Source: Sphingobacterium sp. SRCM116780 (GTDB taxonomy: Bacteria > Bacteroidota > Bacteroidia > Sphingobacteriales > Sphingobacteriaceae). Taken from it: a stretch of 64,000 nt of DNA. Below, piece after piece: positions 1-64,000 of this stretch (its first letter is position 1; each line of letters opens with the position of its first letter). The position numbers and the translations under genes are program-made. The stretch covers positions 3,720,001 through 3,784,000 of the forward strand of contig NZ_CP090446.1 in the NCBI RefSeq assembly GCF_021442025.1, written 5' to 3'. Under the pieces are notes generated by a model. The model worked only from the letters and a program-made list of their open reading frames with translations. It had not been told where the DNA came from and did no database searches.

Positions 1-465
1 GCAAAAGCTTTTCAATTTTTAACGCATGGATACGATATCGATCCAGCTAAAGTATTGCAGGGTGCAATGTTTGAGGAAGACTATAGCCAAATGGTTGTCG
101 TAAAAGATATCGAAGTGTATTCGATGTGTGAGCATCACATGTTACCTTTCTTTGGCAAAGCACACATTGCCTATATTCCAAATGGTCATATCGTGGGACT
201 AAGCAAGATTCCTCGTGTCGTTGATATTTTTGCTCGGAGGCTGCAAGTACAGGAGCGTTTGACGAATGAAATTCGGGATTGTATTCAAGAAACTTTAGGA
301 GCGAAAGGTGTAGCTGTAGTGATGGAATGTAAACATATGTGCATGGCGATGCGCGGAATTCAAAAACAAAATTCTGTCACAACTACATCTGCTTTTACAG
401 GTGCGTTTCAAAACGATGTAACACGGTCAGAATTCTTAAGACTGATCACAGCAAAATTAACGTAA
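1..465 (+). CDS. folE: GTP cyclohydrolase I, C-terminal part (5' end outside window)
   Basis: This enzyme converts GTP to 7,8-dihydroneopterin triphosphate, the first step of folate and pterin synthesis in the cytosol. The reading frame is open from base 1, so the true start lies upstream. The zinc site is visible: [10 protein letters not shown] supplies Cys and His ligands and [10 protein letters not shown] supplies the second Cys. The [14 protein letters not shown] segment and the C-terminal [14 protein letters not shown] are typical of the bacterial FolE-I family. The annotated residues form most of the catalytic half. A strong terminator follows directly, so this is the last gene of its transcript. 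Very sure of the family. Confidence 0.97.
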
Positions 466-490
466 TTCAATAAAATTCAATAAAAATTTG

Positions 491-526
491 AGTCCAACTT
501 TTGTAGAAAGGTTGGACTTTTTTTTC
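491..526 (+). terminator. Rho-independent terminator after folE
   Basis: An 8-bp perfect stem (AGTCCAAC with GTTGGACT) with a 12-base loop is followed by a run of T residues. It sits 26 bases after the folE stop codon. Confidence 0.9.
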
Positions 527-676
527 TTTAGGATTAAACCTTTTTAAAAAATAGTAATCTTAGAAAAGTGTTTTTCTGATAAATGAAGACAGGTGGCTCT
601 TTTTTGATGATATTTGTTGAAAGATTAATTGTCTGTATATCAGATGTTTAATTTTTATTTTTTCTAAATATAAATC

Positions 677-1333
677 ATGTTCAGTAATTTTGTTGTTATG
701 GACATTTGTAATGAGCAATTAGAATCCTACTTAGTCGACACATGTGATGAAGAATCTTCTTTGCTTAAAAGTGTCAATAGGGAAACTTATCTAAGGGAAA
801 CGATGCCACATATGTTGTCTGGCCATTATCAAGGAAGAGTGCTTGCAATGTTGAGTAAATTGGTAAATCCAAGTTCGATTTTGGAAATTGGTACGTTTAC
901 AGGATATGCGACACTTTGTCTCGCAGAGGGGCTGTGTAAAGGTGGCGTGTTACACACAATTGACATCAATGCTGAACAAGAAGAACGTGTTCAGGATTAC
1001 TTTGATCAATCAGACTATGCAACACAAATTAAGTATCACATTGGTGATGCCGCGGAAGTTATTCCAACGATTGAAGGCAACTTTGATCTTGTTTTTATAG
1101 ATGCAGATAAAAAGCGGAATCATTATTATTACGAATTGATTCTAGATAAAGTCCCGTCTGGGGGACTGATTTTAATAGATAATGTCTTGTGGAAAGGCAA
1201 AGTATTAAATGAAAATCCAGACAACCAAACAAAGCAAATCATAGATTTGAATGGACAATTAGCTCAGGACCAGCGAATCGAAAAGGTTTTATTACCAATT
1301 CGAGATGGACTTTTTGTATTACGCAAGAAGTAA
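677..1333 (+). CDS. SAM-dependent O-methyltransferase (family 3, COMT-like)
   Basis: A cytosolic class I methyltransferase of the caffeoyl-CoA/catechol O-methyltransferase type. The SAM-binding motif ILEIGTFTGYATLCLAEG is clear near residue 70. A metal-site Asp is expected in LVFIDADKKRNHYYYE, and the LILIDNVLWKGKV segment is also characteristic. The length of 218 aa (or 211) fits the family. An in-frame ATG at 698 is an equally plausible start because the residues between the two are not family-like. Substrate cannot be told from sequence. The next gene starts 22 bases downstream, so co-transcription with the glucosaminidases is possible. Confidence 0.92.
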   Translation: MFSNFVVMDICNEQLESYLVDTCDEESSLLKSVNRETYLRETMPHMLSGHYQGRVLAMLSKLVNPSSILEIGTFTGYATLCLAEGLCKGGVLHTIDINAEQEERVQDYFDQSDYATQIKYHIGDAAEVIPTIEGNFDLVFIDADKKRNHYYYELILDKVPSGGLILIDNVLWKGKVLNENPDNQTKQIIDLNGQLAQDQRIEKVLLPIRDGLFVLRKK

Positions 1334-1355
1334 TTAGTGAACTAAATGATTCTTT

Positions 1356-1883
1356 ATGAATTTAAAAACATTAAAAAACTATGTTGTTGTATTCGTTTTG
1401 ATCTTAAGTAGTTATTCTACTTTACTTGCTCAAAGCAATCAATTTTATATTGAAAAATACAGCCCCGTAGCACAAGAAATGATGCATGAACATGGTGTTC
1501 CTGCCTCCGTAATTTTAGCGATTGCTATGCACGAAAGTGGAAATGGTAAAAGCAGGATTGCAAAAAATCTAAATAATCACTTCGGTATTAAAGGAAAAAA
1601 TAATAGCAAAGTGATTCATTCAGCATATAAAGGTTATAAATCAGTTCTTGATTCTTATAATGACTTTATATCAATAGTCAAACGAAAGAAAACGACCAGC
1701 TCGCTTTTCGAAGAAAAGCGAGGAGAAGGCTACAGAGCTTGGGTCGGTGCTTTAGCAAAAGCTGGATATTCAACAACAAAAGATTGGTCTGCCAAAGTAA
1801 TCAGAACAATTGAAATGTACAATTTGGATAGTTATGACGACAATTCTTCAAGCAATTCCAAAAGACTTTCCTCTATAAAATAA
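1356..1883 (+). CDS. Exported GH73-like glucosaminidase
   Basis: A predicted peptidoglycan hydrolase that cleaves glycan strands in the periplasm. An N-terminal signal peptide ends near LLAQ (about residue 26). The rest of the 175 aa is one glucosaminidase domain. AIAMHESGNGKSRIAKNLNNHFGIKG carries the expected catalytic Glu in the HESG motif, and YRAWVGALAKAGYSTTKDW is the C-terminal signature. It lacks a LysM domain, unlike its downstream neighbour, with which it shares the same domain and a 14-base gap. The two probably arose by duplication. Compact length and single domain are usual for Bacteroidota members. Confidence 0.9.
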   Translation: MNLKTLKNYVVVFVLILSSYSTLLAQSNQFYIEKYSPVAQEMMHEHGVPASVILAIAMHESGNGKSRIAKNLNNHFGIKGKNNSKVIHSAYKGYKSVLDSYNDFISIVKRKKTTSSLFEEKRGEGYRAWVGALAKAGYSTTKDWSAKVIRTIEMYNLDSYDDNSSSNSKRLSSIK

Positions 1884-1897
1884 CTCCTCCTCCACAA

Positions 1898-2728
1898 ATG
1901 AAGAAACTTGCCTTTATACTATTTGCTTTTACAATTATATTTAGCTCATGCTCCTCCAAAAAAAGTACTATAAATAAAGGGAGTTCACATCAAAGTTCAA
2001 ACTCCAACACGAAACCCAATAAATCAAAACCATCTGCGTCTGGTAATGATTATGTCGAGAAGTATAAAGGAATTGCTATATCAGAAATGAATAAGTATGG
2101 TATTCCTGCAAGTATTAAATTGGCACAAGCATTACTAGAATCGGGTAATGGAAATAGTTTTCTGGCTACTGAAGCGAATAATCATTTTGGTATAAAATGT
2201 GGCGGCGTTTGGAAAGGGAAATCAATTACACGCCCAGACGATAAGATTGATGACTGCTTTAGAGTATATGACAACCCAGAACAGTCTTTTCGAGATCATT
2301 CCGAGTTTTTACTTCGTAAACGTTATTCTGATTTGTTTTCATTAGATAAAAACGATTACAAAGGTTGGGCAAAGGGGTTGAAGGCTGCGGGTTATGCAAC
2401 AAATCCGAAATATCCCGATTTACTGATTGATATGATTGAGAGATACGAACTTTACAAGTATGATCGTACAGAAACAGTTGTAGAGAAGGAAAAAAGAGAG
2501 GTAGTCGTTGAAAAAGAAATTGTTCAAAATACTGTGGAAACACCTCCTGCTGTTAAGACAGAGCAAATTAAAAGTCCTGTCGCCATGCGTATTCATGAAG
2601 TGAAGGCAAAAGAAACGGTATACTCTTTAAGTAAATTATATGGTATTACTGTTGATCAACTAACAGAATTGAATGGGTTGACAGACACAAACTTAGCCAT
2701 TGGACAGCTATTGGTGATTTCGAAGTAA
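1898..2728 (+). CDS. GH73-like glucosaminidase lipoprotein with C-terminal LysM domain
   Basis: A second peptidoglycan glucosaminidase in the same transcript. The signal peptide ends in a lipobox (FSSCSSKKS), so Cys is probably lipidated. A Ser/Asn/Lys-rich linker follows, then the catalytic domain at about residues 50-190 with AQALLESGNGNSFLATEANNHFGIKC, where the Glu of LESG is the candidate acid. After a charged linker rich in VEKE repeats, a LysM domain occupies the last 45 residues (VKAKETVYSLSKLYGITVDQ). LysM would anchor the enzyme on peptidoglycan. Total length 276 aa matches the usual lytic enzyme layout in this phylum. Confidence 0.93.
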   Translation: MKKLAFILFAFTIIFSSCSSKKSTINKGSSHQSSNSNTKPNKSKPSASGNDYVEKYKGIAISEMNKYGIPASIKLAQALLESGNGNSFLATEANNHFGIKCGGVWKGKSITRPDDKIDDCFRVYDNPEQSFRDHSEFLLRKRYSDLFSLDKNDYKGWAKGLKAAGYATNPKYPDLLIDMIERYELYKYDRTETVVEKEKREVVVEKEIVQNTVETPPAVKTEQIKSPVAMRIHEVKAKETVYSLSKLYGITVDQLTELNGLTDTNLAIGQLLVISK

Positions 2729-2785
2729 ACATCAAAAGATGTTAAATATTTCTCTTTTGACAACCTAAAACGTAGTTTTACGAGA

Positions 2786-3544
2786 GTGAAAACTCTGAAA
2801 AATATCTTTATACTAATTCTTTTGCTTGCGATGGCTCCTATAGCTTTTGCACAAAAGAAAATAGAGGGTATTGTTTCCGATCAACATACCAAACAAAGAA
2901 TATCTACTGTTTCAATAAGAAATACAAGAACCAAATCCATGGTTTTTAATAATACAAAAGGAGAATTTTCTATTTTTGCGGAAACTGGTGATACACTTAT
3001 TGCGACTTCGAAGGAATATTTTGCAGATACCTTACTTGTTAAAAATACAAATGTTATTTTGTTTCATTTGAGGCGGGAGTCTATTTATATAGATGAAGTC
3101 TCTGTTGTCGCTAAAAAAGATCCGGATGAAATATTGAAAAATGCGAGAATTGATTATGAAAAAGCTTTCCGGTTGTCAGAACCAGGAGATTTGTTCTCTG
3201 TGGGACAGAATGGGGCAGGACTAAGCATCAATTCAATTTATAGTCTTTTTAGTAGGGAGGCGAAAAATGCAAAAAGACTGAAAAAAATAATAGAGAATGA
3301 TTATAAGGATAATATTGTCGATTATAAGTTTTCAGAACAATTGGTTAGTCGCACAACGGGACTAACGGGTGACGAGTTAAATAAATTTAGAAGAATTTTT
3401 AGACCAAATTACTTTTTTATCGTCAGTTGTAATCAATATGAACTGACAAATTATATTAAAGAATGCTATCAGAAATATCAAAAGAATCCTTCTCATTATT
3501 TTATTGAGCCATTACCAACAATAAATCATAAATTAGTACCTTAA
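2786..3544 (+). CDS. Exported protein with carboxypeptidase-regulatory-like domain
   Basis: The product has a signal peptide ending AFAQ near residue 23. A short carboxypeptidase-D regulatory-like beta-sandwich follows (GIVSDQHTKQRISTVSIRNT, then NTKGEFSIFAETGDTLIATS), similar to the N-terminus of TonB receptors but without plug or barrel. The remaining 150 residues are mostly helical and charged, and I do not recognise them. The frame opens with GTG; no better ATG lies nearby. It sits between cell-wall hydrolases and a DUF3078-type barrel protein, so an envelope role is likely. A protein of the same layout occurs at 61960-62607. Confidence 0.75.
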   Translation: MKTLKNIFILILLLAMAPIAFAQKKIEGIVSDQHTKQRISTVSIRNTRTKSMVFNNTKGEFSIFAETGDTLIATSKEYFADTLLVKNTNVILFHLRRESIYIDEVSVVAKKDPDEILKNARIDYEKAFRLSEPGDLFSVGQNGAGLSINSIYSLFSREAKNAKRLKKIIENDYKDNIVDYKFSEQLVSRTTGLTGDELNKFRRIFRPNYFFIVSCNQYELTNYIKECYQKYQKNPSHYFIEPLPTINHKLVP

Positions 3545-3572
3545 TTAAGAAAAGAAAAAAGCGTTGCTTGAT

Positions 3573-4601
3573 ATGAAGTTACAATCCTTATTTGCCTTAT
3601 TAATTCTAGGCCTATCTTGTGGAACACTCCAAGCTCAGGTCAATTTGAAAGATCTAAGAGTTAAACCAGATTCTGTTATTTCAGACAGTAAACAAGAAAA
3701 TATTTCATTAAAAAATATTCGTCCTATTGTCCCAAAATTAGATTTGGAAGTTGATTATTGGAAACATTGGACTAGGTTTGGTATCATGGCCAATCAGGCG
3801 TATTTCAATGAAGATTGGACGGGTGGTGGAGTAAATTCATTAGCATTAGGATTTAATATTTACCATAAATCCGACTATACCCGAGATAATTTTAATTTCG
3901 TAACAGAGTTGGATCTGAAATATGGGAAAGTGAAAAACCGAGATCAGTTGGCTAAAAAGAGTAATGACCGCATATTTTGGGATAATAAGGTTTCATATAA
4001 ACTTTCAAAAAATTGGTCCTTATTTACTTCTCTCACCTTTGAATCACAATTTGATGTAGGTTATACTTATGGGGCTAAAGATGGACGAGATACGATATCA
4101 GCTACTGTTTCTGCTTTTATGGCTCCAGGCTATTTGACAGAGTCTCTGGGTCTTGAGTATAAACCAAGTAATGAGTTTTCTTTAAGATTAGGTACAGGCA
4201 CTGCAAGACAAACATTTATTTTAGATGACCGTATCAAACCGTTGACGATAGAAGAATATAGCCGTAAATATCCAGATCGCGATCCAATAGTGAAGGATCA
4301 AGAACAATATGGAGTTGAGGCAGGAAAAATGTTTAAAAATGATTTAGCTTTTCAGATAACCGCTAATTTAGATAAAAACATTACTAAAAATTTGAATATA
4401 AAAAGTAGATACAATCTCTTTGCTAATTATAATAAGATAAACGATCCAGCTCATCGATTAGATTTAACCTTAACAGCTAAAGTGACTTCATTAGTCAATG
4501 TATCACTCAATGGTATCGTTGTTTATGACTCAGATGTCGTAGCTCGCGTACAGGCAAGTGAAAGTTTAGCTTTGGGAATAACATACAGTTTGCCAAGATA
4601 A
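3573..4601 (+). CDS. DUF3078-type outer-membrane beta-barrel protein
   Basis: A 342-aa protein with signal peptide MKLQSLFALLILGLSCG ending TLQAQ. The body alternates polar and hydrophobic residues as in beta strands. WKHWTRFGIMANQAYFNEDW, with the following GGGVNSLALG, resembles the start of the DUF3078 family found in Bacteroidota. The C-terminal strand ends LALGITYSLPR, typical of an outer-membrane barrel. I placed the start at ATG 3573; a TTG nine bases upstream is in frame but less likely. Its last base overlaps the start of the amidase gene, so the two are translationally coupled. Function unknown. Confidence 0.82.
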   Translation: MKLQSLFALLILGLSCGTLQAQVNLKDLRVKPDSVISDSKQENISLKNIRPIVPKLDLEVDYWKHWTRFGIMANQAYFNEDWTGGGVNSLALGFNIYHKSDYTRDNFNFVTELDLKYGKVKNRDQLAKKSNDRIFWDNKVSYKLSKNWSLFTSLTFESQFDVGYTYGAKDGRDTISATVSAFMAPGYLTESLGLEYKPSNEFSLRLGTGTARQTFILDDRIKPLTIEEYSRKYPDRDPIVKDQEQYGVEAGKMFKNDLAFQITANLDKNITKNLNIKSRYNLFANYNKINDPAHRLDLTLTAKVTSLVNVSLNGIVVYDSDVVARVQASESLALGITYSLPR

Positions 4602-5479
4602 TGACCTTAAAGTATCTTATTTGCAGCCTACTGGTGCTTTGTGGGATCGGTTCTTTTACCTCCTGTAAAACGAAATCAAACACGACAAAAAATTTGACCA
4701 AACAAGCAATAGTTGCTCCTGTCAAAGTGGACACGATCATTAAAACGGTTATCATCCACGATACGATTCCGAAATTAAGTGTCGGCGAAAGTAAGGTATG
4801 GACATTGGGCAAGGCCGGTATACATGCAGGCATACGTCAGGAAACAGCTATACACTATGATATTCGTAAGCCAAATTATGTTATTATCCACCATACTTCA
4901 CAAAATAGTATCGACCAAACCATTCGTACCTTTCAGATTGAGCACACCAAAGTGAGTTCGCATTATGTCATAGGGCGTGATGGAACGACTATACAGATGT
5001 TGAATGATTATGTGCGGAGCTGGCATGCAGGTGTCTCCAAATGGGGCACACTTACAGATATGAATTCGATTTCTATTGGTATTGAGTTAGATAATAATGG
5101 AGAGGAAGCATTTCCTCAAGTTCAAATTGAGGCTTTAATGGTCTTATTAGATACCCTGAAAACGAATTATGGTATCCCTACAGCTAACTTTATCGGTCAT
5201 GGTGATGTTGCTCCTGCAAGGAAAAATGATCCAAGCAGTTATTTTCCATGGAAACAATTAGCCGATAGAGGATTCGGTATTTGGTATAATCCTGGAGAAC
5301 TAGTAACTCCTCCGGACAACTTTAATGCTATTGATGCATTAAAGATTATAGGTTATGATACGAGTAATTTGAAAGCCGCGATTATCGCATTTAAAAGAAA
5401 GTTTATCATCAATGATGTGAGTCCTACGCTAACCCCCTATGATAAGAGCATATTATATAATCTGTATCAAAAATATTAA
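4601..5479 (+). CDS. N-acetylmuramoyl-L-alanine amidase (Amidase_2/PGRP fold), lipoprotein
   Basis: Predicted to cleave the amide bond between MurNAc and the stem peptide. The signal peptide has a lipobox-like end (GSFTSCKTK). The zinc site is visible in YVIIHHTSQNSIDQT (first His), VRSWHAGVSKWG (second region) and NFIGHGDVAPARKNDPSSYF, where the His and the following Lys/Asp belong to the conserved amidase_2 signature. IGIELDNNG matches the central strand. Length of 292 aa fits AmiD-like enzymes. It closes a run of envelope genes and ends inside a shared terminator facing the symporter gene on the other strand. Confidence 0.93.
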   Translation: MTLKYLICSLLVLCGIGSFTSCKTKSNTTKNLTKQAIVAPVKVDTIIKTVIIHDTIPKLSVGESKVWTLGKAGIHAGIRQETAIHYDIRKPNYVIIHHTSQNSIDQTIRTFQIEHTKVSSHYVIGRDGTTIQMLNDYVRSWHAGVSKWGTLTDMNSISIGIELDNNGEEAFPQVQIEALMVLLDTLKTNYGIPTANFIGHGDVAPARKNDPSSYFPWKQLADRGFGIWYNPGELVTPPDNFNAIDALKIIGYDTSNLKAAIIAFKRKFIINDVSPTLTPYDKSILYNLYQKY

Positions 5480-5505
5480 AGCTATTCTGAGGAATGGCTT
5501 TTTTT
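5478..5505. terminator. Bidirectional terminator between convergent genes
   Basis: A 10-bp stem (AAAGCTATTC with GAATGGCTTT, one T-G pair) is flanked by A residues on the left and T residues on the right. It overlaps the stop codon region of the amidase gene and the last codons of the symporter gene. Confidence 0.8.
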
Positions 5506-7182
5506 ACGTCCCAACATTTCGATTAGAAAAGCAAGTAGCATAACGAATACACAGCCGATCACATTAAGCCATAGAAAGGCTATGAGATCCATTTTCCAAA
5601 TCACAAAAATAAAGACCTCGGTTAAGATTGCCGCATAGAAGACTGCCTTTCCGCCTATCTTTTTCATATAAAATGCTACGATAAAAATACCTAAGATCGT
5701 ACCATAGAATAGCGAACCTAAAATGTTGACCGCTTCGAGTAAATTACCAAGTTTACTTGCAAATAAAGCAATTGCTATAGAGAATATACCCCAGAATAAA
5801 GTCAATATTCTAGACCAGAAAAGATCTTGTTGCTCTGTAGAATTCTTGTTGATAAACCTTTTATAAATATCAACAGTGCTTGTAGAGGCCAAGGAATTAA
5901 GAGCGCTTGCTGTTGAACCCATAGAGGCGAGAAAGATAACGGCAATAAGAAGTCCAATTAGACCTTTTGGAAAAGTGCTCTTAACAAACGATAAGAATAT
6001 ATAGTTGTTATCATTCGTTTCAGCTTCTGGGTTATTTTTCTTGATTAATGCGATGACTTCACTTCTAATGTCATTTAGTTTATCGTCCGAATGCTTGATT
6101 GCTATTTTTGTTGCATCAATAGTAGATTGATTACCCGCATCAATTGCTGCAGTTAGTCGATTGATCGTTACCTTTTTTTCATTCGTAAGCAGTAGATGCT
6201 TCTGCTCTAGAGCATCATAAGAGCTGCTGTATTCACTTTGTTTTAATTTGTCTAGCTCAGTTTGATTGAAAAAAATAGGGGGACTGTGGTATTGATAATA
6301 CACAAAAACAAGAACCCCAATCAAGAGGATACAGAATTGCATGGGTATCTTCAATAATCCGTTCATCAAGAGACCTAACCTGCTTTCCTTTATGGATGAC
6401 CCAGTTAAGTATCGACCAACTTGACTTTGATCCGTTCCAAAATAAGAAAGCTGTAAGAAAAAACCACCGATAATACCTGTCCATACGGTATATTGATTGT
6501 TGAGGTCAAATGTAAAATCTATGGCATTCGTCTTCCCTGATTTTCCAGCAATGTGGAGCGCCTTATATAAACCAATATCTGCAGGTAAAAGTTGTACGAC
6601 AAGTATTCCTGCAACTAAAAGGGCTCCAAAAATAATGCTCATCTGCAACATCTGTGTATGTGATACCGCTTTAGTACCGCCATATGTCGTATAAATGACT
6701 ACGACACTTCCAATTAATAGCGTTGTGGTCGTTAGATTGATGTGTAAGATACTCGCAATAATCAAGGCTGGAGCAAAAATACTGATACCTGTTGATACTC
6801 CTCGTTGAATGAGGAATAAGAAAGCCGTGAGCCCTCTAGTTCGAATATCAAATCTTTGTTCTAGGAATTCGTAAGCTGTAAAAACACGGAGTTTATGAAA
6901 GATAGGAACAAAAGTAATACAGAGAACAATCATGGCCAAAGGAAGGCCAAAATAGAATTGAACAAAGCTCATCCCTGAACTATAAGCAAGTCCGGGAGCG
7001 GAAAGAAAGGTGATGGCACTTGCTTGAGTAGCCATCACCGAAAGTCCGACATGATACCAAGGCAAAGATTGATTGCCAAGTAGATATCCGTCAATATTTT
7101 TAATCCCCCTACTTTTGTATACGCCATAAAGGACAATCAACAAAAGAGTAAGGATAAGGACTACCCAATCTATTGTACTCAT
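5482..7182 (-). CDS. Sodium:solute symporter (SSS family)
   Basis: An inner-membrane secondary transporter of 566 aa with many hydrophobic helices. The family is recognised from DGYLLGNQSLPWYHVGLSVMATQASAITFLSAPG at the N-terminus, YTTYGGTKAVSHTQMLQ in the middle and FLASMGSTASALNSLASTSTVDIYKRF, the sodium-site region. A long charged loop at about residues 305-390 (TELDKLKQSEYSS and on) separates helices and is longer than in typical members. Substrate is not deducible. Its start overlaps the stop of a 39-aa membrane protein gene (ATGA overlap), suggesting a small partner subunit. PIG-L deacetylase and two small genes lie upstream on the same strand. Confidence 0.93.
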   Translation of the reverse strand: MSTIDWVVLILTLLLIVLYGVYKSRGIKNIDGYLLGNQSLPWYHVGLSVMATQASAITFLSAPGLAYSSGMSFVQFYFGLPLAMIVLCITFVPIFHKLRVFTAYEFLEQRFDIRTRGLTAFLFLIQRGVSTGISIFAPALIIASILHINLTTTTLLIGSVVVIYTTYGGTKAVSHTQMLQMSIIFGALLVAGILVVQLLPADIGLYKALHIAGKSGKTNAIDFTFDLNNQYTVWTGIIGGFFLQLSYFGTDQSQVGRYLTGSSIKESRLGLLMNGLLKIPMQFCILLIGVLVFVYYQYHSPPIFFNQTELDKLKQSEYSSSYDALEQKHLLLTNEKKVTINRLTAAIDAGNQSTIDATKIAIKHSDDKLNDIRSEVIALIKKNNPEAETNDNNYIFLSFVKSTFPKGLIGLLIAVIFLASMGSTASALNSLASTSTVDIYKRFINKNSTEQQDLFWSRILTLFWGIFSIAIALFASKLGNLLEAVNILGSLFYGTILGIFIVAFYMKKIGGKAVFYAAILTEVFIFVIWKMDLIAFLWLNVIGCVFVMLLAFLIEMLGRKKSHSSE

Positions 7183-7298
7183 GAAAAGTATTCCGTGAAT
7201 AAATAGAGCAATAGTATGACCACGATAAGGCTAAGCGCTACAAGAATATAAAAGCGTTTCCACCTTCGGTCTAAGGGAGTTATATCCCTATCTGTCAT
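7179..7298 (-). CDS. 39-aa single-helix membrane protein coupled to symporter
   Basis: This short frame reads MTDRDITPLDRRWKRF followed by one hydrophobic helix (ILVALSLIVVILLLYLF) and ends TEYFS. A positively charged segment before the helix predicts N-in topology. The stop codon overlaps the symporter start by four bases, and its own start lies inside the end of the upstream 66-aa gene, so the three are tightly coupled. Several known SSS transporters are paired with small membrane partners such as DUF485, DUF3311 or YhdT proteins; a similar role here is an inference. Confidence 0.7.
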   Translation of the reverse strand: MTDRDITPLDRRWKRFYILVALSLIVVILLLYLFTEYFS

Positions 7299-7488
7299 GT
7301 GGTTTTTGAGCGTAAAGAAAGCTGTTGAAAAAGATAGCAATAATTAATCCTATAACAGCTCCTCCTATAATACTTAAAAATGTTTCGTTTGCAGCGAATG
7401 AAATTAAAGCCCCAAATATCACACCGATTAATACGATTAATCCTTTTGGATTAGGTGTACATGAGCTGTTTTCAACTTGATTTTCCAT
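7288..7488 (-). CDS. 66-aa double-helix membrane protein
   Basis: The product has a short polar N-terminus with one Cys (ENSSCTPNPKG) and two glycine-rich hydrophobic helices (GLIVLIGVIFGALISFA and IIGGAVIGLIIAIFF). I do not recognise a named family. It overlaps the 39-aa gene by 11 bases and lies 24 bases downstream of the PIG-L deacetylase gene, so it belongs to the same transcript as the symporter. The glycine spacing suggests tight helix packing, perhaps as an oligomer or as a transporter partner. Confidence 0.65.
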   Translation of the reverse strand: MENQVENSSCTPNPKGLIVLIGVIFGALISFAANETFLSIIGGAVIGLIIAIFFNSFLYAQKPHDR

Positions 7489-7512
7489 TATATTATATGT
7501 TTATTATATGTT

Positions 7513-9966
7513 TTATTTTGATTTTGATAACAAATTTACAAATAATCTGTAAGCTCCAGGAACTCCAGCAGGCAATTGTCTGAAAAATGACAATGATGTA
7601 TAGACAAATTTACCACTTCCATAGTTAGCAATCAAGAGTGACCCTTTATGAAGAGGTTCATTTTTATCCTGTATTTGTATCGGTGTTTGATATTGATTAT
7701 CAATGTTCTCCGCAAAGTACAGCCCCCGCTCTTGTACCCAATGGTCAAAATCTGCCGAGGAAATTTTATTGGGGTAATTGAATATAGGGTTTTTTTGATC
7801 AAAATGTACTTCTGCGAGTTCTTCTGTTACTCTGCTTCTGCCGATGCTGAAAGGGTATGGTCCAAATTGATTAGAAATTAATTTGCTGTCAACATTATAT
7901 TGTTCAATTACAGTTCCTCCATTTTTAACGTATTCCATTAGTCGAGGACTTATTTGCGACATCGATTTTAAGACATTAAAAGCTCTAATTCCTACAATAA
8001 TAGCATCAAATCGCTTTAGATCTTGGTGTAATGCTTGTGTTTCTGTAAGCATCTCTACCCCTATTCCTATCGCTTTTAAAGATTCTGGAATAAGATCGCC
8101 TGCACCAGCTAAATAACCAACTTTTTTAATAGGTACCTGTAACTGGAGGTTACTTATTTTGACGGTTAAATCAGGAAACCAAGTAATTGTAGGGATATGG
8201 TTGTAGTTAATCTCGCGATTGATTTTGACTTTTTCTTGATTGGAAAATTGAAAAGAAAGGGTATCTAATCGGGTTTCTTTTGTTAAAGCTTGAATCGTAA
8301 GTTCTTGAGTAATATGTTGATGCGTATCGGTGAAATTCAATGTAAAATCAGCGGGTGTGATTTTCCAATTTGCATTTAAAATAGGAGTAATCGTTTCACT
8401 TATATTTTTTGAATTACTCTGATTTTCAAAAGTGAAAGTTATTTTTTGTGAAGTACTGTTTGGACTTAACAAAACAGTTTGGTCCGCGTCTCCTGTTACT
8501 TTGGGAGACACAGCAATTGGATTATATATTTCACCTCTTACAGGATCTGTAAATTTATATTGAATAGGTTTTTTATACTGTAACGACTCACCATTGATCA
8601 GCAAGTCAAAATTGACAGCAGGGTAATCTTGATTTTCAGGATATCCTGTTTTGTTAAAATCAGAAAAATGAAATCGACCAATACTATTCGGCTCATTAAG
8701 CCAATAAGGTTGACTAAAATGGGTTGCGCTATCGACCGTTTGAAAACTTGTTAAAGCATTGTTATCTAGTTTTTGATCTATTTGCTGTTGATTTATTTTA
8801 GAAACTAAAATAGAGACATCGTCTGATCTTACTATCAATTGATTGAGTACTTTTATGTCATCTCCTTCAGCATAATGGCTTTGATCAGCAATACTTTCTA
8901 TTCGTATTCCTGCACAAGCAACTATTAAATCTTTAATTTCTGTAGACTTTTGACTTTTCCAATAGGGATCATCGATCTGATTAACTAAACGCAATACCTC
9001 AAATAGCTTTGAAATAGATTTCTCAGGATGATTGAGTTGATAAGAAGTATTTATTTCTTTTATCATTTTACTGATGGTTGGACCATTCTGTATTTTTGAC
9101 CAAGTCAAATCTATTTCTTCAAAAGGGTTGTGCTGCGCTGGTTTTCCGGCTACAAACTCAAAATACTCTTTGGCTTTACCAACTTGTGCTGCACTACCAA
9201 AACCTTGACTTTTGTGCGAAGAGCGACTTTGTGCGGCTATTTCGCCATAAGATTGACCAATTAAAGGATTATACTGACCAATTTCTACCTGAAGTTGATT
9301 CTCATTGGTTGTGTTTTGATTACCAAAGTTGAATGTATTCCAAACGAGACGAGTCGCTTGCCAAGGTTGGACAAGTTTTAATTGTTCTGGAAATTTTGTA
9401 GGATCTGCAGCTGCAAGAAATGCTTCATGTGCTAATATGGCAGATGCTTGATGGTGACCATGACCAGCTCTCGCATCTGGAGGAAACCGAGTGATAATGA
9501 CATCTGGTTGGAATTTACGAATAATCCATACCGCTTCTCTCAACACTTGATCTTTCTCCCAAAATTGAAACGTTTCTTCAGAGGTTTTAGAAAAGCCAAA
9601 ATCAAAAGCTGATGTAAAAAACTGTTCTCCTTGATCGATCCTTCGAGCAGCTAAAAGCTCCTGTGTTCTGATGAGCCCGAGTTCTATTCCCTGTTCAGTA
9701 CCGATTAAATTTTGACCACCATCTCCTCGAGTCAAAGATAAATATCCAGTTCTATAATGCTTTTCTTGTGCTAACCAAGCAATCAATTTGGTGTTTTCAT
9801 CATCTGGATGAGCTGCAAAATATAAAACTGATCCAAGTACATCTAATTTTTCTAATTTTGATTTTATAATAGAACTATTCCAACTAGTTGCAGATTGTTG
9901 CGCTTGAGCCTGAGAAACAAATGCCGAAAAAAGGAGCATATTGCTGAGGAGAATTGATTTTAACAT
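7513..9966 (-). CDS. Exported PIG-L family deacetylase (LmbE-like), large form
   Basis: A predicted zinc-dependent N-deacetylase acting on an amino-sugar substrate outside the cytoplasm. A signal peptide ends near AQAQ. The catalytic domain spans about residues 35-280: AAHPDDENTKLIAWLA holds the HPDD metal and catalytic motif, SLTRGDGGQNLIG follows, and ARAGHGHHQASAILAHEA supplies the third His. A beta-rich middle follows, and the C-terminus (residues 610-815) contains ALHQDLKRFDAIIVGIRAF and GGTVIEQYNV, like a glutamine-amidotransferase or ThuA-type Rossmann fold. The 817-aa multi-domain form is common in Bacteroidota. The real substrate is unknown. Confidence 0.9.
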   Translation of the reverse strand: MLKSILLSNMLLFSAFVSQAQAQQSATSWNSSIIKSKLEKLDVLGSVLYFAAHPDDENTKLIAWLAQEKHYRTGYLSLTRGDGGQNLIGTEQGIELGLIRTQELLAARRIDQGEQFFTSAFDFGFSKTSEETFQFWEKDQVLREAVWIIRKFQPDVIITRFPPDARAGHGHHQASAILAHEAFLAAADPTKFPEQLKLVQPWQATRLVWNTFNFGNQNTTNENQLQVEIGQYNPLIGQSYGEIAAQSRSSHKSQGFGSAAQVGKAKEYFEFVAGKPAQHNPFEEIDLTWSKIQNGPTISKMIKEINTSYQLNHPEKSISKLFEVLRLVNQIDDPYWKSQKSTEIKDLIVACAGIRIESIADQSHYAEGDDIKVLNQLIVRSDDVSILVSKINQQQIDQKLDNNALTSFQTVDSATHFSQPYWLNEPNSIGRFHFSDFNKTGYPENQDYPAVNFDLLINGESLQYKKPIQYKFTDPVRGEIYNPIAVSPKVTGDADQTVLLSPNSTSQKITFTFENQSNSKNISETITPILNANWKITPADFTLNFTDTHQHITQELTIQALTKETRLDTLSFQFSNQEKVKINREINYNHIPTITWFPDLTVKISNLQLQVPIKKVGYLAGAGDLIPESLKAIGIGVEMLTETQALHQDLKRFDAIIVGIRAFNVLKSMSQISPRLMEYVKNGGTVIEQYNVDSKLISNQFGPYPFSIGRSRVTEELAEVHFDQKNPIFNYPNKISSADFDHWVQERGLYFAENIDNQYQTPIQIQDKNEPLHKGSLLIANYGSGKFVYTSLSFFRQLPAGVPGAYRLFVNLLSKSK

Positions 9967-9997
9967 ACATTAAAGGTAATTAATATTGTGATTAAAT

Positions 9998-10034
9998 AAA
10001 AAACGGAAATCCTTTTGCAAGCATTTCCGTTTTT
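9998..10034. terminator. Hairpin with A and T flanks (possible terminator)
   Basis: Perfect arms AAACGGAAAT and ATTTCCGTTT enclose a 12-base loop; runs of A and T flank it, so it could end transcription on either strand. It lies upstream of the PIG-L gene, so it would protect that gene from read-through of the minus-strand thioredoxin unit. Confidence 0.65.
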
Positions 10035-10612
10035 AACAATTAAAATATTTTTTTAAATACTATCCTTCTTTAGTTTGATGTTTGGATAGCAACCTCATTA
10101 TTGGTAACCTTTAATATGCATAAAGATAGTATAATCTTTATGCAAGAATAGCATTAATTTAAAAACAAGTTTTCCACAAAAACAGGGTTTTAAACATTTG
10201 CGGCTAAAAATTTATACCAAATGATAAAAATAATTATTTTAACCCGTTGGGAGTAATTATTTGAAGTAAAATAAATCGCCCAAACCAAGTAATGACGGGG
10301 ATTAACTGGAGACCAAATTGGGACCAATTCCTACCTGTGAGCACAATGAGAGCACGGTGCGTGCACCGTGAGTCCACCTTTTACTGTACTCACACGGCGC
10401 TCCCACCCTACAGGCAAGGTACTCACAGTCCAGAGTTGGTCCCAATTTGGTTTTAATTTGATCCCTGGGACATCTCTAACCGTTTATCGAGATTGAGATG
10501 TTCATCCATAACACTTCATCTATTCTCAAATAAAAGCGAAATCACCCGAAAAGGTGGACAAACAATTTAATTACACCCAACGGATTTATTTTAAATGTTT
10601 TATATGCAAGAT
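10035..10612. repeat. Gene-free stretch holding a 140-bp nested inverted repeat
   Basis: No gene is seen in this stretch. Positions 10312-10327 and 10436-10451 form a perfect 16-bp inverted repeat (ACCAAATTGGGACCAA). Inside it sit CTGTGAG/CTCACAG and, innermost, the 8-bp palindrome CACGGTGC-GT-GCACCGTG. The rest is AT-rich and featureless. The element is richer in G and C than its surroundings. It could be a REP-like or MITE-like element or a structured RNA; no transposase is nearby. Confidence 0.7.
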
Positions 10613-10867
10613 TTATTTATCGATCGATCCTAAAACACGCTTCATAAACATGTTTAGTGCCTCCTTTTTGCTATTTCCTTCTTTTACTAATTTATGAACC
10701 TCAACAGCACCATGCAGGTTAGAAAGTAATTCACCAATAACGTCTAATTCTTCATCCTTTAAAGGAGCTTCTACCAAAGATTCTAACGTCTCAATGGTTT
10801 CCAGTACATAGTCAAGGTCGTTTTGTTCGATAAACTCAGTGATATGTTTAATTACTGGAAGCTTCAT
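10613..10867 (-). CDS. Small helical protein, DUF6952-like, coupled to thioredoxin
   Basis: An 84-aa acidic, helical, soluble protein without signal peptide. Segments such as ITEFIEQNDLDYVLETIETLESL and LSNLHGAVEVHKLVKEGNS match what I recall of DUF6952 proteins encoded beside thioredoxin in Bacteroidota; this assignment is from memory. Its start overlaps the end of the thioredoxin gene by 20 bases, so it is translated with it. Probably a partner or regulator of the peroxiredoxin-thioredoxin pair. No catalytic residues are visible. Confidence 0.75.
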   Translation of the reverse strand: MKLPVIKHITEFIEQNDLDYVLETIETLESLVEAPLKDEELDVIGELLSNLHGAVEVHKLVKEGNSKKEALNMFMKRVLGSIDK

Positions 10868-11162
10868 TGAATAAGTCGATTAATGCGTCAAATTTATTTG
10901 TTTGTACTTGATTTACTAGTTTTCCGTTTTTAAAAGCGGCAAAAGTAGGTAAGTTATTTACGTTTGCTAGTTTTCTAGATTCTGGAAATTTTTCTGCATC
11001 AGCAATTACGAAAGCTACATTTTCATTTTCTGTTGCTAATTTTTTGAATTTTGGTTTCATAATTTTGCAGTTACCACACCAAGTAGCCGCATATTGAACC
11101 ATTACAATATCATTATCATTTACAATTTCTTGTAAATTATCATTATCTAATTCTTTTAACAT
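10848..11162 (-). CDS. Thioredoxin family protein
   Basis: A cytosolic 104-aa thioredoxin-fold protein. The redox motif is WCGNC at residues 28-32 (classical thioredoxins have WCGPC), and the cis-proline loop is NNLPTFAAF. NFD-type residues of the last strand are present in shortened form. It stands directly downstream of the ahpC-like gene and is a good candidate for the reductant of that peroxiredoxin. Between the two genes lie two hairpins that may lower read-through, which would give more AhpC than thioredoxin. The altered active-site dipeptide should change its redox potential. Confidence 0.92.
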   Translation of the reverse strand: MLKELDNDNLQEIVNDNDIVMVQYAATWCGNCKIMKPKFKKLATENENVAFVIADAEKFPESRKLANVNNLPTFAAFKNGKLVNQVQTNKFDALIDLFNEASSN

Positions 11163-11198
11163 GATTTTTGTTGTTTATTTCTTAAGAAAGATGAATAG

Positions 11199-11248
11199 AC
11201 AAAGGGGATAAGGATTCACCCCCTTTGTTAAAGGCTTTTGTAAGCCTT
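11199..11248 (-). terminator. Two tandem hairpins between ahpC and thioredoxin gene
   Basis: Right after the ahpC stop codon come a short hairpin (AAGGCTT/AAGCCTT, 11231-11248) and a stronger one (ACAAAGGGG/CCCCTTTGT, 11199-11228). Neither has a long T run, so partial termination or mRNA end protection are both possible. Confidence 0.65.
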
Positions 11249-11254
11249 ATCGTT

Positions 11255-11890
11255 TTATTTTTGACCAGCTAAGTAACTAGCAACACCATCACGAGTTGCA
11301 TTCATAGCGTCTTTTCCTTCTTCCCAGTTAGCAGGACATACTTCACCGAATTTTTGAACATGTGCATATGCATCGATCAAACGTAAATATTCTTTTACAT
11401 TACGACCTAGAGGCATATCGTTTACAGATTCGTGGAATACACGACCAGTTTCGTCAATTAGATAAGTTGCTCTATAAGAAACTGCAGAACCTTCTACTAA
11501 AGTACCATATTCAGGATGCTCTATTTCTTTGATATCCAAAATACCCAATACAGAAGATAGATTGCGTGTTGTATCAGCTAAAATTGGGTAAGTTACACCT
11601 TCAATACCACCATTATCTTTTTCTGTGTTTAACCAAGCGAAGTGAACTTCATTTGTATCGCACGATGCACCAATAACGATTGTATTACGTTTCTCGAATT
11701 CAGGTAAAGCCTCTTGAAAAGCGTGTAATTCTGTAGGACATACAAAAGTGAAATCTTTTGGATACCAGAATAAGACTACTTTTTTACTTTCTTTAACTGC
11801 TTTTTCGAAGACGTTGATTTGTAAATTGTCGCCTAAATAATCGATTGCATCTACTGTAATGCTTGGAAAACTTTTACCTGTAAAACTCAT
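11255..11890 (-). CDS. ahpC: Peroxiredoxin, AhpC/Prx1 type (2-Cys)
   Basis: Reduces hydrogen peroxide and organic peroxides in the cytosol. The peroxidatic Cys lies in FVCPTELHAFQ and the resolving Cys in GEVCPANWEEG near the C-terminus, with Thr and Arg of the active site visible. I placed the start at the ATG whose protein begins MSFTGKSFPS; an open frame extends 87 codons upstream but those codons cross the promoter and are not family-like. Length 211 aa fits Prx1/AhpC. A TAnnTTTG promoter box and a perfect palindrome lie upstream, suggesting oxidative-stress control. Thioredoxin and DUF6952-like genes follow. Confidence 0.95.
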   Translation of the reverse strand: MSFTGKSFPSITVDAIDYLGDNLQINVFEKAVKESKKVVLFWYPKDFTFVCPTELHAFQEALPEFEKRNTIVIGASCDTNEVHFAWLNTEKDNGGIEGVTYPILADTTRNLSSVLGILDIKEIEHPEYGTLVEGSAVSYRATYLIDETGRVFHESVNDMPLGRNVKEYLRLIDAYAHVQKFGEVCPANWEEGKDAMNATRDGVASYLAGQK

Positions 11891-11915
11891 AATATATCTT
11901 TCTATTTTGTTGGCA

Positions 11916-11923
11916 CAAAGATA
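11916..11923 (-). promoter_or_regulatory. Bacteroidota -7 box (TATCTTTG) of ahpC
   Basis: On the minus strand TATCTTTG fits the Bacteroidota consensus TAnnTTTG, 25 bases before the chosen ATG. No convincing -33 TTTG is seen, which would fit activator-dependent expression. Confidence 0.65.
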
Positions 11924-11967
11924 CCGCAAAATTGGGTAAAAACGAATTGATTTTATCAATGACACAT

Positions 11968-11987
11968 TGTAAAAATCTATTTTTACA
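11968..11987. promoter_or_regulatory. Perfect 20-bp palindrome upstream of ahpC (candidate operator)
   Basis: Arms TGTAAAAAT and ATTTTTACA are perfect complements separated by two bases. It is centred about 55 bp upstream of the -7 box, a place typical for an activator such as OxyR, but the sequence itself is not a known OxyR or PerR consensus that I can match. Confidence 0.5.
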
Positions 11988-12129
11988 TTGGTGCTACAAT
12001 AAATTTTATCGATGCTGTTTTTCTTGATTTTATTTTTGGATATATGGGACAAATTGATACCTTTGCAGCACTCCAAAAGAAGGTTGAGGTATGTAAATCT
12101 TAATGCTTTAGGATTCAATAAATTATACT

Positions 12130-12210
12130 GGGGGGGTTCCAGAGCGGTCAAATGGGACGGACTGTAAATCCGTTACTTCGGTTTCGAAGGTTCGAATCCT
12201 TCTCCCCCCA
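12130..12210 (+). tRNA. tRNA-Tyr (GTA)
   Basis: Acceptor GGGGGGG pairs with TCCCCCC, the T arm is GAAGG-TTCGAAT-CCTTC, the anticodon loop CTGTAAA reads GTA, and there is an extra variable arm as expected for tRNA-Tyr. CCA is not encoded. Confidence 0.95.
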
Positions 12211-12299
12211 CAGTATTTTTTCTCTTCAATTTTTTCATTAACATTTAAAATAAGTTTGGGATTGCGCAATATATTTGAAATATTTGCACATACAATGAT

Positions 12300-12371
12300 G
12301 GCCCTGTAGTTCAACGGATAGAATAGGTGTTTCCTAAACATTAGATAGCAGTTCGATTCTGCTTGGGGCTA
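12300..12371 (+). tRNA. tRNA-Arg (CCT)
   Basis: The cloverleaf closes with acceptor GGCCCTG/TGGGGCT, D stem GTTC/GAAT, anticodon loop TTCCTAA and T stem AGCAG/CTGCT. Several G-T pairs occur in the acceptor and anticodon stems, more than usual. CCA is not encoded. Confidence 0.88.
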
Positions 12372-12384
12372 CAAATTTTACATG

Positions 12385-12417
12385 AACAAAAAAATCCTAT
12401 CACGTAGGATTTTTTTG
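12385..12417 (+). terminator. Terminator after tRNA-Arg
   Basis: AAATCCTA and TAGGATTT form a perfect stem around a short loop, followed by seven T residues. Confidence 0.88.
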
Positions 12418-12931
12418 TGCCAATAAAAACCAAATTACTTCATGTTATCTCGACCTGAGATATCAACATATAAAAAGCAGTCTTACGATAGCAGTCTATT
12501 TGATCACTACATTTCGTTAATTTTCTAAGAAGTAAGGAATATAGTTGAGCAGATTAATTCATCTAACTAAAGTAGCCTGACAAGATTACTTTAGGTTATA
12601 TTGCCTCCATTGAAAATAAATAGCTCTACTTGATGGATCAATTCAGAGCTGAAGAAAGCTTTTCTTTACCCTCCATGCTATTCATAAGTAGTGCCTAAGT
12701 AGGGATCAAGCGTACATAAAGCATAGATAAAGCGTACATACAGTATTAAAAGCATACCTAAAACGCACTATCAACGCACTTACCACGCTCTTACCAGTTC
12801 CAAATATTGTGCTCTCTTGAATAACGCTTTTAGGACGCTTATACCCTGCTTAGTCCCTGCCTAGGGACTGGATCATGAAGCATATTCCTGCTTACATGCT
12901 GCGTACTAATCTTATCCTTTTGAGAGAAAGA
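12418..12931. other. Gene-free stretch with short repeated motifs
   Basis: No coding frame is convincing. From about 12650 to 12900 the DNA is rich in short related words such as GCGTACATA, AGCATA, ACGCACT and GCTTA in direct and inverted order. AGTCCC-TGCCTA-GGGACT near 12870 forms a hairpin. It resembles decayed or low-complexity intergenic repeats. It separates the tRNA pair from the urease locus. Confidence 0.5.
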
Positions 12932-13807
12932 TCAGTTTTTTAAAAAATTTGCTCTATAATTTTTGGGAGTAATTCCTGTAATTTTTTTGAAAAGTTGTGT
13001 AAAATGAGAAGCTGTATGAAAATTGAGTTCATAGGCAATTTCAGCAATATCTTTACTCGAATGGAGAAGAGCTTTACTGTAATTGATATCAATCTCATTA
13101 ATCCATTGCTTTGGTGATTTCTGCGTTACACTTTTCACACATTTATTGAGATAGTTTTCAGTAACCGATAACTTATCGGCATAAAAAGCAACTCTTTTCT
13201 CATCTACATGATATTTAAACAAAAGATCGCGAAACTGTAGAGATAGTTCCATAAGTCGTGTAGATGATTTGTGCACTCCGTCGAGATCTGTGTGGAGCAT
13301 TTTTAACAAAATAAGATGAAGCATGGTAATCAATACTTCATTAACATCCAGATTGTTAAGCCAAAGTTCCTGTTCCATTATAAAAAGGAGCTGTGTAATC
13401 GTATTGTACGTAAGGCTATCCAACTTCAGGCATGGGGTCATAAAAAAAATACTTGTCCTGTGCTTTGGTAATTCCTGCTCGGATAAGATGCTATTCTCAT
13501 ACGCTAGAAAAAAACCTTCAATATCGTCAGATAATTCCATGGTAGCCGTGATCGTTCCTTGTTTAATAAAAATAACGCCACCTTTTTCCGCCGCATATTC
13601 TTTATCCTCTAGATATTGTTTGATATATCCATTCGTAACAAAGATGATAAAGTTGAATGTAGTCCGATATGGAACTACTGGCATGAGAATTCCTTTAAGA
13701 TAATTCTCCAACCGGTAAAGTTGTACATCCGCATTATTCGCTAATATTTTCTTCGTTATATTGGGAAGAAAAAGTTTTTTATACTGAAAATTGGATAGAA
13801 CTTCCAT
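12932..13807 (-). CDS. AraC family transcriptional regulator
   Basis: A 291-aa DNA-binding regulator. The C-terminal ~100 residues hold two helix-turn-helix motifs; the second is strong: DIAEIAYELNFHTASHFTQLFKKITGITPKNYR. The N-terminal part is a cupin-like sensing domain similar to other AraC proteins. I chose the ATG at 13807 because AAGGA lies nine bases before it and the 20 upstream codons look non-coding. It is the last gene on the minus strand after the TonB receptor of the urease locus, 67 bases away. It may control the locus or the receptor, which is an inference from position. Confidence 0.92.
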   Translation of the reverse strand: MEVLSNFQYKKLFLPNITKKILANNADVQLYRLENYLKGILMPVVPYRTTFNFIIFVTNGYIKQYLEDKEYAAEKGGVIFIKQGTITATMELSDDIEGFFLAYENSILSEQELPKHRTSIFFMTPCLKLDSLTYNTITQLLFIMEQELWLNNLDVNEVLITMLHLILLKMLHTDLDGVHKSSTRLMELSLQFRDLLFKYHVDEKRVAFYADKLSVTENYLNKCVKSVTQKSPKQWINEIDINYSKALLHSSKDIAEIAYELNFHTASHFTQLFKKITGITPKNYRANFLKN

Positions 13808-13874
13808 GATCCTTATTAATATTACTAAAAGTGAGTACAAATTTGATGCTGAAAAACAGCCTACCAAATTATTT

Positions 13875-16115
13875 TTAAAACTTATAATATACGCCCATTT
13901 TCACTCCGAAAGGATTTCCTGCTGTATAGGTAAGATCAGTAACAGATGTCTGTTCGTTTCTCAACTGAGTTTCAGTAGCAAACTGCGCCTCATTCCATTT
14001 AACATTGAAAAGGTTGTTAACCTGTAGATTGGCGCCCCATTTTTGACGGTTATAGGAAAGCATTAGATCATTAACAAAGTATGCTTTTGTCCTTATACTG
14101 TTATCTTCTATAGCAGGTCTTGATCCTAGATAACGATACTGCATTCCTAAGGAAAAACCAGTAAGAAAATCCCAGTTTACAGACCCCGTACTTGTTATTA
14201 CTGGAGCAAGAGGGATATAATCTTCACCCTTCTCCGCCTCAATAAATCTTGCATGTGAATAATTAAAATCAGCATTCAGATAAAAATTCTGTAAAGGTTG
14301 AAAACGGATTCCCAGATCGGCTCCATAACGTCTGGATTTTCCCGAAGGTTCTACAACCGCATCATCTCCGACATACACAAATTCCTGCTGTAACGACATA
14401 TACCATAATGTCGGTGTAATGATCAATGATTTAAAAGGATGCAACCTTACTCCAAAATCTCCACTGATCGAGTATGGCAATGTTTTGTCTCCTATATTCT
14501 GAATAACGACTCTTATGTCATTGGAGTGGAAGCCCATTCCTGTTTTTAAGAACCACATGACATCATCACTTGTTGAATATGAAAAGTTCAGTTTGGGACT
14601 TATTCTTATAGCTTCAGATGACTGTCCAGAAGGAAGTTGCTCAACATCCAATAAATTATGCATATTGAAAATAAAATGATCGACTCGAAGGGCAGGATTA
14701 ATCGTCCATTTTCCTGTTTTCCAGATCAGTCCAGAAAAAGCATGAAGATTGGTTTCCGTTCCGGTAACATCAGATATTTTATCGAGCAACAGATCTCTAT
14801 GATAAACATGATTAAGCTGCAGGGTGTTGATATCATCGTTTCTAAAACCAATTCCTGATATCAACTTCAGATCTCCATTAGACACCGATATGTCCTTTGT
14901 ATATTTCACCTCAGTTCCGTAGATATTTCTTCCATCTGTCTGCTGAATTTCATCTCCATGATCCTTGTCTTTTAAATAGAAAGTAAAATCTGAATAGAGA
15001 TTAAAGTCATATTTTGAATACCAAACCATGGCATCAATCTGGTCAGACGGTGAAATGATATGTTTGTAATTCATTTGAAAATTGGTGCGCGAAGTGCTTC
15101 CTCCTTCTGTCGGATCAATGCTTCCCCACCTATCGATGATTCCTTCATCAACCGCACGTTCGGGAATCTGTCCTGAGGCATTCCAAGAAGAATTAAATGT
15201 GGAAAACTGAATATTAAAATAATCATTAACAGTAATCCACTGGTTATATTTCCCGAAGATATTTATTTTGTTAAAGTTTTGTTTTATAGCAAACGGACCA
15301 TCTGAATAATTGTATTCTGCAGCCACATAAGCTCCTTTTCTTCCTGTAACATCGTTCAGAATATTGAACATTCCTAGTATCCTTTTTGTATTGAAAGAAC
15401 CTCCCTCCAACTTTACTAGACTATTTTTTAATTTGTCGTAAGTCTGGAAATCTACATATCCAGCGGTATTAAAATCTCCGCGATCCATATAATATGCCCC
15501 TTTTCCAAAGTCTATATTATTGACCGTTTCGGGAATAACAAAGTGCAAGTCTGAATATCCCTGTCCATGAGCATGAGAGACAATATTGACAGGCATTCCG
15601 TCTACATTTACACTTACATCCGTTCCGTGGTCTGCATCAAAACCTCTTAAAAATAGCTGTTCTGCCTTTCCTCCTCCTGCATGTTGCGCTATAAACAATC
15701 CTGGAACTTTTCTTAATAGATCCTGAGCAGAATTGACAGGAAACTTGTTGAGATCAACTTTCGTGATTGCAGATAAAAAAGAACTGTGATTGACGGCTAC
15801 TTCAGCGATCTGAAGCGGATTATGCTGAAGAAAAATAGTCTCGTTTCTATCTTCTTCACTTGTAATCGCCCATTTTACTTCTTCATATCCCTTATGATTG
15901 ATAATTAAGGTATCAGGAAATGATTTCGAATTAAATTTAAAAGATCCGTCCGATCCAGAATGAACATGACTGGTACCATGATCATACTGAATCAGCGCAT
16001 CGGCAATTGGAAATTTATTATCTGCATCTTTAATTAATAATTGTTTTTCTTGAGCCACAACCACCCCATTCAAGGATGTGGAAAGAAAAATAAACATTAT
16101 TTGGGTGATTCTCAT
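13875..16115 (-). CDS. TonB-dependent receptor of the urease locus
   Basis: A 746-aa outer-membrane active transporter. A signal peptide (NGVVVAQ end) is followed by a carboxypeptidase-regulatory-like domain (residues 25-95), a plug domain with FPVNSAQDLLRKVPGLFIAQ and QLFLRGFDADHGTDVSVNVDGMP, and a large beta barrel ending in FGVKMGVYYKF with a C-terminal Phe. It overlaps the urea channel gene by four bases, so it is co-transcribed with urease functions. A role in import of nickel bound to a carrier is the simplest idea, but TonB receptors cannot be assigned to substrates by sequence alone. Histidine-rich stretches in the plug (DADHGTD, SHAHGQG) are compatible with metal. Confidence 0.93.
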   Translation of the reverse strand: MRITQIMFIFLSTSLNGVVVAQEKQLLIKDADNKFPIADALIQYDHGTSHVHSGSDGSFKFNSKSFPDTLIINHKGYEEVKWAITSEEDRNETIFLQHNPLQIAEVAVNHSSFLSAITKVDLNKFPVNSAQDLLRKVPGLFIAQHAGGGKAEQLFLRGFDADHGTDVSVNVDGMPVNIVSHAHGQGYSDLHFVIPETVNNIDFGKGAYYMDRGDFNTAGYVDFQTYDKLKNSLVKLEGGSFNTKRILGMFNILNDVTGRKGAYVAAEYNYSDGPFAIKQNFNKINIFGKYNQWITVNDYFNIQFSTFNSSWNASGQIPERAVDEGIIDRWGSIDPTEGGSTSRTNFQMNYKHIISPSDQIDAMVWYSKYDFNLYSDFTFYLKDKDHGDEIQQTDGRNIYGTEVKYTKDISVSNGDLKLISGIGFRNDDINTLQLNHVYHRDLLLDKISDVTGTETNLHAFSGLIWKTGKWTINPALRVDHFIFNMHNLLDVEQLPSGQSSEAIRISPKLNFSYSTSDDVMWFLKTGMGFHSNDIRVVIQNIGDKTLPYSISGDFGVRLHPFKSLIITPTLWYMSLQQEFVYVGDDAVVEPSGKSRRYGADLGIRFQPLQNFYLNADFNYSHARFIEAEKGEDYIPLAPVITSTGSVNWDFLTGFSLGMQYRYLGSRPAIEDNSIRTKAYFVNDLMLSYNRQKWGANLQVNNLFNVKWNEAQFATETQLRNEQTSVTDLTYTAGNPFGVKMGVYYKF

Positions 16116-17023
16116 TGCTCTTCTATCTTTTCTTTAGAAACAACTTTAGGAAGAAAGATCTTTTGTAAAAGAAGAGTCGCCCATGTTCCTGCTACGAATG
16201 GAAAAGTAAGCACACCTCCTACTTCACTGAGGATATTGTGGTCAATTAAAAAATCATCAATAAGAACGGTAATCAATACAGACAACAGCACCCATACTCC
16301 ATCTACTTTTTTGAAACCAGAAAAAACAATGGCAGAAAGTACTGCGTTAAAACCGAACAATCCCATATGGATCCCATCAATCGACTCTCCATTGACATGT
16401 GAAATATAAGCTCCCAATATTGATCCGACTAGACCATATAGTGCAGCAGCTGGTGAACTGATAAAAACTGCAATAAAGAAAATAACTCCTGAAAGAACAC
16501 CTCCTTGAAAAATCACTTCACCAAAAGCATTGGTACCCGTTAAAAAATCACTATAATCTACAGGTTCTATTTTTGCCGTTATCATTTCCGAAGGTAGAGT
16601 CTGAGTAAAGTGATGCAGAACAAAAACGCTAATCCATGTTATGAGAATAAAAGGAAAAGTAAATACTGGAATTTTCTTTTGAATAAAGAAATGCTGAATA
16701 ATGCTTGCTAGCGCTCCCCCTATGACAATAAGAACCCAGATCAATAATGTCGTCTGAAAGACAAAGGATAAAGCAACTCCTACAAGTGCCGCACTAAAAC
16801 CATATAATCCTGCATTGATTTCAGATTTATTATAATTCAACTTCATCGCGATATAGGTTCCTGTCGCTGTAGCGACTATGACAGCAACACCACCCTGCCA
16901 GCTTCCCATAAAAATACCGATCAGAAACAGAAGCCCAGTCCATCTGTTTTCCTGAAGCATGATTTGCCCGATTCCTTTTAAGATGTTATCGATAAAAGGA
17001 ATTTTCTCAAAAAATTTATCCAT
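16112..17023 (-). CDS. Urea transporter (UT/SLC14 family)
   Basis: A 303-aa inner-membrane channel for urea. The two internally homologous halves are visible: YGFSAALVGVALSF in the first and MGLFGFNAVLSAIVF in the second, each with the LFGFN-like UT signature, and FTFPFILITW versus LTFPFVAGTW pore segments. About ten helices are predicted. It sits between the nickel permease-like gene (20 bases upstream) and the TonB receptor, which it overlaps. The product would supply the cytosolic urease with substrate at low external urea. Confidence 0.92.
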   Translation of the reverse strand: MDKFFEKIPFIDNILKGIGQIMLQENRWTGLLFLIGIFMGSWQGGVAVIVATATGTYIAMKLNYNKSEINAGLYGFSAALVGVALSFVFQTTLLIWVLIVIGGALASIIQHFFIQKKIPVFTFPFILITWISVFVLHHFTQTLPSEMITAKIEPVDYSDFLTGTNAFGEVIFQGGVLSGVIFFIAVFISSPAAALYGLVGSILGAYISHVNGESIDGIHMGLFGFNAVLSAIVFSGFKKVDGVWVLLSVLITVLIDDFLIDHNILSEVGGVLTFPFVAGTWATLLLQKIFLPKVVSKEKIEEQ

Positions 17024-17043
17024 TGTTATTATTTATTTAATTT

Positions 17044-17745
17044 TTACCATCCTAAAAAAACCATTCCTATTCCGCAAACTGTCACTACAGCTCCGCTTAC
17101 AATTCCCATGTAGCGTTCCAATTTTTCTGTATTGAATAACGTGGAATAGCCGTAACGTCCCAATAACACCATCCCCAGCATTGTTAAAACTGTCGTTATT
17201 GTAAAAGAAGTAACTAAAATCATCGTTTCGTACATGGAATGTTTCACTCCTGAATAGAACAATAGCGGAATCAAAGGCTCACTTGGACCCATCACAAAAA
17301 TCATGAAAAGAACAAGCGGCGTAACTTTTATTCTTTTTTGAGGCATGACTATTTCTTCATGGTTGTGTTGGTAGACATAAACATCGTCTCCTAATACATC
17401 AAAATGTTTATGAGGTTTATTTCGAATAGCCTGAATTAGACCATAGATAAGATATACTCCACCAAAAGTAAGTAATGCCCATCCCGAAAAATTTCCTCTC
17501 AAATCCTGAAACCATGAAATTTTGTTAAGCTGCCAACCCAAGAAAACACCAATAAATCCCAATACTAAAGAACTCATCACATGTCCCAATCCGCAGATTA
17601 TTGTTAAAACTGCTGTTTTCATCCTACTCCATTTCTTTGATTTGGAGAGTACGATAAACGGCAGATAATGATCTGGTCCAGATGCGGTATGTATAAAACT
17701 TATCGAAACTGCACTTAATAAAAGTGCCCAAATCGTGCTATTCAT
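17044..17745 (-). CDS. UreH-like nickel permease (urease accessory membrane protein)
   Basis: A 233-aa protein with about six membrane helices. The first helix carries HTASGPDHYLPF, which resembles the HxxxxDH metal motif of NiCoT/UreH permeases. A His-rich loop (KPHKHFDVL and YVYQHNHEE) lies between helices three and four, often seen in nickel carriers. FVMGPSEPLIPLLFY forms the second conserved helix. The gene lies between ureD and the urea channel, so nickel delivery for urease is the likely role. The alternative is another member of the TauE/RcnA superfamily with export function. Confidence 0.85.
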   Translation of the reverse strand: MNSTIWALLLSAVSISFIHTASGPDHYLPFIVLSKSKKWSRMKTAVLTIICGLGHVMSSLVLGFIGVFLGWQLNKISWFQDLRGNFSGWALLTFGGVYLIYGLIQAIRNKPHKHFDVLGDDVYVYQHNHEEIVMPQKRIKVTPLVLFMIFVMGPSEPLIPLLFYSGVKHSMYETMILVTSFTITTVLTMLGMVLLGRYGYSTLFNTEKLERYMGIVSGAVVTVCGIGMVFLGW

Positions 17746-17822
17746 TTATTCATTGATTTTGTTACACCTATCCGTTTTATTCGCTGATTTAAATTTCAGT
17801 TCTAATAAGATAAACTTATATT

Positions 17823-18611
17823 TTATTCTAATGACCAGAGCGTTTCCTGAACGTGAAGAAAAAAGTTATACATCATTTCTCCTCCATGCCCTAAAGCCCT
17901 TAGTACAAATCCATTATTTTCCATTGCCGACACACCGATCTCCATTTCCTCATGATGCTTTTCTGAAGCTTTAATAATGGTTTCTATCAGTTCAGTCTTA
18001 TTCACATTGTCTTTTGTGCTAAAGAAAATAAGGGTTCCCTGATGCGTATACTGCTCTAGATTTCCTATACTGCTGATCGGAATCAGATCGGGCTGGATAA
18101 GTACATTGTCTTTTATAACTAATTTATTGTCATAATAAATTTCCATCAGGTTTTGAAATCGTTTTAATTTAAAAACCTCACCGTAATGCTTCCTTCCGCA
18201 AGTAATAATCTCACCAATAATGATCTGGCTATTTTTGCCAATATGAATCTGAGCTTTACTTTTGAAATTAGAATCTTCATGTGGAACTACCGGATGGGGT
18301 ACATAAGCAAAAGAAGTATTCTCCTGCATATGAACATTGAGTTCCTGAACAGCTTTATCTTTCATATTGAACAACCTCTGATAAGACTGTGATTGTAGCT
18401 GAAGTGAAGCTCCAGCTTCCAAAGAAACATCTAAATGATAGTGATCTCCATCCAGAATTCCTGGCGATGAACTCATAATCATCTGATAAAGTTTACCATC
18501 ACTTTTACGTTGTCCCACAGAAACTACTCGGAAAGGAAGAGTTACGTACAGATCTTTCACATACGATTTACCCTCTTTGTATCCAGCAATGATATTTAGT
18601 TGGCTGTCCAT
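17823..18611 (-). CDS. ureD: Urease accessory protein UreD
   Basis: A 262-aa scaffold protein which with UreF and UreG forms the complex that loads nickel into apo-urease. Family segments include MIMSSSPGILDGDHYHLDVSLEAGASLQLQSQSYQRLF, ENTSFAYVPHPVVPHEDSNFK and GKNSQIIIGEIITCGRKHYGE. Length fits UreD/UreH of other bacteria. It starts immediately after the ureG stop codon, without a gap. Cytosolic, no signal peptide. Confidence 0.92.
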   Translation of the reverse strand: MDSQLNIIAGYKEGKSYVKDLYVTLPFRVVSVGQRKSDGKLYQMIMSSSPGILDGDHYHLDVSLEAGASLQLQSQSYQRLFNMKDKAVQELNVHMQENTSFAYVPHPVVPHEDSNFKSKAQIHIGKNSQIIIGEIITCGRKHYGEVFKLKRFQNLMEIYYDNKLVIKDNVLIQPDLIPISSIGNLEQYTHQGTLIFFSTKDNVNKTELIETIIKASEKHHEEMEIGVSAMENNGFVLRALGHGGEMMYNFFLHVQETLWSLE

Positions 18612-19250
18612 TTATCTTACAAGATTCGGTTCTTCACATTCCTCCAGAAGCGCATATTTTTTGATCCAACCAATCACTTTATCAAGCCCTTCATCCGTTT
18701 TAAGGTTGGTGAATACGAAAGGACTTCCGTTTCTCATTCTTCTGGCATCTCTTTCCATCACTTCAAGACTAGCTCCTACATGTGGTGCAAGGTCTATTTT
18801 ATTAATGATCAATAGATCTGATCGTGTAATTCCAGGGCCACCTTTTCTAGGAATCTTTTCCCCTTCTGCTACATCAATGATAAAAATACTTACGTCAGCA
18901 AGATCAGGACTGAATGTTGCCGATAAATTATCACCTCCGCTTTCTATGAGAATCAATTCAATCTCTGGAAAACGTGCTGCCAACTCATCCACGGCTTCCA
19001 AATTCATACTTGCATCCTCACGAATAGCAGTATGAGGACATCCTCCTGTTTCTACTCCTATAATTCTTTCGTGAGGCAACAGGCTATTTTTAGCCATAAA
19101 TTCTGCATCTTCCTTCGTATAAATATCATTGGTAATTACTCCAAGATCATATGTCCCGAATAGTTTTCTGCTTAGACGTTCCAATAATGCTGTTTTCCCT
19201 GAACCTACAGGTCCAGCTACTCCTATTTTTATATATTTTCTGTTTTCCAT
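18612..19250 (-). CDS. ureG: Urease accessory GTPase UreG
   Basis: A 212-aa SIMIBI-class GTPase that drives nickel transfer to urease. The P-loop is [14 protein letters not shown] near residues 14-27. The metal motif is [19 protein letters not shown], with the Cys-Pro-His that binds nickel. [17 protein letters not shown] and the guanine-specificity [11 protein letters not shown] follow. All catalytic parts are present. It has no His-rich N-terminal tail as some UreG do. Confidence 0.97.
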
Positions 19251-19280
19251 TTTTTTAATTTTAAGTCGACTTATTGTAGA

Positions 19281-19979
19281 TCAGGACATATATAGCCTTG
19301 AGTACAACGTTTCATGTTGCATACATCGGATATCAAAAGATGTATTACAAAGACCCACTAAATCCCTTTCCAATTCGATCGTTTCTGTTACGGTCTTTTC
19401 CATTACTGCATACAAGGAGAATAAAATATCCTGGCCATCCAACTGCCCGAGTGGGACTAATTTTACTGCATTGGTAATCATTCCTGCTAACGAAGTGTAA
19501 TAAAACCCTAAGAGAGCTTGATATAAAGGAATACCCATCAGGCTTGCATACATGCCAAATACAATACAGTAATGAGAATTGGCTTCACGATTCAAAGTTG
19601 CTTTTTCGAAAGCTTCCATTAACGGGAAACTATCTTTCCTTTTAAATATCTTTATGAGACGCAGTCCAAGTTTTTGGCTTGCCTGACGGATTTCTTTTGG
19701 ACATTTTAAAGCATTGATTTCATTATCCAGCTCCAACAATGCCAGTAAGTTTTCCTGTTGCGTTGCTTCATAAGCAAGTCTCATGAACGCCCCATCGTTA
19801 TATTTAAGATTATGCTGAAGCATATTTTCTACAAATTCTTGAGCAGTCTGTCTGTTATATACAATTCTTTTCTGTACATATGTTTCAAGACCATTAGAAT
19901 GTGTATACCCCCCTATCGGCAGTGTGGGGTCTGAAAGATGTAACAGACCTGCCAGAAAATTCAAATTCATATTATTCAT
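19281..19979 (-). CDS. ureF: Urease accessory protein UreF
   Basis: A 232-aa all-helical protein which binds UreD and acts as checkpoint for UreG. The N-terminus shows the typical LLHLSDPTLPIGGYTHSNGLETYV motif, and ASLMGIPLYQALLGFYYTSLAGMITNAVKLVPLGQLDGQ is the conserved C-terminal half. The first codons overlap the end of ureE by eight bases. Length slightly above the E. coli-type 220-230 aa and unremarkable. Confidence 0.95.
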   Translation of the reverse strand: MNNMNLNFLAGLLHLSDPTLPIGGYTHSNGLETYVQKRIVYNRQTAQEFVENMLQHNLKYNDGAFMRLAYEATQQENLLALLELDNEINALKCPKEIRQASQKLGLRLIKIFKRKDSFPLMEAFEKATLNREANSHYCIVFGMYASLMGIPLYQALLGFYYTSLAGMITNAVKLVPLGQLDGQDILFSLYAVMEKTVTETIELERDLVGLCNTSFDIRCMQHETLYSRLYMS

Positions 19980-20484
19980 CTTTTGAAGAAGCCATTTTTA
20001 ATATTTTAGTAAATATGGTGGAACCTAAACTTGTATGCCCATGAGGTTCTACATTAGATTTTAAAAGATTAAGCAGTTTTACATGTTGTCTCTCAGGAGC
20101 AAATCCGCTGGCTTCCAGCCATCTGTACATCGGCATTTCAAACGGCAGCAGTACTTTATCTTCCTGAATAAATAGGGGAATATGTTTGTTCCCGATTTCA
20201 TAACAGACAGTTCCCATTTCCAGCATAGAAGAAGGCGACATAACAATAGCTTCGCTCTCTAAAACATTAACTGCAATTATTTTCTGTTCATTTTTGAAAA
20301 GAATATCGCCTTCCCTTAGGCGCTGCCCTTCTCTCAGAAATTTAATAGCAATATCTTCTCCACTACGTGTTTTTTTTCGCTGAATTCTCTTTGTACATTC
20401 AAACCATTCTAGATCGAGATAATCTATTGATCTTTCATTGATAGGGTATTCGGAAATATTACCTATCGTTTCATTAATAATCAT
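19972..20484 (-). CDS. ureE: Urease accessory nickel chaperone UreE
   Basis: A 170-aa dimeric protein that stores and hands over nickel. The N-terminal peptide-binding domain holds KRIQRKKTRSGEDIAIKF and the C-terminal metal domain contains MLEMGTVCYEIGNKHIPLF, where the His of NKHIPL is the conserved nickel ligand. The C-terminal tail lacks the His-rich stretch seen in Klebsiella UreE. It starts inside the stop codon of the barrel-protein gene, one base overlap, hence coupled. Confidence 0.93.
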   Translation of the reverse strand: MIINETIGNISEYPINERSIDYLDLEWFECTKRIQRKKTRSGEDIAIKFLREGQRLREGDILFKNEQKIIAVNVLESEAIVMSPSSMLEMGTVCYEIGNKHIPLFIQEDKVLLPFEMPMYRWLEASGFAPERQHVKLLNLLKSNVEPHGHTSLGSTIFTKILKMASSKDE

Positions 20485-21140
20485 TAATTGTCAGATCTTT
20501 TTTTGAAATTAAAATTCTTAGAAATTCCACCTCCGAAAGTGGAACCACTTATTCCGGCTACATAATCTCTGGTCCATCCCTCTCCTTTCACTTTTGTCTG
20601 AAGCATAGAAAGCTCAGCAAACTTGAATTTCAGTGCCCATCCACCGCCAAGGAATACGGCAAATAAAGGATAAGCGCGAAGACGATAACCATTAAAATTT
20701 TGCATGGAAGCAGAAACATCAGACGATTTCTTTCCCCAGACATAATGCGCATCGACCTGCCCTATCAGTGCAAAATATTTTCCTAATGAAAGTGATGGAC
20801 TATACCAAACTCCCGCTTCATTCTGCTTGTAAACCATACGATCATTGACAGCATCTTTTGCAAAGGCATAATTGACCCCAATTACATCATTGTTGTTGAT
20901 AAAATATCCAACACCTATTGGCACACCCGCATTGCTACTGGTTCCTAAAGAACTGCTACTGCCAGAAGGGCTATTCGTTTTAGAATAATCAAAAGAACCG
21001 TAGATCATGAACTGCCCTTTAGGCCCGTCATCGGTATCTTTAAGTCTCATTCCTCCTAAAACTTGGGCATTCACTGAGGTTGAGAATAAAAACATTCCAA
21101 CTATCCCAAAGCAAAAAACTATTTTATTAAAGTATTTCAT
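20484..21140 (-). CDS. Exported outer-membrane barrel-like protein inside urease operon
   Basis: A 218-aa protein with a signal peptide ending SVNAQ. It contains alternating strands (IGVGYFINNNDVIGVNYAFA, LSLGKYFALIGQVDAHYVWG) and ends in GGGISKNFNFKKRSDN, so a small beta barrel of 8 strands is likely. It lies between ureC and ureE and overlaps ureE by one base. Such a gene is not part of canonical urease operons. It could be an outer-membrane porin for urea, or nickel, or a lipid-linked structural protein. I do not recognise a named family. Confidence 0.75.
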   Translation of the reverse strand: MKYFNKIVFCFGIVGMFLFSTSVNAQVLGGMRLKDTDDGPKGQFMIYGSFDYSKTNSPSGSSSSLGTSSNAGVPIGVGYFINNNDVIGVNYAFAKDAVNDRMVYKQNEAGVWYSPSLSLGKYFALIGQVDAHYVWGKKSSDVSASMQNFNGYRLRAYPLFAVFLGGGWALKFKFAELSMLQTKVKGEGWTRDYVAGISGSTFGGGISKNFNFKKRSDN

Positions 21141-21207
21141 TTGATATCTTTTTTATTTTTTGAGAAAGGCTCGGCAAGAATTCCGAGCCTTTAAAAAACG
21201 GTAATAT

Positions 21208-22929
21208 TTAGAATAAGTAATACAATTGTGTTAAGGGAAGTTTTTCCGCTGGTTCACATGTAATATATTCTCCATCTACTGTTACTTTGTAGTTTTCAGG
21301 ATTCACTTCAATCGAAGGAGTTTTATCGTTATGAATAAGATCTGCTTTAGAAATATTTCTACAGTTTTTAACTGGAAGAATCATTTTATCCAGCTTATAT
21401 GAAGAAATAGAGCCATTATCGATCGATATTTGCGAAACAAAAGTAGCACAGGTGCCAAATTTAGCTTTACCATGAGCACCAAACATATTTCTGTAAATTA
21501 CAGGCTGCGGTGTCGGGATAGAGGCATTAGGATCGCCCATTTTTGCAGCAACAACAAAACCACCTTTTAAGATCATCTCTGGTTTTACGCCAAATAATGC
21601 AGGTTTCCAGATCACCAAGTCTGCTAATTTACCAGGCTCAATAGATCCTACATATGCTGAAATACCATGAGCAATCGCTGGATTTATGGTATACTTTGCA
21701 ATGTATCTTTTAGCGCGGTAATTATCATTCTCAACTCCTTGATCTTCTTTCAACGATCCTCTTTGCTCCTTCATTTTGCTTGCTGTCTGCCAGGTTCTTG
21801 TGATCACCTCTCCTGGTCTTCCCATCGCCTGAGAATCGGAACTCATGATGCTGAATACGCCCATATCATGCAGGATATCTTCTGCAGCAATTGTTTCAGG
21901 ACGAATACGTGAATCAGCAAAAGCAACATCTTCAGGAATATTTTTACTTAAATGGTGACATACCATCAGCATATCCAGATGCTCATCTATTGTATTGATT
22001 GTATAAGGACGTGTAGGGTTTGTTGAGGCAGGAAGCACATTTGGATACATTGCCGCTTTAATAATGTCGGGTGCATGTCCTCCTCCTGCTCCTTCTGTAT
22101 GGAAGGTATGAATTACTCTTCCATTTATTGCTGTCATCGTATCTTCCAAAAAGCCACCTTCATTCAACGTGTCGGTATGGATGGCCACTTGAACATCATA
22201 TTTATCAGCTACTTTTAATGAAGCATCAATGGTTGCAGTCGTTGCTCCCCAGTCCTCATGAATTTTTATTCCCAAGGCCCCTGCTTCTACCTGTTCTTCA
22301 ATAGGTTCTTCAGCAGAACAGTTCCCTTTTCCAAAAAATCCTAAGTTCATCGGATATTCTTCTGCTGCCTCCAACATTTTTTGAATATTGAACTTTCCTG
22401 GAGTACAAGTCGTCGCATTTGTTCCATCATTAGGACCTGTCCCACCTCCTATCATAGTGGTAATTCCACTATATAAAGAAGTATCAATCTGCTGCGGGCA
22501 GATATAATGGATGTGCGTATCAATTCCTCCTGCTGTTACAATATATCCTTTTCCTCCATGAACTTCTGTAGAAGCGCCAATGATCATATTGGGAGAAACT
22601 CCATCCATAGTATCAGGATTTCCTGCCTTACCAACACCGACGATTTTCCCATCTTTGATACCAATATCCGCTTTTACAATTCCCCAGTGATCAATTATTG
22701 TCGCTCCTGTGATACAAAGGTCTAATACACCCTCGTCTCTTTTTGCACTTACATTCTGACCCATTCCGTCACGAACTGTTTTTCCACCGCCGAATACTGC
22801 TTCATCGCCATAATGAGTGAAATCTTTTTCTATCTCAATAATTAATTCGGTATCTCCTAGACGGATTCTATCTCCGGCTGTAGGTCCTAATATATTGGCG
22901 TATTGTTTTCTGTCTACCTTTAAACTCAT
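21208..22929 (-). CDS. ureC: Urease alpha subunit
   Basis: The 573-aa catalytic subunit hydrolyses urea to ammonia and carbamate with two nickel ions. All active-site residues are found: His139 and His141 in [10 protein letters not shown], the carbamylated Lys222 in [11 protein letters not shown], His251 in [10 protein letters not shown], His277 in [14 protein letters not shown], the flap Cys324 and His325 in MVCHHLSKN, and Asp365 in [10 protein letters not shown]. Length is about that of Klebsiella UreC (567). The frame is intact, so the enzyme should be functional. It is followed by the barrel gene after 67 bases. Confidence 0.99.
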
Positions 22930-22930
22930 C

Positions 22931-23302
22931 TTAGTAGTTTTTAAAATTTAACTGTTTGGCTTTAGCAAGACTTTCTTTTTTCTGTGCTTCGGAATCTACC
23001 TGTCCATCCACAAGATTATTGAAACCCGCAGCCTTTTTATTTCCTCCAATTTCTACAAGCGTTACTTCTTTTTCTTCGCCTGGTTCAAAACGAACTGCTG
23101 TGCTTGCAACAATATTCAATCTTTTACCAAAAGCTTTTTCGCGGTCAAAGCTCATAGCTTTATTCACTTCGAAAAAATGAAAATGAGAACCCACCTGAAT
23201 AGGACGGTCTCCTGTATTTACTACTTTTATGGTTACAGTTTCTCTGCCTTCATTGCAGATGATCGTACCTTCTTTTACAAAAATTTCTCCTGGTATCATC
23301 AT
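22931..23302 (-). CDS. ureB: Urease beta subunit
   Basis: A 123-aa structural subunit. The start [12 protein letters not shown], the segment [24 protein letters not shown] and [16 protein letters not shown] are diagnostic. It lies 11 bases after ureA and one base before ureC. A C-terminal extension ([20 protein letters not shown]) is slightly longer than in enterobacterial UreB. Confidence 0.97.
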
Positions 23303-23313
23303 ACTTTTAAATT

Positions 23314-23616
23314 TTAACGAATTGGATTATGTACGGTTACAAGTTTGGTTCCATCTGGAAAAGTAGCCTCGATTTGAACATCATGGATCATGTCAGCAAC
23401 ACCAGGCATTACATCATCTATGGTAAGAATCTGTGCCCCTTCTTGCATCAGTTCTGCTACCTTTTTACCGTCTCTGGCACCTTCCAGTAAAAAATGACTG
23501 ATAAGAGCTATCGATTCAGGATAGTTTAGTTTAAGGCCCCTAGCCTTTCTTTTAAGAGCTAGCTCTCCTGCCATATGAAGCATGAGTTTCTCTGTTTCTC
23601 TGGGAGTTAAATGCAT
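23314..23616 (-). CDS. ureA: Urease gamma subunit
   Basis: A 100-aa structural subunit. [20 protein letters not shown] at the N-terminus and [36 protein letters not shown] at the C-terminus are diagnostic of UreA. It is the first gene of the urease operon on the minus strand. Upstream lies a 154-bp gap with an inverted repeat, probably the promoter region. Confidence 0.98.
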
Positions 23617-23651
23617 ATTGTTTTATTTAAAATTGAACATACGTCATCTTG

Positions 23652-23674
23652 TTTGCCTTTCTAATACAGGCAAA
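23652..23674. promoter_or_regulatory. Inverted repeat upstream of ureA (candidate operator or leader hairpin)
   Basis: TTTGCCT and AGGCAAA form a perfect 7-bp stem around nine bases, 36 bases upstream of the ureA start. It does not fit the NikR consensus. Either an operator or a 5'-UTR hairpin. Confidence 0.45.
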
Positions 23675-23770
23675 TAAAGAAGTATTGATAAAAATTGAAA
23701 AATGGGGATGGATCTTACAGATAAGTATCTAAATACAAATCATATGAATCCATTAATTAAAAAGAAGGGA

Positions 23771-24142
23771 TTACCGACCAGCTATCTGTAAAGCATGATA
23801 TAAGATATATCTTGGTATACTCGTATAATTGTAATTGGGAACAGCAAGCGGCTGTGTATGGAGAAAAGAAGTCTCGAAAAAACAACTGATATATTCGCGA
23901 ACACCGATAGCATAATCAAATTTTACTTTTTCGAGATCATCAGAATCTAAATCATCTTGGACATCAGATAAACTATATAGTTCAGTTTGGCTCTGATGAT
24001 CTAATTTTTGTAAATGTTTATTTTTTGTGGGTTCTTTAGATAAAGATGAAGAGCTATTATTTATATGAGCATACAAGCCTGCACACAAAGCTGTAGAAAA
24101 CAGCAAAAAGAAGAACAGGACAATTTTATTTTTCATACTCAT
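23771..24142 (-). CDS. Small exported protein upstream of urease operon, unknown
   Basis: A 123-aa protein with an N-terminal hydrophobic segment (KIVLFFFLLFSTALCAGLYA) which may be a signal peptide with a Cys near its end or a membrane anchor. The body has a Ser/Lys-rich linker, an acidic DVQDDLDSDDLEK run and a hydrophobic aromatic C-terminus (SIPRYILYHALQIAGR). I do not recognise it. It is transcribed in the same direction as ureA, 154 bases upstream, so it may belong to the same island. A second ATG two codons later is an alternative start. Confidence 0.6.
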   Translation of the reverse strand: MSMKNKIVLFFFLLFSTALCAGLYAHINNSSSSLSKEPTKNKHLQKLDHQSQTELYSLSDVQDDLDSDDLEKVKFDYAIGVREYISCFFETSFLHTQPLAVPNYNYTSIPRYILYHALQIAGR

Positions 24143-24390
24143 TTAATATTAAAGTAAATTTATATCAATCATAAACTTCTGCCTATCAAAAAGATCATTT
24201 AAAATGTTCAAAATCGTGACAAAAATGAATAGTTTAACAAAATCGTAGTATTTCGAGGCCTTTTTGTGAAGTTTTTTTATTTAAAATATAAATCTTCTAA
24301 GTTGGGGTAATAATTTTTAGCCTATCATATTTTTCCTAATTCTTTCCTAAATTGAATCTCAATTTTGTTGTATAAATAAATTTTAACGTT

Positions 24391-24591
24391 ATGGTAAATT
24401 GGAATTTAATTAACAGCAGAACGATCAGAAAGGATATTGTAACCTATATTACAAGAAATTATCCATCTGTGGTAGTAGATTCTATTGAGAAAAAAGAGGA
24501 TGCTTATAGAATAAATTTAATGAATGACTTCTATTTGATGTTTAATAAAAAAGGAGATTTTGTTGAAATGGAAAAAGGAAGACCAAATTAA
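24391..24591 (+). CDS. Small PepSY-like domain protein
   Basis: A 66-aa product, soluble and without signal. The layout (IRKDIVTYITRNYPSVVVDSIEKKEDAYRINL then LMFNKKGDFVEME) resembles one repeat of a PepSY-like/DUF2874 domain, which usually comes in exported form. Here no signal peptide is seen, which is odd. A separate gene with its own terminator (24631-24669). Confidence 0.6.
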   Translation: MVNWNLINSRTIRKDIVTYITRNYPSVVVDSIEKKEDAYRINLMNDFYLMFNKKGDFVEMEKGRPN

Positions 24592-24630
24592 AAGCAACTT
24601 TGATTTGAAGGTTAATTGATAAGTAATAAA

Positions 24631-24669
24631 TTAGGTGAGTAGCGCATTCCTTTTTTGCTACTCACCTAA
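24631..24669. terminator. Hairpin terminator, 13-bp perfect stem
   Basis: Arms TTAGGTGAGTAGC and GCTACTCACCTAA are perfect complements; the loop holds a T run. It lies 40 bases after the 66-aa gene and between convergent genes, so it may serve both strands. Confidence 0.75.
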
Positions 24670-24795
24670 TTACTTTGCCTTAACTTCTATTATTGATATT
24701 CTTAGAAATATCATAAGATATTATCTGTCTATAAATTTTTTTACTCCTATCATAGAACTACAATAGAAAGACACTTCATTTTGGGATAAATATTG

Positions 24796-25977
24796 TTATT
24801 TAATTTCTCTAAAAATTCTAAGCTTTGTCGACATAATAAACATCATAATACCAAAGAAAGCAAATAAGCCATAGGAATAACGTAAACTAGATAGCTCAGC
24901 GATATATCCGATTAAAGGAGGCCCCATTAAAAAACCTAGGAAACTGATACTAGATACCATTGCTAATGCTACTCCAGAAGGTACTTTCTTATTTTGTCCT
25001 GCAACACTGTATACTGTAGGAACATTGCAGGCAACACCAAGGCCAACCATCATAAAGGCCAACGTACAAATATAAAAATGAGGAAAAATAACGGAAGTCA
25101 TCATACCAACAAACATCAAAACCCCACTAATTTGTAAGGTGCGCCGTCTGCCTATTTTGCTAATAACAAAGTCGCCTATAAATCGTCCAAGAGCCATCAT
25201 GATCATAAATGATGCATAACCCACAATAACAAATTGCTGAGGAGCATGAACAATCTCTTTAAAATAGACTCCACTCCAGTCAAACATTGCTCCTTCTGTT
25301 GCCATACTAAAGAACCCGATAATCCCTAATTGTACTAAGCTACTTTCTGGTTTAGAGAAAAACGAAGTTTTTTTTGTTTGCTGTGCCTTTCCTGGAACCA
25401 AATATTTGTAATTTACTAACGTGTTCAAGATAACTAATACTAGGATGATCAGAAAGTGAGGTATCGTATCTATCGAAATATTCATGGTCAATAGACCAAT
25501 AAGTGCACCTGTAAAACCTGCAATACTCCAAGCGCCATGAAAAGAGGACATGATTGATTTCTTAAAAATCTTTTCAACAGCCACCCCTTGTGTATTTACA
25601 GCAATATTGGACATATTACCAAGTACCCCAAAGAGAAACAAGATCGCGCCTAATTCCCAGGCATTGCGCGTAAATCCAATCATACATAAGATCATTGCAT
25701 AGATAATCACCACAATACGAAGTACTTTGGCACTACCATATGTTGTCACTAATCTCCCAGATAGGGCCATCGTGACCAATTGGCCAACAGGTAGCATCAA
25801 TAGAATGGTACCCAGCTGACCTTCTGTTAAATGCAATCGTTCCTTAATGATTGGTATCCGACTTGCCCAAGAGGCAAAAGCTAATCCTTGACAAAAATAA
25901 AACAAGGATACTGCAATTCGGATACGATTACGTTTGTTATAGAGTTCTTCTTCTGGGGAGGTTAAGGGTGCTTCCAT
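24796..25977 (-). CDS. MFS transporter, YbjJ-like
   Basis: A 393-aa inner-membrane protein with 12 predicted helices. The family is recognised from FYFCQGLAFASWASRIPIIKERLHLTEGQLG in helix one and its loop, and GRFIGDFVISKIGRRRTLQISG in the loop of the second half, typical of the YbjJ/FucP-like group. Substrate unknown. It has its own promoter box (TACCTTTG at 25997-26004). The gene upstream, 143 bases away and in the same orientation, is the TnpB-like gene, which makes this transporter a candidate regulated neighbour. Confidence 0.92.
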   Translation of the reverse strand: MEAPLTSPEEELYNKRNRIRIAVSLFYFCQGLAFASWASRIPIIKERLHLTEGQLGTILLMLPVGQLVTMALSGRLVTTYGSAKVLRIVVIIYAMILCMIGFTRNAWELGAILFLFGVLGNMSNIAVNTQGVAVEKIFKKSIMSSFHGAWSIAGFTGALIGLLTMNISIDTIPHFLIILVLVILNTLVNYKYLVPGKAQQTKKTSFFSKPESSLVQLGIIGFFSMATEGAMFDWSGVYFKEIVHAPQQFVIVGYASFMIMMALGRFIGDFVISKIGRRRTLQISGVLMFVGMMTSVIFPHFYICTLAFMMVGLGVACNVPTVYSVAGQNKKVPSGVALAMVSSISFLGFLMGPPLIGYIAELSSLRYSYGLFAFFGIMMFIMSTKLRIFREIK

Positions 25978-25996
25978 GCTTGTTTATTTGAGTAGC

Positions 25997-26004
25997 CAAA
26001 GGTA
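25997..26004 (-). promoter_or_regulatory. -7 promoter box (TACCTTTG) of the MFS gene
   Basis: On the minus strand the box TACCTTTG matches TAnnTTTG exactly, about 20 bases upstream of the MFS start. It would give the transporter its own transcript apart from the TnpB-like gene. Confidence 0.6.
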
Positions 26005-26120
26005 CAAGTAAGAAATTAATAATCTTGTATTTATTGTCCTCCCGTTTAAAAGCCAGTAGCTTTAGCCTCCTATCTTATTGTATCTGATATTTCAATGAGT
26101 GTGATCGGAATCTATATGTT

Positions 26121-27200
26121 TTACTTAATGACAACCTGAATTCCTGCCATTTTAGCCTTGTATTTGATCTTTTCAATCAATCCATAATAACTCCAATTGC
26201 GAAGAAGAAATTCATCTTTATTGTATTCATTGACTAACAACAGTGTTCCAGCTTGCGATTTCACACAGATATCGATCAATCGACGACTATAGAGATGAAG
26301 TCGGCTATCCACATAGTTCTTTTCCTTTTCATTATAATGCTCTAAACTTTTGAGTTTTCTTTTTCTACCGTTTCCGCCTTTGTTATAGTGGGAAGCCTTT
26401 TGCAAACGATGTCGCGCCGCTTGTATTGCCATAAGTCGATATAGAAACTCTTCCTTAGTCCCGATTTGATAACGGTCTTTATTAACAAGAACTGAAATTG
26501 GATGTTCTAGAGAAAGGGAAGCCTCTGCAGTGATATGACCTTTAAGAATATGATCTTCTTGAGGCAGCTCCAAAGATAAAAGTAAAAAGATTTTATTTTT
26601 TATAATCTTAATGGAGCTTGCACAAACCTTTATCTGACCCACCAGAGTACGTTGTAATAATACGCGTTTGTCAGAGTGATCTTTACCAAGATAAGTACGA
26701 AAAGGAATTTTAAATAAATCAAATTTAAAATCCAGCCCATTTCTACCGTTTCTTAATTGAATAGCTTTTGCGGAGAAAGGAATAGGCATATCTTTTTTAT
26801 AATTCCGCAAAGAACGTTGACCTTTCCAGTAAGCCAATCGGTCGGTTTGAAAATTTTTGATCAAAGTTGTATTAACTTGAAAAAGGATATCTGATGGAAC
26901 CTGATCTTTAAAATAACTGGAAAGGAGTAGGTAGGTTGTATTTATCCGAGAAGTTATCAATATTCCTTCATCGTCCTTTTCATCATTGGTCAATTTGGTC
27001 TTAATATCAGTTTTGAGGTAAATAAGATCCTTTAAATTTTCTTGGATATATTGATGTGTTAGAACAAGATTGGCACCTCGAAAGACAATATCCTGCCATT
27101 CGAGTAGTTTTTTGAAATACGCGACTCGTTTTTCTTTATCGTCAGAATCGATAAAAACTTGGATCTTTCGTGTCAGTATGATGGTCTTAGTCCTGTTCAT
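26121..27200 (-). CDS. TnpB/Cas12-like protein, predicted nuclease-dead, truncated before RuvC-III
   Basis: A 359-aa basic protein. The C-terminal 140 residues read like the RuvC part of TnpB/Cas12f: ASLSLEHPISVLV (225-238) stands where RuvC-I normally has its Asp; here Ser or Glu is found. A basic helical insert follows (YRLMAIQAARHRLQ to YNKGGNGRKRKLKS, then YSRRLIDICVK, 254-314), then GTLLLVNEYN (318-327) at the RuvC-II place and NWSYYGLIEKIKYKAKMAGIQVV (335-357), the helix and strand that in TnpB precede the third Asp and the zinc ribbon. The protein ends two residues later; none of the frames after the stop encode the missing part. No tnpA is near. DNA/RNA binding without cleavage is inferred. 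It starts at the edge of a four-unit repeat array. Other possibility: a different RuvC-like family. Confidence 0.72.
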   Translation of the reverse strand: MNRTKTIILTRKIQVFIDSDDKEKRVAYFKKLLEWQDIVFRGANLVLTHQYIQENLKDLIYLKTDIKTKLTNDEKDDEGILITSRINTTYLLLSSYFKDQVPSDILFQVNTTLIKNFQTDRLAYWKGQRSLRNYKKDMPIPFSAKAIQLRNGRNGLDFKFDLFKIPFRTYLGKDHSDKRVLLQRTLVGQIKVCASSIKIIKNKIFLLLSLELPQEDHILKGHITAEASLSLEHPISVLVNKDRYQIGTKEEFLYRLMAIQAARHRLQKASHYNKGGNGRKRKLKSLEHYNEKEKNYVDSRLHLYSRRLIDICVKSQAGTLLLVNEYNKDEFLLRNWSYYGLIEKIKYKAKMAGIQVVIK

Positions 27201-27219
27201 TTTTTAAAGGGTTAATCGT

Positions 27220-27291
27220 ATAACACAACTTAAGGTAACCCCCAGGCTCTTGACGGATTTTGTGGCAATGAGGCTGCCTAAGCTGTGTTAT
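27220..27291 (-). ncRNA. Candidate structured RNA, unit 1 hairpin
   Basis: The outer stem ATAACACA/TGTGTTAT and inner stem CTTA(A)GG/CCTAAG close a loop with TCTTGACGG. It lies 19 bases upstream of the TnpB-like ATG, so it is in the gene's leader if transcribed from upstream. Confidence 0.5.
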
Positions 27292-27401
27292 AATATCGTA
27301 TATTGGTATTGAAGTGTACGTTCCGATTTAGGAAAGGCTATTGCTTTTCAATGTTTTTTGTACACGTTTATTCATATATAGTTTTTTAAAGGGTTAATCG
27401 T

Positions 27402-27473
27402 ATAACACAACTTAAGGCAACCCCCAGGCTCTTGACGGATTTTGTGGCAATGAGGCTGCCTAAGCTGTGTTAT
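27402..27473 (-). ncRNA. Candidate structured RNA, unit 2 hairpin
   Basis: It differs from unit 1 at a stem position where T-G becomes C-G, which keeps pairing. A three-base difference (TCG versus GCA) lies just outside the stem. Confidence 0.5.
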
Positions 27474-27582
27474 AATAGCATATATTGGTATTGAAGTGTA
27501 CGTTCCGATTTAGGAAAGGCTATTGCTTTTCAATGATTTTGTACACGTTTATTCATATATAGTTTTTTAAAGGGTTAATCGT

Positions 27583-27656
27583 ATAACACAACTTAGGACA
27601 GCCCTAGGGCTCTTGACGGCTTTTTTGTGAAACTAAGGCTGCCTAAGTCGTGTTAT
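27583..27656 (-). ncRNA. Candidate structured RNA, unit 3 hairpin
   Basis: The stem here is the most complete: CTTAGG(A)CAGCC with GGCTGCCTAAG. The inner loop differs strongly from units 1 and 2 but keeps TCTTGACGG. Confidence 0.5.
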
Positions 27657-27773
27657 AATAAAATATATTGATACTGAAATGTACGCTCCGATTTAGAGAA
27701 ACCCGATGCATGCAACACTTTGTTATAGTAAAACTCTGTTCATGTTCTTTAGAAGAGTTAATGTCTAAAACAA

Positions 27774-27826
27774 CTTAAGGCAGCCCAAGGGTCTTGACGG
27801 GTTTTGCGGAACAAGGGCTGCCTAAG
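27774..27826 (-). ncRNA. Candidate structured RNA, unit 4 hairpin (diverged)
   Basis: CTTAAGGCAGCCC pairs with GGGCTGCCTAAG with one bulged A. The outer ATAACAC stem has been lost while the inner stem and TCTTGACGG remain, which marks the inner part as the conserved core. Confidence 0.45.
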
Positions 27827-27963
27827 CTGTATGGGTTATCAATAGAACTTATTGAGATGTAGTTGTTTATTTTTGTATAGCTATTTTTAATAGTGCATGT
27901 GTTGTGTATATCTTTACAAACGGAGTTTCTCAATAAGTCACCTTAATAAATAAGAAACGAACG

Positions 27964-28015
27964 ATGATGAAGATATTTAGCGAGTGGCTATTGCCCTCAC
28001 CCTAAGGCATCACAA
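27964..28015 (+). repeat. Second repeat family, copy A (short reading frame)
   Basis: This copy matches copy B at 28309-28356 over about 48 bp, including GTGGCTATTGCCCTCACC. In frame it reads KIFSEWLLPSP and then stops. The differences to copy B within those codons are mostly silent third-position changes (AGC/AGT, CCC/CCT), which hints at former coding function. The hairpin GAG-T-GGC-TATT-GCC-CTC is another explanation. Confidence 0.6.
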
Positions 28016-28260
28016 GAAACCTCTTTTCATGGTAGATGAATAGTTAAATATTGCTGAGGGTCTGATTTATCATAAAAAAATAGATATTTATCTCCCTTTT
28101 ATAATAAACATAAACATAATTGTGTATAGCTTTCAAATCAGGAGCCTTAACAAGACCAATATGAACAGACCCTAATATCGTATTTACTCTTTATAAGTTG
28201 CGGTATATACAATACCGATGGTAGTATATGCATTCAAAGATCTTATCAGATGATTTTTGA

Positions 28261-28410
28261 ATGGATATTGACTTTCTATTGAAAGAGCAATCCATGTTTA
28301 TGAAATTAAAAGTATTTAGTGAGTGGCTATTGCCCTCACCTTATGGCTTCACAAGCAGCCTCAAATTCTTTATCAATACCAATAAGTCAAAGAACATATT
28401 GAACGGATGA
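28261..28410 (+). CDS. Possible 49-aa small protein containing repeat copy B
   Basis: An open frame begins ATG at 28261 after an in-frame stop and reads MDIDFLLKEQSMFMKLKVFS, continues with EWLLPSPYGFTSS and ends KSKNILNG. Copy A shares FSEWLLPSP with synonymous changes. I do not recognise the peptide. No clear ribosome binding site; it may be a gene remnant, a leader peptide or a chance frame on a structured repeat. Confidence 0.3.
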   Translation: MDIDFLLKEQSMFMKLKVFSEWLLPSPYGFTSSLKFFINTNKSKNILNG

Positions 28411-28706
28411 TAGAAATAACGAAGGAAAATATTTGCATAAAATTTCCATTGCGGTATTCTATCCCACATCTCGATAATCATTTTTTTTGTTGATCCTAGG
28501 CTTTGTTGGCTGTTGCTCTCAGGTTATAATCGGGTTATGAGCCATAGGATTTTAAGGTAATTTTAATAATTCTCTCTGCTATTGACAGGAGAAATTATAC
28601 TTGTTTTTCAAATAGAATTTTTCATTTTTTTGTTCTCTTCGCGAGTTCATAATGCATAGGCTATCATTCTCTGCCTTTGTTATACAAATATAAAACTTAA
28701 TATTTA
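28411..28706. other. Gene-free stretch with a third diverged motif copy
   Basis: No gene is seen. TTGGCTGTTGCTCTCAGGTTAT at 28508-28529 resembles GTGGCTATTGCCCTCACCTTAT of copy B, and is followed by CGGGTTATGAGCC. The rest is AT-rich. Confidence 0.4.
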
Positions 28707-28751
28707 ATTGTGCAAGATTTTTTATTTTTTATTTGCAGTACGATTGTGCAA
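28707..28751. promoter_or_regulatory. Direct repeat ATTGTGCAA x2 upstream of XRE gene
   Basis: The nonamer occurs at 28707-28715 and 28743-28751, 36 bases apart, just before the XRE gene. Such spaced copies on the same face of DNA are typical of autoregulatory operators. Confidence 0.5.
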
Positions 28752-28770
28752 ATAATTATTTTATTTGTTT

Positions 28771-29244
28771 GTGTCAAGAACTAATCAAAATATCCTAGAA
28801 TATATTGGCGTTCAATTTCGTTTGAAAAGGGAGGAACTTTACTTTTCACAAAAAGATATTGCTGATATGACAGGAATTACCACTAATACAGTCTCTACAG
28901 TAGAAAGAGGAAAGGGAACTACTCTGAACAATTTCTTGTCGATTTGTCGTGCTTTGAGTATACAACCAAAGCAACTGTTTGAACAAGATATGGATCTGAC
29001 ACCTCTATACGAACTTCCTCCTCTAAATAAGCGTAGGTTAGAAATCACACAGAAGCTGGATGATTTGGTGTACAATTCTGATTTCTTTGATACGCCAAGA
29101 CGTGTCTCGGAAGTTTTATCGGCATTGAAATCGGATAAAACTGACAGTAACAAATTTTCTGTATACTTAGCAAGTTATTGCAAAGAAGACGTCCTAGAGT
29201 ACACAAAACAAGGTAATTTTAACCGTTATAGTAAAAAAAGATAA
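28771..29244 (+). CDS. XRE family transcriptional regulator
   Basis: A helix-turn-helix protein of about 157 aa. The HTH is FSQKDIADMTGITTNTVSTVERGKGTTLNNFLSICRAL at residues 25-62. A helical C-terminal part follows (KLDDLVYNSDFF, RVSEVLSAL) and a basic tail (FNRYSKKR). I used GTG 28771; TTG 28765 is also possible, no ATG is available. It is divergent from the TnpB-like gene, with 1.5 kb of repeats between. It may control that locus or itself through the ATTGTGCAA repeats. Confidence 0.85.
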   Translation: MSRTNQNILEYIGVQFRLKREELYFSQKDIADMTGITTNTVSTVERGKGTTLNNFLSICRALSIQPKQLFEQDMDLTPLYELPPLNKRRLEITQKLDDLVYNSDFFDTPRRVSEVLSALKSDKTDSNKFSVYLASYCKEDVLEYTKQGNFNRYSKKR

Positions 29245-29378
29245 GCTATCTCATCCTCCCTTTAGGTAATGATTACCTCTTCCAAATAGTATAATAAACG
29301 CAGGAATAAGACAGTTGTTTATTCAGGCATTTCTATAATCTCCCCTTATGCTATCACTTAATTGACTTAACATTCTAT

Positions 29379-30128
29379 CTATTGATCCAGCCAGTTTTTG
29401 AAATCAGTTACTTTTTCACGACTCACGATCATATCATCACTTCGATCATGATGTAAATAAATACGTAATCTAGAATTAGAATGGATGGCAATATCCTTAA
29501 TATGGTTAATGTGAATGATATGACTTCGGTTAATGCGAAAGAACTGCTGTGGATCCAACAGATTTTCTAGCTGTTCCATCGTAAAATCAAGTAAATAATC
29601 ATGTTGATCTGACGTACGACAGTAAGTTCCTTTGTTTTCACTATAAAAACAAGTAATAGAACTCGTCTCGATGATTTTAATCGACTGACCAATTTTGATG
29701 GTAAACCGTTCTTTATAACCCTGATTTTTTGTTGTTAATAAGGCTTTTATGTTATCTAGATCAATAACTGACTTACTTTGCTCATGTTGTAAAAACTTAT
29801 CGAATGCAAAAACTAACTCCTCATCAATAATGGGCTTGAGTAAATAATCTATGCTGTTTAATTTAAAAGCTTTTAGGACAAATTCATCATAAGCTGTTGT
29901 GAAAATCAGGGATGATTTTATTTTTTGATTTTCGAATATTTCAAAAGACAAGCCATCAGATAATTGAATATCCAACAATATTAAATCGGGATGTGCATGC
30001 GTCGCAAACCATTCCTTAGCATCCGCTACAGCATGGAGAATCGTTTGCACTGCGTAGCCCATTTTTTCGATCTTACGCTTTAATAAACGTGCGGATGGCA
30101 ATTCGTCTTCGATGATAATAATATTCAT
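29379..30128 (-). CDS. LytTR response regulator
   Basis: A 249-aa regulator. The receiver domain (1-120) has the acidic pair EDELPS, the phospho-acceptor in DLILLDIQLSDG and the conserved Lys in YLLKPI. The LytTR DNA-binding domain (145-245) contains IKIIETSSITCFYSENKGTYC and FFRINRSHIIHINHI. Its start overlaps the kinase stop by four bases. It probably controls the operon in which it lies, with the kinase and the TonB receptor. Confidence 0.95.
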   Translation of the reverse strand: MNIIIIEDELPSARLLKRKIEKMGYAVQTILHAVADAKEWFATHAHPDLILLDIQLSDGLSFEIFENQKIKSSLIFTTAYDEFVLKAFKLNSIDYLLKPIIDEELVFAFDKFLQHEQSKSVIDLDNIKALLTTKNQGYKERFTIKIGQSIKIIETSSITCFYSENKGTYCRTSDQHDYLLDFTMEQLENLLDPQQFFRINRSHIIHINHIKDIAIHSNSRLRIYLHHDRSDDMIVSREKVTDFKNWLDQ

Positions 30129-31171
30129 GATGAGATCTCTTCTTTGGTGATCAAGGGTAGTGAGACGGTAAAATGAGTGGCCGTTTTTGTTATGATTACT
30201 TCTTTTTTTGTTAAAAGTGCATAACGTTCTTGAATATTCTTGAGACCAATCCCTGTACCGTTTATACTTTCTTTTTCCTGTAAATTATTTTGGATGTATA
30301 ATCGATCATTCTCTTTGAATATTCGAATTTCCAACACCTTTGTAGGACTTAGTGCATTGTGTTTGATTGCATTTTCAATCAGCAATTGCAAAGCAAGTGG
30401 TACAAGCTGTTCTTGACTCAGCATATTCTGATCCTCTATTTTGATTTTAAGAGCATCTTCAAACCGGATCGACAATAAGGTTAGAAAAATGCGTGCAAAA
30501 TTGATTTCTTCGCTAGCTTCTATTAAATTTTTGTCTTTTTGTTCCAATACATAGCGATATATTCTGGATAAAGATGTCGTAAAGTTGACCGCTTTTTGAG
30601 GATCCTCTTCGATTAAGCTTGTTAGCACATTCAGACTATTAAATAAAAAATGAGGATCTAACTGATTTTTAAGAGATTCAAATTGTGCAGTAGCCGTTTT
30701 AGTCAGTTCCTTTTGTTTTTTTAGTTGACCTTCTTTAAACCTTTTATAGAAGTAAAAACTGAATATCAAAAGAGAGACAATGATACTGATTAGAATCATG
30801 TTAAAATAAGTATCGTAATGCTGTTTTACGATAAAATTTTGAAAAGATAAGTTATCTGTGAATTTTTGTACAGAAAACGTGACAATAAAAACAACTATTA
30901 TTGTTAAGACTGCTGTTCCTGGAATAAACAATAAGATTCTTTTAATATATTGGGTACTTTGTGGAAAGATTTTACTAATCTGATGATAAAGAAAAGTATT
31001 TCCCAGGTAAAGAAAAAAACCAATTAAGAATCCAGATAACATCTCTTCCGACAAGACAAAAGTTGAAAAATTAAAACTGGGATTAGAAGCAAAATTAACA
31101 GCAGTAATAATCGTACAAATAACCGCAGTAATCAGAAAAGCATTTATGCATGCATCTTTAAAAGATCTCAT
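30125..31171 (-). CDS. LytS-like sensor histidine kinase
   Basis: A 348-aa inner-membrane kinase. Four hydrophobic helices occupy the first 150 residues, without a periplasmic domain. A linker helix follows, then the phospho-acceptor box QLDPHFLFNSLNVLTSLIEED and the ATPase part with LLIENAIKHNALS and NGTGIGLKNIQERY. This is the His_kinase/HATPase pair typical for LytTR partners. It starts ten bases after the TPR-like gene. Confidence 0.94.
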   Translation of the reverse strand: MRSFKDACINAFLITAVICTIITAVNFASNPSFNFSTFVLSEEMLSGFLIGFFLYLGNTFLYHQISKIFPQSTQYIKRILLFIPGTAVLTIIVVFIVTFSVQKFTDNLSFQNFIVKQHYDTYFNMILISIIVSLLIFSFYFYKRFKEGQLKKQKELTKTATAQFESLKNQLDPHFLFNSLNVLTSLIEEDPQKAVNFTTSLSRIYRYVLEQKDKNLIEASEEINFARIFLTLLSIRFEDALKIKIEDQNMLSQEQLVPLALQLLIENAIKHNALSPTKVLEIRIFKENDRLYIQNNLQEKESINGTGIGLKNIQERYALLTKKEVIITKTATHFTVSLPLITKEEISS

Positions 31172-31181
31172 CGCTTATTAT

Positions 31182-31799
31182 TTATTTACCACAATTTTGA
31201 ATAATCTGTTCAGCTCTTTCTTTTCCCCAAGTAGGAGCAAAAGGAATAGTTGATTTTTGTACTTCAAACAAATTTAATGCTTTCTTGACAGCTTCACACT
31301 CTTTACTAATATCTTGATTAAAATATTTCTTACTACCCATTTGAAATTCTGCTATCCCCATTGCAGCACGAGGGTTCGTGGGATCCAATTGGATTGCTTT
31401 TTCATACAAAGCCATAATCGTTGGGCTTAATGTTTTTGCTTTTGTCATAGGATCGGTTGTTAAATCGGCGATAAGGTTCATTGCTTTCAACGTTAACCAC
31501 TCCGAATTATTTTCCTGCGCACTATTTTCTAATAGATGCTGCGCACTACTAATTAATGTTGCCTTTTCCTCCATATCATTAGTGGCAAAAGCGGACGTTG
31601 TCAATACAAGAGCTTGATAATAGACTGGAATCCAATTTTCCTTTTCTACTTGAGAGACGCGTTCGAATTGCGCAGCTGCTTCGGTAGATTTATCCGATTT
31701 CCAAAGAGTCAATCCCTGCTGCATTCCTTTTTCATAAGCTGACTGTGCAAAAGCTGTGGTCGAAAATAAGAAGACCAATGCGGTGATTAAAGTTTTCAT
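31182..31799 (-). CDS. Exported TPR-like protein
   Basis: A 205-aa protein with a signal peptide ending AFAQ. Helical repeats follow: YEKGMQQGLTLWKSDKSTEAAAQFERV and LYEKAIQLDPTNPRAAMGIAEFQMG resemble TPR units. Eleven codons upstream of the chosen ATG are in frame but add a non-signal-like segment. It lies between the TonB receptor and the two-component pair, so it may be a periplasmic sensor or assembly partner in this operon; the role is inferred from position. Confidence 0.85.
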   Translation of the reverse strand: MKTLITALVFLFSTTAFAQSAYEKGMQQGLTLWKSDKSTEAAAQFERVSQVEKENWIPVYYQALVLTTSAFATNDMEEKATLISSAQHLLENSAQENNSEWLTLKAMNLIADLTTDPMTKAKTLSPTIMALYEKAIQLDPTNPRAAMGIAEFQMGSKKYFNQDISKECEAVKKALNLFEVQKSTIPFAPTWGKERAEQIIQNCGK

Positions 31800-31893
31800 A
31801 TTATATTTTTTAGTTGTTTCAAATTTGATCATTTACAAAAAAGTTTACTATTTAAATAAACCCAATTGTCGATTTTTAAGGATGAATCGTTAT

Positions 31894-34038
31894 TTATAAA
31901 TTATCCAGTTGATTCTCTTTTTTGTTGGAGGATATCGTCCAGAAAAATCCAACAAAAATAAATCGTTTGGCTGTAGGTGTAATCGCTAAGCGATTGTAAA
32001 TACCTTGTTGATTGGGTTGTTCTGCATATTGATATCCATATATAGGACTACTTCCTAAAATATTGCTAATCGAGAAATGTATTATCTTCTGTGGAGAGAT
32101 TAAATAAGACCAACTCCCAGAAAGCATATTGTAACCCTTAGTCTTACCCTGCATATAAGAAGCCTGATTACGATCGTCAAAACTTCTTCCTGATAGATAG
32201 TTATCCGTTAAGCTGATTTGAGAGTGTAGCGAGTTGATCCAATATTTAGCGACCACGGAAAATGTATGTCTGAAAACATAAGACGGTACCACCGATAGAG
32301 GAGCATCTCCTTCATTGCGTTTAGTATCCGTAAAAGCATACGATATCCAATATTGTAAATTCTTGATGGATTTATTGTCACGTAAAAAAACATCTAAGCC
32401 TTGTGCATAACCCTCGCCTTGATTATTAAAATTCGTTTCATTCGTTATCGTTCGTGTAGTGTATTTAATCAGGTTGTTATAGTTCTTTCTATAGGTTTCT
32501 AATCTAAGAGTCCGACCATTTTTCTCGTAATAATAATTGAGAATGTAATGTTGTGCTTCTGACCATTTTAGATGCGGATCATAAATCAGAACCTCCTGTG
32601 GTCCTTGTTGATGAAAATCACCATAGGCAAAAGAGAATTGGCTATGAGGATTCATCAAATAACCTATCGAAGCCCTTGGTTCAACGATAAAGGACTGTTC
32701 GTTACTTTTAGTTCCTCTAAGACCCAATTTGGCAATGACTTTTTTCGTCAATGCATATGTAGTTTCTGTATATGCCGCTACAACAGATGATTGTAATTGA
32801 AAAGTTTTTGTTGCAGATGGATTTATAAAATCCTGTTTGTAATTGGTGAAAAAGTAGTCTATACCTAAGGTGCTTTTTAGCTTATTGTTCCAAGACTTGT
32901 TCAGTTTTTCTTTAATATGGAGTGCTGTTTCCTGATGAGGCATACCCATACTGTCTGCGTAGAGTTTATCGTTTAAATAACCGAGACCTATCCCCGATTG
33001 TAAATTCCATCGATTGCCAAGTTGTTGCTCATAGTTGGTATTCCAATAGATATTTTTTGCTGTTTTTTTAACTAATATTGGTTTCGCGTAATTGCTATTG
33101 GCTTGGTATAAACCCATATCCTCGAAATTGAAAGACGTGTACATACTTATAAACCCAGTGTTCAACTTTTGACGATATATGAGTTCTCCAGAAGCATTTT
33201 CATAAGGCTTTGTCCAATCAATATTTGGTGTGATGATTTTACTGTATGGCTTAAGATTGGTATATGAAGTATTAAATGTTAATGATTTTGTCTTCCAGTT
33301 TTGAGTATTGCTTAAGCCTAAGCCTACTGAAGAAATGGAAATTTCCGATTTATTCTCTTCAATTTGATTCGGTGTATTAAGAATCAACACACTGGATAGC
33401 GCATTTCCATATTCCGCTGAATAGCCTCCAGTTGAAAAGTTGACACCTTTGAATAAGAAAGGAGAAAAACGTCCCCTTACAGGAACGTCATTCGGAGAAG
33501 AGCTGTAAGGTTGAGCTACTCGAATCCCGTTGATGTAGGTTTGTGTTTCAGATGCATTACCACCATGTACCATCAATCGACCATTTTCACCAGCAACCTG
33601 TGCTCCTGGTAACGTCGCTAGGGCACCAAAGATATTACCCATACTTCCAGCCGTGGAGACGATATCCAAGGGTGTCATGACCGTATTTTTCCCATTGTCG
33701 CCAGCTTGTAATAAACCTGCTTGGATTACGACTTCATCCAATTGCTTCGCTAGTTCATCGAGTTGAATCAGTATTGGTTTATTTTGAGAAAGATCAATAG
33801 TGATTGATTTAGATTCTCTTCCTATCGCGGTAAATTTTAATATTTTGATGCCACTTTCAGTCGTCTCGAAAACAAAGTTTCCAAGTGAATCTGTAGTCCC
33901 TCCATCATAAGTGCCTTCAATAAAGATATTGGCATAGCGGACGGCTTTTTTATTTTTGTCAATGACCTGACCATGTATCTGTGTTTGGGCAACAGCATGT
34001 AGAGAACAATAAAGGAGTAAGAATAATATAAATTTCAT
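31894..34038 (-). CDS. TonB-dependent receptor
   Basis: A 714-aa outer-membrane receptor. Signal peptide ends AVAQ; a carboxypeptidase-regulatory-like domain covers residues 18-95; the plug begins at about 110 with TPLDIVSTAGSMGNIFGALATLPGAQVAGENGRLMVHGG; the barrel ends with AKRFIFVGFFWTISS and a short polar tail. The C-terminal tail after the last strand (NKKENQLDNL) is unusual, since barrels commonly end in Phe. First gene of an operon with TPR, kinase and regulator. Substrate unknown. Confidence 0.92.
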   Translation of the reverse strand: MKFILFLLLYCSLHAVAQTQIHGQVIDKNKKAVRYANIFIEGTYDGGTTDSLGNFVFETTESGIKILKFTAIGRESKSITIDLSQNKPILIQLDELAKQLDEVVIQAGLLQAGDNGKNTVMTPLDIVSTAGSMGNIFGALATLPGAQVAGENGRLMVHGGNASETQTYINGIRVAQPYSSSPNDVPVRGRFSPFLFKGVNFSTGGYSAEYGNALSSVLILNTPNQIEENKSEISISSVGLGLSNTQNWKTKSLTFNTSYTNLKPYSKIITPNIDWTKPYENASGELIYRQKLNTGFISMYTSFNFEDMGLYQANSNYAKPILVKKTAKNIYWNTNYEQQLGNRWNLQSGIGLGYLNDKLYADSMGMPHQETALHIKEKLNKSWNNKLKSTLGIDYFFTNYKQDFINPSATKTFQLQSSVVAAYTETTYALTKKVIAKLGLRGTKSNEQSFIVEPRASIGYLMNPHSQFSFAYGDFHQQGPQEVLIYDPHLKWSEAQHYILNYYYEKNGRTLRLETYRKNYNNLIKYTTRTITNETNFNNQGEGYAQGLDVFLRDNKSIKNLQYWISYAFTDTKRNEGDAPLSVVPSYVFRHTFSVVAKYWINSLHSQISLTDNYLSGRSFDDRNQASYMQGKTKGYNMLSGSWSYLISPQKIIHFSISNILGSSPIYGYQYAEQPNQQGIYNRLAITPTAKRFIFVGFFWTISSNKKENQLDNL

Positions 34039-34272
34039 GATCTTCTAATTTTCCTGTGAAAATCAGAAGAGTAGCCAGAAGTTACAAATAAGAATTGACC
34101 AACTGTTGCATTATAGAGATGGACTGTATTTTTTTGAATATTTTCTGTTTATATGGTTACTGCTTTTATTGTATAATGATGATAGATTCCAAATATTTTT
34201 AATGTAAATGTCTTATTTTGATTTTTTTATTTGATTTAAGAAAATAGTCTATTACATTTGAGGAACAATGTC

Positions 34273-34345
34273 GACTTTGTAGCTCAGCTGGTAGAGCAAT
34301 TGACTCTTAATCAATGGGTCGAGGGTTCGAGCCCCTCCGAGGTCA
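34273..34345 (+). tRNA. tRNA-Lys (CTT)
   Basis: Acceptor GACTTTG/CGAGGTC, anticodon loop CTCTTAA (CTT) on stem ATTGA/TCAAT, T arm GAGGG/CCCTC. CCA is not encoded. Confidence 0.95.
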
Positions 34346-34351
34346 CATCAG

Positions 34352-34383
34352 AAAAGCTTTTCCAAATGGAGAGGCTTTTTTGC
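34352..34383 (+). terminator. Terminator after tRNA-Lys
   Basis: An imperfect hairpin (AAAGCTTTTCC with GGAGAGGCTTT) followed by T residues. Confidence 0.75.
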
Positions 34384-34479
34384 TAAAAGACATTTGTTTA
34401 TTTACTATTCGAAGGGTTCCTTAAATAATAGATGGAACTTGAAGTAATCATATTCCTATAGGTTTTATAAATTTAACGC

Positions 34480-35127
34480 ATGAAGCTTATTATATTTGAT
34501 TTAGACGGAACTTTATTGGACACTTTACAAGACTTGGGAGATAGCTGTAATACTATCCTTCAGCGATATGGCTATCCAGCACATCCTATTGTCTCCTATA
34601 AAAAATTTGTAGGAAATGGGGTAAGAAACCTTATTGAACGTGTATTGCCTATAGAAGCCCGAACCAACGAAACCATTGAACTTTTGTTAACATCATTCAA
34701 AGAATTTTATGAAAAAAATGCAAATCAACAGACCCAACCCTACCCAGGAATTATTCCTTTGTTGCAAACACTTAAATCAAATAAGTATTTGATCTCTATA
34801 GCATCTAACAAATATCACGAGGCAGTGCTTCCGTTGATAGACAGATACTTTCCTGAAATTGAATTTGACTTGATTTTAGGGCATAGAGATGGTCATGCAC
34901 CCAAACCAAATCCAGATATTGTTTTAGAAACACTTCAGATATTGGGTATTCAAGCTTCAGATTGCTATTACGTAGGAGATTCATCCGTAGATATGGATAC
35001 AGCTAATCATTCAGGAACATGTGCCATTGGTGTGACTTGGGGTTTTCGGGATGAGGTTGAGTTAAGGGAGCATGGAGCAGTTCATATTATTCATAGACCA
35101 CAGAAATTGTTAGATATTATTGATTAA
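34480..35127 (+). CDS. HAD-superfamily phosphatase, phosphoglycolate phosphatase-like
   Basis: A 215-aa cytosolic hydrolase. Motif I is FDLDGTLLDTLQD at the N-terminus, motif II is SIASNKYH, the Lys lies in HAPKPNPDIV, and motif IV is YYVGDSSVDMDTA. The cap domain lies between residues 15 and 85, as in Gph. The order and spacing fit phosphoglycolate phosphatase, which removes 2-phosphoglycolate after DNA repair, but HAD substrates are hard to assign. Confidence 0.92.
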   Translation: MKLIIFDLDGTLLDTLQDLGDSCNTILQRYGYPAHPIVSYKKFVGNGVRNLIERVLPIEARTNETIELLLTSFKEFYEKNANQQTQPYPGIIPLLQTLKSNKYLISIASNKYHEAVLPLIDRYFPEIEFDLILGHRDGHAPKPNPDIVLETLQILGIQASDCYYVGDSSVDMDTANHSGTCAIGVTWGFRDEVELREHGAVHIIHRPQKLLDIID

Positions 35128-35180
35128 TGATGATTGGGGAAAGAAGAGTAAGTAACTTAATAAAAGGAACGTAATCAGGA

Positions 35181-35309
35181 ATGCTGCAGGATACCCTTTT
35201 TGGGAGTAATATATCTGATGAAGTGATCTTATTTGACATCCAAGAAGATACCGTTAGTAATGAGATGATTATTCGTTCATTTTTTTATGCGGAAACCAAA
35301 CGTTTTTAA
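35181..35309 (+). CDS. Possible 42-aa small protein or gene remnant
   Basis: An open frame starts ATG after AGGA and reads MLQDTLFGSNISDEVILFDI, then QEDTVSNEM and a C-terminal IIRSFFYAETKRF. It has balanced composition like a real protein but no recognised family. It could be the surviving end of a larger gene. Confidence 0.3.
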   Translation: MLQDTLFGSNISDEVILFDIQEDTVSNEMIIRSFFYAETKRF

Positions 35310-35361
35310 TCATTAATTGTTTAGCATGTAAACTAATGGTTATTGTTTGTATTTTAGCTAC

Positions 35362-35838
35362 ATGAATATAAAAAAATTTGCTTTCATTTTTATTGGGTTA
35401 TTGTTTTGTTTACGCTTAACAGCGCAAAATAAGACAATGGGAGAGCACAATAATTGGATATTCGGACCATCCGTTGGTTACCAATATCAAAGCGGAAATT
35501 TCCTCAAAGCTTCTGCCTGGGGATTATTTGCTCCCAATGCAACACAGTATATGAAAATTGATGCTGGGGCTAACTTTACATGGATGTTGGGAAAAACAAC
35601 AGTTATACCAGAATTGGGATTTACTTACTATTTGAATGATTTTGTATTATTTCCATTCGTGAAGGCAGAATTAACCCCATATACAGTAACCCCTAAAGTT
35701 GGAGTCAGTATATTTTCTATCTTGGATATAGGTGTTGGCTATGGATTTGATATCAACACCAAAAAAGATTTTAAACCAATTGATGGAGCAACCCTTTCAG
35801 TAGGTTTGAATATTCCTTTAAATTTTCATATCTACTAA
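35362..35838 (+). CDS. Small outer-membrane beta-barrel protein, copy 1
   Basis: A 158-aa protein with a signal peptide ending LTAQ, followed by strands GPSVGYQYQSGNFLKASAW, ANFTWMLGKTTVIPELGFTY, FPFVKAELTPYTVTPKVGVS and VGYGFDI, ending LNIPLNFHIY. It is the paralogue of the next gene, with the same motifs in the same order. The start was placed at ATG 35362 because the upstream TTG adds no signal-like residues. Probably an 8-strand barrel. Function unknown. Confidence 0.8.
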   Translation: MNIKKFAFIFIGLLFCLRLTAQNKTMGEHNNWIFGPSVGYQYQSGNFLKASAWGLFAPNATQYMKIDAGANFTWMLGKTTVIPELGFTYYLNDFVLFPFVKAELTPYTVTPKVGVSIFSILDIGVGYGFDINTKKDFKPIDGATLSVGLNIPLNFHIY

Positions 35839-35839
35839 A

Positions 35840-36310
35840 TTGCGTTCAGTGAAGAGTTTTATCGTTATTTTTTTATTTACATGGACTATAATTGGTTTTT
35901 GTTCTCAAGTAAAAGCTCAGGATATGCTATATGGGCCATCTGTAAGTTATCAATATCAAAAAGGAAGTATCGTGAAGACAGGAGGTTATTTTGCCTTTGC
36001 TTTTCTAGGAGAGAATATATTGAAAACAGATGTTACGGCCAACTTTACTTGGACACAGAATAAATTTGACGTTATCCCTGAAATAGCACTTTCTTTTTAC
36101 CCAGAAACCTGGGCGGTGGCACCGTTCTTAAGGGCTGAAGCAACACCCTATACATTTACCCCAAAAGTAGGTGTCAGCCTCGCAACATTGATTGATTTAG
36201 ATCTTGGATATGGATTTTCTATTGCAGACAAAAAGGGTTATCTTCCAATGAAAGGTTTTGCAGCTTCTCTTCGTTTTAATATTCCTTTAAACTTTAAGCT
36301 TAATATGTAA
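35840..36310 (+). CDS. Small outer-membrane beta-barrel protein, copy 2
   Basis: A 156-aa paralogue of the preceding protein, one base after its stop. Shared motifs include GPSVSYQYQKG, TANFTW, PFLRAEATPYTFTPKVGVS and LGYGFSIADKKGY, ending FNIPLNFKLNM. The start is TTG at 35840, or GTG at 35849; either is possible. Signal peptide ends VKAQ. The tandem duplication with moderate identity suggests old divergence and distinct ligands or partners. Confidence 0.8.
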   Translation: MRSVKSFIVIFLFTWTIIGFCSQVKAQDMLYGPSVSYQYQKGSIVKTGGYFAFAFLGENILKTDVTANFTWTQNKFDVIPEIALSFYPETWAVAPFLRAEATPYTFTPKVGVSLATLIDLDLGYGFSIADKKGYLPMKGFAASLRFNIPLNFKLNM

Positions 36311-36458
36311 GGTTCTACTACATAAGAATCTGATTAATTTCCATAAAAAGTTTAGGTTATTTAACCAATCAATAGGATTGATTTAAAATTTTAAGCTCCT
36401 TGCAAAAGTAGAATGGAAATTGTTGTTTTGTATAGCAAATCCGATTCTTTAATTATTC

Positions 36459-37502
36459 ATGAAAGATTTTACTCAATTACAGCAACCAACAGGTCGAATC
36501 ATCCACACTAAGGGGCAAGACTATCTTTTTTTTGGTGGTACTGCATATCTCGGTTTGTTAGTCAATCCCAAATATCTGGATCTTTATATGGAAGGAATTC
36601 GTACATATGGATTGAATAATGGAACTTCTAGGAACAATAATATCCAATTGGACATCTTTGATATTGCGGAAAAAACTGCTGCAAAGCGTTTCGGTTTTGA
36701 AGATGCAATGATGATTTCAAGCGGATATTTAGCCGCGCAATTAGCCGTGAAATCTCTTTCTTCATTTGGAGAGTTGTTATATGCACCGAATTGTCACCCG
36801 GCATTGTGGCTCGATAAGAATCCAGATGTAAATGGAAATCATGAATTATGGTTGAAAGAAATTGTGCTTAAAATAAATAGTTCGGATCAGGATTCCTTTG
36901 TGATTGTGAGTAATGCTTTAGATAATCTGACGCCATCCCATTATGATTTTAAAGAGTTATTGGCAATTGATTCCCATAAAAAGATTGTTTTACTCCTTGA
37001 TGATTCACATGGAATAGGAATTGTTCGTGAAAATCAAGTCTCAGCTGATGTATCCATATTTGAACAAACGCATATTGAGGTTGTCGTGTTGGCTTCTATG
37101 GCAAAAGGATTGGGAATTGATGCAGGTATTATTTTATCATCCAATAAGTACATGCGGCAAATGCGAAAATCGCCTTTTTTTACAGGAGCCTCCCCTGCTT
37201 CACCCGCAGGACTACACGCGTTCACCTATGGAGAAAAGGTCTATTTGGATCAGTTTGAAAAGTTGCAACATAATATTCAACTATTTTCTTCTTTGATTGG
37301 CAATCGCGTAAAACATATCGATCATTTTCCTGTGTTCACCTCTGAAGATCCAAAATTGTATCAACAATTGGAACAGAATGGATTTTTAATCTCCAGTTTT
37401 CCATATCCTTTGGAAACAGACCCTCCTTTGAACAGAATTGTCTTAAGCAGTTTACATGTTTCCGATGATTTGAAAAAATTAGCGGAGGTAATTAACGATT
37501 AA
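36459..37502 (+). CDS. PLP-dependent aminotransferase, AONS/alpha-oxoamine synthase-like
   Basis: A 347-aa fold-type I PLP enzyme. YLFFGGTAYLGLL matches the N-terminal NYLGL region, SSGYLAAQLAV is the cofactor phosphate loop, LLLDDSHGIGIV the Asp/His pair, and VVLASMAKGLGIDAG contains the Schiff-base Lys. It is shorter than 8-amino-7-oxononanoate synthase (about 385). No biotin or sphinganine genes are near, so the reaction is not assigned. Confidence 0.85.
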   Translation: MKDFTQLQQPTGRIIHTKGQDYLFFGGTAYLGLLVNPKYLDLYMEGIRTYGLNNGTSRNNNIQLDIFDIAEKTAAKRFGFEDAMMISSGYLAAQLAVKSLSSFGELLYAPNCHPALWLDKNPDVNGNHELWLKEIVLKINSSDQDSFVIVSNALDNLTPSHYDFKELLAIDSHKKIVLLLDDSHGIGIVRENQVSADVSIFEQTHIEVVVLASMAKGLGIDAGIILSSNKYMRQMRKSPFFTGASPASPAGLHAFTYGEKVYLDQFEKLQHNIQLFSSLIGNRVKHIDHFPVFTSEDPKLYQQLEQNGFLISSFPYPLETDPPLNRIVLSSLHVSDDLKKLAEVIND

Positions 37503-37714
37503 GAATAAAGTCATAGGCTTATCATTTGTTTCACGTGGAATGATAAAAAGTGAAATTAAACATTTGATATTCAGTAATAAAGTGTATTTTTGTGGCTCTT
37601 TGAAAAATAAGTTTAGCGGTTGTATATGGCTAATCTGTTGTAAATGATCTCTTTTGGAATTATTTTAAAATAAAAAAAAAGGTAAAATAATTTCCAAACC
37701 TCATTTTAAAGAGA

Positions 37715-37722
37715 TACTTTTG
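37715..37722 (+). promoter_or_regulatory. -7 promoter box (TACTTTTG) upstream of HU gene
   Basis: TACTTTTG matches TAnnTTTG and lies 59 bases before the ATG. A second match (TATATTTG, 37734-37741) and a third (TATTTTTG, 37585-37592) are also present, so several starts are possible for this highly expressed gene. Confidence 0.6.
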
Positions 37723-37780
37723 CAACCCCAAAGTATATTTGGTTAAAGGTTGAGAAATAAATAATTACAGTAAAATTGAT

Positions 37781-38065
37781 ATGACTAAAGCAGAAATTAT
37801 TGCAGAAATCTCTAACAAAACTGGCTTAGAGAAAGTGGATGTTCAAGAAACCGTAGAGGCATTCTTCAAGGTTGTTAAAAACGCAATGGTGGGTGGTGAA
37901 AATGTATACGTAAGAGGTTTTGGAAGCTTTGTTGTGAAGAAAAGAGCTGAAAAAACAGCTAGAAACATTTCTAAAAACACAGCAATCATTATCCCTGAAC
38001 ATTTCGTTCCTAGCTTCAAACCAGCAAAAGTATTTGTTGAGAAAGTGAAAAACGGCAATAAATAA
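37781..38065 (+). CDS. HU-family histone-like DNA-binding protein
   Basis: A 94-aa nucleoid protein that binds and bends DNA. MTKAEIIAEISNKTGLEKVDVQETVEAFF at the start and YVRGFGSFVVKKRAEKTARN at the DNA-binding arm are diagnostic. The arm shows KTARNISKNTAIIIPEHFVPSFKPAKVF, the full HU C-terminal half. Followed 18 bases later by a TPR gene. Confidence 0.96.
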   Translation: MTKAEIIAEISNKTGLEKVDVQETVEAFFKVVKNAMVGGENVYVRGFGSFVVKKRAEKTARNISKNTAIIIPEHFVPSFKPAKVFVEKVKNGNK

Positions 38066-38083
38066 TCTTAAAAATAGATTAAA

Positions 38084-38914
38084 ATGGCAAAAACCAAACA
38101 AATAATTGTAGTCGGCGTAGTTGTTGCATTAGTTGCGGTACTATTCGCTCAGCCTATCAAAGGTTTGGTAAACAAGGAAAAAGAGTCAGCTCAAACAGAG
38201 CAATCTTCTTCTGAAATTAATTTGGAGAATGTATCGTTAATGACAAAACAAGGGTTAGATGCAAATTTAATCAAAGATATTTCCGATATTGAGACCCAAA
38301 TTGCAAAGTCATCCGGTGAAGAAAAGATTTCTTTACTTCAAAAGTTGGCTGGAAAGTGGGATGATTTGGCAAAACCAGCTCCTCAAGGATTCATATATGA
38401 AGAAATGGCTAAAATTTCTCCAAAGTATGAATACTGGTTAAAGGCAGGTAACTCTTATCGTACTGCTTACACAAATTTACAAGATTCTACATTAGCACAA
38501 GCGTTGACGCAAAATGCAATTCGTTCTTACGAAGCTGCTTTGAAGCTAAATGCCGCTAGTTTAGAAGCGAAAACAGGCTTAGGAGCTGCTATGGTATCGG
38601 GTACGAATAACCCAATGGCAGGAATTGCTTTACTACGTGAAGTTGTTCAGGCGGACCCTAAAAATGTAGAAGCAAACAAAACTTTGGGATTGTTTTCATT
38701 ACAATCTCGTCAGTTTGATAAGGCGATTGATCGTTTCAAAACAGTAATTGAATTGAAACCAGATGCTGAATCTTACTTTTATTTAGCCACAGGCTATGAA
38801 AATATTGGGATGAAAAGCGAAGCTGTTGCTGCTTTTAAACAAAGTAAACAACTTGCTGCAGACCCTTCCCTCTCACAATTTATTGATCGTAAGATTGAGG
38901 AATTGAGTAAGTAA
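38084..38914 (+). CDS. Membrane-anchored TPR protein
   Basis: A 276-aa protein with an N-terminal anchor (IIVVGVVVALVAVLFA) and a soluble domain. TPR repeats are visible at about 145-270: AIRSYEAALKLNAASLEAKTGLG, ALLREVVQADPKNVEANKTLG, AIDRFKTVIELKPDAESYFYLA. Such proteins act as scaffolds; no enzyme motif. It is placed after HU and before the small basic protein. Confidence 0.88.
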   Translation: MAKTKQIIVVGVVVALVAVLFAQPIKGLVNKEKESAQTEQSSSEINLENVSLMTKQGLDANLIKDISDIETQIAKSSGEEKISLLQKLAGKWDDLAKPAPQGFIYEEMAKISPKYEYWLKAGNSYRTAYTNLQDSTLAQALTQNAIRSYEAALKLNAASLEAKTGLGAAMVSGTNNPMAGIALLREVVQADPKNVEANKTLGLFSLQSRQFDKAIDRFKTVIELKPDAESYFYLATGYENIGMKSEAVAAFKQSKQLAADPSLSQFIDRKIEELSK

Positions 38915-38952
38915 TTAATTTATTAGTTTATAAACATTTAAAAAAATTAGCT

Positions 38953-39042
38953 ATGCCAAGCGGAAAAAAAAGAAAAAGACACAAAATGGCTACTCACAAA
39001 CGCAAAAAACGTTTAAGAAAAAATAGACACAAGAAAAAATAG
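38953..39042 (+). CDS. 29-aa very basic protein, AURKAIP1/COX24 (mS38)-like
   Basis: A tiny frame of 29 codons reads MPSGKKRKRHKMATHKRKKR and continues LRKNRHKKK. More than half of the residues are Lys, Arg or His. The pattern is that of the AURKAIP1/COX24 domain, a mitochondrial small-subunit ribosomal protein (mS38) with Bacteroidota homologues. A ribosome-associated role is therefore likely. It is missed by automatic finders because of length. A hairpin terminator follows at 39114. Confidence 0.8.
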   Translation: MPSGKKRKRHKMATHKRKKRLRKNRHKKK

Positions 39043-39113
39043 TCTTTCTTGGATAAAGCTTCGCCAAGTTATTGAAGTATGAAAATACGGTAATAATAAC
39101 GCTGAAGTTTGAT

Positions 39114-39151
39114 AATCTACACGTAATTTGTTGCGTGTAGATTGTTTTTTT
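39114..39151 (+). terminator. Terminator after the small basic protein gene
   Basis: AATCTACACG and CGTGTAGATT are perfect complements; a T run follows. Confidence 0.9.
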
Positions 39152-39233
39152 ATAAAAAAACGTTCTTTAAGTGTTTAATCAGATACAATAAAATTAGCAG
39201 GGTATGCTAATTTGTATCGTAAATATGTAGCTG

Positions 39234-40787
39234 TTGGTAAAGGAATTAATTATCGATTCTACTCCTGAAAAAGGAGTTACTATTGCTTTGCTACAAGATA
39301 AGCAGCTTGTTGAACTAAATAGGGAAACGGTTAACAATAATTTTTCAGTTGGAGATATTTATCTTGGGCGGATTAAGAAAATTATGCCGGGATTAAATGC
39401 AGCATTTGTAGACGTAGGATACGAAAAAGATGCTTTCCTCCACTATTTGGACTTAGGTCCTCAAGTTCAATCTTTGCTTAAACTTACTCGAATAGTAAAG
39501 AATGGCAGTTATCAAGAGAAACTGCTGAATAGTTTAAAGCTTGAAAAGGACATCGATAAGGCTGGTAAGATATCTGATATCTTAAGCAAGAATATGCTTT
39601 TACCAGTTCAAATCGCAAAAGAACCAATATCAACAAAAGGACCTCGTTTGAGCTCCGATCTATCTATCGCAGGTAGATTTGTCGTACTGGTACCTTTTTC
39701 AAGCGCAGTTTCCATATCCAAGCGAATCAAAGGAAGTAACGAACGTACACGCCTAAAGAAAATTGTCGAAGGAATAAAACCTCCTAATTTTGGAGTGATC
39801 ATCCGGACAGTATCAGAAGGTAAGGGTGTCGATGAGCTTCAGAAAGATTTATTGGATCTAATCTCTAAGTGGGAACTATTTACCAAGCGCCTTAGGACAG
39901 CGGAACCTCCTCAAAAAGTACTAGGTGAAATGGATAGAGCTTCTACCATTTTACGCGACTTATTGACTGATGAATTTACACATATTCATGTAAATGACCC
40001 AGTTATATATGAAGAGACGAAATCTTATGTTCAAGACATCTCTCCTGATCTAGAAAAAATTGTTAAGCTTTATAAACATAAAGAACCAATTTTTGATCAT
40101 TTTGGGGTTGAAAAGCAAATCAAAGCTGCCTTTGGGAAAACTGTTACACTTCAAGGTGGTGCATATCTCGTAATCGAGCATACTGAAGCACTTCACGTGA
40201 TTGATGTAAACAGTGGTAATCGTTCTGCTAATAAAGAGAACCAAGAAGACAATGCGCTCTTGGTCAATATGGAAGCAGCAAAAGAAATTGCGCGTCAATT
40301 GCGCTTAAGAGATATGGGAGGTATCGTGGTAATCGATTTTATCGATATGCACAAACCCAATCATAGAAAAGAGCTGTACAGCTTCTTAAAAGAGTGTATG
40401 GCAACGGATCGTGCGAGACATACAATATTGCCTCCAAGTAAATTTGGATTAGTGCAAATTACACGTCAACGTGTCAGACCAGAAATGAATATTGTTACAA
40501 ACGAGAAATGTCCCGCTTGTGCTGGTACTGGGGAAATCCGATCAAGTATTGTCCTGATGGATGATATCGAAAATAATTTAAGTTTTATTCTTCAAGAACA
40601 GAATGAAAAAGGAATATCACTTTGTGTACATCCTTATATCGCCGCCTTTATTAAGTCTGGCTTTATTTCTAAAAGAATAAAATGGTTTTTGAAGTATCAA
40701 AAATGGATTAAGGTTATTCCAGTTACTTCATATTATTTAACTGAATTCCGTTTCTTTAATGCGAAAGACGAGGAAATTAAGTTATAA
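39234..40787 (+). CDS. rng: Ribonuclease G/E
   Basis: A 517-aa endoribonuclease for rRNA and mRNA processing. The N-terminal S1 domain (residues 30-110) includes VGDIYLGRIKKIMPGLNAAFVDVGYEKDAFLH. The catalytic DNase I-like domain carries HVIDVNSGNRS and VVIDFIDMHKP, with the two magnesium Asp residues. The zinc-link is CPACAGTGE at about 423. The C-terminal scaffold of RNase E is absent, so RNase G-type. The start is TTG, with no ATG nearby; family members in this phylum often begin with a non-ATG codon. Confidence 0.95.
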   Translation: MVKELIIDSTPEKGVTIALLQDKQLVELNRETVNNNFSVGDIYLGRIKKIMPGLNAAFVDVGYEKDAFLHYLDLGPQVQSLLKLTRIVKNGSYQEKLLNSLKLEKDIDKAGKISDILSKNMLLPVQIAKEPISTKGPRLSSDLSIAGRFVVLVPFSSAVSISKRIKGSNERTRLKKIVEGIKPPNFGVIIRTVSEGKGVDELQKDLLDLISKWELFTKRLRTAEPPQKVLGEMDRASTILRDLLTDEFTHIHVNDPVIYEETKSYVQDISPDLEKIVKLYKHKEPIFDHFGVEKQIKAAFGKTVTLQGGAYLVIEHTEALHVIDVNSGNRSANKENQEDNALLVNMEAAKEIARQLRLRDMGGIVVIDFIDMHKPNHRKELYSFLKECMATDRARHTILPPSKFGLVQITRQRVRPEMNIVTNEKCPACAGTGEIRSSIVLMDDIENNLSFILQEQNEKGISLCVHPYIAAFIKSGFISKRIKWFLKYQKWIKVIPVTSYYLTEFRFFNAKDEEIKL

Positions 40788-40801
40788 TCGAAAGAAATTT
40801 G

Positions 40802-40832
40802 AAAGGGTTGATCATGTGATCAACCCTTTTTT
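40802..40832. terminator. Terminator between rng and miaA (convergent)
   Basis: AAAGGGTTGATCA pairs with TGATCAACCCTTT, and T residues follow on the plus strand. A residues on the left allow it to act on both strands. Confidence 0.9.
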
Positions 40833-40855
40833 GTTTTTAATCGCTTGCTCAAAAG

Positions 40856-41758
40856 CTAAACAATCCAATTAATTTTTATACCGTCTTTTTCCATTTTTCG
40901 AAAATAGGTCATTTGTCTTTTAGCGTAACGATGAATTTCCGTTTCTAATTTTCTATAAAACTCTTCGTAGTTTAATTGTCCTAAAATGTATTTGGATACA
41001 TATTTATATTCTAAACCATAATAGTGGAGTTCTTCATGCGAGATACCTCCTGCTAATAAAGATTGCACCTCTTCTATCAATCCTTCTTGAAGCCTTTGAT
41101 GTAATCTTTTTGATATTTTGTGCCTTCTTGTTGCCACATCTGGATTTATCCCAATAACAATACAGTTTAGATTCTCACTGCATGTTGTAGTCATGGGATT
41201 GTGCTTAAGCCATTCTAAAATTTCTATACCACGAATGATTCTTTTTTTTGTAGATAGATCAATATAAAGATCATCAGGTTTTTGATAATTTGCCAATTGA
41301 TCTAAAAGCTCGTTTCTGTCTAGTTGATACAAAGATTCTTTAAAGCCTGCTTGAGAGGGGATTTGTGCGTATTTAGTACCTTGAATAATGCTTTGTAGAT
41401 ATAGCCCAGTACCTCCACATAGAATGATTCGTTTTTTCTTGTGCAATAAAGATTGATATACTTGCTGAAAATCTTCTATGAATTGGCCCAAATGATACTT
41501 TTCTCCTGGTTCACAGATATTGATAAGATGATAGGAAATATTTTGATATTCGGATAAGTCTTTGCCTGTTCCGATATCCATTCGTCGATATACTTGACGA
41601 GAATCTGCGCTGATGATTTCAGCATCTAGTTCTTTTGCTATTTGGACTGCTAATGCTGTTTTTCCAGAAGCAGTAGGTCCTAAAATAACAATAACCTTCT
41701 CCTTTGGCAGATCGGTAAGTGCCAAAGAAGAAAGTAAAGTTTGTTGTTCATTTATCAC
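40856..41758 (-). CDS. miaA: tRNA dimethylallyltransferase
   Basis: A 300-aa enzyme adding dimethylallyl to A37 of tRNAs reading UNN codons. The P-loop is ILGPTASGKTALAV, the next motif EIISADSRQVYRRMDIGTGK, with KRIILCGGTGLYLQ and RYAKRQMTYFRK further on. The start GTG overlaps the stop of the upstream oxidoreductase gene (GTGA), indicating coupling. Its place beside a Gfo/Idh gene has no known functional link. Confidence 0.95.
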   Translation of the reverse strand: MINEQQTLLSSLALTDLPKEKVIVILGPTASGKTALAVQIAKELDAEIISADSRQVYRRMDIGTGKDLSEYQNISYHLINICEPGEKYHLGQFIEDFQQVYQSLLHKKKRIILCGGTGLYLQSIIQGTKYAQIPSQAGFKESLYQLDRNELLDQLANYQKPDDLYIDLSTKKRIIRGIEILEWLKHNPMTTTCSENLNCIVIGINPDVATRRHKISKRLHQRLQEGLIEEVQSLLAGGISHEELHYYGLEYKYVSKYILGQLNYEEFYRKLETEIHRYAKRQMTYFRKMEKDGIKINWIV

Positions 41759-42927
41759 ACAACAAATTTAGTCCATTTTTCAGAACCATTATTGTTGTTG
41801 ACTACATTTTCTATAAAAGCCATCCCTCTCACTCCTTCATGTACTTGAGGGAAATCTTGCATTTCTGCGGTTGGCGTTCTTCCTTCGAGTTTTGCAGATA
41901 CTGTTTGAGCAAAATTACGATATATATTACCAAAAGATTCTAATAAACCCTCTGGATGTCCAGACGGAATACGTGTATTGTGAGTTGCAAATGAACTTAA
42001 CTGATTAGGGCTATTGTAAGCATTTCCTGTTCGGAATACTTGACGTGGCTCGCCTAACATTTTAATGATCAAATTATTTGGATCTTCATTAGCCCACTCT
42101 AAACCTCCATTTTCACCATAAATACGGATTCTTAATGCATTCTCTTCTCCTGCTGCAACTTGAGAAGCCCAAAGCATTCCTTTTGCACCCTCTTCAAAGC
42201 GTAATAAAACAGAACCATCATCATCTAAATACCGACCTTCAACAAAAGAAGTCAAGTCAGCGCATAATTCTGTGATTTTTAATCCTGAAATGTATTCTGC
42301 AAGATGAGCAGCGTGAACACCAATGTCACCCATAGCTAAAGATCGACCAGATTTTTTAGGGTCTGCACGCCATGCCGCACCAGCATTCCCTTCCCGTTCG
42401 GTCAATTTACTTAACCATCCTTGTGGATATTCAACAACAACTTTGCGAACTTTTCCGAAATGACCAGCTTTTATCATCGCCTTTGCTTGTTTTACCATCG
42501 GATAACCCGAATAGGTATGTGTTAAGCAAAGTGTTTTGTTCGTTGATTTGACAATCTCTTCAAGAGATTTAGCCTCTTCTAATGTTAATGTCATCGGTTT
42601 TTCAATAACTACATTAAAGCCATGCTCCAAAGCCATTTTTGCAGGAGGATAATGCATAAAATTGGGCGTTACAATCGTTAGAAAATCCATACGTTCTCCC
42701 TCTGGAAGCTGACTTTCTTTTAGAATCATTTCTTCATAATTCTCGTAGCAACGATTTTCAGGAATGAATAGATCTTCTGCAGACTGTTTGTTGATTTCAG
42801 GATTGATACTGAATGAACCACATACAAGTTCGATTTTACCATCCATATTTGCTGCGATACGGTGTACGGCTCCAATGAAAGCATCGTTGCCACCTCCGGC
42901 CATACCCATTCGTAGTTTTCTCTTCAT
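41755..42927 (-). CDS. Gfo/Idh/MocA family NAD-dependent oxidoreductase
   Basis: A 390-aa cytosolic sugar or inositol dehydrogenase. The Rossmann start is MGMAGGGNDAFIGAVHR; the catalytic EKPMTLT motif follows near residue 110; and GDIGVHAAHLAEY supplies the active-site His. HNTRIPSGHPEG and the C-terminal domain are typical for the larger members. Substrate unknown. Upstream of and coupled to miaA. Confidence 0.92.
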   Translation of the reverse strand: MKRKLRMGMAGGGNDAFIGAVHRIAANMDGKIELVCGSFSINPEINKQSAEDLFIPENRCYENYEEMILKESQLPEGERMDFLTIVTPNFMHYPPAKMALEHGFNVVIEKPMTLTLEEAKSLEEIVKSTNKTLCLTHTYSGYPMVKQAKAMIKAGHFGKVRKVVVEYPQGWLSKLTEREGNAGAAWRADPKKSGRSLAMGDIGVHAAHLAEYISGLKITELCADLTSFVEGRYLDDDGSVLLRFEEGAKGMLWASQVAAGEENALRIRIYGENGGLEWANEDPNNLIIKMLGEPRQVFRTGNAYNSPNQLSSFATHNTRIPSGHPEGLLESFGNIYRNFAQTVSAKLEGRTPTAEMQDFPQVHEGVRGMAFIENVVNNNNGSEKWTKFVV

Positions 42928-42982
42928 GTGATATATTTTAATTTGTTCGATTTAGATGAATCACAATATACAAAAAATGATT

Positions 42983-43771
42983 TTATTTTATAGTAAGAAT
43001 CATTTTCAAGCTACCTAAATTTTCTTTTAAATAACCCTGTGGAAATTCTTTTTCCAGTTCCAGATATTGATTTTCATCTCTAATGAGGGTTCGGAAATCA
43101 TCATGTACCCAAAATTTGAGGGGTGCAATTTCTGATTTTTTAGTAAAACCAATTTTTTCCAATGCTGAATCTTGGCTCCAATCTTTATCGGTATATGTCA
43201 TGATGTCGCTAGGATGAAAATCTCCAATAAAAGCTTTAATGAGCTTGCTAATTCCCCCAACGACATTATAACCAAGTTTGTTGCAGAATCGGATTAACTC
43301 AAAAGAACGATAATGTTCAATATTTAATTCTGGCATTTTTCGCCCACCACTAAATACGGCTAAGGAAATAAGTTCACCATCTAAAAATAAACCATAACGA
43401 TATTTTCCTGGCATCGCTCCTTGTAAGTGATTTTCCGCTAAAAAATCTATGGTGGTTTTTTTATCTACTCGGGCAACAACAGTTTGCCTAGCATAAGCTT
43501 TTTTCTGATGAAGAGCAATAGCAAGAATTCTCTTGACAATAATGTCATATTTGCTGTAAAGTATATCTTCATCAATATGAATCGTTTTTTGACCTTCGAA
43601 CGGCACCCGTTGGGGAATATTTCTTCCATAAAGCTGAATAATAAATGGAAGTTGCTCACATTTTATTACTGTAAGTGAAGGTGTCACCTCATTTACAAGA
43701 AGTTCATGAGTTAAATTCTTTTGTAGGGAATCACAAAAACGTTGACGTAGTTGATAGTAGAGATCAGTCAT
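42983..43771 (-). CDS. Unknown protein with GNAT-like domain
   Basis: A 262-aa soluble protein. The central part (about 120-230) shows KYRYGLFLDGELISLAVFSG, SFELIRFCNKLGYNVVGGISKLIKAF and DIMTYTDKDWSQDSALEKIGF, with order and hydrophobic pattern of an acetyltransferase-like fold, as in some phage-derived proteins. The N-terminal 100 residues are not recognised. No signal. Possibly tRNA or nucleic-acid modification; only a guess. Confidence 0.55.
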   Translation of the reverse strand: MTDLYYQLRQRFCDSLQKNLTHELLVNEVTPSLTVIKCEQLPFIIQLYGRNIPQRVPFEGQKTIHIDEDILYSKYDIIVKRILAIALHQKKAYARQTVVARVDKKTTIDFLAENHLQGAMPGKYRYGLFLDGELISLAVFSGGRKMPELNIEHYRSFELIRFCNKLGYNVVGGISKLIKAFIGDFHPSDIMTYTDKDWSQDSALEKIGFTKKSEIAPLKFWVHDDFRTLIRDENQYLELEKEFPQGYLKENLGSLKMILTIK

Positions 43772-43835
43772 TTTTCAAAAACAAAAATATGATTTATTAG
43801 GTACAAACTCTGGTTTTCGAATGAATTTTAATGCT

Positions 43836-43843
43836 TACCTTTG
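43836..43843 (+). promoter_or_regulatory. -7 promoter box (TACCTTTG) of def
   Basis: An exact match to TAnnTTTG, 22 bases before the def ATG. It lies inside the 5' extension of the reading frame, supporting the downstream ATG as the true start. Confidence 0.7.
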
Positions 43844-43865
43844 TTTTTCAAAAAAAAATAATAGT

Positions 43866-44447
43866 ATGAAACTTCCAATTGTGGCTTATGGTGATCCAGT
43901 ATTGCGTAAGGTAGCAGATGAAATAGATGAAGATTATCCAGATTTGAAGCAACTGATTGCTGATATGTTTGAGACGATGTATGCAGCTCATGGTGTTGGC
44001 TTAGCAGCCCCACAAGTAGGCCTGCCTATTCGTCTTTTTGTCATTGATGCAACACCTTTTGCTGAAGATGCTGAAGAAGAAAAAGCAGTTTTAGCTTCTT
44101 TCAAAAAAGTATTTATCAATCCCATTATGGTTGAGGAAACTGGAGATAAATGGGCATTTAGTGAAGGCTGTTTAAGTATTCCTGATATTAATGAAGATGT
44201 AATGAGACATCCAAATATTAAAATTAATTATCTGGATGAGAACTTTGAAGAGCATGAGATTGATTTAAATGGTTTGGCAGCTCGCGTCGTACAACATGAG
44301 TATGATCATATTGAAGGGAAACTGTTTACAGATAAATTGTCAACGTTGAAGAAAACAATGTTGAAAGGAAGACTAGATGCAATTTCTAAAGGAATGATCC
44401 GAGTTGCTTATAAAATGAAATTCCCATTGCAAAAGAAAAAGCGTTAA
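43866..44447 (+). CDS. def: Peptide deformylase
   Basis: A 193-aa metallohydrolase that removes the formyl group from new proteins. Motif 1 is HGVGLAAPQVGLP, motif 2 EGCLSIPDINEDV with the Cys ligand, motif 3 VVQHEYDHIEGKL with the HExxH-like pair. The computer-extended frame begins 15 codons upstream, but a promoter box lies in that part, so the ATG at 43866 (MKLPIVAYGDPVLRK) is the start. Length is a bit above that of E. coli Def (169). Confidence 0.96.
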   Translation: MKLPIVAYGDPVLRKVADEIDEDYPDLKQLIADMFETMYAAHGVGLAAPQVGLPIRLFVIDATPFAEDAEEEKAVLASFKKVFINPIMVEETGDKWAFSEGCLSIPDINEDVMRHPNIKINYLDENFEEHEIDLNGLAARVVQHEYDHIEGKLFTDKLSTLKKTMLKGRLDAISKGMIRVAYKMKFPLQKKKR

Positions 44448-44465
44448 TCACATTAACGCTTTTTC
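44436..44465. terminator. Terminator between def and TRIC-like gene (convergent)
   Basis: AAAAGCGTTAA and TTAACGCTTTT form a perfect 11-bp stem that includes the def stop codon. Confidence 0.85.
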
Positions 44466-44466
44466 T

Positions 44467-45078
44467 TTATCCACCCACAATGGGGAGCGAAAACTTAAAT
44501 TTTACGGCTAAGATACGAACCATAAATACTAAGAGTGCACTGAGAAATGCATTTATATTGTCGTCAATGCCAAAATAACGTAATGTAACAAAAAGAATCG
44601 CTCCGGATAAACATGCTGTTGCATAAATTTCTTTTCTAAAGATTAAGGGTGTCTCATTCATTAATGTATCTCGAATAACTCCCCCCATTACCGCTGAGAA
44701 CATACCTAGAATAACTGCTGCAATAATAGAGCTTTCGTAGATCAGAGATTTTTGTAAACCCACAATAGTAAAAAAACCAATACCTATTGCATCAAAGAGT
44801 GTCAATGTTCTCGAAAACTTATCTAACTGATTATTGAGAACTACGGAGAGAAAAACACCAACGAATATAGCGATTAAATAATTTCCATCATCGACCCATA
44901 TTGGACGAAGGTTTAAGAAAATATCCCGTAGTGAACCTCCTCCAATAGCCGTTACAAATCCAGTAAAGGTAGCGCCAAATATGTCAATTTTTCTGCGATT
45001 GGCAGCCATGGCTCCCGAAATAGCAAAAAACATAGTGCCTAATAAATCGCTGTAATAGATATAATTGACTGTTGCCAT
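44467..45078 (-). CDS. TRIC-like cation channel protein (UPF0126/YicG)
   Basis: A 203-aa membrane protein with six to seven helices. Two tandem halves are visible: LGTMFFAISGAMAANRRKIDIFGATFTGFVTAIGGGSLRDI and its counterpart AIGIGFFTIVGLQ with FSAVMGGVIRDTL. Each half has the GGG/GG-x-RD motif of the UPF0126 family, related to trimeric TRIC channels. Probable inner-membrane ion or amino-acid passage. Confidence 0.92.
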   Translation of the reverse strand: MATVNYIYYSDLLGTMFFAISGAMAANRRKIDIFGATFTGFVTAIGGGSLRDIFLNLRPIWVDDGNYLIAIFVGVFLSVVLNNQLDKFSRTLTLFDAIGIGFFTIVGLQKSLIYESSIIAAVILGMFSAVMGGVIRDTLMNETPLIFRKEIYATACLSGAILFVTLRYFGIDDNINAFLSALLVFMVRILAVKFKFSLPIVGG

Positions 45079-45157
45079 TTATTTATGTTGATCAAAGTAT
45101 TGCTAGCAAAGGTATGATTTTATTGAAAATTTAATTGTTAGCCTTCCTTTTCATACT

Positions 45158-46057
45158 TTAATTTTGTTTGAATTTATAAAGAATAGCTTTTTCTTTATTT
45201 CCTGCTTCAGTGCTAATGTAGAGATTATTCTGACTGTCAAAAGCTATCCCTTCTGGTTGTTCAAACAAGTTAGCGTTTAGTGGTTCAACTGCTTTTACCT
45301 TCCAATCTTGATCTGTGATGACAAGAACCTTATTTGCAGAAGAAAGAATATACCACTCATTTGTAGCTGGGTTTTTGGTTAGTGCAGAGGGTTTAAATGA
45401 CTTCGAAAATTTATAATCAAAACCATTTAGGTCTTTATTCGCTATTTTGAAAACTCCCTTTGACGTTAATGTTCCTGTGTCACCTATCGATAAGATATAT
45501 CCCGAAGTATTAGACTCTTTTTTATCTCCTTTACATTCTTTGCAAAGTGCATAAATTAGATTGCTTTCTATATCAATAGCCAAGCTTTCATATTCTCCTT
45601 TTGGCAGTAAATCTTGTTGAGTTGCTACATTTTTTATATCATCTTTTTCTGTAATAGGAAAAGAATAGATCGTTCCATTGCTTTTTAATATATAGATATG
45701 CGTGTTATTTGCAACGATGTCTTCATAATCTCCATCTTTCAGAAACGGAGTCGATTTGATCTGCTGATCTTCCATATTTAATGAAAATAACAATCCTTTC
45801 TCATCTTGTACAGCATAGATATATTGATCATCATTAGGCAAAAATGTAATACCGGATATTTCTTTTAAATCTTCAGGTAAGTTTAGGACTTCCCCTGCGT
45901 CCAAACGATATGGAACAGATAACACCTCATTTGTTTCTGGCATTTTTGAGTTATTTGACGTTGAAGTATTGGTTTTTGGATCTTTATTTGGGTTACATGC
46001 AGCCAAAATGTTAGCTGTTAAGCTTAAAACTACTATAATGGATTTCAATGTATGCAT
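45158..46057 (-). CDS. SdiA-regulated-like beta-propeller lipoprotein
   Basis: A 299-aa exported protein. The signal peptide has a lipobox (LTANILAACNPN). After a Ser/Asn/Lys linker comes a repeated-strand domain: EISGITFLPNDDQYIYAVQDEKGLLFSL, YESLAIDIESNLIYALCKECKG and EQPEGIAFDSQNNLYISTEAGN. These match the SdiA-regulated family (NHL-like propeller). The chosen ATG (46057) gives a proper signal peptide; the 25 codons further upstream do not. Periplasmic, function unknown. Confidence 0.82.
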   Translation of the reverse strand: MHTLKSIIVVLSLTANILAACNPNKDPKTNTSTSNNSKMPETNEVLSVPYRLDAGEVLNLPEDLKEISGITFLPNDDQYIYAVQDEKGLLFSLNMEDQQIKSTPFLKDGDYEDIVANNTHIYILKSNGTIYSFPITEKDDIKNVATQQDLLPKGEYESLAIDIESNLIYALCKECKGDKKESNTSGYILSIGDTGTLTSKGVFKIANKDLNGFDYKFSKSFKPSALTKNPATNEWYILSSANKVLVITDQDWKVKAVEPLNANLFEQPEGIAFDSQNNLYISTEAGNKEKAILYKFKQN

Positions 46058-46580
46058 GCTGTATGTTCTTTGTAGATAAGAAAATGTAGATAATCGAATA
46101 CTTGCTGATAAATTTTCACGATCCATATCCAATTAATTATATATAAATGTATTTTATTTTTTGAAAAAACTCAAATTATAAAACATTGTTTGTTCTAAAA
46201 TGAGAACGAATATAATATTCATACATTATATATAAGATCTTTATTGTAGATAAATAATAGGAACTGTTTTGATGTTTTGGTTGCCTTTGGGAACTTTTCG
46301 GGGCAGGTTGTTATGCCCGCTACTTGGAGAGCCTCTTTTTACAGTATCTTTTCTCTGCGAGCGTTAACCCTGCAGGCTGTTCCTGCTGTATCTGCGAATA
46401 ATATCCTTATCCAAAGGAAACAAGCCACAGTAGGATATTGCAGCCAGGAATAACCTTATCTCGGATCAACGGTCTATTTTATGCTCCACGGCCAAAATTA
46501 ATCGTTCAATGTTACAGCCAGTTAAGGTTAATATTAAGAAATAAGTCAGAAAAGGTTAGGAAGTGAGGCTAAGAAGTTGT

Positions 46581-46588
46581 TATCTTTG
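46581..46588 (+). promoter_or_regulatory. rRNA promoter P1, -7 box TATCTTTG
   Basis: Exact match to TAnnTTTG, about 395 bases upstream of 16S. Confidence 0.65.
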
Positions 46589-46731
46589 CACCACTCCGCA
46601 AGGGAGGAAGGGTTGTTCCGAGAGGAACGGCATTGAAAAAAGAAGGGTTTAAGCTTGCTTGAACGCAGAAATCTGAGGAGAAGCGATAAAAAATAAATTT
46701 AGATTTATTTTGGAATTTCGGAAAAGATTTC

Positions 46732-46739
46732 TACCTTTG
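46732..46739 (+). promoter_or_regulatory. rRNA promoter P2, -7 box TACCTTTG
   Basis: Exact match to TAnnTTTG, with TTTTGG about 20 bases upstream as a -33 element, and GCAGTCCC right after. The context is like highly expressed Bacteroidota promoters. Confidence 0.75.
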
Positions 46740-46982
46740 CAGTCCCAACGGAAACGAAGGGAATAAAACAAGAAAAGATCGGGGCGCAATGCCGAAGATA
46801 TAAAAGCAGAAGCGTGAAGCGGATGCGAAGCAAGTTCTTTAAAAATATAATCATGTAACGTAACGAGTAGTGTTGAGAAACAGCGAAAGTTAAAAAAATC
46901 AACCTGTCAATTTTAGAATTAGAAATAAAAATACAAGACAATTCTATTTATTATAAATAGTCTTGATCTTACCCTTCATTTT

Positions 46983-48512
<1,530 letters not shown>

Positions 48513-48640
48513 CTAGAGCATTCGGAATTGAAGCTCGTTACGTATACACATGGTTAATATTAAGAAAACAAAGATGAACATTTGAAGAAATGTGCCCGTC
48601 CCTTTAGGATGGTCCATTGAGAGATGAAGAATGATAAGCT

Positions 48641-48727
48641 AGTCCCGTAGCTCAGTTGGTTAGAGCACTACACTGATAATGTAGGGGTCAGCAGTTCAAA
48701 TCTGCTCGGGACTACCATCTAAGATCA
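48641..48727 (+). tRNA. tRNA-Ile (GAT) in rRNA spacer
   Basis: Acceptor AGTCCCG pairs perfectly with CGGGACT; the anticodon loop CTGATAA reads GAT; ACCA at the end suggests CCA is encoded, unlike the other tRNAs in this window. Confidence 0.95.
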
Positions 48728-48802
48728 GAGATGAAAGATAAGAGACAAGAGACAGAGTAAATAGTCTCGGATCTCGGCTCTGAACTCTGCTGTCTACACA
48801 AA

Positions 48803-48876
48803 GGGGAATTAGCTCAGCTGGCTAGAGCACCTGCCTTGCACGCAGGGGGTCATCGGTTCGACTCCGATATTCTCCA
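48803..48876 (+). tRNA. tRNA-Ala (TGC) in rRNA spacer
   Basis: Acceptor GGGGAAT/ATTCTCC, anticodon loop CTTGCAC reads TGC, and T arm around GGTTCGACTCC. CCA is not encoded. Confidence 0.95.
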
Positions 48877-48885
48877 CATCTCTGG

Positions 48886-48968
48886 ATATGAGACGATAGA
48901 TATGAGACAAGAGACACTTATGGGCAACCATACCAGATCTCAAATCTCCCATCTCTGATCTCACATCT
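48886..48968. repeat. rRNA spacer repeat, copy 1 (GATATGAGAC family)
   Basis: GATATGAGAC-type words on the left and ATCTCAAATCTCCCATCTC on the right surround the small hairpin ATGGGCAACCAT. A second copy follows the 23S gene at 52087-52240. Left and right halves are partly complementary. Confidence 0.7.
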
Positions 48969-49146
48969 AGAAGAAGAGTTCTTTGACATATTGAAAGAAA
49001 AAAAATTACAAGAGAAGACAACAGTAGAGACCATACTGTGGTGTGCTTGATGTATTGAGAAGACCCTCGGTCAAAAGCCGAACGGATCGATGCGTAGCAC
49101 CATGGTTATATATCAAAAGCAACCCATAGTAGCAAAAGGGCTATGA

Positions 49147-52034
<2,888 letters not shown>

Positions 52035-52086
52035 TCAAGCAACGCATACACTGTTGTCTTCCTCTTTGATTTTTTCTTTCAATTGT

Positions 52087-52240
52087 CTATAGATTAGATA
52101 TGAGACGATAGATATGAGAGACCTAGATTTTCCGAAAGGAATGATCTGACCTCCGATCTGATGTCAAATATGAGACTTAAGATAAATACATGGGCGACCA
52201 TATACTATCTCAAATCTCCCATCTCAAATCTAATATCTAA
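52087..52240. repeat. rRNA spacer repeat, copy 2 (GATATGAGAC family)
   Basis: The same elements as copy 1 with ATGGGCGACCAT as the hairpin (GCAACC versus GCGACC). It lies between 23S and the first 5S gene. Confidence 0.7.
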
Positions 52241-52249
52241 AAAACATTT

Positions 52250-52358
52250 TAGGTGCCTATATCGGCGGTGTCTACCTCTTCCCATTCCGAACAGAGCAGT
52301 CAAGCCCGCCAGAGCCGATGGTATTGCCGTAACAGGTGGGAGAGTAGGTCGGTGCCTT
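52250..52358 (+). rRNA. 5S ribosomal RNA, copy 1
   Basis: The core CCCATTCCGAACAGAGCAGT and the closing stem AGGTGCC/GGTGCCT are present, length about 108. Confidence 0.95.
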
Positions 52359-52367
52359 TTTTTATAC

Positions 52368-52392
52368 AAATAGCCTTTTAATAAGGCTATTT
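52368..52392 (+). terminator. Hairpin between the two 5S genes
   Basis: AAATAGCCTT pairs with AAGGCTATTT. The T run is weak, so some transcripts may read on into the second 5S. Confidence 0.7.
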
Positions 52393-52442
52393 CGCTTTTA
52401 ATCTGATTTGTTTTACATCAATTTAATTGATTCAAAATATTT

Positions 52443-52551
52443 TAGGTGTCTATATCGGCGGTGTCTACCTCTTCCCATTCCGAACAGAGCAGTCAAGCCC
52501 GCCAGAGCCGATGGTATTGCCGTAACAGGTGGGAGAGTAGGTCGATGCCTT
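52443..52551 (+). rRNA. 5S ribosomal RNA, copy 2
   Basis: Nearly identical to copy 1; the closing stem is AGGTGTC/GATGCCT, in which a C-G pair of copy 1 has become T-A. A second copy in one operon is unusual. Confidence 0.95.
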
Positions 52552-52560
52552 TTTTTATAC

Positions 52561-52597
52561 AAAAGTTCTTAAGATTATAATCTTAAGGACTTTTTTC
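52561..52597 (+). terminator. rRNA operon terminator
   Basis: AAGTTCTTAAGATT pairs with AATCTTAAGGACTT (one T-G pair), followed by six T residues. Confidence 0.9.
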
Positions 52598-52735
52598 GTT
52601 AGATATAATTGTTATGATATTTATTTTTCCCATTATCATAACATTATTACGAAATTCCCAATAGATACTCATTTAATTTCTTTAAACTTGAATTGTTGCA
52701 TACATATTGCGCATTTAAGTATTCTATTCTCAGTT

Positions 52736-53794
52736 ATGAAAATTAAATATATTGTCTTTGCACTCTTAATACTTTTATTTGGGTATTTGGTTTGGCAAAG
52801 AATTGCAAAAAACAAGGAAAAGGCTGGTACACCAACTGCGGGAAAAGGTAAGGAGACTACAATGGCTGTATACGGTGCTATCATTAGTACTGAATCATTT
52901 GCTGATAATTTGAGTTTAACAGGAACAATAGAACCTGATGAACAAGTCGAAATTCGTTCGGAGGTCTCCGGGTTAATCGAACAATTAAACTTTTCTGAAG
53001 GAAATAAAGTGAGCAAAGGTGCTATCCTAGTTAAGATTGTTGCATCTGATTTATTAGCGCAGTTGGAACAAGCTAAAACGAGAACTCAACTAACTTCTGA
53101 GAATGAAAGAAGAGCGAAACTATTACTTGAAAAAGAAGCTATTAGCCAAGAAGAATATGATATTGCAAGTGCGGATTATCGAACCGCTAAATCACAAATA
53201 GCTTATATTCAAGCGCAATTATCAAAGACATATATTAGAGCTCCTTTTTCGGGAACTATTGGCCTTCGATCTGTATCCAGAGGAGCTTATATAATGCCGA
53301 CTACAGATATTGCTAAATTGGTGAAATCGGATAGAATCAAATTATCTTTTTCTATTCCGGAAAAGTACGTAAATAGAATAGCAGTAGGTAAGCAGGTTTC
53401 ATTCACTATTCCAGATTCTAAAGAAGCATTCGAAGCTAAAATCTTTGCAATAGATCCTGCTGTTGATTTGAATACTCGAACATTACTAATCAAAGCCATA
53501 GCAGACAACGGACATGATAAATTTATGCCAGGTATATTTGCTAATGTAATTTTGCCTTTGGAAACTATTAATGATGCTTTAATGGTACCATCAGAAGCAT
53601 TAATTCCAATTCAAAACGGAAAGAAAGTTTTTATTGTGAAAGAAGGAAAGGCTAGAGAGGTTATTGTAGAAACAGGTGGAAGAACGAAAGATAAAGTCAA
53701 TGTTTTATCAGGTCTGACAAGTGGGGATACCGTACTAACAACAGGAATTATGTCTCTGAAAGATGATGTAAAGGTAAAGGTTACATTACGTTAA
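52736..53794 (+). CDS. RND efflux periplasmic adaptor (MFP subunit)
   Basis: A 352-aa membrane fusion protein linking pump and outer-membrane channel. An N-terminal anchor (IKYIVFALLILLFGYLVW) is followed by the biotinyl-lipoyl-like domain (EQVEIRSEVSGLIEQLNFSEGNKVSKGAILVKI), a helical hairpin (LLAQLEQAKTRTQLT to YIQAQL), and the second half of the lipoyl domain (TYIRAPFSGTIGLRSVSRGAYI). The ATG at 52736 was chosen over a TTG further up. First gene of a three-gene efflux operon, the next one starting in ten bases. Confidence 0.94.
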   Translation: MKIKYIVFALLILLFGYLVWQRIAKNKEKAGTPTAGKGKETTMAVYGAIISTESFADNLSLTGTIEPDEQVEIRSEVSGLIEQLNFSEGNKVSKGAILVKIVASDLLAQLEQAKTRTQLTSENERRAKLLLEKEAISQEEYDIASADYRTAKSQIAYIQAQLSKTYIRAPFSGTIGLRSVSRGAYIMPTTDIAKLVKSDRIKLSFSIPEKYVNRIAVGKQVSFTIPDSKEAFEAKIFAIDPAVDLNTRTLLIKAIADNGHDKFMPGIFANVILPLETINDALMVPSEALIPIQNGKKVFIVKEGKAREVIVETGGRTKDKVNVLSGLTSGDTVLTTGIMSLKDDVKVKVTLR

Positions 53795-53803
53795 TTGGCT
53801 ATT

Positions 53804-56800
53804 ATGAGTTTGTCTACAACAAGTATTAAACGTCCAGTACTAACGATTGTATTGAACTTGATGTTAATACTATTCGGTATAATTGGTTATACGTATTTGG
53901 GAGTACGCGAATTTCCTTCTATTGACCCTGCTCAAATATCAGTAAGGACCAGTTATGCTGGAGCGAATGCTGATATTATTGAATCACAGATAACAGAACC
54001 GTTAGAGAAAGCAATCAATTCTATTGATGGAATTAGGAATATCTCTTCTTCAAGTAATCAAGGGACGAGTAATATTACAGTTGAATTTAATTTAGGAAAG
54101 AATTTAGAAGAAGCGGCAAATGATGTGCGAGATAAAGTCTCTCAGGCTTTAAGGAGTTTGCCCCAAGATATTGATGCTGCCCCAGTGGTATCAAAAGCGG
54201 ATGCCGATTCAGAACCAATTATTACGATGACGATACAAAGTTCTGAAAAGAATATTTTAGAGTTATCGGATTATGCTGAAAATACAATTTCTCAAAGACT
54301 GCAAACCATTCCTGGTATAAGTTCAGTTCAAATTTGGGGACAAAAAAAGTATGCGATGCGTCTTTGGTTGGATCCGGTAAAACTGAATTCTTATGGGGTT
54401 ACTGTACTCGATGTTAGATCTGCATTGAATCTGCAGAATGTCGAATTGCCTTCGGGAAAATTAACTGGATCTAACACGGAACTAACAGTAAAGACTATAG
54501 GGAATTTGGCATCTGAGGATCAATTTAATGATATCATAATCAAATCTACAGGTAACAGCATTATCCGTTTAAGTGATGTGGGCAAAGCTGCTCTAGAAGC
54601 AGAAAATTTTGAAACTAAAATGTCAGATTCGGGTCTGCCCATGTTGAGTCTGGCAATTATTCCTCAACCTGGAACGAATTATTTGGAGATTGCAAAGAGC
54701 TTCTATAAAGAATTCGATCAGCTTAAGAAAGATTTACCTGCAGGCATTGAAATGAAGATAGCATTGGATAATACTCTTTTTGTGAAAAAAGCTATCTTAG
54801 AAGTCGCTGAAACATTGTTAATATCTGTCGTACTTGTGGTGTTAATTATTTTTCTGTTTTTTAGAGATTGGGCAATAGCATTTCGCCCTTTAATCGATAT
54901 TCCAGTATCGTTAATTGCTACATTCTTCATTATGTATCTCTGTGGTTTTTCGGTTAACGTCTTGACTTTATTAGCAATTGTATTGGCTACAGGTTTGGTT
55001 GTGGATGACGGGATTGTGGTGACAGAGAATATATTTAGAAAAGTGGAAGAAGGGATGTCTCCTATTCAAGCAGCAATTAAGGGTTCTAATGAAATCTTTT
55101 TTGCGGTTATTTCTATTTCGATTACTTTGGCAGCTGTATTTTTACCAGTTGTATTTTTAGAAGGCTTTGTCGGGCGCTTGTTTCGAGAGTTTGGGATAGT
55201 TATCGGTGCAGCAGTATTGATTTCTGCTTTCGTTTCATTGACTTTAACACCCATGTTAAATGCATATTTGATGAAAGGCGGTGAACAAAAGAAAACCAAA
55301 TTTTATAATAAAACAGAACCTTATTTTATAGCACTCACTGATGGCTATACGAATTCATTAGTCAAGTTTTTGAAAAAGAAATGGTTAAGCTTTCCAATTA
55401 TTTTATGCTGCTTTGGTCTTATTTATCTTTTCTTTAATCTGTTGCCCAAAGAAACCGCTCCCTATGACGATCGTAGTTATTTGATGATGAGGGTAACAGC
55501 TCCTGAAGGGGTTTCTTATGATTATATGGATAGATTTATGACAGAGTTAACCACACTTGTCAATGACTCTGTTCCTGAAAAAGATGTTAGTTTGGTCATA
55601 ACTTCTCCAAGCTTTGGATCTTCTGCAGCAAATAGTGGGATGATTCGATTAGGTCTAGTTCCGCAAGATAAACGGAAACGTACACAGGCTGAAATTGCTC
55701 GCGATCTATCAAGATTAACTAAATCTTCTTCTGAAGCTAAAGTTTCTGTGACCGAGCAACCAACCATTTCAGTAAATCGAAGAGGGGGTTTACCGGTTCA
55801 ATATATTATACAGGCCCCAAATTTTCAAAAGTTAGAGGAAAAAATCCCTCAATTTATGGATGCTGTAGAAGCAGATCCTACATTTTCAACTAGTGATGTG
55901 AATTTGAAATTCAATAAACCCGAAGTTTATGTTAGTATTGATCGTGAAAAGGCTTTAAGTTTAGGAGTCTCTATTTTAGATGTTGCGCAGACATTACAAA
56001 TGTCACTATCTGGTCAACGATTTGGATACTTCATGATGAATGGTCGTCAGTATCAGGTCATAGGACAATTTGATAAGAAGGATACCAGTACACCCTTAGA
56101 TCTTGCTTCTATTTTTGTGAAAAATACAGAAGGTAAGTTAATTCAGTTGGATAATATTGTGAAGATCGAGGAGCGAAGTAGTCCGCCTCAACTGTACCAC
56201 AATAACCGTTATATGTCTGCTACAGTATCTGCGGGCCTTGCACCCGGGAAGAGTCTCGGTGAAGGAATTGAAGCTATGGATCGTATTAAACAAAAAGTTC
56301 TAGACGAGACTTTCACAACAGATTTAGGAGGTGAGTCTAGAGATTTTAAAGAAAGTGGTTCAAATACCATGTTTGCGTTTGGATTAGCCTTATTATTGAT
56401 TTATCTTATTTTGTCAGCGCAATTTGAGAGTTTCATTGATCCATTTGTTATTATTATTACAGTACCGTTGGCCGTCGCAGGAGCATTATTTTCGCTGTGG
56501 TTATTTGGTCAATCTTGGAATATATTTAGTCAAATTGGTACCATTATGTTAATTGGTTTGGTAACTAAAAATGGAATTCTGATTGTAGAGTTTGCAAATC
56601 AACTTCGCGAAGAGGGTAAAACAAAATATGAAGCAATTGTTGAAGCTTCAGGAGCAAGATTACGTCCTATTTTGATGACATCCTTGGCTATTGCGCTTGG
56701 AGCATTACCGATTGCACTATCTTTAGGAGCTGCCTCTACCAGTCGTATTGGTATGGGAGTAGTCATCGTTGGGGGGACACTATTTTCCCTTGTATTGACG

Positions 56801-56881
56801 TTATTTGTTATTCCCGCTATCTATTTAATGTGGTCTCGTGTTAAACACCATAATCCAGAATTTTCGACTATTGAAGATTAA
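53804..56881 (+). CDS. RND efflux permease, AcrB/MexB-like
   Basis: A 1025-aa inner-membrane proton-driven exporter. Two repeats with twelve helices are visible. The first repeat begins IKRPVLTIVLNLMLILFGIIGYTYL. The proton relay lies in LATGLVVDDGIVVTENI, with the conserved Asp pair, and ALPIALSLGAASTSRIGMGVVIVGG is the C-terminal part. The start ATG is nine bases after a less likely TTG. The next gene starts one base after the stop. Substrates may be drugs or lipids; none can be named. Confidence 0.96.
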   Translation: MSLSTTSIKRPVLTIVLNLMLILFGIIGYTYLGVREFPSIDPAQISVRTSYAGANADIIESQITEPLEKAINSIDGIRNISSSSNQGTSNITVEFNLGKNLEEAANDVRDKVSQALRSLPQDIDAAPVVSKADADSEPIITMTIQSSEKNILELSDYAENTISQRLQTIPGISSVQIWGQKKYAMRLWLDPVKLNSYGVTVLDVRSALNLQNVELPSGKLTGSNTELTVKTIGNLASEDQFNDIIIKSTGNSIIRLSDVGKAALEAENFETKMSDSGLPMLSLAIIPQPGTNYLEIAKSFYKEFDQLKKDLPAGIEMKIALDNTLFVKKAILEVAETLLISVVLVVLIIFLFFRDWAIAFRPLIDIPVSLIATFFIMYLCGFSVNVLTLLAIVLATGLVVDDGIVVTENIFRKVEEGMSPIQAAIKGSNEIFFAVISISITLAAVFLPVVFLEGFVGRLFREFGIVIGAAVLISAFVSLTLTPMLNAYLMKGGEQKKTKFYNKTEPYFIALTDGYTNSLVKFLKKKWLSFPIILCCFGLIYLFFNLLPKETAPYDDRSYLMMRVTAPEGVSYDYMDRFMTELTTLVNDSVPEKDVSLVITSPSFGSSAANSGMIRLGLVPQDKRKRTQAEIARDLSRLTKSSSEAKVSVTEQPTISVNRRGGLPVQYIIQAPNFQKLEEKIPQFMDAVEADPTFSTSDVNLKFNKPEVYVSIDREKALSLGVSILDVAQTLQMSLSGQRFGYFMMNGRQYQVIGQFDKKDTSTPLDLASIFVKNTEGKLIQLDNIVKIEERSSPPQLYHNNRYMSATVSAGLAPGKSLGEGIEAMDRIKQKVLDETFTTDLGGESRDFKESGSNTMFAFGLALLLIYLILSAQFESFIDPFVIIITVPLAVAGALFSLWLFGQSWNIFSQIGTIMLIGLVTKNGILIVEFANQLREEGKTKYEAIVEASGARLRPILMTSLAIALGALPIALSLGAASTSRIGMGVVIVGGTLFSLVLTLFVIPAIYLMWSRVKHHNPEFSTIED

Positions 56882-56882
56882 T

Positions 56883-58190
56883 ATGAATAAGATTTTTTGT
56901 CTATTATCATTGTTTTTTTTGCCATTAAGTATTGCTTTTTCGCAAAATGTATTGACTGCACAAGACGCCGTATCTATTGCTATGCAGAATAATTTTGATA
57001 TTTTGCTTACGAAAAAAGATGTATTAATCTCTCAAGAAAATCTAACATATGGTAATGCTGGGATGTTACCAAATTTGACTGCTAATTTTAGTCAAAGTAA
57101 TAGCACTCAAAACTCAAAACAAACACAAAACACGGGAGAAATTAAAGAGTTAGCTAATGCAAAAAATAATAGCATGAACTACGGTGTTAGTTTAGGATGG
57201 ACAATTTTTGATGGTTTTGGGATGTTTGCTCGATATGAAAAACTAAATCAATTAAAAGCCAGAGGTGATCTGGAGTTAAAATCAGTGATTTTAACGACCG
57301 TTGGTGATGTTTTGAATATGTATTACAGCATCGTTTTGGAAAAGAATTTGTTAAACACAATAGATTCTTCTATTGTTATTTCTAATGATCGCTTAAGAAC
57401 TGCAGAAAATAGATTCCAAATTGGGAAGGCTTCTAAATTGGAAGTGCTCAATGTTCAAGTAAACTTAAATGAAGATCAATCTTTACGATTAAAAAAACTA
57501 GAGACCATTACTAATTTAAAAACTGAATTAAATCGTTTAATGGCAAGAGATTTAAATGTTGATTTTCAAGTTGAAGATGAGTTGAGTTTTGAAGAGAACT
57601 TAAAAATAAATGAGCTACTTGATTTAGCAGCTACTCAAAATCTAGATCTACAATTAATAAAGATGGATAAAAGATTGGCTGAATTGGAACAAAAAGATGT
57701 TAAATCAAGACGACTTCCCGTTGTAAGGCTTAATTCAGGGTATAATTTTTCTTCATCAGAATCTAGCTTAGGCTTTGTATCCCAATCAAATGCTCGAGGA
57801 TTGACTTACGGACTGACAGCATCATTTAATATTTTTGATGGTTTCAATCAGCGGAAAGATGAGCGAGTAGCGAAGCAATTGGTGGAAAAAGCTGCTATAC
57901 AAATTGAAAAATCAAAAGAGCTTATTAATGCAACTATTTTAAAAGCATATCAAAGCTATATAACGAATATAAGTCTTGCACGATTAGAAGAGAAGAATGA
58001 GAAAATTGCTAAACAGAACTTAAGTATCACCTTAGATAAGTATAAAATAGGAACAATCAGTGCAGTAGAGTTTAGAGATGCCCAAGAAAATTATGTAAAT
58101 GCTATGAGCCGATTGAAAGAAGCAACTTATCAAGCAAAACTGTCCGAAATAGGATTAAAAGAATTAGTTGGAAACCTGGATCTACACTAA
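56883..58190 (+). CDS. TolC-family outer-membrane efflux protein
   Basis: A 435-aa protein with a signal peptide ending SIAFSQ. Two OEP repeats appear: AQDAVSIAMQNNFDILLTKKDV to LETITNLKTELNRLM, and LLDLAATQNLDLQLIKMDKRLAELEQ to YKIGTISAVEFRDAQENYVNAMSRLKEA. Long helices and the NVQVNLNEDQ-type segments are typical for TolC. It completes a tripartite pump with the two preceding genes. The apparent upstream start lies within the permease and was rejected. Confidence 0.94.
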   Translation: MNKIFCLLSLFFLPLSIAFSQNVLTAQDAVSIAMQNNFDILLTKKDVLISQENLTYGNAGMLPNLTANFSQSNSTQNSKQTQNTGEIKELANAKNNSMNYGVSLGWTIFDGFGMFARYEKLNQLKARGDLELKSVILTTVGDVLNMYYSIVLEKNLLNTIDSSIVISNDRLRTAENRFQIGKASKLEVLNVQVNLNEDQSLRLKKLETITNLKTELNRLMARDLNVDFQVEDELSFEENLKINELLDLAATQNLDLQLIKMDKRLAELEQKDVKSRRLPVVRLNSGYNFSSSESSLGFVSQSNARGLTYGLTASFNIFDGFNQRKDERVAKQLVEKAAIQIEKSKELINATILKAYQSYITNISLARLEEKNEKIAKQNLSITLDKYKIGTISAVEFRDAQENYVNAMSRLKEATYQAKLSEIGLKELVGNLDLH

Positions 58191-58201
58191 TATATTAGTA
58201 T

Positions 58202-58230
58202 GCTAAGAAGCCTTTAAAAGGATTCTTAGC
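58202..58230. terminator. Terminator between efflux operon and SRPBCC gene
   Basis: GCTAAGAA and TTCTTAGC, with an inner CCTT/AAGG, form a hairpin between two convergent genes. Confidence 0.8.
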
Positions 58231-58615
58231 GTTCGTCTTCTGTATAAAAATCTAAGAGAGAGCTCATATAAGGATCATCCCATCCACTTACAATATCATC
58301 GTAATCTTCTTCAGGAATATTAGTATGGTTTATCTCGACCGAAGTACCCCTTTTGTGCTCATGTAGTTTAATAGTAACGATGGAATCTGACTCTTGTTCA
58401 CCGAAATACCATTGTTGAACAATTTTCTTATTGGGATCTAAGGCAATAAACTTACCAGTAATAGCACCATCCCACATGGAGAATTCACCATCAACAACAG
58501 GGCTAATTTCTACTAAATCACCTGTCCAAAGACGAATGGTGATATCAGTTGTCAATGCCAAATAAATCTCTTCGGGTTCTGCTGGTATGATATAATATTT
58601 TTTGAAATCTTTCAT
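58226..58615 (-). CDS. SRPBCC (START-like/AHSA1-type) protein
   Basis: A 129-aa soluble ligand-binding fold. KKYYIIPAEPEEIYLALTTDITIRLWTGD and the middle EFSMWDGAITGKFIALDPNKKIVQQWYFG match the activator-of-Hsp90-ATPase homology group. I placed the start at 58615 since a -7 promoter box covers the codons between this ATG and an upstream one. Function unknown. Confidence 0.85.
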   Translation of the reverse strand: MKDFKKYYIIPAEPEEIYLALTTDITIRLWTGDLVEISPVVDGEFSMWDGAITGKFIALDPNKKIVQQWYFGEQESDSIVTIKLHEHKRGTSVEINHTNIPEEDYDDIVSGWDDPYMSSLLDFYTEDER

Positions 58616-58622
58616 ATAGGTA

Positions 58623-58630
58623 CAAAAATA
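58623..58630 (-). promoter_or_regulatory. -7 box (TATTTTTG) directly upstream of SRPBCC gene
   Basis: Exact match to TAnnTTTG eight bases before the ATG, so the mRNA would be leaderless or nearly so. Confidence 0.55.
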
Positions 58631-58898
58631 CATTTAATCTGAAAGAGAGTGTAAATCTTTTTGATCTTTCTATAGTATGCTATCTGATTTATATTTATTC
58701 ATAAATTTTTGTTTCAACTTTATGAAAGTATACAGAATGTGATAAGAAATGAAAATTAAGGCTTCTAAGCGATTGTTTTAAATAGTAAGGTTGTCTAATT
58801 TCTTTTCATGTTGAGCAATCCTAAGGAGCTTAACTTGCTGTTGTTGGGGCTATAAAATAAAATTGTTGAACTTATTAAAAGCAATAGAATGGCTAAGT

Positions 58899-60110
58899 CT
58901 ATTTGGAGTTTAAAATAGGATGTTGAATGATAAGTTGGCAAATGTCTTTTGCTACTTCGGTTTTTGATTTCAGGGAAAACTCTTGTATATTTTCATGGCG
59001 GTCAATTATAGTCACTTTGTTTGTATCTGTGGCAAAACCAGCCCCTTTATCTTGCATTGAATTTAAGATAATGAAATCGAGGTTCTTTTTAATTAACTTA
59101 CTTTTGGCATTATCAATTTCATTGTTTGTCTCAAGTGCAAAACCAATCAGAAGTTGTTTTTCGGTTTTTTCAGAACCAACTGTGGCTAAAATATCAATTG
59201 TTTTTTTTAATGCAATTGAAAAGCTATCCTCTTTCTTTTTGATCTTTTGTGTTGCCACCTCTATTGGGGTATAATCGGCGACTGCGGCACTCATAATAAT
59301 AATATCAGACTTAATGAAGTAGTTTTCGACTTGTTCTAGCATCTGTTGAGCAGAAGTTATGTTGATGCGATGAACATCATCCGGAGTTTCTAGTACAGTA
59401 GGACCACTAATTAGTGTTACATGTGCACCCAATCTTTCCAGTTCTTTGGCCAGTGCATAGCCCATCTTACCACTAGAATGATTTCCAATAAATCGAACAG
59501 GATCTATAGCTTCATGCGTTGGACCAGCAGTTACTAAAGCATTTTTACCCGCTAATGGAAGCTGCTCAGAAAAATGATTGGTTATAAACTCCAGTATTTC
59601 TTCTGGTTCAGCAAGCCTACCTTCTCCAATTAATCCACTTGCTAATTCCCCATTTTTAGGATGAATTAATATATCTCCATAAGATTGAAGTAGATGGATA
59701 TTATTTTGAGTAGAAGGATGTTTCCACATATCTAGGTCCATTGCAGGAGCAAAAAAGACGGGACATTTCGCAGATAAATAAACTGCAGTCAATAAACTAT
59801 CGCATATGCCATTTGCTATTTTTCCAATGGTATTTGCTGTTGCTGGAGCGATAAGTATTAGGTCTGCTTGTAATCCGATATGTACATGATTATTCCATTC
59901 CCCAGTTTTTGGATCGAAGTAATCGATTAATACGGGATTATTAGAAAGAGTAGACAATGTTAACGGCGTTATAAATTCCGCAGCTTCTTTTGTCATAATG
60001 ATTTGAACTTTAGCTTGTTCTTTGACTAATAGTCTAGTTAGATGTGCAATTTTGTATGCGGCAATACTACCGCATACAGCAATTACAATATTTTTTCCAG
60101 CTAAGCTCAT
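58899..60110 (-). CDS. coaBC: Bifunctional PPC decarboxylase/PPC synthetase
   Basis: A 403-aa enzyme of coenzyme A synthesis. The N-terminal flavin-dependent decarboxylase shows GSIAAYKIAHLTR, ILIAPATANTIGKIANGICDSLLTAVYL and the PAMDLDMWKHP motif. The C-terminal synthetase shows VTAGPTHEAIDPVRFIGNHSSGKMGYALA and IKKKEDS. Length fits the CoaBC of most bacteria. It follows rpoZ by 21 bases in the conserved Bacteroidota cluster bamD-rpoZ-coaBC. Confidence 0.96.
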   Translation of the reverse strand: MSLAGKNIVIAVCGSIAAYKIAHLTRLLVKEQAKVQIIMTKEAAEFITPLTLSTLSNNPVLIDYFDPKTGEWNNHVHIGLQADLILIAPATANTIGKIANGICDSLLTAVYLSAKCPVFFAPAMDLDMWKHPSTQNNIHLLQSYGDILIHPKNGELASGLIGEGRLAEPEEILEFITNHFSEQLPLAGKNALVTAGPTHEAIDPVRFIGNHSSGKMGYALAKELERLGAHVTLISGPTVLETPDDVHRINITSAQQMLEQVENYFIKSDIIIMSAAVADYTPIEVATQKIKKKEDSFSIALKKTIDILATVGSEKTEKQLLIGFALETNNEIDNAKSKLIKKNLDFIILNSMQDKGAGFATDTNKVTIIDRHENIQEFSLKSKTEVAKDICQLIIQHPILNSK

Positions 60111-60131
60111 GGCAATAAAGATGGCTTTGTG

Positions 60132-60461
60132 TTAGTCTTGCTCTTTTGCAGGATTTCTGAAGTAAATCTTGTCATGTAGAAACTCATCAATTGCAATAAG
60201 AGTAGCTTTTGGCATACGCTCATAATGTTTTGAAATTTCTATTTGCTCACGATTTTCGAATACCTCTTCCAAGTTATCATTGTTGCTAGCAAATTCTGCA
60301 AGTTTACCATTCAATTCTTCTTTGATGTCAACTGAAATTTGATTAGCACGTTTGCTGATCACTACGATTGACTCATATAAATTGTCAGTTACTATGTCTA
60401 GTTGTCTCAAGTCACGAGTTACAGTTGAATTTGCGACAGTGCTGTTATTTTTTTGACTCAT
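60132..60461 (-). CDS. rpoZ: RNA polymerase omega (Rpb6-like) subunit
   Basis: A 109-aa protein. YESIVVISKRANQISVDIKEEL is the omega/Rpb6 core, and FENREQIEISKHYERMPKATLIAIDEFLHDKIYF is the extension typical of the Bacteroidota form. It overlaps the end of the bamD gene by 17 bases. Role: assembly and stability of RNA polymerase. Confidence 0.9.
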   Translation of the reverse strand: MSQKNNSTVANSTVTRDLRQLDIVTDNLYESIVVISKRANQISVDIKEELNGKLAEFASNNDNLEEVFENREQIEISKHYERMPKATLIAIDEFLHDKIYFRNPAKEQD

Positions 60462-61377
60462 CTTTTTGGGTATTTTCTTTGTTTTCTTTAATTTCCTTTT
60501 GCGCTTTTCTTTCCTTTTCTTGCTCAGCTATAGCTTTATTTATGGTTGCTACTTGAGCAGAAGCGCTTTTCATTTTCTTCTCTGCATCATCACGAACGGA
60601 TTCAGCATCCTTAATATACTTACTATTAGGGAAATTTACCGCAAATGAGCGATAATAATCAATAGCGTCATTAAATCGATCTGCTTGCTTAAATATCACA
60701 CTCTGATTTGCGAAGTTATATTGAGATTTTAATGTTAGATACTCAATTTCTTCAGCATATTTTGTATCAGGATATTCTTTTAAGACATTTTGCAAAGCAA
60801 TTACAGCAGCTCTATAATCATCATTTAGCCCCATATCATAGAGCAGTTTTGCATTTGAAAAAGCTTTAAACTCTAATTTGTCACGTAGCTTCTGAATTAA
60901 ATCCCCAGCTTCTTTTGCTCTTTCAGATTCAGGATATAAATTGACAAATAATTGCAAAGCATCAATTGCTTTTTTTGTATTCTCCTGATCTAAAGATGAT
61001 CTTGGAGAGTCTAAATAATAACAATAAGCAGACATGAATCTACATTCTTCAGCTCTTGTACTATTTGGATAGACATCTGCAAAATCTTTAAAGTGATAAC
61101 GCGCTGATGTATAATCTTTTAATCTATAGTTTGCAAAAGCTGTGAAATAATATAGATTTTCTGCTTCAGCCTGACCTCTAAATTTACTCCTCAAATCTTC
61201 GAACAATATTAAAGCTTTGCTATATTTTTTCTTATCATAAAGTTTTACCGCTTCTTCATACTTCTGAGCGATATTATTGCTTGCGCGTAATTTCTCAAAT
61301 TTACTTTTACAGCCACTGAATGATACCAATAACAAAATTCCGGCACACAAAGCCGCTATACGCCTATTTAAAAACAT
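60445..61377 (-). CDS. bamD: Outer-membrane assembly lipoprotein BamD
   Basis: A 310-aa lipoprotein of the BAM complex. Signal peptide with lipobox LLVSFSGCKSKFEK. TPR units follow: YEEAVKLYDKKKYSKALILFEDL, AFANYRLKDYTSARYHFKDFADVYPNSTRAEEC, AIDALQLFVNLYPESERAKEA and AVIALQNVLKEYPDTKYAEE. A C-terminal coiled coil rich in Lys and Glu (EQEKERKAQKEIKENKEN) is longer than in E. coli BamD. First gene of the cluster with rpoZ and coaBC. Confidence 0.94.
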   Translation of the reverse strand: MFLNRRIAALCAGILLLVSFSGCKSKFEKLRASNNIAQKYEEAVKLYDKKKYSKALILFEDLRSKFRGQAEAENLYYFTAFANYRLKDYTSARYHFKDFADVYPNSTRAEECRFMSAYCYYLDSPRSSLDQENTKKAIDALQLFVNLYPESERAKEAGDLIQKLRDKLEFKAFSNAKLLYDMGLNDDYRAAVIALQNVLKEYPDTKYAEEIEYLTLKSQYNFANQSVIFKQADRFNDAIDYYRSFAVNFPNSKYIKDAESVRDDAEKKMKSASAQVATINKAIAEQEKERKAQKEIKENKENTQKDESKK

Positions 61378-61615
61378 TTTACAAAGATAAGTGAATTTGT
61401 GATACTAATCAATTAAATTTTTATGTATGCAATATACTTCAATATTGAATGCTGTACAATCAAATCTATTTATATTAACTTTTTTTAACCTTAATATAGA
61501 GAATCGATTCTTTATTGTCATTTCCCTGTTTAAAAACAATGACAATCAATTTATCGCTATCTCCTTTTAGTATATTTTGATTATATTTACAGTTGAATTT
61601 TAGTATTATAATAGT

Positions 61616-61897
61616 ATGACATTAAAAGAAAGAGTTGAACAGGCATTGGATTCGATCAGACCTTATTTGGAAACTGATGGTGGAGATGTTAGTGTGGAAG
61701 AAATCACTGCAGATAATGTTGTTCGTTTAAAATTGTTAGGCGCCTGTGCTTCATGCTCGATGAGCATTATGACTTTTAAGGCGGGTTTGGAACAAGCAAT
61801 TAAAAAAGCAGTTCCAGAAATTACGGCTGTAGAGGCTATCAATATTACAGATATGGATGACCCGAATGCAACTCAACCGATCTCTAAAGTCTTGTAA
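61616..61897 (+). CDS. NifU C-terminal domain Fe-S scaffold protein
   Basis: A 93-aa protein of the Nfu type. The cluster-binding motif is GACASCSMSIMTF with CxxC, after the conserved LETDGGDVSVEEITAD. It delivers Fe-S clusters to target enzymes. It has an independent start with a 60-base gap to the next gene. Confidence 0.94.
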   Translation: MTLKERVEQALDSIRPYLETDGGDVSVEEITADNVVRLKLLGACASCSMSIMTFKAGLEQAIKKAVPEITAVEAINITDMDDPNATQPISKVL

Positions 61898-61959
61898 TTG
61901 ATCGTTTTAATTAACACAATTTAACAGCAGCCTAACTGTTAAAGTATTAGATTTGTTCT

Positions 61960-62607
61960 ATGAAATTCAACTACCATTTTGTAATTGCTACGCTTTTTAT
62001 GTTTTTAGGATATTCTTCGTATTCTCAAGAACGTAAAATATTGCAGTTTAGTGGTATCGTAGAAACGGTGAGTTCAGGACTTCCTGTTGGATACACAACA
62101 ATTACAAATGAAAGTTTTCGTAATGAAGCACATATGGCCAATAATGAAGGATTCTTCTCATTCGTTGCTCATGTAGGAGATACGATTCGCTTTACTTCAG
62201 TTGGTTATGAAACGTATAAATTTGTTGTTCCAGAAATAAGTGGTGATCGATTTTCTACTGCTATTGTTATGAAAAATCTGATTGTTGAGCTTCCTATGGT
62301 TACACCGTATCCTTGGGCAAGTATAGAAGAATTTAATATCGCATTTATGAATTTGGAGGTAAATTCTGATAATGTCATTCGTGCTAAGCGAAATATGTCC
62401 AAAGAATCAATAGATGCAATGGCAGCGGTTATGCCTAGAAGTGCTGAGGAAATGCATAATTATAATGTCAATGAAAATCATCGAGGACTTAGTAATAAAG
62501 TGATTAACCAGCGGTTTGCAAATCCACTGTTAAATCCATTTGCTTGGGGAAGTTTAATTCAGCAAATATCTAAAGGAAAACAGGGAAGCAAAAAATTGGA
62601 CTACTAA
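61960..62607 (+). CDS. Exported protein with carboxypeptidase-regulatory-like domain
   Basis: A 215-aa protein with signal peptide ending SYSQ. The regulatory-like domain lies in residues 25-105 (FSGIVETVSSGLPVGYTTI, EGFFSFVAHVGDTIRFTSVGYE). The C-terminal half is helical with no known motif and ends in a basic stretch (ISKGKQGSKKLDY). Similar in layout to the protein at 2786-3544. Function unknown. Confidence 0.82.
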   Translation: MKFNYHFVIATLFMFLGYSSYSQERKILQFSGIVETVSSGLPVGYTTITNESFRNEAHMANNEGFFSFVAHVGDTIRFTSVGYETYKFVVPEISGDRFSTAIVMKNLIVELPMVTPYPWASIEEFNIAFMNLEVNSDNVIRAKRNMSKESIDAMAAVMPRSAEEMHNYNVNENHRGLSNKVINQRFANPLLNPFAWGSLIQQISKGKQGSKKLDY

Positions 62608-62610
62608 TTA

Positions 62611-63840
62611 CTAATCTGTTAACTTCAACTTGTTTAATTCTGCAACACTTATTTTAGCGGAAAAGTATGATATTAATCCAGAGATTATACTAATTGTAAA
62701 GAAGACAATCACAAAGTCACTGAAACGAAGTGCTACGGGGTAACTATCAATTAACATATTGGCACCTTCTTCAACTTTAATTAATCCGTAATTAATCTGC
62801 AAAAAGCAGAAGAGATATCCAATTATTAAACCTGTACTACAACCTAATATCGAAATCATTAACCCTTCGTAGAAAAATATCTTTTGAACAAGTGAACTAT
62901 TTGCTCCTAGATTTTTTAAGATGTTCATATCTTCTTTTTTATCAAGAACAAGCATTGTTAATGATCCGACAATATTAAATAAAGCGATTATACTAATTAA
63001 TGTTAGGATAAAATAAACAGCCCATCTTTCTACACGTACGTTTTTATAGAGTGTAGGATTTTGTTCCTCTCGATCTTTTACCACAAAATTTTCTCCCAAT
63101 TGAGTTTGGAGATCGTTTTTCAATTTTTGAATCTGACTTTTGTCTTTAACATAAAACTCAATAGCAGATACCCGGTTATATTCTCCTAACGCTTCTCGAG
63201 CAAAAGTAATAGGAGTAATAATTAGATTATCAAAATCTTGTTGGTACTTTAATACGCCTGCTGGTTGAATCGATCTTATATTAAACTCATCTGCAGGATT
63301 TGCCGAATTTTTAACTCCTTTACGTGGAGAATATACATCGATTTGATTAAGGGCGTTTTGAACGGAAATACCTAAATTTGCCTGAACTCCAGCTCCAATT
63401 ACTGCATAAGAGACATTGTCTTTCATAAGGGTATATTCACCACTAATTAGAAGACTATCTTTGGCTTTATGATCGATCGAGTTAGCCTCTATTCCTTTTA
63501 TAGTACCGATGTATTGTTTATTATCATACTGCAATAAGATTTTTTCTTGGAGTATCTCTGTATAATTTAATACATTGGCATCTTTCTTTAACTTTTGGAT
63601 ACTCGGTATATTTGCATCAAATAATTTACCTGTCCTAGGCTCTATTTTAAGTTCTGGGGCAAACTGGCTATACATGGATATAATAATGTTTTCCATCCCA
63701 TTGAAGGAGGATAACAGTATAATAAGAGCAGCACTGCTTACCAAAACACCAATGACACTTATACCAGAAATAATGTTTATCGCATTAACCGTTTTCTTTG
63801 AGAATAAGTATCTTTTGGCAAATAGAAATGGTAAGTTCAT
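62611..63840 (-). CDS. ABC transporter permease, FtsX-like (LolC/LolE-like)
   Basis: A 409-aa inner-membrane protein with four helices. The first helix and flank read PFLFAKRYLFSKKTVNAINIIS, then a large periplasmic domain (40-270), then the FtsX part with YFILTLISIIALFNIVGSLTMLVLDKKEDMNILKNLGAN. This is the LolC/LolE pattern for lipoprotein release. No ATPase gene is visible in the window. Upstream and in the same orientation is the MBL-fold gene. Confidence 0.92.
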   Translation of the reverse strand: MNLPFLFAKRYLFSKKTVNAINIISGISVIGVLVSSAALIILLSSFNGMENIIISMYSQFAPELKIEPRTGKLFDANIPSIQKLKKDANVLNYTEILQEKILLQYDNKQYIGTIKGIEANSIDHKAKDSLLISGEYTLMKDNVSYAVIGAGVQANLGISVQNALNQIDVYSPRKGVKNSANPADEFNIRSIQPAGVLKYQQDFDNLIITPITFAREALGEYNRVSAIEFYVKDKSQIQKLKNDLQTQLGENFVVKDREEQNPTLYKNVRVERWAVYFILTLISIIALFNIVGSLTMLVLDKKEDMNILKNLGANSSLVQKIFFYEGLMISILGCSTGLIIGYLFCFLQINYGLIKVEEGANMLIDSYPVALRFSDFVIVFFTISIISGLISYFSAKISVAELNKLKLTD

Positions 63841-63845
63841 TGTTT

Positions 63846-64000
63846 TTAATTTCTAATGAATGGATTTGTCACTTTCTCAAAACCTATCGTTGTCGTGGGG
63901 CCATGTCCAGGATAAACAGTTACCTCATCAGGAAGTGTATAAATCTTTTCTTTGATATTTTTTAATAATAAATCATGATTACCACCTGGTAGATCTGTTC
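63846..64000 (-). CDS. MBL-fold metallohydrolase, C-terminal end (5' end outside window)
   Basis: The frame open to the window edge reads TDLPGGNHDLLLKNIKEKIY followed by TLPDEVTVYPGHGPTTTIGF and EKVTNPFIRN, then a stop. PGHGPTTTIGFEK is the C-terminal signature of glyoxalase II-like metallo-beta-lactamase fold proteins, with the metal-binding His. Only about 50 residues are visible. It lies five bases upstream of the FtsX-like gene. Confidence 0.9.
   Translation of the reverse strand, partial: TDLPGGNHDLLLKNIKEKIYTLPDEVTVYPGHGPTTTIGFEKVTNPFIRN

What the first reader, a model, noticed from the sequence alone, without database searches (positions are those of the whole stretch)
26121..27200. 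TnpB/Cas12-like protein lacking RuvC-III and zinc ribbon, likely a nuclease-dead RNA-guided binder
Seen: residues 222-359 follow the order RuvC-I strand, basic helical insert, RuvC-II strand and WSYYGL..YKAKMAG helix of TnpB/Cas12f. The third catalytic Asp and the zinc ribbon are absent because the frame stops at VVIK; no continuation exists in any frame downstream. The RuvC-I Asp site reads ASLSLEHP without Asp. Known: TnpB and Cas12f need three acidic residues; some domesticated homologues (TldR, dCas12f) have lost them and act as RNA-guided repressors or activators. Inferred: this gene is a domesticated regulator. No tnpA and no CRISPR array are in the window.
Basis: partly seen in the sequence, partly recalled or inferred. 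Interest (0 to 1): 0.92.

Follow-up and report, generated by a model that had tools for sequence, protein, structure and literature searches.

The report
Orphan nuclease-dead Cas12f with guide RNAs
A Sphingobacterium genome carries a catalytically dead CRISPR Cas12f protein that can be expected to bind DNA with its own built-in guide RNAs; its relatives work with a dedicated sigma factor that switches genes on, but this genome has lost that partner, so it may show how an RNA-guided gene activator turns into something else.

Summary
In detail: window 26121-27200 (minus strand) encodes a 359-aa TnpB/Cas12f-type protein with no RuvC-I Asp, no RuvC-II Glu, no RuvC-III and no zinc ribbon. It is not decay or a frameshift: all 60 distinct homologues found end at the same place, and so does the solved "nuclease-deactivated Cas12f" (PDB 9n9c/m/o/q), which matches over its full length (E 6e-112, 47-49% identity). 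It is therefore a dCas12f of the known dCas12f-sigmaE (RNA-guided transcription) family. In 54 of 59 relatives an ECF sigma factor homologous to RpoE of 9n9q sits directly upstream. Here it is absent from the locus and the genome. Sigma has been lost at least twice in the genus, and each orphan changed the same otherwise conserved loop (residues 323-335; Q325), a candidate sigma-docking site. Most likely the orphan still binds DNA by guide RNA but no longer activates; repression is plausible, unproven. Known family, new sigma-less variant.

The parts
26121..27200 (-). dCas12f gene, 359 aa, ends before RuvC-III and zinc ribbon
26196..26234 (-). codons for residues 323-335: loop conserved in sigma-bearing relatives, with Q325E and a 6-residue deletion here (candidate sigma-docking loop)
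27200..27840 (-). four tandem ~182-bp copies (the most upstream one partial) of the structured leader (CAATACCAATA box + hairpin with AAAATCCGTCAA loop) that lies singly upstream of the sigma gene in relatives
27881..27900 (-). guide B, ACATGCACTATTAAAAATAG (start inferred from the repeat end)
27901..27912 (-). CRISPR-repeat-like 3' end GATATACACAAC in front of guide B
27971..28023 (-). guide-RNA scaffold B, two hairpins
   Evidence: 70 bits, E 1.9e-27
28096..28119 (-). guide A, TTATGTTTATGTTTATT... (3' end uncertain)
28120..28129 (-). CRISPR-repeat-like 3' end CTATACACAA in front of guide A
28310..28362 (-). guide-RNA scaffold A, two hairpins
   Evidence: 75.6 bits, E 6.6e-30
28765..29244 (+). 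XRE-family HTH protein, 159 aa, divergent; orthologues flank the guide region in many sigma-positive and sigma-negative relatives

Best explanation
The gene encodes an orphan dCas12f: a nuclease-dead Cas12f of the family whose relatives form dCas12f-guide RNA-sigmaE complexes that start transcription at guide-chosen sites. Shown here: protein identity, loss of catalytic parts, two linked guide-RNA scaffolds, no detectable partner sigma gene in the whole genome, and change of one loop in each sigma-less orphan. Inferred: it is expressed with its two guide RNAs (scaffold + repeat remnant + roughly 12-20 nt guide), binds matching DNA without cutting, and, lacking sigmaE and the loop, does not recruit RNA polymerase. 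Its most likely remaining effect is to block transcription or start-site access at bound sites, as TldR repressors do (about 0.4 for this last step). Candidate sites are the start codon of a tandem susC gene (guide A) and a conserved intergenic site (guide B).
For: Full-length match to solved dCas12f, with the same C-terminal end. Sigma orthologue upstream in 54 of 59 relatives, homologous to RpoE in 9n9q, E 3e-36. Scaffold covariation beats 500 of 500 shuffles; strong scaffold hits in 43 of 43 genomes with full-length dCas12f in the searched set and in none of the listed genomes without it. Sigma profile: E about 1e-123 to 1e-126 in sister genomes, no orthologue in G000 (best 3e-9, an ordinary ECF), G029 or G031. 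Window nests in a sigma-positive clade (support 97), apart from L092/L093. Loop 323-335 is the top-scoring stretch of change in the three orphans, Q325 changed in all three, while sigma-positive rows with longer branches keep Q325. ORF intact; nonsynonymous difference 0.11-0.14 against saturated synonymous sites versus sisters. Targets.
Against: No expression or binding data. Guide B has no match in G000 within 3 mismatches of 20 except itself; only 12-16 nt pairings were found, and the number of hits is not above reversed-pattern controls. The susC start motif also occurs in a genome without dCas12f. The window's branch (0.20) is longer than most of its sisters', which also fits slow decay. 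The loop was chosen after inspection; p for the window alone is 0.09 plus a deletion.
Confidence: 0.7

Rival explanations
1. A decaying relic: after loss of sigma the dCas12f and its guides are non-functional and drifting, not yet broken.
For: Sigma lost; longer branch than most sisters; loop eroded; only two guide modules; decayed copies are common in the genus.
Against: Full ORF; 123 of 130 columns conserved among sigma-positive relatives are unchanged; both scaffolds score as well as those of sigma-positive relatives; HTH gene intact; guide B seed and its intergenic site kept together in G000 and G058.
Confidence: 0.3
2. It still activates transcription, borrowing another ECF sigma encoded elsewhere.
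For: G081 and G049 keep the true sigma unlinked from dCas12f, so trans pairing is tolerated; G000 has several ordinary ECF sigma genes; guide B lies on the coding strand upstream of a conserved gene.
Against: The G000 sigmas match only partly and weakly; the loop mostly kept in G081/G049 (Q325 intact) is changed here.
Confidence: 0.2
3. An active or split nuclease, or a sequencing frameshift, with RuvC-III supplied elsewhere.
For: The N-terminal two thirds resemble active Cas12f.
Against: Same end in all homologues and in 9n9c; catalytic Asp replaced by Ser; no continuation downstream.
Confidence: 0.02

Closest known systems
dCas12f-sigmaE RNA-guided transcription system (PDB 9N9C, 9N9M, 9N9O, 9N9Q; source organism Flagellimonas taeanensis and the mechanism are from own knowledge)
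   Same: Full-length homologous protein with the same truncated end, dead RuvC, linked guide RNA; relatives in the genus have the sigma partner.
   Different: The window's genome has no detectable partner sigma; conserved loop 323-335 altered; guide modules at the locus outside a canonical array; leader hairpin amplified fourfold.
TldR (TnpB-derived nuclease-dead repressors; PMC13418256 and reference 5 therein)
   Same: RuvC-dead RNA-guided DNA binder without a sigma factor; possible repression by occupancy.
   Different: Closest to Cas12f, guide RNA upstream with CRISPR-like repeat ends, lacks the whole RuvC-III/zinc-ribbon end.
Cas12f (Al3Cas12f 9NZO/9NZR, AsCas12f 7WJU)
   Same: N-terminal and RuvC-I/II fold; CRISPR-type repeats in relatives.
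   Different: No catalytic acids, no zinc ribbon, about 360 aa against 415-540.

Membership tests
dCas12f protein family | full-length homology to solved dCas12f | tested here: met
   E 6e-112, residues 6-358; fold match
dCas12f protein family | RuvC catalytic residues lost | tested here: met
   RuvC-I Asp to Ser228, RuvC-II region LLLVN, RuvC-III absent
dCas12f protein family | guide RNA encoded at the locus | tested here: met
   two scaffolds, covariation; binding to the protein not tested
dCas12f-sigmaE RNA-guided transcription system | cognate sigmaE gene, linked or in the genome | tested here: not met
   absent at the locus and in the genome
dCas12f-sigmaE RNA-guided transcription system | transcription start at a fixed distance from the R-loop | not testable with these tools
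   needs RNA-seq or in vitro transcription
TldR | derived from transposon TnpB with 3' omega RNA | tested here: not met
   closest to dCas12f/Cas12f; no conserved 3' RNA; scaffold upstream
TldR | represses a target by RNA-guided binding | not testable with these tools
   needs binding and expression assays
active Cas12f nuclease | three RuvC acids and zinc ribbon | tested here: not met

The most novel reading that the evidence does not exclude
After losing sigmaE, orphan dCas12f lineages (window; G029 and G031) changed from RNA-guided activators into RNA-guided repressors, keeping their guides and shedding the sigma-docking loop: a natural switch from activation to interference, seen at least twice in one genus.
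Probability: 0.3. Interest if true: 0.78.

Novelty: new variant of a known kind. Interest (0 to 1): 0.6.

Why it matters
RNA-guided transcription by dCas12f-sigmaE is a recent discovery. A genus with dozens of loci, CRISPR-like arrays in some, natural single-guide RNAs in others, and repeated loss of the sigma partner makes it possible to ask how such systems choose targets, which surface binds sigma, and whether an RNA-guided activator can turn into a repressor. The loop at residues 323-335 (Q325) is a directly testable prediction against structure 9N9Q.

Tried and rejected
Conserved omega-RNA-like region 3' of the gene: none, downstream DNA is not conserved. Frameshift or decay as the cause of the missing RuvC-III: rejected, conserved end. 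Long guide matches: guide B has none within 3/20; the shared guide of L094/L096 has hits near the control level. Anti-repeat pairing between the DNA after the scaffold and the CRISPR repeat: weak, z -0.4 to -2.0 in the two loci scored, inconclusive. DNA search with the 182-bp repeats in relatives: nothing convincing. Literature: the dCas12f-sigmaE papers were not found in the library. Relatives on plasmids or in phages: only distant transposase-like hits.

Full report
What was checked. The ORF at 26121-27200 lies on the minus strand and encodes 359 aa. It matches NCBIfam guided_TnpB at E 9e-13. The genome (G000, one contig of 4.28 Mb, 97% complete; relatives are Sphingobacterium) has a single copy. 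Of 150 relatives, 55 have a match, all in the same genus; genome contigs gave 32 loci, nearly all Sphingobacterium.

The truncation is ancestral. Sixty distinct homologues, 49-100% identical, all stop at the same place, typically ...YKAxMAGINVIVE*. The solved 'Nuclease-deactivated Cas12f' 9n9c is 365 aa long, matches over its whole length (E 6e-112) and ends at the same point. The AlphaFold model (pLDDT 82.6) finds 9n9m and 9n9c first. The RuvC-I Asp of Al3Cas12f aligns with a Ser, and the RuvC-II Glu position is not acidic. The protein is not expected to have RuvC nuclease activity.

In 54 of 59 relatives a ~270-aa ORF ends a few tens of bases upstream. It is an ECF sigma factor (TIGR02937 E 2e-16 for one member), homologous to RpoE, chain C of 9n9q (E 3e-36). 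Further upstream several relatives carry degenerate CRISPR-like arrays: a ~36-nt repeat such as GTTGTTGATGATCTCAAAATGTAGGGTATACACAAC with a 66-bp period. Between them lies a 53-nt element with two hairpins. Its structure is supported by covariation: 90% of cells paired, 35 cells with both sides changed against 13 in shuffles, 0 of 500 shuffles as high; sliding the partners destroys it. A covariance model finds two copies in the window, 28310-28362 and 27971-28023, minus strand. Genus-wide, strong hits occur in all 43 searched genomes with a full-length dCas12f and in none of the listed genomes without it (my count from the two tables). In compact loci (L093, L094, L096, L092) the element is followed after a short linker by ...TATACACAAC and a guide, a natural single-guide RNA. 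The window has two such modules, with guides TTATGTTTATGTTTATT (A) and ACATGCACTATTAAAAATAG (B); the linker of module B is about 58 nt, that of A about 180 nt.

The sigma partner is gone. The window locus has no sigma ORF. A profile of 24 sigma orthologues finds E of about 1e-123 to 1e-126 in sisters G058 and G044, and an unlinked orthologue in G081 and G049 (about 1e-100), but only ordinary ECF sigmas in G000 (best 3e-9), G029 and G031. On the protein tree the window sits inside a sigma-positive clade (support 97), apart from L092 (G029) and L093 (G031), which pair with support 88 on long branches. Sigma was therefore lost at least twice, unless the L092/L093 placement is wrong.

A loop changes with sigma. 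Among 130 columns conserved in the 43 sigma-bearing rows, the stretch with the most change in the three orphans is residues 323-335: 2 of 10 columns in the window (Q325E and a gap, part of a 6-residue deletion), 5 of 10 in L092, 9 of 10 in L093; p 0.09, 9e-4 and 1e-7. Q325 is changed in all three and is not among the loop changes of any control row, including rows with far longer branches (L097, L098, L102); 9n9c has NQ...AK there too. L092 and L093 are not independent, and the loop was picked after inspection, so this is a strong lead rather than proof. I infer that the loop, near the former RuvC-II site, is part of the sigma-binding surface.

Targets, tentative. The first 14-16 nt of guide A match exactly at the start codon of a SusC gene in G000 (position 393933; SusC by TIGR04056, E 3e-191), and 14 nt match in G011; in G044 the guide itself has one mismatch to the two sites. 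Guide A is shared by the window, L031, L104 and, with one change, L105. The susC start motif is also present in G034, which lacks dCas12f, and hit numbers do not exceed controls, so the link is suggestive only. For guide B, a 24-nt intergenic site, CATGCACTATTTATAAAGAACATT, is identical in G000 and G058 and absent within 3 mismatches from ten other genomes; G000 and G058 are the genomes whose loci carry this guide, with 12 and 14 nt of match. It lies about 400-680 bp upstream of a conserved gene of unknown family. The two are close relatives, so co-inheritance is not excluded.

Mechanism. Shown: dead RuvC, linked guide RNA scaffolds, absence of the partner sigma, conserved protein core. From knowledge of the family (own memory; the papers were not found in the library): dCas12f with guide RNA and sigmaE recruits RNA polymerase and starts transcription at a set distance from the R-loop. 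Inferred: without sigma and with the loop eroded, this copy binds guide-matched DNA but does not activate; occupancy at a start codon or promoter would repress. Rivals are decay and use of another sigma.

Membership. It is a dCas12f by sequence, fold, dead active site and linked guide RNA. It is not a complete dCas12f-sigmaE system, since the sigma was tested and not found. It is not a TldR by descent, although it may work like one.

Another structured element. A leader hairpin upstream of the sigma gene in relatives (CAATACCAATA box, AAAATCCGTCAA loop) has compensatory changes in 10 of 11 predicted pairs. In the window it is repeated four times at about 182 bp and now stands directly before the dCas12f start codon. 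The junction suggests that deletion of sigma brought dCas12f under the sigma leader (inference).

Noticed in passing
window 27200-27840: Fourfold tandem repeat of a covarying leader hairpin with conserved loop AAAATCCGTCAA and a CAATACCAATA box; single copy upstream of the sigma gene in relatives; function unknown.
   Followed up: partly
L073 (G058:C1:1172400-1176400): Second locus in G058 with an intact sigma gene and scaffolds but a broken dCas12f: the reverse of the window's situation.
   Followed up: partly
L066-L072: Short C-terminal dCas12f fragments (about 30-70 aa) stand alone in several genomes, probably remnants of lost copies.
   Followed up: partly
L037, L039, L040, L046, L032 upstream of the sigma gene: Degenerate CRISPR-like arrays with 66-bp period; how spacers arise is unknown.
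   Followed up: partly
L047: A Sphingobacterium-like dCas12f contig binned as a Neobacillus MAG, probably a binning error.
   Followed up: no
window 22479-22772 (+): Rfam 5_ureB_sRNA hit antisense to the urease-like gene at 21208-22929, perhaps only protein-coding similarity.
   Followed up: no
window 52249-52553: Two 5S rRNA genes in tandem after the rRNA operon.
   Followed up: no

Follow-up and report, generated by a model that had tools for sequence, protein, structure and literature searches.

A Covarying RNA Hairpin Repeated Fourfold ahead of a Sigma-less, Nuclease-dead Cas12f Gene in Sphingobacterium

The window, the whole 64,000-nucleotide stretch analyzed here, comes from a single-contig, 4.28-Mb genome of the genus Sphingobacterium and carries four tandem units ahead of a gene for a nuclease-dead Cas12f (dCas12f). 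Each unit contains one 14-bp hairpin, named element B, which on comparative evidence is a covarying RNA hairpin under selection and belongs to an apparently undescribed family. The dCas12f protein is of a known kind, and the locus, which has no sigma gene and holds B in four copies, is a new form of that kind. High confidence is attached to the identity of B and to the rejection of B as a guide RNA of the neighboring protein. The preferred reading of the locus as a whole, held with moderate confidence, places scaffold-like elements (element A), guides, and B in one transcript that would be controlled by an XRE regulator, with B as the distal hairpin or leader of sigma-dCas12f; the specific function of B is proposed with distinctly less confidence than this arrangement. 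The features of the locus are collected in Table I.

Table I. Features of the dCas12f locus in window coordinates
Feature	Position	Strand	Basis or remark
Nuclease-dead Cas12f, 359 aa	26121-27200	minus	PDB 9n9c, E = 6e-112; start codon 21 bp past unit 1, the nearest B
Element B, unit 1	27222-27289	minus	CM R1, 56.8 bits; closest to the dCas12f gene; one A-C stem mismatch
TTCAATACCAATATA box 5' of the unit 1 hairpin	27299-27313	minus	Sequence
Element B, unit 2	27404-27471	minus	CM R1, 60.8 bits
Element B, unit 3	27585-27654	minus	CM R1, 68.6 bits
Element B, unit 4	27767-27833	minus	CM R1, 61 bits; 14-bp core retained, outer stem missing
Degenerate repeat handle (AAAGATATACACAAC) and guide g2 (ACATGCACTATT..)	27886-27915	minus	Sequence comparison
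Element A copy 2, predicted tracrRNA-like scaffold, tail AAATATCTT	27963-28023	minus	CM R2, 70 bits
Degenerate CRISPR repeat handle (..GAAAGCTATACACAAT) and guide g1 (TATGTTTATGTTTATT)	28103-28139	minus	g1 itself at 28103-28118
Element A copy 1, predicted tracrRNA-like scaffold	28302-28362	minus	CM R2, 78 bits
Likely XRE operator TTTGCACAAT and Bacteroidota -7 box TATATTTG, facing A and B	28685-28752	minus	Operator consensus TTTGCGCAAA
XRE/HTH regulator, divergent to the A/B transcript	28765-29244	plus	Pfam HTH_3, 5e-8

The units span about 27199-27860 with a start-to-start spacing of 182, 181, and 182 bp. A covariance model (CM) of the hairpin returns four copies in the window, all on the minus strand, with E values of 9e-15 to 1e-11 that locate the copies and do not prove a family, the model having been built from the same four units. 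The minus strand is also the coding strand of the adjacent TnpB-like gene. Because units 1 and 2 are 97% identical, the four units by themselves are weak evidence of covariation and the proof is provided by the relatives. In an alignment of 26 sequences, composed of the four window units and 22 congener sequences, all 14 pairs of the stem have changes on both sides and 91.5% of the stem cells are paired. The covariation score of 0.648 compares with at most 0.216 for slid partners and is reached by none of 500 shuffles, and covariation is also seen when 30 distinct matches are aligned to the model. The initial annotation had described four tandem units with a conserved, covarying hairpin and selection acting on the structure; the four model copies and the 26-sequence alignment bear out the first statement and lend strong support to the second. 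The outer stem (TATAACACA/TGTGTTATA) occurs in units 1-3 only, with unit 4 keeping the 14-bp core, as had been seen, and the relatives doing likewise. A further detail, a T-G pair said to become C-G between units 1 and 2, does not hold, the minus strand having an A-C mismatch in the one and a G-C pair in the other.

Read on the minus strand, the B stem contains 40 G-U or U-G cells compared with 11 A-C or C-A cells (counted by hand), an excess which suggests that the RNA has the minus-strand sequence. A DNA palindrome is disfavored as an explanation of B, the G-U excess being confined to one strand. The box located 5' of the unit 1 hairpin is repeated in unit 2 and is present in a diverged form in units 3 and 4, and in many congener loci it is conserved 5' of B as CAATACCAAT.

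No family in Rfam 15 matches B or A at the gathering threshold, and low-threshold scans give weak, implausible matches only. A separate Rfam match in the window, to 5_ureB_sRNA (53.8 bits, 22479-22772, plus strand), lies on the strand opposite to the urease alpha gene (21208-22929) and is probably a reflection of conserved urease coding sequence. In 201 genomes of the family, representing 25 genera, B is present only in Sphingobacterium. A BLAST search of 93 congeners with one unit gives, beyond the locus, a single clear match, of 62 bases in G076, so that a covariance model is needed to find B. No paper describing B was found, which together with the absence from Rfam is not proof of novelty.

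The 359-aa product of the TnpB-like gene is by homology a nuclease-dead Cas12f. It matches 9n9c_A, a nuclease-deactivated Cas12f, over residues 5-364 of 365, with active Cas12f and TnpB chains in the PDB giving weaker matches and the NCBIfam guided_TnpB model scoring 48 bits, below its cut-off. The description of the neighbor as TnpB-like in the initial annotation was sound in that the full-length match is to a protein of the RNA-guided type. At RuvC motif 1 the VGVDLGI of active Cas12f aligns with AEASLSL, the first aspartate being replaced (DLG versus SLS), and at motif 2 the active MERLTG region aligns with VNEYNK. Motif 3 is absent, as the protein stops before it, and this end point is common to the congeners. 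The N terminus reads MNRTKTIILTRKI, compared with M(A/E)xxTxxLTRKI in the relatives. The frame is intact with a pN of about 0.12; synonymous sites are saturated in every comparison with a relative, for which reason pN and pS replace dN/dS here, and much of the history they record may be older than the loss of sigma.

Comparison of Sphingobacterium loci gives the usual order as XRE, then A with repeat and guide, then B, sigma, and dCas12f. Co-occurrence was counted in 60 congeners, 36 with an intact dCas12f and 24 without, which share ancestry so that the counts are not independent. B is found in 33 of the 60, comprising 27 of the 36 genomes with dCas12f and 6 of the 24 without, and in the remaining nine dCas12f genomes it is missing or too diverged to detect. 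A covariance-model search for co-occurrence had been suggested at the outset, with equal presence of the units in genomes without the gene as the sign against a link between the two; the units are enriched with dCas12f but are not confined to it, and the six genomes without an intact dCas12f count in part against the link. The cas1 gene is present in 5 of the 60 congeners, 3 of them among the 36 dCas12f genomes and there not necessarily linked to the dCas12f locus, so adaptation genes do not as a rule go with dCas12f arrays. The genome studied here has a cas1 gene away from the locus (G000:C1:1297273-1298133).

An XRE gene of the same family as that in the window is present in 32 of the 33 B-positive genomes, and its homologs flank both the dCas12f loci and loci where B stands alone with XRE. 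The second B copies that were fetched adjoin an XRE gene and are divergent to it. These solo XRE-B loci (L128-L147) lie mostly at two conserved chromosomal sites, the first beside an HU gene, often with a terminator directly after B, and the second 5' of a gene encoding a sugar-isomerase-like protein, and B is in tandem at solo sites in G005, G016, G026, G027, and G051. Genomes that lost dCas12f are among those with solo loci, and G026 retains a dCas12f pseudogene. The palindrome TTTGCGCAAA occurs in 35 of 45 XRE upstream regions compared with 8.8% of shuffles and is the likely XRE operator. The TATATTTG box is usually placed about 60 nt past the palindrome, facing the array or B, and in the window both are present and slightly diverged.

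The solo loci at two conserved sites, the tandem pairs in five genomes, and the terminator directly after B in several HU-site loci favor B as an autonomous small RNA that partners XRE and is amplified to serve as a sponge or to adjust dosage, with its position ahead of sigma-dCas12f being secondary. Such an arrangement is possible but judged unlikely, as B lies right before sigma in many dCas12f loci, which suggests a role in cis too.

Of the 31 Sphingobacterium loci fetched, 29 have a sigma frame of 266-272 aa immediately 5' of dCas12f and behind CRISPR-like repeats; of the other two, L041 is truncated, and L037 is from the same contig as L076, where tblastn detects the sigma sequence. The frame matches Sigma70_r4 (sigma-70 region 4) and RpoE, chain C of PDB entry 9n9q (E = 9e-31), an entry that also contains a dCas12f chain. 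This homology together with the adjacent dCas12f identifies the congener loci as putative dCas12f-sigma loci, the sigma partner being identified, and its role assigned, from the sequence and the PDB entry. Complexes of dCas12f and sigma are said to drive RNA-guided transcription, as Hoffmann and colleagues reportedly describe in a 2025 preprint.

Next to the window dCas12f there is no sigma gene and thus no ECF-like partner, and a search of the genome with two sigma queries finds no ortholog, the best results being ordinary ECF factors of 25% identity or no match. Sigma-less dCas12f loci also occur in G028, G030, and G048, the last carrying a sigma gene elsewhere in the genome. In a second locus of G057 (G057:C1:1172537-1174650), which has B and three copies of A, a broken dCas12f gene is preceded by a sigma frame that is intact. 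Short frames in the tails of units 2-4 start like the sigma of relatives (ATGAATAAAC and ATGAACAGAG compared with ATGAACAAAC in L017) before running into stops, and this resemblance is suggestive of the units having arisen as duplicates of the sigma leader, with sigma deleted. The sigma-like ATG starts followed by stops, and the near identity of units 1 and 2, would also suit neutral tandem duplication of a decaying sigma-operon leader after the loss of sigma. Neutrality is rather improbable, however, since in units 3 and 4, which have diverged, the stem is preserved through changes on both sides, dCas12f still has an intact frame at the pN given above, and two A-guide units persist.

In many congeners the region 5' of B contains repeats of 36 nt with a period of 65-66 bp, which end in ..GGTATACACAAC and are separated by spacers of about 30 nt. 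Element A, of 61 nt, is also placed upstream of B in one or more copies per congener locus and has two conserved helices with 97.9% of cells paired and a score of 0.286 compared with at most 0.101 for slid partners. It is found in all 36 sampled congeners with an intact dCas12f and with a strong score in none of the 24 without, where there is one weak match (G052). The solo B loci contain no element A, the match in L147 sitting at the end of the dCas12f locus of that contig. Variants of the A tail (ATACC, ATACTTT, GTACCC, and ATATCTT) pair with the handle of the next repeat, and own partners form a mean of 6.01 contiguous pairs compared with 5.35 when swapped between loci; the excess is modest, and the own-partner mean is attained in 0 of 500 swaps. 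In the window A occurs twice, and downstream of each copy come a degenerate repeat handle and a guide; the tail of copy 2 forms seven contiguous pairs with the handle that follows it (ATATCTT with AAGATAT). The perfect co-occurrence with dCas12f, the anti-repeat, and the repeat and guide downstream make A the scaffold by every test applied, and by the tests available it is the predicted tracrRNA-like scaffold of dCas12f.

The proposal of the initial annotation that the B units are the guide or scaffold RNA of the TnpB-like protein is unsupported and very improbable, for although B adjoins the gene, is enriched with dCas12f, and has in units 1-3 a 3' flank (GTTGTGTTATAC) resembling an anti-repeat of ..GTATACACAAC, most congener B elements are without such an anti-repeat, B stands alone in dCas12f-less genomes, most congener loci have the sigma start codon and not a conserved guide 20-60 nt after B, and the scaffold role is suited by A, which has an anti-repeat, precedes repeat and guide, and tracks dCas12f.

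Three related species also carry guide g1, in one case with a single substitution. Elsewhere in its own genome the 14-nt core of g1 is matched exactly at one site, which extends to 16 nt in total and lies antisense at the start codon of a susC gene encoding a SusC-type receptor (G000:C1:393933, L081), and exact 14-nt matches are also present at related susC starts in G010 (one) and G043 (two). With one mismatch allowed the match counts equal those of a reversed control, so only exact, position-conserved matches carry weight. A guide that matches antisense across a start codon, as g1 does, would fit repression better than activation. Guide g2 has a second site in its own genome that is aligned with a conserved block of G057, which is itself matched by the G057 guide. 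At the g2 site, near position 1501 of L099 and L100, is a conserved noncoding block (CATGCACTATTTATAAAGAACATT) situated 400-680 bp upstream of a 192-aa frame. A guide-like word, GCGTCCGC(T/A)(T/G)A(T/C)T, recurs after repeat handles in L029, L040, L044, L071, and L072 and suggests a common target in these divergent species. Array guides do not generally target their own sigma operon, the 10-nt match AAAGGACTTT being found only in L017 and L065, from related species, where it sits 51-59 nt upstream of CAATACC.

According to the preferred reading of one XRE-controlled transcript, the divergent promoter beside the XRE operator would produce an RNA running through A, the guides, and B. Element A with repeat and guide would provide the dCas12f guide RNAs, and B would be the distal regulatory hairpin of the transcript, serving as a binding or processing element. 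In cis B may determine how strongly the downstream sigma-dCas12f mRNA is expressed or how stable it is; alone or in tandem B may work as a small RNA, perhaps in trans. A and B, as two RNAs of one locus, could both contact dCas12f. In the genome studied here the B leader appears to have been amplified fourfold, and dCas12f without sigma would most likely serve in RNA-guided repression, not activation, with the susC start codon as one target. A broader proposal, in which the new B family couples an XRE repressor to RNA-guided transcription and a sigma activator has here given way to a sigma-less dCas12f repressor with an amplified B array, is offered tentatively and is doubtful as a whole.

The locus has similarities to several known systems. 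With the dCas12f-sigmaE (RpoE) complexes of Bacteroidota (PDB codes 9n9c, 9n9m, 9n9o, and 9n9q) it shares a full-length homologous dCas12f, and the congeners have in addition the adjacent homologous sigma factor, whereas the genome studied here is sigma-less with four B units in front of dCas12f instead. As in TldR (PMC13418256), a nuclease-dead protein of the TnpB/Cas12 superfamily that has no sigma adjoins guide-RNA units, and one guide matches the start of a gene, here the predicted susC target. The differences from TldR are that the window protein is closest to the Cas12f-sigma proteins and that its guides come after a separate tracr-like element and a CRISPR-like repeat. Type V-F CRISPR-Cas12f with a tracrRNA is similar in the repeats of about 36 nt every 65-66 bp seen in many congeners and in a tracr-like RNA with an anti-repeat, but here the RuvC residues are lost, few of the dCas12f genomes have cas1, and A recurs several times per locus. 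B is like the structured RNAs in Rfam in being a covarying hairpin family and unlike them in matching no family of release 15.

The dCas12f-sigma systems are natural RNA-guided transcription factors, and this locus shows their layout in Sphingobacterium, composed of XRE, the repeated scaffold A, guides, the B leader, sigma, and dCas12f. It yields concrete guides with predicted targets together with a natural sigma-less derivative, and it adds an apparently undescribed covarying RNA family with a directly testable role.
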